38,297 bases of DNA, taken from Caldisericota bacterium (GTDB lineage Bacteria; Caldisericota; Caldisericia; Cryosericales; Cryosericaceae). A program made the translations under genes and the position numbers. A model generated the notes under the pieces. It saw nothing but the letters and a program-made list of their open reading frames with translations. It was not told the origin of the DNA and ran no database searches. Location: positions 1-38,297 of the forward strand of contig JAPLGK010000027.1 of NCBI GenBank assembly GCA_026390195.1, read 5' to 3'. Of the stretch, positions 1 through 38,297 are shown one piece after another (position 1 is the stretch's first letter; each line of letters starts with the position of its first letter).

Positions 1-80
1 GTTACCCACTTCATATGAGCCTCCCGGATGACGAACTGCCTGCAAACATTACAGTTTGCCCAGAACGGCCAGTCGGTCAA

Positions 81-974
81 CTAGTCGGGTTGTTGCGTTC
101 CGTCGGAACGCAGGCCCTCGCTTGCCACCAGGGCAATCGACACCGCCGTCAGGGCTAGCGCCACCGCCATCGCCCATGTGAACGGGCTGCGGAAGATCAC
201 CAGCGACAGCAGGGCTCCGGCCAGGGGACCCACGGCAAAGAAGGCTCCCGTGCGGGCTGCACCCATGGCCTTGAGCGAAAGGATGAACAGCACAAGAGAA
301 ACTCCGTACGAGATACAGCCGACGCCGAGGCCAGCCAGGAGACTGCGCGGGGCAGGAAGGCCGCCTCTGGTCGCCCACGAGAACCCCAGAGAGAAGAGTC
401 CCGCCGCCAGCCCCTTGATACTGACCAGGACAAGCGGATTGCAGTGGGACAGCCGCGCGGACACGTTGTTGTCGACGCCCCACCCAATGGCCGCGCCCAT
501 GATCAACAGCGGTCCGACCATGCTGGACCTCCCGCCCGTCGTGACCCCCGTGAGCAGGACGCCAGTCGCCGTCATCAGCACGACCGCGCCCCATACCGCT
601 CCCGAAACACGTTCCTTGAAGAACATCCATGCGATAAGCGCCGTAGCCACACCCTCGAAGTTCAGGAGAAGCGACGCCGTGAACCCCGACGCCGCACGCA
701 CGCCAAACATCAGGAGGACGGGCGCCAAGACCCCACCGACGGTGATCATCGTCAGCACGTACGGCGCGTCCGAGCGCTGGAGTGGTTCGCTCTGCAGTCC
801 ACGCGTCACCCCGAGCAGATGGCCGACAGACACACCCACGAATGCACCGAGATAGAGGACACCCGCGAGCGCAATCGGATCCATGCCGGCGACGATGAGC
901 TTCGACAACGGGGCGCTGAGCCCGAACAGAATACCCGCTCCCAGCGCAAGCGGAATCCCACGGCGGATGTTCAC
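81..974 (-). CDS. EamA/DMT-family transporter (drug/metabolite transporter superfamily)
   Basis: ORF 81..1181 reads as a ~10-TM EamA protein from VNIRRGIPLALGAGILFGLSAPLSK onward. GTG start at 974..972; the upstream part of the ORF is out-of-frame reading of a duplicated fragment. Confidence 0.85.
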   Translation of the reverse strand: MNIRRGIPLALGAGILFGLSAPLSKLIVAGMDPIALAGVLYLGAFVGVSVGHLLGVTRGLQSEPLQRSDAPYVLTMITVGGVLAPVLLMFGVRAASGFTASLLLNFEGVATALIAWMFFKERVSGAVWGAVVLMTATGVLLTGVTTGGRSSMVGPLLIMGAAIGWGVDNNVSARLSHCNPLVLVSIKGLAAGLFSLGFSWATRGGLPAPRSLLAGLGVGCISYGVSLVLFILSLKAMGAARTGAFFAVGPLAGALLSLVIFRSPFTWAMAVALALTAVSIALVASEGLRSDGTQQPD

Positions 975-1201
975 CGCTCCACCGTTTCCCACGCCAGTGA
1001 ACACCGCTGGTCGTCGTGCCCCGCAACGAGGACGGTTGCTACTGTCAGTCCGAGCGCCGCACCGCCATACAGCGCTCCCGCAAGGGCCATGGGATCCGTC
1101 CGGGAGACCAGCCGCTTCGAAAGAGAGGCTCCAGCCCCCAGCAGCGTACCGACGCACAATGCCAGAGGAATTCCACGCCATACGTCAGGTTGTCGCAACA
1201 T
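971..1201 (-). pseudogene. Truncated duplicate of the EamA transporter N-terminus (~76 aa)
   Basis: MLRQPDVWRGIPLALCVGTLLGAGASLSKRLVSRTDPMALAGALYGGAALGLTVATVLVAG aligns with RRGIPLALGAGILFGLSAPLSKLIVAGMDPIALAGVLYLGAFVGVSVGHLLG of the adjacent gene. Its TGA stop overlaps the next GTG (GTGA). Confidence 0.75.
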
Positions 1202-1267
1202 GTCCAGCTCTCCGCTAAAGACACCGCGATTTCGGATGAGAGCCGGTGCCTTTGGTTCAGTATATGC

Positions 1268-1296
1268 AAAAAGGGCCACGGCACGCGCCGTGGCCC
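1268..1296 (-). terminator. Rho-independent terminator downstream of the UPF0182 gene
   Basis: Minus strand reads GGGCCACGGC-GCGT-GCCGTGGCCC-TTTTTGC: perfect 10-bp stem, 4-nt loop, T-tract. Confidence 0.9.
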
Positions 1297-1319
1297 GACT
1301 GCGCACTCCGGGGTTGGTG

Positions 1320-4175
1320 TTATGGCGTCGTCTTCAAGGCGTCCAGCTTTGCAAGGACATCCTCGAGCGCCTTGAGTTCCTGCCCAGCCTTCGCGAAGTC
1401 GCCCGTCGATGTGTACTGCTTGTAGCGCGTCATCGTGGCGATTGCTTCCGCGATGAGCGCCTTCTGTTCGGCGGTCACCGTCCCGGGGGTCACGTTCCCA
1501 CCCGTCGTCCCCGTCTCAGGTGGTACGACTGTCCCAGGTTCGGTAGTCGCGGGTCCTACCCCGCCAATGTCCACCGGAGTTCCCAGAAGACTGCTGAGAG
1601 CCTGGTCCAGATTATCCCCCCACACCAGCTTGTCTTTGGTGGCCGCGACGATCTTCTTGATCTGCGGCATCTTGGAGCTGCTGGACTGCAGATAGATGGG
1701 CTCGATATACAGCAGCGAGCCGTCGACCGGCAGGATAAGCATGTTGCCCCGCAGGACCTGCGAACCCTGCTGGTTCCAGAGGGTCAACGTCTTGGAGATC
1801 TCCGTATCCTGATCGATGCGGGCCTCGACCTGGAACGGACCGTACACAACACGGTCCTTGCTGAACTTGATCACAGACACACGGTCGGGGCTGTCGATGT
1901 CGGAACTGATTGCGATGAGCGCCACGAGGTTGTCCTTGCCGACAGGGGTGAACGGCGTGACAAGCGAGAACACCTGCTTCGTCGACCCCGGCATCCTGAA
2001 GAAGATATAGTAGGGTTCGATAGAAGTATCTGTCCCCAGGTAGCGTTCCTTCGCCACCGCCCACTTGTCTTCCTGTCCATAGAACACACGGGAATCCGTC
2101 ATGTGGTACTTCGAGAATACGCGGCTCTGCAGCGCGCCCAACCCGCACGGATACCGGTAGTGGTCCTTGACGAAGGACGGAGCGTCGTCGAGCGTCTTGA
2201 ACAGCCCAGGGTAGACACGGTCGATGGTCGCTGCTATGGGGTCGGTTTCGTCGATGCGGTAGAACGTCGTCGTCCCGTCGAATGCGTTCACGGTGTACAT
2301 GAAACTGTTGCGGATGTAGTTGACGACCTTGCCGCTCAACTCTGTGCCGGCATCGTAGTACTCGCTGTAGGGAAAGTACTGCGACGTCGTATAGCCCTGG
2401 CCGAACCAGAAGAGCTTGCCCTCGGGGTCCACGACGACGTAGGGGTCACTGTCCACCTCGAGGAATGGCGCGATGTGCTTGATGCGTTCCTGGAGATTGC
2501 GGTAGACCATGATACGTGATTCGCTGCTGATCTGTCCCGATATCAGGATGTTGACGTTCTGGTTGACGAAGGAGAAGGCAAGCCGGTTGAGCATGGAGAG
2601 GCGGATGCCGCCGTTGCCTGTGTACTGGTACTGCTTGTTGGCGTCGCCCTGCGGATAGTCGAATTCCGACGAGTTACCCTTGACGATGGCAAACCCGCTC
2701 GTGCTTTCACTATAGTAGATGCGTGGTTCAGAAATATCGACGAACCCACCGTTGCTGACGGGGGGAATGTCCTTCACTGCATACACGGGGGCGCCTTCGG
2801 ACGAGAAGTCGCTGACACCATTTGCGACCACTCCGAAACCATGGGTGTAGACCAGGCGATCATTGACGAAACTGCGCGACGTGTCCGACAGCAGTGACTG
2901 GTCCAGTTCGCGCGCAGCGATCATGACCTCCTGCGACTTCCCGTTCAATGTGTAGCGGTCGATATCGATGTCGTTGAACTTGTAGTAGCTGCGGATAGAC
3001 TGCAGCTGCTCGTTGGTGTCGGCCAGCGCGCGCCAGTCCCACAGCCGCACGTTCTGCAGCACGTCCTTGTTGGCGATGACGGCGCCTGTGGACAAAGTCG
3101 TCTGCGTGCCAGGGTCGGAGATCACGTTAACGGCCGACAGGCCAAAAGCCGCATTGGTCGCCGCAATGTTGTTAGCCAGATAAGGTGTCTCGCGCGAGAG
3201 TTCGTTGGGTTTGACGGCAAAGCGCTGATAGAGCGCTGGAATGCCGGACACGAGCAGAACATAGGCGATGAGTGTGATGGCGCCCACCCAGCCAAGGAAG
3301 CTCGGTTTTGCCAACCGTGGCTTGAACGAAGCCAGCAGGAATACGATGCCGCACAGCAGGACGCCCACGGCCGTCGCCTTGATGAGCGGGATGCGGACGA
3401 CCTGATCTGCGTTGCTCACGCCGAACACGACACCGTTGCTCTGAAACAGCAGTCCGTACATCGAGAACCAGACTCCCACGGCCGCTATGAGCAGCAGGAT
3501 GCCTGCGAAGAAACTCAGGCGGCTGCGCAGCCCACGGCGCAGTGCAGCGTCACCCGGCACGGAAGTCGCCAGAAGGAAACTCGTGCCGATCACCGCCAGA
3601 CCACCCACGGCGATGCCCGCAAGAATGCCCAGGAGCCCTCGCACGACAGGGTATGTGAAGAAGTAGAAGCTGATGCTGTTCCCAAAGATGGGGTCGGTGT
3701 ACGCCGTCGACGCCACCTGGCGTGTCGCCGCCAGGAGCTGCAGGCTGAGACCACTTGCGCCCAGTCCGACGAAATTCGCGGCGACAAGGGCGATGACGAT
3801 GCGCGTCCATTTGAGGATATGGGAGGTGCGGTGAGCGTCATCCGCGTTCATCCCCACAAACAGGCCGCGTGGTAGCCCGGTGACCGCCCACACCACGGCG
3901 TAGGCCACGACGGCCCCCGCAACATAGGCGGCGATTCTCGCCAGTGTCCTCGTCCAGAAGACCTGCCGGTAGCCGACCTCGGTGAAGAACAGGAAATCCG
4001 TGTAGATGCCTGCCAGGGCCGAGAACAGTAGCCCTGCGGCCGCGACGAGCAAAAGCGCCATGCTGAGCCCCAGGGCCGAGCCGCCGCGCTTGCTCCTGCG
4101 CACCCAGACGAAGATGGCGACCGCCATCAGCAGCAGTACGCCGAATGCCGATATCATTGCCGTCTGTCCAGTCAT
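1320..4175 (-). CDS. UPF0182 family membrane protein
   Basis: 951-aa ORF with N-terminal multi-TM region and long extracytoplasmic domain typical of UPF0182 (COG1615), e.g. NELSRETPYLANNIAATNAAFGL, TYTHGFG-like LVYTHGFGVVANGVS. SD AGGAGG upstream of ATG. Confidence 0.9.
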   Translation of the reverse strand: MTGQTAMISAFGVLLLMAVAIFVWVRRSKRGGSALGLSMALLLVAAAGLLFSALAGIYTDFLFFTEVGYRQVFWTRTLARIAAYVAGAVVAYAVVWAVTGLPRGLFVGMNADDAHRTSHILKWTRIVIALVAANFVGLGASGLSLQLLAATRQVASTAYTDPIFGNSISFYFFTYPVVRGLLGILAGIAVGGLAVIGTSFLLATSVPGDAALRRGLRSRLSFFAGILLLIAAVGVWFSMYGLLFQSNGVVFGVSNADQVVRIPLIKATAVGVLLCGIVFLLASFKPRLAKPSFLGWVGAITLIAYVLLVSGIPALYQRFAVKPNELSRETPYLANNIAATNAAFGLSAVNVISDPGTQTTLSTGAVIANKDVLQNVRLWDWRALADTNEQLQSIRSYYKFNDIDIDRYTLNGKSQEVMIAARELDQSLLSDTSRSFVNDRLVYTHGFGVVANGVSDFSSEGAPVYAVKDIPPVSNGGFVDISEPRIYYSESTSGFAIVKGNSSEFDYPQGDANKQYQYTGNGGIRLSMLNRLAFSFVNQNVNILISGQISSESRIMVYRNLQERIKHIAPFLEVDSDPYVVVDPEGKLFWFGQGYTTSQYFPYSEYYDAGTELSGKVVNYIRNSFMYTVNAFDGTTTFYRIDETDPIAATIDRVYPGLFKTLDDAPSFVKDHYRYPCGLGALQSRVFSKYHMTDSRVFYGQEDKWAVAKERYLGTDTSIEPYYIFFRMPGSTKQVFSLVTPFTPVGKDNLVALIAISSDIDSPDRVSVIKFSKDRVVYGPFQVEARIDQDTEISKTLTLWNQQGSQVLRGNMLILPVDGSLLYIEPIYLQSSSSKMPQIKKIVAATKDKLVWGDNLDQALSSLLGTPVDIGGVGPATTEPGTVVPPETGTTGGNVTPGTVTAEQKALIAEAIATMTRYKQYTSTGDFAKAGQELKALEDVLAKLDALKTTP

Positions 4176-4411
4176 GATATGTCAACCTCCTGTTTCAAAG
4201 CAGAGCCACTACTCGGGAGCAAACCATGGTACACGCAGCTGGAGCCGATCAGGTTCCTGCCACAATTGGGAGAACACCTGGATCACCCTCATGCCGTCGA
4301 GAGTATGAGATACTCCCTTGTGACAGTTTACGCCATTCACCCGCCGAGACAACGAAGACGGCGGACTCATGCGCATCGCGCCGCCGGGCCAGATATGAAA
4401 ACGTGGAAAGC

Positions 4412-7400
4412 TCAGGGCTTGGGGTACGTGATGGTGATCGTCTGGGTCAAATCTTCCCACTGCACGTCGGTGCCCAGGCTCTCGGCCACAAAGCGTAGAG
4501 GAAGCATTGTGCGACTGTTGAGGATCTGAGGCACGACGTTGGGGTTTGTGCTGTCGACAGGGGTCGATTTTCCGTTCACCAAGGCGCTTGACTTCCCGAT
4601 GACAAGCTTGAGTTCGGTTCCGTCGAGCGATATGGTCACCGTCCGACTGCCAGCATCCCAGGCAACGGTACCACCAAGCGATTCGACGACTGCCCGGATC
4701 GGGACCAGCGTGCGACCCTCGACAATGACCGGCAGAGCATCCAGCACGACGCTGGAGCTGCCGACTTGCATGGTCGGCGAGCCGACGTGAAGGACAAGAA
4801 CCATCCGGGGTTGTTCTGCAAGGACACGCACGGGAATGGAACGCGCCTTGCCTGCAAGTTCCTGCCTCCCCCCGTCTCCACCCAGCAACTGAAGCTCGTC
4901 GATGTCCAGCTGCGTCGTCCCAGCCTCCAGAGGGCGGAACGTCAAGACCGCGATGCTGCCGTTTCCGCTGACCGGCCGGGCGTCGCCCTCAAGTGTCAAT
5001 GCGACGCGTACTTCGCCTGCGGTGCTGTGATCCTCGATGAACAGCATTTCGGCGCCCAGGAGGTTTCCCTGCGCGACACTCAATAACTGCAGTGCCTTGT
5101 CGTCATAGGCGACACGACACCCCACTCCGTAGAGATTCTCCACATCCCGTGCGTCCAAGGGCACCTGCACCGTCGCTCCCATGAATGTCTCGACCGAGAC
5201 TCCCCCGACAACCACAGGGGGAGCAGTGCGGATTGCGACTTCGGCATAGACGGTTGTGACACTCGCTGGCTCCAGCGCGCTGCGGACCTCGACATCCACG
5301 GCACCGACTGTCCCCGGACCGACGCCCGCGGGGACCTGGACCGTCACCTCAACCGTGCCTGTCGCTCCAGACAGCACCGTGACCGACGCGGGACTGACCG
5401 AACTCGACCACCCGCTTCCGCCATGAACGGTCGACTTCACCGCGAACGTGTCTGTCCGGGCACTCCGATTGCGGAGACTCACCTGCAGGCGGGTCGTCAC
5501 TCCGGCGGAAACGACACGTTCCACCGTGTCCAGCCGGACGGTCACGGCGGCACCCTGGAGCGCCTCTGGCTGGCCATAGCTGAGTTCACGGATCACGTTA
5601 TGGAAGCCGTCGGTCACATAGAGGGTACCCTGCGCCGACCACGTCATCCTGCCCGGCAGATACCAGGACCGGGACGTCGTCCAGGCCGCCGATCCGTCTT
5701 GACGGAACGCGACGAAGCGCCCGTTCTCGGCGTCGCTCACCAGGATGAGGCCGTCAGGCAGTAGCATCGCATCGTGAGGATAGTACATCTGGCCGGCGCC
5801 GCGACCACCGCCCACCACTCCGTAAGCTCGGATAACGACCCCTTTGGAGCTGTAGCGAACCACCTGCTGAACCTCACCAGACTCACCCCACACGCAGACG
5901 AGGAGGTCTCCGCCCTGCAGGACGGTCAGCCCCGCGGGCATACCGGCAGTCGCAAAACGGCCCAGCTCACTGCCGTCCGCCGCCAGATGCACGACAGACC
6001 CATCGCCCTGGTTGCAGGCCCACAGTGTCCCATCGCTTGCCATCTCGAGATCGCTTGTCCCGTCAACCTTGCCGGCGGCAATGGTCCTGACGTAGTTGCC
6101 GGCTTCATCATAGACGGCGATGAATCCTCCCTTGACATCCTGCGCCGCGACGTAGACCAGTCCTGTACCGCTTGCCGCAACGGACTCCACCAGCTGCATC
6201 GAACGGGAGCCTGCGCGCATGACAGCGAACAGCTCGTTGCCGCTGCGGTCCAGGACGTCCACGTACCCGCGGTTCCACTCGATCGTCTGACCGTCGGCGG
6301 AGACGACGGGCGAGCTGCAGGTGACCCACAGCTGACCCTTGCCGTCCACCGCAACGTCCTGGGGATTGTTGAGCCGTCCCCGAAGGTCCATGGCATAGTC
6401 CTGAACGGCCACCACGCCGCCGCCAGGAGCGTACTCGATCAGCTTCGCGTGGTAGCCGCTGCCGAAGGGATTGGCCGCGTCGCGGAAGAACCCGCTGTTC
6501 ATGACGTAGACCGTGCCATCAGGCGCGACGGCGACACCGCCGGGACTGAGCACTTCGCCGTCCTGGATGTCGGTCATGTCGGCCGGGTACTGCCCGAAGC
6601 TGCGCCGATACTGCCCACTGCTGGAGAAGACCTTGACGGCGGGAACCGGCAGTTCGCCTGTGCCGCGGTCCGCGACATAGATGTTACCGCGGGTGTCGAC
6701 CGCGAGGTCGGCGGCACTCGTGATAAGGTTCTCCGCTTCTCCCGGGGCCGCAAAGACGCGCACGGCCTTCGTTCCGCTCAGCCGGTAGACGGCGCTGTCG
6801 CTACTGGAAACGACATAGGGGAAGAGACCCACTGAGGTCATGCCGGCAGGGCGGGAGATGCCTGTCACGGTTGTCACGTACGTGCCTGCCGCCGTGAACT
6901 GCTCCAGGCGGTCGTTCAACTGGTCGGCGACCCAGATGCTGCCGTCCGGCGTCACGGCGATGCCGGCGGGGCCCTCGAACTGGCCGGCTCCGTTGCCTTC
7001 CGAGCCGAACTCCATCACAACCGAGCCGTCGGTTCCAAACTTGACAACCTTGTTGCCAAAGAAGTCGGCGACATAGATGTTGTCGGCACTGTCCACAGCT
7101 ACATCGGCCGGGTACTGCAGCTCCCCGCGCCCACTCCCCAGCGACCCCATGATGCGCTTGTGGACAAGGTCAGCCGAGAGAACGTGGATGCGGCCGTACC
7201 CGGTGTCGCACACGACCACGTCCCCATTCGGCAGGAAAGCCACGCCCTGCGACGGGAATGCATGTGTCGACGGGTAGTCCTTCTCGACGGTGTTGACACT
7301 CTCGATGGTCAGCGTCCCGACATAGTCAGAGGGCATCACGCCGATCGTGTCGACCTCAGTCAACGCGACGGCGCCCACCGCCGTTCCCATACCTGGCACC

Positions 7401-7453
7401 AGAGATGGCAAGAGGAGCGCAATCACGCAGAGCAAGCCAATCGTCTTCTTCAT
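4412..7453 (-). CDS. Secreted NHL-repeat beta-propeller protein with cohesin-like module and C-terminal copper-amine-oxidase-N-like (stalk) domain
   Basis: Signal peptide; NHL-type repeats (GVAFLPNGDVVVCDTGYGRIHVL..., DVAVDSADNIYVADFFGNKVVKF...); cohesin-like VSVETFMGATVQVPLDARDVENLYGVGCRVAYDDKALQLLSV...; C-term VIVEGRTLVPIRAVVESLGGTVAWD...NSRTMLPLRFVAESLGTDVQWE. Confidence 0.85.
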   Translation of the reverse strand: MKKTIGLLCVIALLLPSLVPGMGTAVGAVALTEVDTIGVMPSDYVGTLTIESVNTVEKDYPSTHAFPSQGVAFLPNGDVVVCDTGYGRIHVLSADLVHKRIMGSLGSGRGELQYPADVAVDSADNIYVADFFGNKVVKFGTDGSVVMEFGSEGNGAGQFEGPAGIAVTPDGSIWVADQLNDRLEQFTAAGTYVTTVTGISRPAGMTSVGLFPYVVSSSDSAVYRLSGTKAVRVFAAPGEAENLITSAADLAVDTRGNIYVADRGTGELPVPAVKVFSSSGQYRRSFGQYPADMTDIQDGEVLSPGGVAVAPDGTVYVMNSGFFRDAANPFGSGYHAKLIEYAPGGGVVAVQDYAMDLRGRLNNPQDVAVDGKGQLWVTCSSPVVSADGQTIEWNRGYVDVLDRSGNELFAVMRAGSRSMQLVESVAASGTGLVYVAAQDVKGGFIAVYDEAGNYVRTIAAGKVDGTSDLEMASDGTLWACNQGDGSVVHLAADGSELGRFATAGMPAGLTVLQGGDLLVCVWGESGEVQQVVRYSSKGVVIRAYGVVGGGRGAGQMYYPHDAMLLPDGLILVSDAENGRFVAFRQDGSAAWTTSRSWYLPGRMTWSAQGTLYVTDGFHNVIRELSYGQPEALQGAAVTVRLDTVERVVSAGVTTRLQVSLRNRSARTDTFAVKSTVHGGSGWSSSVSPASVTVLSGATGTVEVTVQVPAGVGPGTVGAVDVEVRSALEPASVTTVYAEVAIRTAPPVVVGGVSVETFMGATVQVPLDARDVENLYGVGCRVAYDDKALQLLSVAQGNLLGAEMLFIEDHSTAGEVRVALTLEGDARPVSGNGSIAVLTFRPLEAGTTQLDIDELQLLGGDGGRQELAGKARSIPVRVLAEQPRMVLVLHVGSPTMQVGSSSVVLDALPVIVEGRTLVPIRAVVESLGGTVAWDAGSRTVTISLDGTELKLVIGKSSALVNGKSTPVDSTNPNVVPQILNSRTMLPLRFVAESLGTDVQWEDLTQTITITYPKP

Positions 7454-7462
7454 TGCGGTCTC

Positions 7463-10400
7463 CTAGGGGTACACGTCGCCATAATGCTGGCGCAGGATCT
7501 GCAGGTCGGCGTCGTCGACGCGTCCATCGCCGTTGAGGTCTGCCATGTTGTCATATCGCCTGTCCCCGGCCTGTGAGCCGTACGCACGGGCAAGAGCGAC
7601 CATGTCACGGAGGTCCACGCGCTTGTTGCCGTCGATATCCCAGACGTTGCCTCCCGACCGCAACGTGATGGCCAGCGACCGGGCGATCGTTTCCGCCGTC
7701 CCGCTGCCGTTGGTCGCACGAGGCTTTCCAATCCACAATTCCGTGGAGCCGCTGTGCAGGACAGTGAATGTGATCATACACACACTGCCGCGCCCCTGGA
7801 CCTGACCCGTTCCTGTCGCTCCTTCGACCGCGGCGCTACCCGCTGAAGCGTCGACCGCGGAAACAAGACTTGACGGAACTTTTCCCCTCTGGTTCAGGAA
7901 GTCGCCCTCCAGCACTGACTTCACCGAGAGATAGTAGGGTTCGAACTGCACGACAGCCGCTATGTCTGAGATACTCGTCGTGCTGTCGGCGGTAAGGCTG
8001 ACCGTCACGTCCTCGCCCTGGCGCAGACTCCCGCCCACGATGTTCAGGCTGAGCTCCGGAACTCCTGCCATGCCCGTGACACGAATAGGCGTCGACTGAT
8101 GCGCTGCCTCGGAGATCTGCAGGTTGACCGGGTCGTTGTTGCTCTCGACGACCGACGTTCTCAGGAGATAGTCTCCGTCGGTCAGGAAGAGGTTGCCGTG
8201 AACATCCCGACCGTCCCAGGCAAACCCATGGTCACCCACGAGCAACAGCGATCTGCGGTACACGGTCCCGAGGGTCGTCGCGCCATCTGTGCCCGTGACC
8301 GTTGCCACGACCTGCGAGGCAAAGCTGGAACCCTGGGGCTCGTCTCCTTCCTCGACGGCAGGTCGCACCCCACCGTAGCCGATGTTGAACCGGACGTCCA
8401 TCGTGCCACCGGGCGCCATCAGGGTTGCTGTGCTCGTATGCATTCCGCTCAACTGTTCAGGGACCTCAACGCTCGCGCGCCAGAAGATGTAGGGCACGTG
8501 CAAGGTTCCGCTGGCCGACTGCAGGGTGATCATCCCCTCGTGCGGCCCGTCCCCCACGGTGGCCGGGTTCACAGTCGTGGTCACGGCAACTTGTGCCGTT
8601 CCGCCGGGAGCGACGACGACGGACAACGAAGCAACGGTCACCTCCACGCCTGCCCGCGCGTCCATCGTCCAGTTGAACGAAGGCGCAAAGGTCACACTGT
8701 GGTTCGAGAGACTGCGTACTGTGATCGTCGTCGCAGTCGCAATACTGTCATCGTCGACAAGAAGGGCGCCTGTCTGAAACGTCGTCTTCCCATCAGACGT
8801 GGCTATCCCAGCCACGGCCGGGGCGTCGATGGCAGCCGGTACGTCGACCCGGCCGGCTCCCTGCAGCGTCCACGTGATGACCTCGTCGTTCTGCCAGTTG
8901 CGAAGGACATCCGACGTGTTCATCAGCGCCAGCTTGACCGTCTCCGGTGTCCAGTCGGGATGAGCCGCCTTAATCAGCGCAACGGCTCCGGCCACCCCCG
9001 GCGAAGCCATCGACGTGCCGTCCAGCTTGGCATACTCGTCATTTGGAAATGTCGAGTTCACCGTGACGCCGGGCGCAGACACCTCCGGCTTGAAGTGAAA
9101 GTCCTCCGTGGGTCCCATCGAGCTGAAGTCTGCAAGCGTCCCCAGGTTGCTGCGTGTTCCAAACCGAACGACAAGCCCCCTCGTCGTCAGCATCCTTAGA
9201 TCCAGTCCTGCATCCTGCGTGATGCCGATGCAGGGGACATAGTCCTTACTCTCGTCGCCCGCCGCTACCCTGAGCGTCATTCCAATGACTCCGGGGCTGT
9301 GATTGTAGATGATGACGCCGGCGGCTCCTGCAGCCTCCGCGTTGAGGACCTTGTCGCGGAAGTAGATCCCGCCGGTCCCGATGGGTCCCCGCTCGACTAG
9401 TGCAACCTTCCCCTTGACGTTCACGCCAGCAAAATCAGCCTTCGAGCCGTATCCGGCATCCACGATGCTGTACGTAGAGCCTTCCTTGAACTCAGGGGCG
9501 ATGTCGGCATAGCCGCCCAAGATGTGATCCATCCCTGTTCCGCTCGGTGTCAGAACCTCCATTACTGGATAGGGGCCGTCGTTGGAGGCAGCTACCGCGA
9601 TGGCATTGAGGGCTGTCGCGGGCGAACCCAGGGGCCAGTTGGTCTCGGGGTTGCGTGGGCCGGAGTTGCCCGTCGCTGCCACGACCACGACACCCGCCTT
9701 GACCGCGTTGTTGATAGCCTCGTTCTCGGGCGTATCAGCGGTTCCCCCGGACATGCCCAGGGACATGTTGACCACCGTACAATGGTCCCGCAGGGAGCGG
9801 TCAAGCGCAGCGATGATGTCCCCGTCGGCAGCTCCCCCTCCCTGGTCGCTGAAGACCTTGTAGGCATAGAGCTTGGCCTTTGGCGCGACACCCTGCACCT
9901 TGCCGTCCGCAGCTGCAATGCCCGCGACGTGGGTGCCGTGGCCCTGGTTGTCCATAGGGTTGCCGTCGTCGTCAGCGAAGTCGTATCCTCCCACCACCTT
10001 GGCATTGGGGAACCTGGCTCCACCAAGATCGGGATGCATATAGTCGATACCGGTGTCGATGATGCCGATGGCCGTACCGGTTCCGTCGAGTTTCTTTCCG
10101 CCCGCCGATGTACGGTCCCACAACGCTTGATTCACTCCCATGGCGGCATTTCCGTCATCGTCCAGGATCTGTGCCCGCCGGGATTCGTAGACAAACGAGA
10201 CGTGGCTCGTCCCCGCAACCGCTGCGAGGTCGCAACCCGCAAGGCTCAATGCGAGACCGTTGAAGGTCACACTCAGCCGCTGCGTGACCGCATACGCAAC
10301 ACCGTGCGCCGTCAGCGACGACAGAAACGCGTCCTGCTCCTGCGAGATCGCTGCCTCTGATGCGTGCGCGGCCACGGTGTCCAGCCACCCTTCCGTTCCC

Positions 10401-10609
10401 GCATCCTGGACTCTGCCGACCAACGGAAGACCCTGCATGCGGACGATGACCTCCTGTAACGATGGCGATGACCCGACACGGGCCAGAAAGGCGGCGTCGA
10501 TCGTAGGCAGGTTCATCGAGCCGCGCGCGGGCTTCCCTGGCAGTGCGCACCCCAGTACCAGAGCCACCACTACCACGATTCTCAGACACCATTGCAGTTG
10601 CCTCGTCAT
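7463..10609 (-). CDS. Secreted subtilisin-like S8 peptidase with PA domain, cohesin-like module and C-terminal dockerin-type repeat
   Basis: S8 motifs GIIDTGIDYMHPDL (Asp), GHGTHVAGI (His), GTSMASPGVAGA (Ser). C-term DIDGNKRVDLRDMVALARAYGS...DLNGDGRVDDADLQILRQHYGDVYP is a dockerin-type Ca-binding duplicate. ATG at 10609 with SD GGAGG. Confidence 0.92.
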   Translation of the reverse strand: MTRQLQWCLRIVVVVALVLGCALPGKPARGSMNLPTIDAAFLARVGSSPSLQEVIVRMQGLPLVGRVQDAGTEGWLDTVAAHASEAAISQEQDAFLSSLTAHGVAYAVTQRLSVTFNGLALSLAGCDLAAVAGTSHVSFVYESRRAQILDDDGNAAMGVNQALWDRTSAGGKKLDGTGTAIGIIDTGIDYMHPDLGGARFPNAKVVGGYDFADDDGNPMDNQGHGTHVAGIAAADGKVQGVAPKAKLYAYKVFSDQGGGAADGDIIAALDRSLRDHCTVVNMSLGMSGGTADTPENEAINNAVKAGVVVVAATGNSGPRNPETNWPLGSPATALNAIAVAASNDGPYPVMEVLTPSGTGMDHILGGYADIAPEFKEGSTYSIVDAGYGSKADFAGVNVKGKVALVERGPIGTGGIYFRDKVLNAEAAGAAGVIIYNHSPGVIGMTLRVAAGDESKDYVPCIGITQDAGLDLRMLTTRGLVVRFGTRSNLGTLADFSSMGPTEDFHFKPEVSAPGVTVNSTFPNDEYAKLDGTSMASPGVAGAVALIKAAHPDWTPETVKLALMNTSDVLRNWQNDEVITWTLQGAGRVDVPAAIDAPAVAGIATSDGKTTFQTGALLVDDDSIATATTITVRSLSNHSVTFAPSFNWTMDARAGVEVTVASLSVVVAPGGTAQVAVTTTVNPATVGDGPHEGMITLQSASGTLHVPYIFWRASVEVPEQLSGMHTSTATLMAPGGTMDVRFNIGYGGVRPAVEEGDEPQGSSFASQVVATVTGTDGATTLGTVYRRSLLLVGDHGFAWDGRDVHGNLFLTDGDYLLRTSVVESNNDPVNLQISEAAHQSTPIRVTGMAGVPELSLNIVGGSLRQGEDVTVSLTADSTTSISDIAAVVQFEPYYLSVKSVLEGDFLNQRGKVPSSLVSAVDASAGSAAVEGATGTGQVQGRGSVCMITFTVLHSGSTELWIGKPRATNGSGTAETIARSLAITLRSGGNVWDIDGNKRVDLRDMVALARAYGSQAGDRRYDNMADLNGDGRVDDADLQILRQHYGDVYP

Positions 10610-10850
10610 CGTTTTCCTCCTGCGCCGCTGGCGGGTCGCATGCTCAACCCACACGGAGGCAGATGTGTTGGGTATACCGCCAAACCGCTCCAAGGTCAAT
10701 GAAGATGGAACTCACGAGCCAGGAAACAGCTGGATTCCCGCCTGCGCCGAGGAACACCACTCAGAAGCACCCCTCGTATTAGACTAACATGCTCGGGGGC
10801 ATTGTACCAACATGCAGAACACCCTCGGATACAAAAACATCCTTGGGCTC

Positions 10851-10900
10851 GTGAGGAGCACCCCTCGTCTTGAACAAAAGGACTCGGGGGGGATGACAGA
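10851..10900. repeat. Dispersed intergenic repeat copy (AGCACCCCTCG..CTTG.ACAAAAGG.CTCGGGGG.ATGACA)
   Basis: Matches 27588..27630; related degenerate copies at 10764..10800 and about 10814..10850. Confidence 0.7.
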
Positions 10901-10987
10901 GAGAGGAGAAAGACTCCCGCAGGGGCAGGAATGACAGGTTGCAGGACAGCGATGACGGGTCAGATGATGAAGAAACGACACGGGTTC

Positions 10988-11015
10988 TTGTCGTACGCGT
11001 GCGGACGTCTATACT
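10988..11015 (+). promoter_or_regulatory. Sigma-70-like promoter for the tungstate/Moco operon
   Basis: TTGTCG (10988-10993), 16-nt spacer, TATACT (11010-11015), placing the transcript start just before the structured leader. Confidence 0.55.
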
Positions 11016-11019
11016 GTTG

Positions 11020-11138
11020 TCCTCTGCAGCGCAGAGAACAATTCTTCGAGCTGTCCGACCTTCGGTGCAAGCCATGGCGTACAGCCGGCAGGGTACGGCG
11101 GGAAACGGCCGTGCCTCCCATTGTGGAAAGGAGAAACA
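11020..11138 (+). ncRNA. Putative Moco/Tuco (molybdenum/tungsten cofactor) riboswitch
   Basis: Leader contains GTCCGACC...GCCGGCAGGGTACGGCGGGAAACGGCCGTGCCTCCCATTGTGGAAAGGAG, resembling the conserved Moco RNA core as I recall it; GGTACG pairs with CGTGCC; 5' hairpin CTCTGC-AGC-GCAGAG. SD (AAGGAG) lies in the conserved 3' strand. Located directly upstream of a tungstate/Moco operon. Confidence 0.75.
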
Positions 11139-12950
11139 ATGAATCAAGGTCTGCCACGTCTGCTGGTCCGCCGCGTCCTTGCGGTCGCACTCATTCTCGC
11201 ATTCCTGTCCATGGCGTCCGTCCACCCGGCGCGCGCCGCATCACTGTCTGACATCATTGGGCGTCCCGATCAGGCAGTCATCGAACTGGTCGTCGCCAAA
11301 GGGTTCATGAAGGGTTACCCGGACGGGACGTTGCGACCCGACGCTCCAGTCACCCGTGCCGAGTTCGTCGTGGCGCTTGCGCGCTCCGCCGGGCTGGATC
11401 TCGTGCAGTCACCCGCCAACACGCTTCTGGACCTGCCGACGAGCAACTGGGCCTCTCCTCTGGTCTACGCCGCCCTGACCAAGGGCTGGGTCTCCGGGTA
11501 CCCGGACGGGACCTTCCACCCCACAGCCGGCATCACCCGTGAAGAGTCGATGGTCATTGTCGCACGCCTCATGGGCTTCGAGATCCGCGGCATGGCGACC
11601 CACATAGTCCTGGACAAGGTCCCAGGCTCGGAGGACCTTTCGGAGTGGGCCCGGACAGCTGCTGCTGCCTGTGTACAGGAAGGCATGGTCGCCGATGTGA
11701 CGAGGCCGACCGCGGCCATCACCCGTGCCCAGGCTGCTGCCTACTTCCCCCCCATCCTCGACTACAAGGAGCCCGAAACACAGTCGATGGTCCTCGCCAC
11801 GACGACCTCCACCTTCGACTCCGGGCTCCTGACCTTCCTTGTCCCTCTGTTCGAGAAGTCCAACCACGTCAAGGTCAAGATCATCTCGGTCGGTACCGGT
11901 CAGGCGATCACGACCGGGCGCAAGGGCGACGCAGACGTCCTGCTCGTGCACGCGCGTGCCCAGGAAGACCTGTTCATGGCCGACGGCTTCGGCCTCTTCC
12001 GCAAGGATGTCATGTACAACGATTTCATCATTGTTGGTCCAGCTTCGGACCTAGCGAAGATTAAGGGCATGACCGATGCGACCGCGGCGTTCACGAAGCT
12101 CGCCGGCTCGGGCTCGACCTTCATCAGCCGTGGTGACAAGTCGGGCACCAACACCAAGGAACTCGACATCTGGAAGGCAGCGGGCATCACGCCTGCCGGC
12201 AAGTCCTGGTACCTCAGCGCCGGACAGGGCATGGGCGAAGTCCTCATGATGACCGACCAGAAGCAGGCATACACCCTGACCGACCGCGCCACGTACCTTG
12301 CGTATCAGAATGGTGGCAAGATCAACCTGCCGATCCTCGTCCAGGGGTCTCAGGGGCTGCTCAATCCCTACGGCCTCATGCCCGTGAACCCCGCCAAATA
12401 CCCACAGGTCAAGGTGGACCTCGCCGTTCGATTCGCCGATTTCATGACCGGCCTTCCCGGTCAGGAACTCATCAAGAGCTTCGGCGTGGAGCAATACGGG
12501 CAGACCCTCTTCTATCCGGATTCCACCGAGTGGAGGGCTACGCGCAGCCTCGACATCGTTCTTCCCAGCGGCAAGGCGGTCACCTACCGTCTGAACGACG
12601 TCCGCAAGTTCCCCGTTACGACGGTCAAGATCTACCCACAGAACAACCAGTCACTCACGCCGGTTCTTTACGGCGGTGTCCAGCTCATCGACATCCTGAA
12701 GGCCATCTCTCCCGATCTTGCAGCCGCCAAGCGCCTGATGGTCGTCGCCACAGCCACAGACGGCAGCCGTATGACATTGGACTATGACGACATCTACAAC
12801 GCGCGCACCGGCACGAAGATCACGGTCGTCTACCTCAAGAACGGTGTGACACTCTCGACCGACGATGGCTTCATGGCTCTCATGACCACCAGGGGCGTGT
12901 TCCTGGTGAACAGTCTCAAGTACGTCTACCGGCTCGAAATCCACAAATAG
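11139..12950 (+). CDS. SLH-domain-anchored tungstate-binding protein (TupA-like) with C-terminal oxidoreductase molybdopterin-binding-like domain
   Basis: SLH repeats (VVAKGFMKGYPDGTLRPDAPVTRAEFVVALAR; ALTKGWVSGYPDGTFHPTAGITREESMVIVARLMG); TupA motif TTTSTFDSGLLTFLVPLFE...VGTGQAITTGRKGDADVLLVHA...YNDFIIVGP...SRGDKSGTNTKE...GQGMGEVL; C-term LDIVLPSGKAVTYRLNDVRKFP...YGGVQLIDILKA...GVFLVNSLKYVYRLEI. Confidence 0.85.
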   Translation: MNQGLPRLLVRRVLAVALILAFLSMASVHPARAASLSDIIGRPDQAVIELVVAKGFMKGYPDGTLRPDAPVTRAEFVVALARSAGLDLVQSPANTLLDLPTSNWASPLVYAALTKGWVSGYPDGTFHPTAGITREESMVIVARLMGFEIRGMATHIVLDKVPGSEDLSEWARTAAAACVQEGMVADVTRPTAAITRAQAAAYFPPILDYKEPETQSMVLATTTSTFDSGLLTFLVPLFEKSNHVKVKIISVGTGQAITTGRKGDADVLLVHARAQEDLFMADGFGLFRKDVMYNDFIIVGPASDLAKIKGMTDATAAFTKLAGSGSTFISRGDKSGTNTKELDIWKAAGITPAGKSWYLSAGQGMGEVLMMTDQKQAYTLTDRATYLAYQNGGKINLPILVQGSQGLLNPYGLMPVNPAKYPQVKVDLAVRFADFMTGLPGQELIKSFGVEQYGQTLFYPDSTEWRATRSLDIVLPSGKAVTYRLNDVRKFPVTTVKIYPQNNQSLTPVLYGGVQLIDILKAISPDLAAAKRLMVVATATDGSRMTLDYDDIYNARTGTKITVVYLKNGVTLSTDDGFMALMTTRGVFLVNSLKYVYRLEIHK

Positions 12951-12976
12951 TATGCAAGCGACGCGGAGAGATACCG

Positions 12977-13696
12977 ATGGGTGATATCGGCCGGGGCTTT
13001 GCGCAGGCCGTGCGGCTCATCCTTTCCTTGGACCCCGGCACGTACGAGGCTCTGGGGACATCTCTCCGCGTCACGATGAGCGCGCTGTTCTGGTCGGCGC
13101 TCGCAGGGTTCCCTCTCGGCATCCTGCTGGCGTTCGCTCGCTTCCGGGGCAAGCAGGGCGTCATGAACGTCGTCTATACCCTGATGGGGTTCCCGCCGGT
13201 GGTGGCCGGCCTCCTGGTGTATCTCCTGTTCTCGCGCAGCGGCCCCCTCGGTCCGCTGGAACTGCTTTACACCCCGACAGCGATGGTGGTCGCTCAGATC
13301 GCGCTGGCTCTCCCGGTTATCGTGGGCCTCTCGGTCCTTGGACTGCGCAGCGCCGACAAGGGCGTCTTCGACCTTGCGCTTACGCTGGGGGCAACACACA
13401 CGCAGGCCTCCGTCGCTTTGCTCCTCGAGGCACGCCTGGCCATCCTAGGCGCCGTCGTCACGGCGTTTGGCAACGCCATCAGCGAGGTCGGGGCAGCCAT
13501 GCTGGTGGGTGGCAACATCCAGGGGGCGACCCGTACGCTTACCACGGCCCTCGTCCTTGAGACCCGTCAGGGCAACTTCGACCGTGCCGTCGCGCTGGGC
13601 ATCATCCTGCTCCTCGTCTCCTTCCTCGTCAACATCGTCCTATCTCGCCTGGGCGAGGGCACGTCGGAGGCCGGCAATGTCCGCCACCTCGACTGA
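12977..13696 (+). CDS. tupB: Tungstate/molybdate ABC transporter permease (TupB-like)
   Basis: 239-aa multi-TM ABC permease with SEVGAAMLVGGNIQGATRTLTTALVLETRQGNFDRAVALGIIL, typical of TupB, adjacent to TupA. Confidence 0.85.
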   Translation: MGDIGRGFAQAVRLILSLDPGTYEALGTSLRVTMSALFWSALAGFPLGILLAFARFRGKQGVMNVVYTLMGFPPVVAGLLVYLLFSRSGPLGPLELLYTPTAMVVAQIALALPVIVGLSVLGLRSADKGVFDLALTLGATHTQASVALLLEARLAILGAVVTAFGNAISEVGAAMLVGGNIQGATRTLTTALVLETRQGNFDRAVALGIILLLVSFLVNIVLSRLGEGTSEAGNVRHLD

Positions 13697-14462
13697 CCTC
13701 ATCACAGCGGCAGGCGTTCGCAAGCGCTTTGGCGCCCGGAAGGTCCTGCAGGACATCGACCTCAGCGTTGCCGCAGGCAGCATCACCGTCATCCTCGGCA
13801 CGAACGGCGCCGGCAAGACGACCCTCCTGCGCATCCTTGGGTTGCTGGAACCCGCCGACGAAGGCACCGTCGCGTATGATGGCATTGCCCCTGGTGTGTC
13901 GACCGTCACCTATGGAGCCTCGACCAGGAGTCCGACTCAGGACCAGCACTACCTACCCCTGCGACGCCAGATGCTGCTCGCGTTTCAACACCCCGCGGTC
14001 TTCAGCAGCTCGGTCCTCAGCAATGTAATGTATGGGTTGCAGTTACGCGGTATGAGTCGAGCCGAGGCAGAGGAGCGGTCCATGGCCGCCCTGCGCGAGG
14101 TAGGCATCGCAGAGAGAGCGCGCCAGCATGCATCGTCGCTTTCCGGCGGCGAAGCGGCACGCCTGTCGGTGGCGCGCGCCCTCGCCCTGCAGCCGCGCCT
14201 GCTCTTCCTCGACGAGCCCTCCGCCAGCCTGGACCCCTACGGCACCAAGCTGCTCGAAGACCTGCTGCTCCACATGAGGGACGACCTGGGCATAACCGCC
14301 GTCATCGTGACACAGGACATCTTTGAAGCCCGTCGTGTCGCCGACGACGTGGCGTTCCTGCACGAGGGGCGTATCATTGAACAGGCACCGCGCGAGGCTT
14401 TCTTTGCGAGTCCTCGCGACGACCGGACCCGCCGCTTTGTGGCAGGTGAGCTGCTTGTGTAA
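13677..14462 (+). CDS. ABC transporter ATP-binding protein (tungstate/molybdate importer ATPase)
   Basis: Walker A GTNGAGKTT, signature SSLSGGEAARLSVARAL, Walker B LLFLDEPSASLDP. ATG at 13677 overlaps the permease end. Confidence 0.9.
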   Translation: MSATSTDLITAAGVRKRFGARKVLQDIDLSVAAGSITVILGTNGAGKTTLLRILGLLEPADEGTVAYDGIAPGVSTVTYGASTRSPTQDQHYLPLRRQMLLAFQHPAVFSSSVLSNVMYGLQLRGMSRAEAEERSMAALREVGIAERARQHASSLSGGEAARLSVARALALQPRLLFLDEPSASLDPYGTKLLEDLLLHMRDDLGITAVIVTQDIFEARRVADDVAFLHEGRIIEQAPREAFFASPRDDRTRRFVAGELLV

Positions 14463-14507
14463 CAGGGGACATACCTGGTTCTTGTAACATCTGCCACTGG
14501 AGGAACG

Positions 14508-15737
14508 ATGCTGAACATCGAGGAAGCGCTGAAGGCGATACTGGAGCACGCAACACCGTTGGCGCCTGTCACCATGCCGCTCGATGAGGCTGCGGGACTG
14601 GTACTTGCGGAGGACGTGATGGCACATGGGAATGTACCCCCCTTCGCCAACTCCGCTATGGACGGGTTCGCGGTCCTCGCCGCCGACATATGGCAGGCAT
14701 CCGAGGCCACACCTGTCCGCCTGCACATCCTGGAAGACGTCCCTGCGGGCAGCGTCGCGACGCAGCCGGTTCGCCCTTGAACCGCCATCCGCATCATGAC
14801 GGGCGCGCCCCTCCCCGCCGACGCCGACACTATCGTCCACGTCGAGGCGACCCGCACAGAGGGTGACGACGTCCTTATTCTGCTGGCGCTCAAGACAGGC
14901 ACCAACGTTCGCAGTGCAGGCGAAGACATGAAGGACGGCGCCATCGTCCTCGCGGCCGGAACAGTCCTCCGCCCGGGCGAGGTCGGCGTCTGCGCTGCAG
15001 CGGGTCATGCCACCGTCACCGTTTGCCCCCGTGCGCGCGTTGCCGTCCTGACCACCGGCAGCGAGCTGGTCGACGTCGCCCTGGTGCCTGGACCGGGACA
15101 GATCCGTGACGCCAACGCGCACTCGCTGCGCGCACAGGTCGCCGCGATGGGCGCAGAACCGGTGGTCTTCGCTCGCGTGGCCGATACGCGTGTGGCCGTG
15201 AGGTCTGCGCTCGAACAGGCTCTTGCCCAGTCTGATGTCGTCCTCACCAACGGCGGCATCTCGGTCGGCGACTACGATTTCGTGAAGGACGTCTTGCAGG
15301 AGATGGGCGCAGAGCTGGTCTTCTGGCATGTGAAGCAGAAGCCAGGCAAGCCCATGGCCTTCTGGACGCTGGGCTCCAGGCGCATCGTCGGGCTACCTGG
15401 CAATCCCGTATCTTGCATGGTCTGTGTCGAGGAGTACGTACGACCCCTGGTACGTCACATGATGGGCCACGCCCTGCTGTATCGCCCTGTCCGCACCGCC
15501 GTTTTCGACGAACGGTACACCAAGGGCGCCGACGCGGGACGCACGCACTTCGCGCGGGTCCGCCTGCAGGAGCGTGACGGAGCCCTCCATGCTACCTTGA
15601 CCGGTCCCCAGGGGTCCGGCATCCTCACGTCTATGGCGCTCGCTGCCGGCATCGCCGTCATCCCTGAAAATACGCCTGTCGTCGAGGCAGGCCAGACCAT
15701 TCACATACAGCTCACCGACTTGCCGGAGGACCACTGA
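14508..15737 (+). pseudogene. moeA: MoeA molybdopterin molybdenumtransferase reading frame interrupted by one in-frame TGA (14778..14780)
   Basis: ORFs 14508..14780 and 14796..15737 share a frame and join as ...EDVPAGSVATQPVRP-[TGA]-TAIRIMTGAPLPADADTIV..., a contiguous MoeA. The stop sits at the Gly of the PGTAIRIMTGAP motif. Confidence 0.88.
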
Positions 15738-16702
15738 TGACCGACCGCTTCGGACGCACCATCGACTACCTCCGCATCTCCGTCACCGACCGCTGCAACC
15801 TGCGGTGCCGCTACTGCATGCCTGAGGAAGGTGTCCCGATGCTGGGGCACAAGGACATCCTGCGCTTTGAGGAGATCGTCGCGTTTATGCGCGTTGCTGC
15901 CTCCGATGGCATCGTCAAGGTACGCCTTACGGGTGGCGAACCGCTGTGCCGCCTCGGCATTGTGGACCTGGTGCGGATGCTGCTCGCTGTCCCCGGCCTG
16001 CACGACCTGTCGGTCACCACCAACGGCATCCTGCTGCCTCAGTTTGCCGCCGACCTCAAGGCTGCCGGACTGAAACGTGTCAACATTGGTCTGCCCTCGC
16101 TTGACCCCACCACCTACGCCCATCTCACGCGTCTCGGCTCGCTGGACACCGCCCTGGCTGGACTCAAAGCAGCCGTCGACATAGGATTTGACCCCATCAA
16201 GCTCAACGTCGTCGTCCTGCGTGGTGTCAACGACGACCTGGCGCCGTACCTCGACCTCACCAGGCGTCTGCCCGTCGAGGTCCGCTTCATCGAGTACATG
16301 CCCATCGGCCCACTGGGTGAGGACCACTACCTGGTACCCGCCACCGAGCTGCGCCGCAGGCTAGAAGCACTGGCCCCTCTGGAGCCGGCCGACAAGCCTG
16401 ACGGCAACGGCCCCGCGCAGGACTATCGCCGTATCCCGGGAGCGCCCGGAACAGTGGCTGTGATCGCTCCCGTGAGCGAGCATTTTTGCCCCACCTGCAA
16501 CCGCCTGCGACTGCTCGCAGACGGTCACCTGCGGCTGTGCCTGTTTGGAGCCGACGAAATCGACATCAGGCCTGCCCTGCGCCCTGTCGTCAACGATGAG
16601 GCGCTGCGCGCACTGCTTGTGCGCGCGATGCAGCAGAAACCCGAGTGCATGCCGGAGACGGCCCGCCACTACGGCCGCGCCATGGGAAGCATAGGAGGAT
16701 AG
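15737..16702 (+). CDS. moaA: GTP 3',8-cyclase MoaA
   Basis: Radical SAM CNLRCRYCMPEEG; C-terminal cluster motif CPTCNRLRLLADGHLRLCLF; terminal GG (SIGG). ATGA overlap with moeA. Confidence 0.96.
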   Translation: MTDRFGRTIDYLRISVTDRCNLRCRYCMPEEGVPMLGHKDILRFEEIVAFMRVAASDGIVKVRLTGGEPLCRLGIVDLVRMLLAVPGLHDLSVTTNGILLPQFAADLKAAGLKRVNIGLPSLDPTTYAHLTRLGSLDTALAGLKAAVDIGFDPIKLNVVVLRGVNDDLAPYLDLTRRLPVEVRFIEYMPIGPLGEDHYLVPATELRRRLEALAPLEPADKPDGNGPAQDYRRIPGAPGTVAVIAPVSEHFCPTCNRLRLLADGHLRLCLFGADEIDIRPALRPVVNDEALRALLVRAMQQKPECMPETARHYGRAMGSIGG

Positions 16703-16703
16703 C

Positions 16704-17186
16704 ATGGGAAGCAATGAACTGACGCATCTGGACGACAAGGGCAACGCGCGCATGGTGGACGTCGGCGGAAAGCCGGAGACAGCCCGAGAGGCCGTCGCCC
16801 GCTGCCGTGTCCTGCTGGCCCCCGCTACCTTCGATCTGGTCAAAGCGGGCAACCTCAAGAAAGGCGACGTCCTGACCGTCGCGCAGGTCGCCGGCATTCA
16901 GGCTGCCAAACGCACCTGGGAACTGGTCCCCCTCTGTCACCAGATCAACATGACGTTTGTCGGTGTGACGTTGACACTGAATGAGACCGATCACGCCCTC
17001 GACATCGAAGCGACCGCTCGCACCAAGGCCGAGACCGGCGTCGAGATGGAAGCCCTGGTCGCTGCCTCCACCGCTGCGCTCACCGTCTACGACATGTGCA
17101 AGGCTGTCGAACGGGGCATTCGCATCACCGACCTGCGCCTCGTCCGCAAGAGCGGTGGCCAGACCGGTCTCTGGGAGAGCGCATGA
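16704..17186 (+). CDS. moaC: Cyclic pyranopterin monophosphate synthase MoaC
   Basis: LTHLDDKGNARMVDVGGKPETAREAVA...KKGDVLTVAQVAGIQAAKRTWELVPLCHQI...GVEMEALVAASTAALTVYDMCKA. Confidence 0.97.
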   Translation: MGSNELTHLDDKGNARMVDVGGKPETAREAVARCRVLLAPATFDLVKAGNLKKGDVLTVAQVAGIQAAKRTWELVPLCHQINMTFVGVTLTLNETDHALDIEATARTKAETGVEMEALVAASTAALTVYDMCKAVERGIRITDLRLVRKSGGQTGLWESA

Positions 17187-17638
17187 ACCATTCCGTCGTC
17201 ATCTCGGTCAACATCTCGGAGCAGAAAGGCACACGCAAACATCCCGTGCAAGGCCCTGTCACCATCACCATGCTGGGCATGCAGGGCGATGCCCACGCAG
17301 GCGACTGGCACCGTCAACTCAGCCTGCTTGCGCAGGAGAGCATCGACAAGATGCAGGGCCACGGCCTGGTATTGCAGCCCGGCGACTTCGCCGAGAATAT
17401 CACGACGCAGGGCCTGGACCTGCTGACCCTGCCTGTCGGGACACGTCTCCAGATCGGCACCGCCGTCACGATGGAGGCCACCCAGATCGGCAAGGAATGC
17501 CACCTGGGCTGTGAGATCCGCAAGCTGGTCGGCGACTGCGTCATGCCCCGCGAGGGCATCTTCGCCCGCGTCATCACGCCCGGCACGATTCATGCCGGCG
17601 ACATCATCACCATTATCAGCAAAGGAGGAACCCTATGA
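17183..17638 (+). CDS. MOSC domain-containing protein
   Basis: Starts MNHSVVISVNISEQKGTRKHPV; GDAHAGDWHRQLSLLAQESI; PGDFAENITTQGLDL; IGKECHLGCEI. ATGA overlap with moaC. Confidence 0.9.
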   Translation: MNHSVVISVNISEQKGTRKHPVQGPVTITMLGMQGDAHAGDWHRQLSLLAQESIDKMQGHGLVLQPGDFAENITTQGLDLLTLPVGTRLQIGTAVTMEATQIGKECHLGCEIRKLVGDCVMPREGIFARVITPGTIHAGDIITIISKGGTL

Positions 17639-18111
17639 AAGCAGCAGTTCTGACCGTCAGTGACAGTTGCGCCGCCGGGAACCGCGTCGACGAGAGCGGC
17701 CCCGCAATCGTAAAGCGTCTCACGGATGCCGGCTGGACCATCGAGGAAACGACGATCGTTCCCGACGAGCAGGCCGAAATTGCCGGAATCCTTGAGCAGT
17801 GGTCCATGGAACGCCGCGTGAACGCCATCATCACCACGGGCGGCACTGGCTTCTCCACCCGCGACGTCACCCCCGAGGCGACCCTGTCCGTCATTGACCG
17901 CCGCGCGCCCGGCATCAGTGAAGCCATCCGTCTCTACGGCCTGAACAAGGGCGTCCCGACTGCCTGTCTGTCCCGCGCCGAAGCCGGCCTCCGAGGCGCG
18001 ACGCTCATCATCAACCTCCCCGGCAGCCTCAAGGCCGTGCAGGATGGCATGGACGTCCTCATCCCACTGCTCCCACATGCCCTGGAGATGATCGCGGGAA
18101 AGGGACACTAG
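17635..18111 (+). CDS. mog: Molybdopterin adenylyltransferase (MogA/MoaB family)
   Basis: VLTVSDSCAAGNRVDESGP, ITTGGTGFSTRDVTPEAT, INLPGSLKAVQDGMDVLIPLLPHALEMI. Confidence 0.93.
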   Translation: MKAAVLTVSDSCAAGNRVDESGPAIVKRLTDAGWTIEETTIVPDEQAEIAGILEQWSMERRVNAIITTGGTGFSTRDVTPEATLSVIDRRAPGISEAIRLYGLNKGVPTACLSRAEAGLRGATLIINLPGSLKAVQDGMDVLIPLLPHALEMIAGKGH

Positions 18112-18194
18112 AACCGCGTAGCTACATGCCGTACTGGTGGGCTGTTCGTTGCGGGTGAGCCAGACGACAGGCTTGCCCGCAGGTCTGTTCCGGG

Positions 18195-18233
18195 TTGTAC
18201 GTCCCTCGTTTGGTGTACAATACTAAATGAGGG
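18195..18233 (+). promoter_or_regulatory. Promoter with two interleaved dyads upstream of the type IIG RM gene
   Basis: TTGTAC (18195-18200)...GTACAA (18215-18220) inverted repeat overlapping -10 TACAAT (18216-18221); CCCTCGTTT (18203-18211)/AAATGAGGG (18225-18233) second inverted repeat. Confidence 0.5.
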
Positions 18234-18239
18234 GGCTTC

Positions 18240-21233
18240 ATGGAGAACCTGCCGGACGAACTGGTCCATCTGATCGACCGCTTCAAGGAACACCTGGAGC
18301 AGTACAAGGGTGTCTCGTATGATGAGGCCAACACACGTACCGACTTCATCGACCCCTTGTTTGAGCTGCTGGGCTGGGACGTCGCCAACCGAAACAGCTA
18401 TGCCGAGCAGTACCGCGAGGTCATCCGAGAGGACAAAGTCAGCATCGAGGGTGGCACCAAAGCACCTGATTACTGCTTCCGCATCGGTGGTGTCCGCAAG
18501 TTCTTTGTGGAAGCCAAGAAGCCGTCGGTCGATCTGCGCAACGACCCCAGCCCCGCCTATCAGTTGCGCCGCTACGCCTACTCGGCCAAACTGCCGCTGT
18601 CGATCTTGACTGACTTCCAGGAATTCGCCGTCTATGACACGCGCATCAAGCCCGGCCCCAATGACAGCGCCTCTGTGGCTCGTATCCAGTACTTCACCTT
18701 CGAGGACTATCCTGGGAAATGGGCGTTCCTGACCGGTACCTTCTCCCGCGAGGCCATCCTGCACGGTGCCTTCGACAAGTATGTGGAGGACACGCGCAAC
18801 AAGCATGGTACCAGCGAAGTCGACAAGGAGTTCCTGAACCTCATCGACCAGTGGCGCGAGAAGCTGGCGCGCAATATCGCGCTGCGCAACCGCGAACTGC
18901 CGCTGCATCAGCTCAACTTTGCCGTCCAGAAGACGATTGACCGCATCGTGTTCCTGCGCATCGCCGAGGACCGTGGCATCGATACCTATGGCAACATGCA
19001 CGCACTGCTCAACGGCACGAACCAGTACACGCGCCTACGGCAGCTCTTCACCCAGGCCGACGCACGGTACAACGGTGGACTCTTCAACTTCGCCGAGGAC
19101 ACACTAACGCCCGGCCTGACGGTCGACGACAACATCATCAAGGACATTGTCCGCAGCGTCTACTATCCACAGAGCCCCTACGAGTTCTCAGTGCTGGACG
19201 TCGCCATCCTGGGCAACATCTATGAGCAGTTCCTGGGCAAGACCATTCGCCTCACCACGGAGCACCGCGTCAAGGTGGAGGAGAAGCCCGAAGTCAAGAA
19301 AGCCGGCGGCGTCTACTACACCCCCAGGGACATCGTAGAGTACATCGTGGACCATACCGTCGGGGAGGCACTCAAGGAGACGACGCCTGCCAAGATCGAA
19401 CAGCTGCATATCCTCGATCCTGCCTGTGGTTCTGGCAGTTTCCTGCTGGGAGCATATGACAAGCTGCTCAGCTGGCACCTGGACTGGTACGCTCAGGACA
19501 CGCACCGCGCCAAAGCGCTCAAGGACCACCGCATCATCGAGCCACACACAGGCGACTATCGCCTGACGATCGACGAGAAGCGTCGCATCCTGACCAACAA
19601 CATCTACGGCGTGGACATCGACGACCAGGCGGTCGAGATCGCCAAGTTGTCGCTGACCCTGCGGCTGCTGGAGGGCGAGACCTCCGAGACCGCCGAACTG
19701 TTCACGAGGGGTGGCCGCCAGCGCCTCCTCCCCAAGCTGGAGGACAACATCAAGTGCGGCAACTCCCTCATCGGTCCCGACTTCTACAGTGACGCCGACG
19801 AGAGCCTCTTCATCAACGACGAGACCCGCTACCGCATCAATGCCTTTGACTGGAAGGCCACCTCCGGCTTCAAGCAGGTCTTCGACACCCATGGCGGCTT
19901 CAACGTTGTGCTGGGCAACCCGCCGTACGTGAGGCAAGAAGGGCTTGGTCCTCTTGTCAAAGCTTACCTGAAACAGCACTATTCAGCATTCCACGGCGTC
20001 GCCGATCTCTACGTCTACTTTATCGAGCGTGGGATGAGACTCCTCAAGCCAGGGGGTATGCTTGGAATCATCGTGGCAAACAAGTGGCTGCGCTCCAACT
20101 ATGGAGAGCCTTTGAGACATTGGCTGAAGCAATACGATGTACAGGAGATCACCGATTTCGGCGACCTGCCGGTGTTTCAGGGCATCACTACCTACCCGTG
20201 TATCCTGAGGGTCAGGAGTCAGGAACACACGGCAACGTTTACTGCCACCCATGTCGCATCACTCTCCTATTTGAGTCTCGGCGACTACGTCCGGGAGCAT
20301 GTCGTTACCTTGCCGCAGTCCGCACTGCGGGATGACCAGTGGTCGATGAGTTCGGAGCGTATTCAGGAGGTTTTGAGCAAGATTGAACATGCTGCTCTGC
20401 CACTGGGTAGCGTGCCTGGACTCAGAATCCTTCGGGGAATCCTCACTGGCTTGAATGAAGCGTTTGTCATCGACAACGAGGTCAGAGCCAGACTGGTTGC
20501 GGAAGATCCTCATTCTACTGAACTCATCAAGCCATTTGTGGCCGGTCGTGACATCAAGCGGTATGAGCCGCTGCAACAACAGCGCTTCCTCATCACGATT
20601 CCACGCGGTTGGACGCGGTCCAAGACAGGCAACGCCAAGGACAGGTGGTCCTGGCTCGAAGCCGCCTATCCTGCAATTGCTGCACATCTGAAACCCTTTG
20701 CGGCCAAGGCCGAAAAGCGAGGCGACAAGGGGGAATACTGGTGGGAACTGCGTGCATGCAGTTACTATGATGCATTTGAGAAACCGAAGATCATGCTGCC
20801 CGACATTTCCGCCGAGTGCAATTTCACGCTTGATACAACTGGTGGTATCTATGGCGCAAACACCGCCTACATCATCGAGAGCGATGACCGTTACCTGTTG
20901 GGCATTTTGAATTCGTCTCTGATGACCTTCGTCATACGACAGCACTCCATGTCATACCGAGGCGGATACGTACGGTTCTTTACTCAGTTTGTCGAGAAGC
21001 TGCCAATACGCGCCATCGACTTCACCAACTCTACTGACAAGGCGATGCACGACGAGATGGTTCGCCTCGTCGACCAAATGCTGACGCTTCACCGTCAACT
21101 CGCCACCGCTGGCACTGACCGTGAGAAGTCCGGCCTTCAGCTCCAGATCGCCGCTCTCGATCGCGCCATCGACTCCCTCGTCTTCCGCCTTTATGGGCTG
21201 ACAATTAGCGAGGCTTCCTCGAATTTCGTATAG
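18240..21233 (+). CDS. Type IIG restriction-modification enzyme (fused nuclease, N6-adenine methyltransferase and specificity region)
   Basis: PD-(D/E)XK-like KAPDYCFRIGGVRKFFVEAKKP (18459..18521); SAM motif DPACGSGSF (19416..19442); catalytic NPPY (19917..19928); C-terminal specificity-like region (AGRDIKRYEPLQQQRFLITIP..., MSYRGGYVRFFTQFVEKLPI). Confidence 0.92.
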   Translation: MENLPDELVHLIDRFKEHLEQYKGVSYDEANTRTDFIDPLFELLGWDVANRNSYAEQYREVIREDKVSIEGGTKAPDYCFRIGGVRKFFVEAKKPSVDLRNDPSPAYQLRRYAYSAKLPLSILTDFQEFAVYDTRIKPGPNDSASVARIQYFTFEDYPGKWAFLTGTFSREAILHGAFDKYVEDTRNKHGTSEVDKEFLNLIDQWREKLARNIALRNRELPLHQLNFAVQKTIDRIVFLRIAEDRGIDTYGNMHALLNGTNQYTRLRQLFTQADARYNGGLFNFAEDTLTPGLTVDDNIIKDIVRSVYYPQSPYEFSVLDVAILGNIYEQFLGKTIRLTTEHRVKVEEKPEVKKAGGVYYTPRDIVEYIVDHTVGEALKETTPAKIEQLHILDPACGSGSFLLGAYDKLLSWHLDWYAQDTHRAKALKDHRIIEPHTGDYRLTIDEKRRILTNNIYGVDIDDQAVEIAKLSLTLRLLEGETSETAELFTRGGRQRLLPKLEDNIKCGNSLIGPDFYSDADESLFINDETRYRINAFDWKATSGFKQVFDTHGGFNVVLGNPPYVRQEGLGPLVKAYLKQHYSAFHGVADLYVYFIERGMRLLKPGGMLGIIVANKWLRSNYGEPLRHWLKQYDVQEITDFGDLPVFQGITTYPCILRVRSQEHTATFTATHVASLSYLSLGDYVREHVVTLPQSALRDDQWSMSSERIQEVLSKIEHAALPLGSVPGLRILRGILTGLNEAFVIDNEVRARLVAEDPHSTELIKPFVAGRDIKRYEPLQQQRFLITIPRGWTRSKTGNAKDRWSWLEAAYPAIAAHLKPFAAKAEKRGDKGEYWWELRACSYYDAFEKPKIMLPDISAECNFTLDTTGGIYGANTAYIIESDDRYLLGILNSSLMTFVIRQHSMSYRGGYVRFFTQFVEKLPIRAIDFTNSTDKAMHDEMVRLVDQMLTLHRQLATAGTDREKSGLQLQIAALDRAIDSLVFRLYGLTISEASSNFV

Positions 21234-21242
21234 GGGTCAAAG

Positions 21243-22682
21243 ATGCCAACATCGGAAGACATTACTCAACTACTTGAAGAGAGTCATCTTGGATCTTGGT
21301 GGATTCCAGAAGATCCAGACCGAAAGATTGCTGGAGTACTGTCCTTCGATCCAGACCATCTAGCTCATCTCGAGCTCATGGATAGCTTCGAGACTACCCT
21401 CGATCAGTGTCTCGCTTCTGACAAGAAATACCCTCGCGTCCTTGGTATGGACAAGTCCGGCGAAGAGTACGCTCTGCTCAATTGCTGGAAAACTTCAGCT
21501 CAAACGAACCTCGGCACGGGGCGGTCATCCTCAGGAATTCGGTGTCGACAGGTTCTGATAGGATTGCCTGCCAAGCTGGCGTCGAATCCCTCGTTCAGTC
21601 GCCTCGAACTGCGAAGTCCGAGTCTCCGCAAATGGTGGCGTTCCGGGGCAACACAAGTATCTGTGGCCAACAGCAAGAAACGATGGGCTGTAACACTTAA
21701 AGTACACAGCGCTCCCCCGATTCATCTCTGTAAGTGGAAGGGAATTTCATTGGATTTCAACTCAAACCCGACATTTAGCGCTAACCTGGAGCGAGCTAAA
21801 CCATTTGATGTTGATGAGGACGTTTGCCTGAGAATAACCAGTCCGGAAGAACGCTCTCTCGACGAGCTCCTTCTTGACATTGACACACTTTGTTCATTCT
21901 TAGGAATTCTACTACAGCATCCCATTGTTCTGCCTACGATTACGGCGTTTCTCGATGATCGTGAACTTGAGGCCAAGACTATTTCTCGCATGCGTTCGCC
22001 AATCGTCGTAGTTACACCAATTAGGGGCTGCACGCCAGCTCAACATCTTGACGACTCGAATGATTGCCTGCTTCCAGTGCGATTGTCACTACCATTGCTT
22101 CGCAGGATACTACGTCGATGGTTCCTTCGCCACTCCGAGCTCGAGGCAGCCCGTAGTGTGCTTTTCGGCAGCGAACGAGCACAACACTCCTACTCGGGAA
22201 ATCGCCTTACGATGGCTGTCGCGGCTTTGGAAGGACTCGACCGACTCAGTTGCAGTAACGAAACCTGGGAGTACCGAGATTGGAAGAAACGAGTCAACGA
22301 TGCCATCAACCCCCAAGCATCCGACGAGATTCAGAGATGGGCACGTGGCCACCTCACGTACAGTAATGAGCCGAGCTTGAGAGACAGACTCCGTCGGCAA
22401 TTCGCAGTCTGTTCGACGTTTCTCAGCACAACACCTCGACAACACAAATCCTTCCTACAGACGTGTATCACTGTCAGGAACGATACCGCCCACGCGCGTA
22501 CTCCTGTCTCACGAGACACAGAGAGCGGTATCAGGATCATTGAAGCTACCGACCAAATCGAATCAATCCTCCTGGTGTCGCTACTCAAGTACCTTGGATG
22601 TACCGACAATGACCTCGAAGCCGCTGCTACGAAATACCCTCTCGCCTGGCAGTCGATACGGAGCGTCTTCAGGTCTAAGTGA
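21243..22682 (+). CDS. ApeA-like HEPN-domain defence protein
   Basis: N-terminal GVLSFDPDHLAHLELMDSF resembles ApeA N-terminal domain; C-terminal HEPN motif RNDTAH (22476..22493). Starts 10 nt after the RM gene. Confidence 0.65.
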   Translation: MPTSEDITQLLEESHLGSWWIPEDPDRKIAGVLSFDPDHLAHLELMDSFETTLDQCLASDKKYPRVLGMDKSGEEYALLNCWKTSAQTNLGTGRSSSGIRCRQVLIGLPAKLASNPSFSRLELRSPSLRKWWRSGATQVSVANSKKRWAVTLKVHSAPPIHLCKWKGISLDFNSNPTFSANLERAKPFDVDEDVCLRITSPEERSLDELLLDIDTLCSFLGILLQHPIVLPTITAFLDDRELEAKTISRMRSPIVVVTPIRGCTPAQHLDDSNDCLLPVRLSLPLLRRILRRWFLRHSELEAARSVLFGSERAQHSYSGNRLTMAVAALEGLDRLSCSNETWEYRDWKKRVNDAINPQASDEIQRWARGHLTYSNEPSLRDRLRRQFAVCSTFLSTTPRQHKSFLQTCITVRNDTAHARTPVSRDTESGIRIIEATDQIESILLVSLLKYLGCTDNDLEAAATKYPLAWQSIRSVFRSK

Positions 22683-22757
22683 GGTAACAGAGGCAAGTCT
22701 TTGACAACTAGGGCATATTCCGATGCTCTCTGTGAGCATCAAGCGCAAGCAAGAAGA

Positions 22758-22779
22758 GACGCCCCCTTGCGGGGGCGTC
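22758..22779. terminator. Strong GC hairpin at the end of the defence island (possible terminator)
   Basis: GACGCCCCC-TTGC-GGGGGCGTC, perfect 9-bp stem; no clear T-tract on the plus strand, T-rich TCTTCTTGC on the minus strand. Confidence 0.5.
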
Positions 22780-23010
22780 GGGCCAATGTCAAAGACGTTG
22801 GGGATGCTATGCAATCATCTTATACGAAATATCGCCACGTCAAAGGGACAAGAACGGGACAAGTCGTCGGTCTTCCGCAGAAAAGGCGACCTCTTCTGGC
22901 ATCAACGACAAGGTATAAGCAAGCATCTGCGAGCATTCCGCTGAGCGAGTTACGAGTTGCTCGCTCCCGGAGAGCGGCCTTGGAATGACGTCTGCAGTAG
23001 GAGAAGAGAC

Positions 23011-23169
23011 GTGAAGAGCATACGTGAAATGACAGCCGACGCTGAAGCGTATCGGTTGGAAATGAAGAGACTCATTGAGACCGATCCGAAGGCAAGGCAT
23101 ATCTACATCGAGATGAAAGCGGAGCTGGCTGCCGCATGGCAGTTGCGTGAGCTCGAAAACAAGACCTAG
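23011..23169 (+). CDS. Small hypothetical protein (52 aa)
   Basis: GTG start with SD AGGAG 7 nt upstream; VKSIREMTADAEAYRLEMKRLIETDPKARHIYIEMKAELAAAWQLRELENKT, helical and soluble composition. Confidence 0.5.
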   Translation: MKSIREMTADAEAYRLEMKRLIETDPKARHIYIEMKAELAAAWQLRELENKT

Positions 23170-23223
23170 CGTTCGAAGCCGGTGATTCGTTTACTACACG
23201 GACCGTTGTCCTACAATGATACC

Positions 23224-24015
23224 GTGAAATACTACGTTATCGACGCGTTTACGGACAAGCTATTTGCCGGGAATCCGGCAGCGGTGTGCCTCCTGCAGGA
23301 GCCGCTGACGGACGAGGTTATGGCGTCCATCGCACGAGAGATGAACCTGTCGGAGACAGCGTTCGTCCTGTGGGAGGGCGACGCCTGGCGTCTGCGGTGG
23401 TTCACGCCGGCAGTGGAAGTACCACTGTGCGGCCACGGGACCCTCGCTACTGCCCGGGCGCTGCGCGAGGCCGGCATCGTGAAAGGCGACGAGGTCTACT
23501 TCCGCAGCCTGAGTGGGGACCTTGCAGCCCGGTACCACGGCGACTGGATCGAGCTCGACTTTCCGTCGCTGCCTCCTTCGCCTGCGCCGGTCCCATCAGC
23601 GGTCCTCGATGCCCTAGGAATCGAAACGACTCCCCGCTGGACTGGGGTCAATGCCCACCGCTACTGGCTCCTCGACCTCGGTCCGGCCGCCGCCGTGCGT
23701 GCCTTGGCTCCTAACCGTGCAGCTACGATGGGGCTCGACCTGCCCGGTATCGTCGTGACGGGAGCGGGCGATGCGCCGTATGACTTCACCTCCCGTTTCT
23801 TTGCGCCCGCCGACGGTATCTTCGAGGACCCGGTCACGGGCTCCGCGCACGCGGCTCTCACGCCCTACTGGAGCAGCGTCCTCGGCAGAACCAGCTTCGT
23901 CGCGTACCAGGCATCCTCGCGCGGGGGCATCCTGAAGGTGCGTCTGGCGGGCGACCGCGTGCTTATCGCAGGGAAGAGCGTCGTGGTGGCCACAGGCAAC
24001 CTGCGCATCCCCTGA
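23224..24015 (+). CDS. PhzF family isomerase/epimerase
   Basis: YYVIDAFTDKLFAGNPAAVCLL, MNLSETAFV, RWFTPAVEVPLCGHGTLATA, EDPVTGSAHAALTPYW. GTG start at 23224. Confidence 0.95.
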   Translation: MKYYVIDAFTDKLFAGNPAAVCLLQEPLTDEVMASIAREMNLSETAFVLWEGDAWRLRWFTPAVEVPLCGHGTLATARALREAGIVKGDEVYFRSLSGDLAARYHGDWIELDFPSLPPSPAPVPSAVLDALGIETTPRWTGVNAHRYWLLDLGPAAAVRALAPNRAATMGLDLPGIVVTGAGDAPYDFTSRFFAPADGIFEDPVTGSAHAALTPYWSSVLGRTSFVAYQASSRGGILKVRLAGDRVLIAGKSVVVATGNLRIP

Positions 24016-24062
24016 CGGACCACCTGCGAGGGTATGCCTCCAGGCGTGGAGAAGAAACAGCT

Positions 24063-24689
24063 ATGAACTCCCCGGGACTGACCTTCAAACCTGCGACACG
24101 TGACGACACGCCGTTTGTGGCACGTCTCATGTATGACATCGGCCGCAGAGACCTCGACCGGCTGCTCACGGGTATCGCCGCCGGGTTATCGCCTTTCGGT
24201 ATCGTCGAGAAGTTCTACCAAGCTCCGGGTGGGATGTTCTCCTGGCGCAACACAGAGGTCGCACTCCACGATAATCTCCCAGCCGGCTTCATCACGGCGT
24301 ACAGGGCGACGTCGAGGAATGGCAGCGACATGTGGCTGGCCCGGGCAGTTGGACGGCTCGGAGCCAAGGCGCTCATGCTCCTTGCCTGGCGTGGCGCGAT
24401 CGTGGCCAGAGCGATGCAACACCACCTGTCCGGCAGCTGGTACGTTGCATTCGTGGGTGTGGACCCGCTGCAGCAGTCAGTCGGCATCGGTTCCTCTCTC
24501 ATCGAGAGATCCATCCAGACGGCCCGCGCGTCCGGGTGTTCCTGTGTCGAGCTGGATGTCGACGTCGACAACCCGCGTGCCCAGGCACTGTACGAGCGGC
24601 TCGGGTTCCACATCGTGCACGCCGACCGTCGGTGGAAATCCTCCTCCATGGTCGAGACACGGCGCATGATCTTGCCGCTTCAAGCATGA
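24063..24689 (+). CDS. GNAT family N-acetyltransferase
   Basis: WYVAFVGVDPLQQSVGIGSSLIERSIQTARASGCSCVELDVDVDNPRAQALYERLGFHIVHADRR. Confidence 0.9.
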   Translation: MNSPGLTFKPATRDDTPFVARLMYDIGRRDLDRLLTGIAAGLSPFGIVEKFYQAPGGMFSWRNTEVALHDNLPAGFITAYRATSRNGSDMWLARAVGRLGAKALMLLAWRGAIVARAMQHHLSGSWYVAFVGVDPLQQSVGIGSSLIERSIQTARASGCSCVELDVDVDNPRAQALYERLGFHIVHADRRWKSSSMVETRRMILPLQA

Positions 24690-24802
24690 GTCAAACAGAT
24701 ACGCCCAGTCGACGTGGTGGCGCGAGGAAAGGGAGGTGCTGCATTCGTTGGCCTTGCCCAGTTACGCCGCGCGCATAGACTGAGAAGACAGGAGGCAGCA
24801 CA

Positions 24803-26464
24803 ATGGCGACAGAGATGATTCAGCTGCACATAGAGGAGACTGGCGGCAACGTCCTGTACCCGCGAGGGGTCCGTCTGGACTCGTTGGCAAAGGATTACGC
24901 AGCGTATCACACGTCACGCATCATGGCAGCCCGCGTCAACAACGACATCCGCGAGCTGTTCAAGACGCTCAACCACGATGCCACGATTCGTTTCATCGAC
25001 ATGACGATGGAAGACGGTGCACGCATCTACCAGCGTGGCCTCGTGTTCATCCTGTACGCTGCGGCGCGCGACCTTTTTCCCGACCAGAGGCTCCGGGTCC
25101 TTCATTCGCTGGGGCAGGGGCTGTTCTGCGACTTCCGGGAGACGCGCACGACCGATGACGAGGTCGTCCAGATCAAGCAACGCATGCACGAGCTCATCGA
25201 CCAGGACCTGGAGTACAAGAAGCAGGAGTTATACAAGTGGGACGCCCTGAAGCTGCTGGACGGCATGGGCATGCATGACAAGGCGGAGCTGCTGCGCTTC
25301 CGCAGCAAGTCCACGGTCAACATTTACTACCTGGGAAAACACCCCAACTACTTCTACGGCTTCATGCCGCACAGCACCGGCGATACGCCGCTCTTCGACC
25401 TTATCCCCTATCGCATCGGCATGGTGCTCGTCTTCCCCGGCATCACCAGCCCCAGCGCCCTGCCGAACTACGTGCCTCAGACCAAACTGGCCGACATCTT
25501 TGACGAGGCTGAGGAGTGGGGACGCATCATCGGCGTGGAAACGGCGGGAGACCTCAACGATGTCGTGGCCAGTGGCCGCACCCGCGAGCTCATCATGGTC
25601 AGCGAGATGTTGCACGAGAAGAAGATCGCGCAGCTGGCCGACCGCGTTACGGCCTCGGGAGCTCGCCTGGTCCTCATCGCGGGTCCATCCTCGTCTGGCA
25701 AGACTACGTTCAGCAAGCGGCTGGCCCTGCAGCTCAGGGTCAACGGCTTCGACCCTCACGCCATTTCGCTGGACGACTACTTCGTCGACCGCGACAAGAC
25801 ACCTCCGGGCGCGGAGGGCAAGCCCGACTTCGAGTGTCTGGAGTCGCTCAACACGGCGAGGTTCAACGAAGACCTCAACCGCATCCTGGCCGGGGAGACC
25901 GTTACACTGCCGAGGTACAGCTTCAAGATTGGGACCTCCTCCGAAACCGGCGATACCATCATTCCCAACGACCGCACCATCCTCGTCGTCGAGGGTATCC
26001 ACGGGCTCAACCCACAACTGACCGCGCAAGTACCGGATCCCCTCAAGTTCCGCATCTACGTCTCGGCCCTCACCTTCCTCAACCTGGACGCGGACAATCG
26101 GATCCCGACGACGGACGTGCGTATCCTGCGACGCATGGTGCGGGACCACAACTTCCGTGGGTACTCGGCCCTGCAGACCCTGCAGATCTGGCACTCGGTC
26201 CGCATGGGCGAGGAACGGCACATCTTCCCCTTCCAGGAGAACGCCGACGCCATGTTCAACTCTTCGCTCGTGTACGAGCTGGCCTTCCTCAAGAACTACG
26301 CCATGCAGCTGCTGCTGCAGATCGACAACACGGTTCCCGAATACTCCGAGGCACGCCGGCTGATCCGGTTCCTGGACTACTTCCTGCCGGTGATGGACAT
26401 CGACGTCATCCCCAGTACCTCCATCATCCGTGAGTTCATCGGCAGCAGCTTCTTTGCCTACTAG
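24803..26464 (+). CDS. Nucleoside kinase (uridine kinase/phosphoribulokinase-like) with ThrRS N-terminal-like region
   Basis: Walker A LIAGPSSSGKTTFSKRLA, SLDDYFVDRDKTP, ILVVEGIHGLNPQLT; N-terminal TGS-like region. SD AGGAGG. Confidence 0.88.
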   Translation: MATEMIQLHIEETGGNVLYPRGVRLDSLAKDYAAYHTSRIMAARVNNDIRELFKTLNHDATIRFIDMTMEDGARIYQRGLVFILYAAARDLFPDQRLRVLHSLGQGLFCDFRETRTTDDEVVQIKQRMHELIDQDLEYKKQELYKWDALKLLDGMGMHDKAELLRFRSKSTVNIYYLGKHPNYFYGFMPHSTGDTPLFDLIPYRIGMVLVFPGITSPSALPNYVPQTKLADIFDEAEEWGRIIGVETAGDLNDVVASGRTRELIMVSEMLHEKKIAQLADRVTASGARLVLIAGPSSSGKTTFSKRLALQLRVNGFDPHAISLDDYFVDRDKTPPGAEGKPDFECLESLNTARFNEDLNRILAGETVTLPRYSFKIGTSSETGDTIIPNDRTILVVEGIHGLNPQLTAQVPDPLKFRIYVSALTFLNLDADNRIPTTDVRILRRMVRDHNFRGYSALQTLQIWHSVRMGEERHIFPFQENADAMFNSSLVYELAFLKNYAMQLLLQIDNTVPEYSEARRLIRFLDYFLPVMDIDVIPSTSIIREFIGSSFFAY

Positions 26465-26494
26465 GCAGAGGGACCTACGTATGGGGACCGAATC

Positions 26495-26660
26495 ATGCAG
26501 CTGGCACTGGGCATGGAGGGGCTCACGGAGGTCCCGGAGGACACACAGGTGTATGTGCCCGGCAAGATCACGAGGGCACTGGTGTGCGCCGACGCCGGTC
26601 TGCTGAGCATCGCCCGCGACCCAGGGTAAGACGGCGTCATGGTGCACCACCCGCAGGGAG
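26495..26660 (+). pseudogene. Gene remnant, possibly Nif3-like, interrupted by TAA at 26627..26629
   Basis: MQLALGMEGLTEVPEDTQVYVPGKITRALVCADAGLLSIARDPG-[TAA]-DGVMVHHPQGDDSLL; the HHPQG after the stop resembles the HHP motif of Nif3-like proteins. Confidence 0.4.
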
Positions 26661-26676
26661 ACGACTCCCTGCTCGG

Positions 26677-27471
26677 TCACTGGGTGATAGCCTCCTGTTC
26701 AGTTGTCTCGATGGGAGGCAGCCACTCCAGCGGATTGGTCGGTTCGCCATCCTGCCGCACTTCGAAGTGCAGGTGAGGTCCGGTGCTGAAGCCCGTGTTG
26801 CCCACATATCCGAGGAGCTGTCCCTTCTGGACGCGTTCGCAGGGCTGGACCGCAAACTTCCACAGGTGGCCGTAGACGGTGGCAATTCCTCCTCCATGCA
26901 GTACGACGACCACGTTGCCATACGCAGTCTTGCTGCCGATGTGCAGGACGATTCCATCAGCAGGAGCAAGGATGGGTGAGCCGTACTCAGCGCGCAGGTC
27001 GACACCCCGGTGGAACGCCTCTTCACCGATGATGGGATGCATTCGCTCGCCATAGGGCGACGTGACCTTCATGGGTCCCGTCAGGGGCCACATCAACTCC
27101 TCTATGGGTTGGAGCTGGACAGCAACCGATGGGTCGCATCCCGCAATGACCGACCGGATGAGCTGGTCCTCACGGTCACCTTGACGTATCATGGCTTCGT
27201 GGTTTCCGGCCTCGACTGCAGCCACGTCTGCCGCCTCCTCAGCCTCGGCGATCTGCAGGATGCGCCGCTGCTGCTCGAGCTCGGCGTTCCATGCCACGTC
27301 GACGCCTTCCCAGAGTATCAGCTGACGAGCCTTCCAGACCTCTGCCGACTGCACGTAAGCGACTGCATGACCCTGGTCGGCACGGCTACGGCTGAATCCG
27401 ACCGAAACGACGACTGCCGCTGAAACTGCTATCACCAGCAGGATCCATCCCGCTGCCTTGCGCATGTTCAC
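26677..27471 (-). CDS. M23 family metallopeptidase, membrane-anchored
   Basis: GERMHPIIGEEAFHRGVDLRAEYGSPILAPADGIV...GNVVVVLHGGGIATVYGHL...GNTGFSTGPHLHFEVRQDGEPTNPLEWL. GTG at 27471 with SD GGAGGT. Confidence 0.94.
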   Translation of the reverse strand: MNMRKAAGWILLVIAVSAAVVVSVGFSRSRADQGHAVAYVQSAEVWKARQLILWEGVDVAWNAELEQQRRILQIAEAEEAADVAAVEAGNHEAMIRQGDREDQLIRSVIAGCDPSVAVQLQPIEELMWPLTGPMKVTSPYGERMHPIIGEEAFHRGVDLRAEYGSPILAPADGIVLHIGSKTAYGNVVVVLHGGGIATVYGHLWKFAVQPCERVQKGQLLGYVGNTGFSTGPHLHFEVRQDGEPTNPLEWLPPIETTEQEAITQ

Positions 27472-27563
27472 TCTCGGGACCTCCACGGTCGCGGCACAGA
27501 CTCATCCAGCTTACCTTTCTAGTATATGGCGCTCGCCGGCCTGAACAACGACAACAAGGTCAA

Positions 27564-27630
27564 GGATGGATTCCCGCATACGCGGGGAAGCACCCCTCGC
27601 CTTGGACAAAAGGGCTCGGGGGAATGACAA
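27564..27630. repeat. Composite dispersed repeat copy
   Basis: GGATGGATTCCCGCATACGCGG then GGAAGCACCCCTCGCCTTGGACAAAAGGGCTCGGGGGAATGACA; parts recur at 10732..10900 and inverted at 29170..29191. Confidence 0.7.
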
Positions 27631-27637
27631 CGTGGTC

Positions 27638-29053
27638 CTACTGCTGTACTGGAAGGTCCCGCTGCGCCGCCAGGGCGCGGTCGATCTCCTGCAGGATGTG
27701 CTTGGCGCTGCGCCAATCCAGCATCAGGACAGGCAGGTCCCTCTTGTGTGCCTCATTGATCACCTTGCCCGAGAAGGAATGGCTAATGTACGACGTCAGG
27801 ACGACCACGAGGCGGGTCGTGGCAAGAACTGCGAGGTCGAGGTCTTCCTTGCCGTTTGTGGCGATACAGACGCTGTTGGGAAGCCATGTCTGCAGGTTTC
27901 GGGACAGTGTCTCATGTCCACCGGCAACCAGGATCCGCTCGGTGATGGAGCGCACGGTGTACTGCACTTCGGACTCAGGCTCGTCGCGCGCCGAGAGAAT
28001 GCCCAGCAGCCGCGAGATCTCGGCTTCGCGCGCACTCAGCCGGTCGCGTGCCCGGTCCAGCTCGCTGGTCAGGCGGTGCGCCTCGCGCAGTTGAACCACA
28101 AGGTCTGCGCGTGCCTTGCGCAGTTCCTCGCCGTCTGCTGGGGCGCCGACCGATGGGGCCGGCTCATAGGAAATCGGTGACTGTGTCAGCGACACTTGCC
28201 TCAGGGCAAAGAGTCCGGCAAGCATGCTGACGGTTGTCCCGTCGTCGAGTTTGGCATCGGCTCCGGCAAGCAGGAAGGCAGCCTGCCAGACGTCACCCGG
28301 TCCTGGAGATACGGCCTGGTCCACCTGTCCTACCTGCCTGAGAAGATCACGAGCAGCGCTCAGGCGTATCGTAAGGTCCGACTCTCCCCCGTCCTCACGG
28401 GTCACTCGCCACCACAGCTGGTCATACCTCAAAGCGGCATCATAGCGGGACCGGCTTGCCGGATCGATCTCCACCGCTGCCAGGGTCAGGCGGTGCAGCG
28501 CCTTGACGAGGGAATGATCCAGAGCCTCACGCAATGGGGTCTCCGCTATCGGGACACCGCAGACGCCGGCGTACCATGACAGCACCACCAGTTCCATATC
28601 GGGCTCCTGCTGCTGTTCCCTTGGATGCATCGCCCTGAACCGCTCTAGGCTGATGCTCTCTCCGACGCTAACCGTCTGCCACGCACGGCGCCAGCCATGT
28701 CGCATGATCTCACCCAGGCAGGCCCGCGCCCGCTGGTCGTGCTGTGCCGCCACCGATACTCCCACCAGCCTGCAGGCAAACGATGTATCTTCCATGGACA
28801 AGGTGACCAGCGCCGGGTGACGCATGAGCACGCTGCCCGCCGCCTGCGCATCCCACGTGGGGTCGGCCAGCCGAAGCGCGTCATCGATATGCCGATGCAG
28901 ATGCGCATTCGCTGCACACGCCGCAAGCGCAAACGGAGTGATATCGGGCTGGGTGGACGGACGTACTGATGGCATTAGGGAACCGGGGCGCTGTCCCCCA
29001 GCCAGTTGTTCTTTCAGTGACTGCGCCAGCCGTGCCTTCTCCTTCTCGTCCAT
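27638..29053 (-). CDS. DUF2325 domain-containing protein
   Basis: C-terminal ILVAGGHETLSRNLQTWLPNSVCIATNGKEDLDLAVLATTRLVVVLTSYISHSFSGKVINEAHKRDLPVLML matches DUF2325; coiled-coil segment (AHRLTSELDRARDRLSAREAEISRLLG) before it. Confidence 0.75.
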   Translation of the reverse strand: MDEKEKARLAQSLKEQLAGGQRPGSLMPSVRPSTQPDITPFALAACAANAHLHRHIDDALRLADPTWDAQAAGSVLMRHPALVTLSMEDTSFACRLVGVSVAAQHDQRARACLGEIMRHGWRRAWQTVSVGESISLERFRAMHPREQQQEPDMELVVLSWYAGVCGVPIAETPLREALDHSLVKALHRLTLAAVEIDPASRSRYDAALRYDQLWWRVTREDGGESDLTIRLSAARDLLRQVGQVDQAVSPGPGDVWQAAFLLAGADAKLDDGTTVSMLAGLFALRQVSLTQSPISYEPAPSVGAPADGEELRKARADLVVQLREAHRLTSELDRARDRLSAREAEISRLLGILSARDEPESEVQYTVRSITERILVAGGHETLSRNLQTWLPNSVCIATNGKEDLDLAVLATTRLVVVLTSYISHSFSGKVINEAHKRDLPVLMLDWRSAKHILQEIDRALAAQRDLPVQQ

Positions 29054-29169
29054 CGCTCACCTCGCACAATGGACAGTATATTGCTGGTCACCGCACTTTC
29101 ACGGCGCAAGCGTCAACATTCTGAAAGGGTACAGGAGCTACACATGTTGGGCCACACCTCGCCGGACAG

Positions 29170-29191
29170 CCGCGTACGCAGGAATCCATCC
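29170..29191 (-). repeat. Inverted 22-nt copy of the repeat at 27564..27585
   Basis: Minus strand GGATGGATTCCTGCGTACGCGG versus GGATGGATTCCCGCATACGCGG, 20/22 identical. Confidence 0.65.
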
Positions 29192-29379
29192 CTGGACGAG
29201 TCTGTGGGGTGCCACGTCCCTGCCAACGAAGGGGATTGTGAAGGACGCCCATCGTGCGTCTAGCCTTGACCCCAGCAATCGTACAGTCGGTACGCGCGGC
29301 AGAAAGGAGGCATATTCCCATTAGACGGTTTGGCCGCAGCGTTCGAGCTGTATGGCACAGCAATAGCCAGCAATGGTGC

Positions 29380-30657
29380 CTACAGGCGGATCTCTCCCGG
29401 CCAGGGATCGTGCAAACAGACGCCCCAGATGCGATCAACGGCCCGCAGGGCGACCTCATTCTGCAGCAGGTGGATCCAGAACGCGCCGCGTTCCGTGAGC
29501 CACAGCCGGCCGGCCTCTTCGCGGACCATGCCGAGCACTCGTGCCTTGGCCAGCAGCAGCCACAGTTTGCCTGCGTCAGCGCGAAAGTGATCCCGCAGCT
29601 CCCCAATGTCCAGGCTCGAGTCGTACAGACGCCAGTAGAGCCAGAACGACCGTTCCATGGCCGGCGTAAACGCCATGGACAGCGCCACCGGAGAACGGCC
29701 TGCAGCGCACGCCGCCATGTACTCCGGCACACAGAAGGTGTTGAACCAGGATAACCCCTGGATGTGCGACCCGGCGCCCGCTCCCAAGCCGACGTACTCG
29801 TCCCGTGTGACCGAGGAATACCGCGGACCCTGACCCTTCTTGAACCCCCAGACCGACACGCGCCGATAGCCATGGCCCTCGAGGAAGGCATGCATGGCGT
29901 GATACATGACGCGCCGCCCACGAGGGGGCGGCATGCGCAGCTCGGGCAGGCCCTGCGAGCGCCCCGCCGTCGAATAGGGGAACGAGAACAACGGGCAGCA
30001 GGTCACCTGGTCCACCCCCAGCTGTGCCACGAGTTCCAGGTCGCGCAGGAAATCCGGAACTGTCTGCCCGGGGAGGCAGAACATCAGATCGACGTTCAGC
30101 GACTGGAATCCTGCAGCCTGCGCCACGCTCACCGCCTCGCGCGCCGCTTCGCCACTATATATTCGGCCGATAGCTCGCAGGAGACGGTCGTCAAAGCTCT
30201 GCACGCCGAGGCTGAGGACGTCGACGTCAAGGGCGCGCAGACGCGTTACGACGGCTGGCGTGATGTCGCCGACGGTCGTCTCCAGGGCAACCTCGCCCGC
30301 GATGTCGAAAAGCTCGTGGAAGCCCTTCAGCATTGGCCCAAGCTGGTTCAGCATGGTCGTGGGCGTACCGCCGCCAATGTAGAGCGACGATGCCTGGATC
30401 TTGTGTTCACCGCCCGCGTACCTGGCCAGTTCCGCAAGGACCGCCTGCGCATACGGTTCCGCCAGATCCGCGTCATACGCGATACGGTCGTACGGACAGT
30501 AGGGGCACAGGCTCCGGCAGAAGGGTATGTGCAGGTACAGCCCCGCCCGCGTGACGGCAGGCGGCGTGAACCCGGTGGCTGGGCGCAGGACAAAGTCCTG
30601 GTCGGGCCCTGCGAGATACCTCCGGCCTGTCCGTGCCAAGACCCTAGTCAAGTTCAT
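29380..30657 (-). CDS. Radical SAM protein, coproporphyrinogen III oxidase/HemW-like
   Basis: LYLHIPFCRSLCPYCPYD (CxxxCxxC), SLYIGGGTPTTM, LSLGVQSFDDRLLRAIGR, NVDLMFCLPGQT. ATG at 30657 with upstream GGGAG. Confidence 0.87.
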   Translation of the reverse strand: MNLTRVLARTGRRYLAGPDQDFVLRPATGFTPPAVTRAGLYLHIPFCRSLCPYCPYDRIAYDADLAEPYAQAVLAELARYAGGEHKIQASSLYIGGGTPTTMLNQLGPMLKGFHELFDIAGEVALETTVGDITPAVVTRLRALDVDVLSLGVQSFDDRLLRAIGRIYSGEAAREAVSVAQAAGFQSLNVDLMFCLPGQTVPDFLRDLELVAQLGVDQVTCCPLFSFPYSTAGRSQGLPELRMPPPRGRRVMYHAMHAFLEGHGYRRVSVWGFKKGQGPRYSSVTRDEYVGLGAGAGSHIQGLSWFNTFCVPEYMAACAAGRSPVALSMAFTPAMERSFWLYWRLYDSSLDIGELRDHFRADAGKLWLLLAKARVLGMVREEAGRLWLTERGAFWIHLLQNEVALRAVDRIWGVCLHDPWPGEIRL

Positions 30658-30854
30658 GCCGTTCCAGCTCCCTGTCCCTGTCATATAGATCTCATATCTA
30701 GTATACCCCGCCATGAGCCAAACCGTGCTATAGTACTTGTCGGACCACCCATGTTTGTGGTTTCGCAAGGGGACATCGCCGCCTTCTCCGTGCCGGGAAG
30801 CGGCCGCGACTGTTGCGCTAGGGATGCCGCTGATAACCCACATGGAGGCTTGGC

Positions 30855-31496
30855 ATGAAGACACCGCTCAAGACAAGAACCCTCACTCTGACTCAATTCG
30901 CTATGCTTCTCGCTATTGAGGCTGTGGTCTGCTTCACGCCGCTCGGTTCCCTTCCGGCGGTGGGACCGATCGTCGCGACCCTCGCCATGGTCCCGGTCAT
31001 CATCACCGCGATCCTTCTCGGCACCGGCGCTGGCGCGGCCATGGGGGCATTCGCCGGGCTGTTCAGCTTCCTGGTCTGGACGTTCACGCCGCCGAACCCT
31101 CTTTTCGCGTTTGTTTTTACTCCCTTCTATGCGCTCGGGACCACGCACGGAAATGTGTGGAGCCTCGTCATCTGCTTCGTGCCGAGGATCCTCGTCGGCG
31201 TGGTAGCAGGCGCCTGCTTCAAGCTGTTCACCCGCCTGAACTGGAAGAGTGGCATCGTCTACGGCCTCAGCGGGGCGCTAGGCAGCCTGGCAAACACCTT
31301 TGGAGTCCTTGGGGGCATCTACGTGTTCTTTGGCCACAGCTACGCAACCGTACTGGGAAAGGGCTTCGATGTGCTTCTCGGATTGCTCGGCCTGATCATC
31401 CTGACGAGTGGTATCCCCGAGGCAGTAATCGGGGGAGTGGCCGCGTACGCTGTCTGCCGGCCCATACAGAAACACATGAAGCATGATTCTGACTGA
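30855..31496 (+). CDS. ECF transporter S component
   Basis: Six-TM small protein: LTQFAMLLAIEAVVCFTPLGSLPAVGPIVATLAMVPVIITAILLGTGAGAAMGAFAGLFSFL... Confidence 0.82.
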   Translation: MKTPLKTRTLTLTQFAMLLAIEAVVCFTPLGSLPAVGPIVATLAMVPVIITAILLGTGAGAAMGAFAGLFSFLVWTFTPPNPLFAFVFTPFYALGTTHGNVWSLVICFVPRILVGVVAGACFKLFTRLNWKSGIVYGLSGALGSLANTFGVLGGIYVFFGHSYATVLGKGFDVLLGLLGLIILTSGIPEAVIGGVAAYAVCRPIQKHMKHDSD

Positions 31497-31571
31497 GTCT
31501 TGCCGTTCGGCGCCTTCGCCTTCATCCGAGTGCTGACAGGAATGGCGTAGCGGGCGAGGCTCAAGAGATCG

Positions 31572-31608
31572 AGAGCCCGTGGGCATATGCCCACGGGCTC
31601 TTCTGTTT
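31572..31608 (+). terminator. Intrinsic terminator between convergent genes
   Basis: AGAGCCCGTGGGC-ATAT-GCCCACGGGCTCT followed by TCTGTTT; perfect 13-bp stem. Confidence 0.9.
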
Positions 31609-31679
31609 GATACGAACGGTTCTGCGAAAAGTGTAGACCTCACCCCGGTTACCCGTCCGGAATCAGCGGGCAGGAGATT

Positions 31680-33437
31680 CTAGCTCATTGGGTACTTTAT
31701 CGTTACTGTTTGGGTATTGGACTCCCACAGGACATCGCACCCAAGATTCTCAGCGACAAATCTCAGTGGTATCATCGTCCTCGAATTGATGATCTCGGGA
31801 ACGACCTTCGGGTCATCCTTGTCTATGTGAATATCCTTGCCATTCACCTTGGCGGTTGAGCTTCCTATCCACAACTGCATGGTGGTACTGCCCAGCGCAA
31901 GGGTCACCTTCTTCGCAGTCCCATCCCATGCAATCGTGCCTCCCAGCGACTCGATAATTGCTCTGATTGGGACAAGCGTTCTGTTGTTCTTGATGATGGG
32001 CTTGGTACCTTGCTCGTCGATCGCCTTCTCAGTTCCATTCACGTTCATTTTCGGATTGTTGATCTGAAGTGTGACAATCGTCTGCGAACCACCACAGATT
32101 GTGGCGGAAAGGAGTTTCGGAATGGAATCCTCTGAACTTGACTTGGCCGCACCCACAGATACGCTTGCGCTCTTGATGCCTGCAGTACTTGCCGTCAGTT
32201 TTGCTATCGCTGCGTGCAGGTTGGCGCTGAAGAGGTACTTGCTGCTGCCAGGAATACCGCCCGATGAGTCTGTCTTGATGACCAGGAAGTCGTAGTTCTG
32301 CTGATCGAACGATGCGAACGACTCCGTAACTCCGACAGCGACGAATCCGGAATCGGCCGCTTGTGTCACCGCATTCGCATAATCACTGTTGTCTCCCCTG
32401 AATGTCTCTGCCCACTGTACGGCTCCACCCGCATTCAGCTTCGCCAGGAACACATCATCGTTCTTCGCATCGAATCCCAATGTCAAGCCAGCAAGCACGA
32501 ACCCGCTGTCGCTGGCCTTTGTCATGCCATACCACTCTTCATTGTAGCCGGTGCCATAGGTATTCGACCACACAACTCCACCCGAAGAGTTAATTTTCAT
32601 GACATAGCAGTCGTCGTTTCCTGCACCAAGTGAAGCAGTGTATCCTGCAACAACACTGTCAGTACCACTTGCGCTCGCAATCGAGGTAGCTACATCCTCG
32701 GAGGCTCCGCCGAACGTCCTTGCCCAGCCCAGGCTGCCGCTCGAATTCAGTTTGCAGACAAGTATGTCGTCGTCTCCCGCACCACGGATGGCAGTGGAGC
32801 AGGCGACCACAATCCCATTGTCACCTGACTCACATGCCAGTACCTGCTTCTCTGTATCGACGTCACCGAGCGTGGTTGCCCACTTGACGCCACCGCTGGC
32901 GTCGATTTTCAGGATAAGCCCTTGACCTTGGCCTTCCGAAAAGGAAGTCGTGTTGCCAGCAATGATGAACCCACCGTCGGACGTCTGGACGATCTGGGTG
33001 GGCCAATCCTTTCCGTCGCCACCATACGTCTTCTGAACCAGGATGTTCCCTTTTGCATCAAGCTTGAGGAAGAGCACATCCTCAGAAGTGGAGGTGGCCG
33101 CGATGGCAATTTCTCCCGACTTGGTCTCCACAGCAGACGTACTATTGTAGTCAGCAACGTCCGTGAACGTCTTCGTCCATAGAATGCTTCCCCCGGAATT
33201 CAACTTGACAACCAGAAGGGCGTTATCCTCACCAAATGAAGCCGTTGTACCAGTCACCAAGATGCCTGCGTCGGCCGTTTGCAGAACAGAAAATGCCTCG
33301 TCACCACTCGCCCCTCCGAAGATTTTCGCCCACGAAGGCGAAGCGGCAAGCACAGTGTCCGTGTTGTGTACGATGCTGGGCAGGCAGAACACGGCCAGCA
33401 CAATCAGAACAACGGCAACTGACAGAAGTTTCCTCAT
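31680..33437 (-). CDS. Secreted beta-propeller-like repeat protein with C-terminal copper-amine-oxidase-N-like (stalk) domain
   Basis: Signal peptide; about seven ~50-aa repeats (WAKIFGGASGDEAFSVLQTADAGILVTGTTASFGEDNALLVVKLNSGGSILWTKTF...); C-term NNRTLVPIRAIIESLGGTIAWDGTAKKVTLAL...SRTMIPLRFVAENLGCDVLWE. Confidence 0.85.
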   Translation of the reverse strand: MRKLLSVAVVLIVLAVFCLPSIVHNTDTVLAASPSWAKIFGGASGDEAFSVLQTADAGILVTGTTASFGEDNALLVVKLNSGGSILWTKTFTDVADYNSTSAVETKSGEIAIAATSTSEDVLFLKLDAKGNILVQKTYGGDGKDWPTQIVQTSDGGFIIAGNTTSFSEGQGQGLILKIDASGGVKWATTLGDVDTEKQVLACESGDNGIVVACSTAIRGAGDDDILVCKLNSSGSLGWARTFGGASEDVATSIASASGTDSVVAGYTASLGAGNDDCYVMKINSSGGVVWSNTYGTGYNEEWYGMTKASDSGFVLAGLTLGFDAKNDDVFLAKLNAGGAVQWAETFRGDNSDYANAVTQAADSGFVAVGVTESFASFDQQNYDFLVIKTDSSGGIPGSSKYLFSANLHAAIAKLTASTAGIKSASVSVGAAKSSSEDSIPKLLSATICGGSQTIVTLQINNPKMNVNGTEKAIDEQGTKPIIKNNRTLVPIRAIIESLGGTIAWDGTAKKVTLALGSTTMQLWIGSSTAKVNGKDIHIDKDDPKVVPEIINSRTMIPLRFVAENLGCDVLWESNTQTVTIKYPMS

Positions 33438-33494
33438 ACGGTACACTCCTCTCATTGATTCCACCGGATTCCCACAGACATCACAGAACTGAAT

Positions 33495-33580
33495 GCCTCA
33501 GGTCGCTCACTGTGTTGCCATAGATATAGCATCGCCGATGCCTATTGCAAGCATGGCTTGACACGATCGCGTAACCCGCT
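33495..33580. repeat. Dispersed ~86-nt intergenic repeat, copy A
   Basis: Aligns nearly gap-free with 34854..34939; shared blocks include CTCAC.G.GTTGCCA, CGATGCCT.T.GCAAGCAT..CTTG and TAACCCGCT. Confidence 0.7.
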
Positions 33581-33737
33581 CTTCTTTGTCTCCGCCGCGG
33601 CGGGTGTGGGAGCGCTCGTCAAGTCTGTCATCATGCGCAGGCGCCCGCAGTGGGATGAGAAGCTGATCCTGGCAGCCTCGGGCCTCCTCGGAGGAGAGGG
33701 CGTCACTGGTGGCATCATCGCCTTCATCCGATGCTGA
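33573..33737 (+). pseudogene. C-terminal remnant resembling an OPT-family oligopeptide transporter
   Basis: NPLFFVSAAAGVGALVKSVIMRRRPQWDEKLILAASGLLGGEGVTGGIIAFIRC-stop; SGL.GGEG resembles the OPT C-terminal ASGLIAGEG motif. No start or N-terminal part. Confidence 0.4.
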
Positions 33738-33767
33738 CGGGGACAGTATGGTGGCTCTCCTTGCGGC

Positions 33768-33795
33768 TTGACAGCGGCGGTCGATTCCGTACAAT
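33768..33795 (+). promoter_or_regulatory. Promoter of azlC, probably giving a leaderless mRNA
   Basis: TTGACA (33768-33773), 16-nt spacer, TACAAT (33790-33795), then ATG at 33802 with only 6 intervening nt and no SD. Confidence 0.75.
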
Positions 33796-33801
33796 CCGCC
33801 T

Positions 33802-34488
33802 ATGGAAAACCGATCTGTCTTCCAGCAGGCTGCACGTCATACCCTCCCGGTTCTGATGGGGTATATTCCTCTCGGCATCACATTCGGGTTCGTGGCCGTA
33901 CAGGCAGGGCACCCATGGTGGTATGCGGTGACCATGAGCACCTTTGTCTACTCGGGAGCCACCCAGTTTTTCATCCTTGGACTGTCTGCAACCGGGATGT
34001 CCCTGGCAACGGCCATTGTCATGGCGTGCTTGCTCAACCTGCGCCACTCTTTCTATGGCCTGTCGCTCCTCACAAGGTTCTCTGCAACACGGTGGGCCAA
34101 GCCATACCTGATCTTCGCGATCACGGACGAGACCTTCGCCTTGCTGATGACGATCGAGGAACCGGATCCTTGCACGAGAACTCGGCTGTACGTCGCCATC
34201 TCCTTTTTCGACCAGCTGTACTGGGTCGCCGGAACGCTGATCGGAGCCCTTCTGGGAACAGCTGTCCCTGCCTCCATCACCGGCATCGAGTTTTCGCTGA
34301 CGGCCCTGTTTGTCGTCCTAGCCGTCGAAAGCACCGAGAAAATCCGATCGCTGGTTCCGCTTGCTGTCGCCCTGGCAACGACCGTGCTCGGACACCTCCT
34401 TCTTCCGTCATCAGCCGTTCTGCCGGTCTCCATCGCTTTGGGTACAGGCATGCTGCTGTTTCTCGGAAGGCACACCGTCCATGCCTGA
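33802..34488 (+). CDS. azlC: AzlC family branched-chain amino acid exporter subunit
   Basis: LPVLMGYIPLGITFGFVAVQAG, STFVYSGATQFFILGL, NLRHSFYGLSL, TDETFALL. Confidence 0.93.
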   Translation: MENRSVFQQAARHTLPVLMGYIPLGITFGFVAVQAGHPWWYAVTMSTFVYSGATQFFILGLSATGMSLATAIVMACLLNLRHSFYGLSLLTRFSATRWAKPYLIFAITDETFALLMTIEEPDPCTRTRLYVAISFFDQLYWVAGTLIGALLGTAVPASITGIEFSLTALFVVLAVESTEKIRSLVPLAVALATTVLGHLLLPSSAVLPVSIALGTGMLLFLGRHTVHA

Positions 34489-34798
34489 CTCCCTCGTGGT
34501 CCTCGCCGTCATGGCAGGCATTACCTTCGCAAGCCGTCTGCTGCCGTTCCTGTTGTTCAGCCGCACCCGCCCACCCCGCTGGGTTGTCACTGTCGAGACC
34601 GCTCTGCCGCCACTCGTCCTGTGGCTTCTCGTCTTCTACTCGCTTGATGGTATTGCGTGGCGTACGCCGCCCTACGGGATACCGGCGCTCGCGGGCGTGG
34701 GCATTGTCATTCTCGTTCACCGGTGGAAGCAGAGCGCCCTCCTCAGCATCGTCTCGGGAACGGCAGCCTACATGGTCCTGACGCGGCTGCTGGCATAA
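34481..34798 (+). CDS. azlD: AzlD family branched-chain amino acid exporter subunit
   Basis: ~105 aa, MAGITFASRLLPFLLFSR, 4 TM; overlaps azlC by 8 nt. Confidence 0.9.
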   Translation: MPDSLVVLAVMAGITFASRLLPFLLFSRTRPPRWVVTVETALPPLVLWLLVFYSLDGIAWRTPPYGIPALAGVGIVILVHRWKQSALLSIVSGTAAYMVLTRLLA

Positions 34799-34853
34799 CG
34801 CTCCGCATCAGCCCCGGAGGGTTGCTGGGACCGAGGACGCCACACTGCTGCAT

Positions 34854-34939
34854 GTCTCATGCCACTCACCGCGTTGCCACACGTACAGAATTGGCGATGC
34901 CTGTCGCAAGCATAACTTGCCATGAACGCCTAACCCGCT
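34854..34939. repeat. Dispersed ~86-nt intergenic repeat, copy B
   Basis: See copy A at 33495..33580. Confidence 0.7.
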
Positions 34940-34964
34940 GGCCATGGGGCGTTTCACAGTCCTG

Positions 34965-34993
34965 TTGGACGCCGAGCGCCGCCGTGGTACAAT
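34965..34993 (+). promoter_or_regulatory. Promoter of pta
   Basis: TTGGAC (34965-34970), 17-nt spacer, TACAAT (34988-34993); SD GGGAGGA before ATG 35027. Confidence 0.7.
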
Positions 34994-35026
34994 GCTTGGC
35001 GTAGTCAACCTTTGCGGGAGGAACAT

Positions 35027-36001
35027 ATGAGCGTACTGGAAGACATACGTGCCAAGGCGAAATCCCTGCACCGCACTGTCATTCTGCCCGAGGGCAATGA
35101 AGAACGTACCCTCAAAGCGGCACAGATGCTGGTCAGCGGCGGCATGGCGGACGTTATCCTGGTTGAGGACGAGGCATCCATCCGCGCCAACGCGACGCGC
35201 CTGGGCATCGACCTGACCAGCGTGCAGATCGTGGATCCGAAGACGTCACCCAAGGCAGCCGAGTTTGCCACCCTCATCTATGAGAAGCGCAAGGCCAAGG
35301 GCATGATGCCCGAGAAAGCGGCTGAGCTGTCCGTGGACCCCATCTACTTTGCCACCTGCATGCTGGCAACCGGCATGGCACACGCGCTGGTGACAGGTGC
35401 CGTACACAACACCGGTGACATGCTGCGGCCCGCGCTGCAAATCGTCGGCACCGCGCCCGGCAGCAAGACGGTCAGTTCCATGTTTCTCATGGTCATGCCA
35501 GATGGCAAGCTGCTGGGCTTTGGCGACTGCGCAGTCATCCCGGACCCCACCGTCGATCAGCTGGCGGACATTGCTATCGCGACCGCAAAGACGTACAAGA
35601 CCCTGACAGGCATCGAGCCCGCCGTCGCGATGCTGTCCTTCAGCACCAAGGGCTCCGCCGAGCACGACATGGTCACCAAGGTCCGTGAGGCGACTGCACT
35701 GGCACACCAGAAGGCACCCGAGCTCCTGCTCGACGGCGAACTGCAGTTCGACGCCGCGTACGTACCCTCAGTCGGTGCGCGCAAGGCCCCAGACAGCCCG
35801 GTCGCTGGCAAAGCAAACGTCTTCATCTTTCCCGAGCTCAACGCCGGCACCATCGGCTACAAGCTGGTTCAGCGGCTGGCGGGCGCCCAGGCCATCGGGC
35901 CCATCTCGCAGGGCCTGGCCAAGCCGGCCAACGACCTGTCCCGCGGCTGCTCGCCCGAGGACATCCGGGACGTCTGCTGTATCGCCCTGCTGAACGCATA
36001 G
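35027..36001 (+). CDS. pta: Phosphate acetyltransferase
   Basis: TVILPEGNEERTLKAAQML, DPIYFATCMLATGMAHALVTGAVHNTGDMLRPALQIVGTAPG, VFIFPELNAGTIGYKLVQRLAGAQAIGPISQGLAKPANDLSRGC. Confidence 0.96.
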   Translation: MSVLEDIRAKAKSLHRTVILPEGNEERTLKAAQMLVSGGMADVILVEDEASIRANATRLGIDLTSVQIVDPKTSPKAAEFATLIYEKRKAKGMMPEKAAELSVDPIYFATCMLATGMAHALVTGAVHNTGDMLRPALQIVGTAPGSKTVSSMFLMVMPDGKLLGFGDCAVIPDPTVDQLADIAIATAKTYKTLTGIEPAVAMLSFSTKGSAEHDMVTKVREATALAHQKAPELLLDGELQFDAAYVPSVGARKAPDSPVAGKANVFIFPELNAGTIGYKLVQRLAGAQAIGPISQGLAKPANDLSRGCSPEDIRDVCCIALLNA

Positions 36002-36079
36002 TTGCAGGGACTGGCCCACACGACATAGAAATCTGAGGGGCGGCCATGTGCTGCCCCTTTCGTGAGTCCGGAGGAACGA

Positions 36080-36685
36080 ATGGAACAGAAGAAGCTCATC
36101 ACCTACACAGCCGGTCACGCGTCAGTCAGAAAACAGCTTCTGCTGTTCTGGACCTTTTTCATCATCGGGTCGTTTACCATCGGAGGCGGCTACGCCATGA
36201 TCCTCATGATGAAGCGCTATCTCGTCGAGCAGTATCACTGGCTCAAGGACGAGGAATTCTATGACATGCTGGCCATCAGCCAGGTCACGCCCGGACCGAT
36301 CGCCGTCAACATGGCGACATTTGTCGGCTACACGCAGGGCGGTGTCCTGGGGTCCGTCCTTGCCACGCTAGGCGTCAGTATCCCGGCCGTGGCCGTTATC
36401 ATCGTCATCGCCGTCTTCTTCCCTGGCTTCAAGGACAACGTCTGGATCCAGCGCTTCTTTGCCGGCGTCATCGTGGGTGTCGTCGCGCAGATAGCGACAA
36501 TCGTCCTCGACATGGGCAAACGACAGAAATGGACCACTATCTCCGTCATCGTCTGTGCAGGTTCGCTGGGCGTCCTGTTCTTTGTCCAACAGGTCAGCCC
36601 TATCTGGCTCATCCTGGGCGGCGGTCTGGTCGGCCTCGCCGTCGAGGCGCTGAAACCCAAATCAGCTGGGGGCGCGTCATCATGA
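36080..36685 (+). CDS. Chromate transporter family protein (half subunit 1)
   Basis: FIIGSFTIGGGYAMILMMKRYLVEQYHWLKDEEFYDMLAISQVTPGPIAVNMATFVGY. SD GGAGGA. Confidence 0.92.
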   Translation: MEQKKLITYTAGHASVRKQLLLFWTFFIIGSFTIGGGYAMILMMKRYLVEQYHWLKDEEFYDMLAISQVTPGPIAVNMATFVGYTQGGVLGSVLATLGVSIPAVAVIIVIAVFFPGFKDNVWIQRFFAGVIVGVVAQIATIVLDMGKRQKWTTISVIVCAGSLGVLFFVQQVSPIWLILGGGLVGLAVEALKPKSAGGASS

Positions 36686-37209
36686 GCTTCCTTGCCTTGT
36701 TCGGCGTTTTCTTCAAGATCGGGATATTCACGTTCGGCGGCGGACAGGCCATGATCCCGCTGCTGCAGAAAGACCTGGTCGTCAATCTGGCCTGGGTTTC
36801 GATGAAGGAGTTCCTGGACTTCGTCGCCATCAGCGAGATCACTCCCGGCCCCGTCGCCATCAACATGGCGACCTTTGTGGGGTACAAGCTACGCGGTCTT
36901 ACCGGCGCACTGGTCACCTCGCTGGGTGTCATCCTGCCCTCGTTCATTATCATCCTCATCGTCGCGACCGTCGCACATACGTTCCGCACAAACCTCTGGG
37001 TCTCTGCGTTTCTCGACGGCCTGCAACCCGTCGTGCTGGCCCTGCTCACCTACGCGGTCTATTCCATTGCGATGGGTGGAATCCCCGCGTGGTGGGGATA
37101 CGTCGCAGCGCTTGGCATCCTTTTGCTTATACTGAAGTATGGGAAAAGGCTCAACCTGTTCCTGGTGTTGCTTGCAGCCGGCGGACTCGGGCTCCTGATG
37201 TTCAGGTAA
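36682..37209 (+). CDS. Chromate transporter family protein (half subunit 2)
   Basis: FKIGIFTFGGGQAMIPLLQKDLV...VAISEITPGPVAINMATFVGYKLRG. ATGA overlap with subunit 1. Confidence 0.92.
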   Translation: MSFLALFGVFFKIGIFTFGGGQAMIPLLQKDLVVNLAWVSMKEFLDFVAISEITPGPVAINMATFVGYKLRGLTGALVTSLGVILPSFIIILIVATVAHTFRTNLWVSAFLDGLQPVVLALLTYAVYSIAMGGIPAWWGYVAALGILLLILKYGKRLNLFLVLLAAGGLGLLMFR

Positions 37210-37221
37210 AGGGGGAATTGC

Positions 37222-38297
37222 ATGAAGAAAGCTATCGACAACTATCTCGACCAACACGAGAACGAGATGATGATGGCGCTGTCCGGCGCCATTGCTATCC
37301 CGTCGGTCAAAGACCCGGCGACGGCCAACTCGCACGCACCGTTTGGCAAAGAAATCGGCCGTGCTCTCGAGTTCATGCTCAAGACCGCAGAAGGACGACG
37401 GTTCACAGCCGAGAACATGGAGAGCTATGTCGGTCGCGTCCGCTGGGGCGGCGACGGGACACAATATGCCGTCCTGACCCATGTCGACGTCGTGCCAGAA
37501 GGCACGGGCTGGACTGTCCCCCCTTTTGCCGGGACCATCAAGGACGGCCGGCTGTATGGCCGTGGCTCCACCGACGACAAGGGACCCGCCATTGCCTCCA
37601 TCTTTGCGCTGGCTGCCGCACGCGCGGCGCTGCAAGCGCAGCACATCGAGCCCAGGAACGCCATCATGCTGCTGTTTGGCACCGACGAGGAGTCCGGATG
37701 GGCCGACTTCGACTACTACTTCAAGAAGTACGGCATCCCCGAGGCCGGATTCAGCCCGGATGCTGAGTTCCCTATCGTCAACGGCGAGAAGGGTATCCTC
37801 AACCTGCAGCTGGTCGGTCATGGCACGCGCGGAGGCATCCTGCGTCACGCCGAAGGCGGCACACGTTCCAACGTCGTACCGCAGCACGCCGAGGCGGTCC
37901 TGGTCACCGATCATGACAAGCTGCAGCGACTGCAAGGGTTGATCGAGCGCCTGCCCAACGACGAGTTCTTGGTATCAACGACGCTCGCAAACGGCGAGCT
38001 GAAGCTCAACGTGGAAGGCATGCCTGCCCATGCGTCTACTCCCGAGAAGGGCCGCAACGCCGTTGGCAAGCTGCTGCAGGTACTGGACACCGTGCACTGT
38101 CTCGAGGACGACGAGTCCCTGCAGTTCCTTGCACGCGAGGTCGGCACCGAGTGGACCGGACATCGTGTGGGCGTCGACTTTGCGGATGAAGTCTCTGGTG
38201 TCCTCACGCTCAACCTGGGCACCCTGCATATCGACCATGACGACAGCACCGCGGTCATCAACATCCGGTATCCCATCAAGGTCACAAGCAAACAGGT
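37222..38297 (+). CDS. M20 family dipeptidase (PepV-like), truncated by window end
   Basis: MKKAIDNYLDQHENEMMMALSGAIAIPSVKDPATANSHAPFGKEIGRALEFML...VLTHVDVVPEGTGWTVPPFAGTIKDGRLYGRGSTDDKGPAIAS...LLFGTDEESGWADFDYYFKKY. Confidence 0.9.
   Translation, partial: MKKAIDNYLDQHENEMMMALSGAIAIPSVKDPATANSHAPFGKEIGRALEFMLKTAEGRRFTAENMESYVGRVRWGGDGTQYAVLTHVDVVPEGTGWTVPPFAGTIKDGRLYGRGSTDDKGPAIASIFALAAARAALQAQHIEPRNAIMLLFGTDEESGWADFDYYFKKYGIPEAGFSPDAEFPIVNGEKGILNLQLVGHGTRGGILRHAEGGTRSNVVPQHAEAVLVTDHDKLQRLQGLIERLPNDEFLVSTTLANGELKLNVEGMPAHASTPEKGRNAVGKLLQVLDTVHCLEDDESLQFLAREVGTEWTGHRVGVDFADEVSGVLTLNLGTLHIDHDDSTAVINIRYPIKVTSKQ

Follow-up and report, generated by a model that had tools for sequence, protein, structure and literature searches.

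A Cryosericum protein joins SLH repeats and a predicted TupA-type tungstate receptor to a cysteine-less domain of sulfite oxidase fold

The known tungstate receptors of the TupA family, exemplified by those of D. alaskensis (PDB 5my5) and Geobacter sulfurreducens (3lr1), are single-domain periplasmic proteins encoded together with TupB and TupC. In D. alaskensis TupA the oxyanion pocket consists of a TTTS motif, His59, Arg118, Thr124 and Asp170 (PMC5517513). TupA proteins are characterised by picomolar affinity for tungstate in preference to molybdate, and SLH proteins by attachment to the secondary cell wall polymer or to peptidoglycan. The sulfite oxidase (SUOX) fold is that of sulfite oxidase and YedY (MsrP), which fall into Pfam family PF00174. 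PruR is a periplasmic SUOX-fold protein devoid of the Mo-ligating Cys, which binds reduced pterins through N/D102, Tyr104 and Trp160 (PMC13259868). At the RNA level, Moco-motif riboswitches lacking stem P3 associate with genes of the tungsten cofactor, Tuco (Regulski et al., PMC2408646).

We analysed a stretch of 38,297 nucleotides (hereafter the window) of a Caldisericota genome, contig JAPLGK010000027.1, whose closest named relatives are Candidatus Cryosericum terrychapinii, septentrionale and hinesii (Caldiserica). A preliminary description, made from the sequence of the window, had proposed that one of its genes encodes a fusion of an N-terminal SLH anchor, a TupA protein and a C-terminal domain with a sulfite oxidase-like fold. 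This three-part architecture is real, and all of its parts were confirmed. The SLH segment scored 78.5 bits with Pfam in the full protein, i.e. well above the family threshold of 20.8, and two stretches pass it individually; the middle part is discussed below, as is the C-terminal part, which did not turn out to have an unrelated fold. The features of the gene and its surroundings are collected in Table 1. The mechanical ORF call began at a TTG codon (11121), which is an unlikely start because a GGAG Shine-Dalgarno sequence sits at 11130-11133, 5 bases upstream of the ATG adopted here. The only Cys of the protein, residue 178, lies within the SLH region.

Table 1. Features of the tup/moa locus in the window
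Feature	Coordinates	Strand	Remarks
Moco-motif riboswitch RF01055, P3-less type	11032..11149	+	63.4 bits, gathering 36, E 4e-13
SLH-TupA-SUOX-fold protein	11139..12950	+	603 aa, ATG 11139, stop 12948-12950
Signal peptide (predicted)	11139..11240	+	residues 1-34, without lipobox Cys, from sequence
SLH region	11250..11762	+	residues ~38-208, Pfam PF00395 and S-layer proteins in PDB search
TupA tungstate-binding domain (predicted)	11775..12524	+	residues 213-462
C-terminal Cys-less SUOX-fold domain (predicted)	12543..12950	+	residues ~469-603
tupB, tungstate ABC permease	12977..13696	+	NF041773 E 1.2e-48, below curated cut-off
tupC, ABC ATPase	13677..14462	+	ABC_tran 92 bits; ATG 13677 inside ORF listed from 13467
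moeA, interrupted in this assembly by an in-frame TGA (14778-14780)	14508..15737	+	MoeA_N both sides of stop, MoCF_biosynth, MoeA_C
moaA	15737..16702	+	Radical_SAM and Mob_synth_C
moaC	16704..17186	+	MoaC 186 bits
MOSC-domain protein and MoaB/MogA-type protein	17096..18111	+	

The middle part closely resembles the known TupA proteins. Pfam PBP_like_2 matched residues 212-437 with 150.8 bits, a sequence search of the PDB retrieved the solved TupA structure 3lr1 at E 4.7e-84, and comparison of the predicted full-length model with 5my5 gave a target TM-score of 0.94. In structural alignments with 5my5 and 3lr1 the fold was the same and identity was 43-56%. The pocket equivalents are all kept, namely T221, T222, T223 and S224 of the TTTS motif, H271, R331, T337 and D382. 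The NCBIfam model NF041772 was covered in full with 209.5 bits (E 5.6e-62), which is under its curated cut-off of 400 bits, but this cut-off is narrow, as a Chloroflexota TupA with a whole domain scores 218. Identification as TupA is based on the pocket and on the operon shared with TupB and TupC; the domain is predicted to be specific for tungstate. What distinguishes the Cryosericum protein from the known TupA is the addition of SLH repeats in front and of a SUOX-fold domain behind.

The preliminary description had regarded an SLH-anchored oxyanion binder as unusual. The anchor is indeed present, but fusions of SLH to other ABC receptors look routine in this apparently monoderm lineage, so SLH is not a peculiarity of TupA. 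An SLH-SBP_bac_5 receptor is encoded in the source genome and also in relatives from other families of the class and phylum. Such peptide-type ABC receptors are common in the phylum (e.g. L002:1291-3522, L021:1-2037 and L020:1477-3486). These proteins, and the SLH-TupA of a genome of the sister family (G018), are anchored N-terminally in the same way as the Cryosericum protein, but lack the SUOX-fold tail. Omp85 was found in none of the 31 relatives searched, while control genomes were positive. A location of the TupA fusion at the wall or S-layer is predicted on the condition of a monoderm envelope, which is deduced solely from the absence of Omp85 in MAGs.

The full-length form is intact in nine Cryosericum genomes, i.e. 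the source genome and eight others at 85-91% identity. Its recurrence at full length in these eight genomes rules out an assembly chimera or a MAG artefact. In a further genome of the genus the gene is broken by a frameshift around residues 203-249 (L012, G005:C221:626-2297), and in another one only a fragment is present; the four same-genus genomes without a match are incomplete MAGs (61-87%). Pairwise dN/dS rose from 0.062 in TupA through 0.108 in the SLH part to 0.134 in the C-terminal domain, and all three parts are therefore under purifying selection. As the SLH-TupA of G018 has no third domain, either the SLH fusion predates the fusion with the SUOX-fold domain or the latter was lost in G018.

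The fold of the C-terminal domain was approached in several ways. Oxidored_molyb (PF00174) matched residues 496-602 at 23.0 bits, slightly short of its cut-off of 24, when the full protein was searched; a scan restricted to the last 141 residues scored 27.6 bits. AlphaFold modelled the domain with pLDDT 82.5 and pTM 0.79 from a 29-sequence alignment, which included catalytic SUOX-fold homologues and could favour that fold; a full-length run without these homologues was less confident but arranged strands and helices in the same order. In the Foldseek comparison with the PDB, the best matches, with a probability of 1.0, were chicken sulfite oxidase at 6.3e-6 and PruR (7kom) at 6.7e-6, and YedY ranked lower. 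The single domain had no match in a sequence-only search of the PDB, the alignment of near-identical Cryosericum sequences returned chance matches only, and YedY-like proteins were matched weakly (E 4e-4) when profiles were compared pairwise. Since the sequence searches were weak or empty, the assignment rests on Pfam and on AlphaFold with Foldseek; on this modelled structure the domain is of SUOX fold.

The domain shares the fold and the core motif with sulfite oxidase and YedY, but, unlike them, has neither the Mo-Cys nor the Arg and Lys of the HGxPxR region nor the second (dimerisation) domain. When aligned with YedY-like proteins of the Cys type, which are encoded elsewhere in the same Cryosericum genomes, HCVTGWS corresponds to a Cys-free stretch, HGxPxR to DDGFMAL, and the next Lys is lost. 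The HGxPxR and Lys positions are those that we take to be molybdopterin contacts in YedY. The cofactor-ligating Cys, which the preliminary description had suggested looking for, is absent, and there is no Cys at all in residues 179-603. An active Mo or W enzyme domain was rejected on these grounds. PruR (7kos, 7kom, 7rkb) is likewise a secreted protein of SUOX fold that lacks the Mo-ligating Cys. It differs from the Cryosericum domain in being free-standing rather than fused to an oxyanion receptor, and in its pterin contacts: the Asp equivalent to N/D102 is kept, but every Cryosericum copy has Ser (DGS) at the Tyr104 (or Phe) position of the N/D-x-Y motif, and the counterpart of Trp160 seems to be Leu in the register of a sequence alignment. 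No partner gene of PruR encoding a DcpA/DTB-type regulator lies beside the Cryosericum gene, whose operon is of the tup/moa type. The C-terminal domain thus seems to keep its fold without catalysis and, judged by its residues, without cofactor binding, and the pterin-cofactor binding proposed earlier is not supported.

SUOX-fold domains accompany tungstate and molybdate receptors outside Cryosericum as well. In a genome scan, a Chloroflexota locus (L031) encoded TupA followed by an Oxidored_molyb domain, which reached 27.5 bits when scanned alone with Pfam, and another one (L041) a SUOX domain N-terminal to TupA, weak in Pfam (15.4 bits) and matched at 4.2e-24 by the family model. A search of 150 genomes of the class of L031 (Anaerolineae) yielded six further TupA-SUOX fusions. 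This class search also revealed a TupA-SUOX protein with a c-type cytochrome (CNECH) inserted into the SUOX-fold domain (L167:1253-2956), and a WtpA-SUOX fusion (L156/L208), which in L208:9379-10551 carries its SUOX-fold domain, one of the CxxC type, at the C-terminus. The aligned Chloroflexota C-terminal copies lack the Mo-Cys and have in common a strict CxxC, which is absent in Cryosericum; the two may act differently.

Ten loci of the class search were matched by the C-terminal domain alone, i.e. were found independently of TupA, and in six of them (G115, G129, G186, G091, G207 and G114) the domain is fused to or adjoins wtpA. The identity of WtpA was confirmed by TIGR03730, which was above its cut-off in all four loci tested. 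Strong matches to the family model were obtained in 14 genomes, and in 11 of these the SUOX domain accompanies a Tup or Wtp receptor. On the TupA tree, whose support is SH-aLRT only, the SUOX trait requires at least eight changes, some of which may be losses; G018, which falls together with the Cryosericum clade, has no SUOX domain. We take these data to mean that Cys-less SUOX-fold domains were recruited to TupA and WtpA repeatedly and independently.

A related arrangement was seen in four loci (L211:10791-12248, L210:5696-7315, L201:5521-7173 and L206:5650-7299), where proteins of ~490-550 aa, composed of three SUOX-fold domains in tandem, are encoded immediately upstream of wtpA. Their middle domain has a Cys-His motif (CCH, CHG or CHQ) close to the Mo-Cys position.

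Based on our observations, we consider it fairly likely that the protein is a wall-tethered receptor of the TupABC tungstate system, carrying a non-catalytic docking or regulatory module at its C-terminus. This role of the domain, to which its recurrent partners and its absent residues point, is probable. It has to be set against three other readings. The domain might bind a pterin or a tungsto- or molybdopterin in the manner of PruR, so that the protein would capture tungstate and at the same time sense or salvage the cofactor. That PruR, a Cys-less periplasmic pterin binder, is among the top fold matches (PMC13259868), that its N/D102 has a counterpart and that the operon is a cofactor operon all speak for such a function, but with Ser in place of Tyr104, an apparent Leu in place of Trp160, other residues where catalytic homologues have HGxPxR and Lys, and no Cys, it seems unlikely. 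We give even less credit to an inert spacer, or a chance relic kept only for stability. Although the domain has lost the catalytic residues and evolves slightly faster than TupA, purifying selection on it is still strong, and chance would not yield a fold joined repeatedly and separately to tungstate and molybdate receptors.

The cytochrome inserted in the L167 protein and the strict CxxC of the Chloroflexota domains would fit a surface arrangement for electron transfer or redox sensing that tunes oxyanion uptake; with neither Cys nor haem motif in the Cryosericum domain, this is very improbable here. A broader idea, which we put forward only tentatively and which is rather doubtful, is that Cys-less SUOX-fold domains are a general, as yet unnamed accessory of extracytoplasmic W/Mo uptake, recruited at the least by Cryosericum and, on several occasions, by Chloroflexota. 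On the outside of the cell, such domains would bind or sense a pterin, the cofactor or the redox state and would gate the Tup and Wtp receptors, supplementing the cytoplasmic riboswitch with a further level of control.

The genetic context suggests tungsten metabolism. The SLH-TupA-SUOX gene stands first in the order tupA-tupB-tupC-moeA-moaA-moaC, which is followed by the genes of the MOSC protein and the MoaB/MogA-type protein. In the alignment of the upstream RNA to RF01055, stem P3 is almost wholly deleted, and both this structure and the location upstream of tungsten genes are as described for P3-less Moco/Tuco riboswitches, with no notable difference. An RF01055 RNA precedes tupA in 13 of the 14 related loci tested. 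The 3' strand of stem P1 (GGAGAA) contains the Shine-Dalgarno GGAG, which suggests that the riboswitch acts by translational control. Of 15 Cryosericum genomes, 14 have genes of aldehyde ferredoxin oxidoreductases (AFOR), which are tungstoenzymes; in G018 one such gene adjoins the tup operon with its SLH-tupA.

The system with a docking or regulatory module could then work as follows. The TupA fusion would serve as the substrate receptor of the TupABC importer, its SLH tether to the wall or S-layer replacing a lipid anchor, and would pass captured tungstate to TupB/TupC. The co-encoded MoeA, MoaA and MoaC would build it into the tungsten cofactor for tungstoenzymes, e.g. aldehyde ferredoxin oxidoreductases. 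Once the cofactor is plentiful, the riboswitch would hide the Shine-Dalgarno sequence in stem P1 and the operon would be switched off. Within this uptake system, the most likely role of the C-terminal domain is docking or regulation.

Several other features of the window were recorded. The TGA interrupting moeA occurs in this assembly only, as six of seven aligned same-genus relatives have Gly and one has Ser at this position; it may represent a sequencing error, a strain mutation or read-through. TGA serves as a stop in other genes of the window. Directly after the cofactor operon (18240-22682) lie genes of an Eco57I-type restriction-methylase protein and an ApeA-type HEPN protein (ApeA_NTD1, HEPN_Apea), which look like a defence pair. 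On the minus strand, 7463-10699 encodes a large, secreted protease of the subtilisin type, which by eye ends in what resembles a dockerin-type repeat.

The preliminary description considered the SLH-TupA-SUOX architecture to be undescribed, and we likewise found no account of it in the open-access papers searched. The same search gave no description of a recurrent partnership between Cys-less SUOX domains and W/Mo receptors. TupA, SLH anchoring, the SUOX fold and the P3-less riboswitch are already known, and it is this repeated partnership that was unexpected.

To our knowledge, the control of tungsten uptake outside the membrane has been little studied. SLH tethering appears to be a general means of holding ABC receptors in a lineage apparently without an outer membrane. 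The repeated joining of a non-catalytic domain, which shares the fold of metal-using enzymes, to W/Mo receptors points to an unrecognised component.
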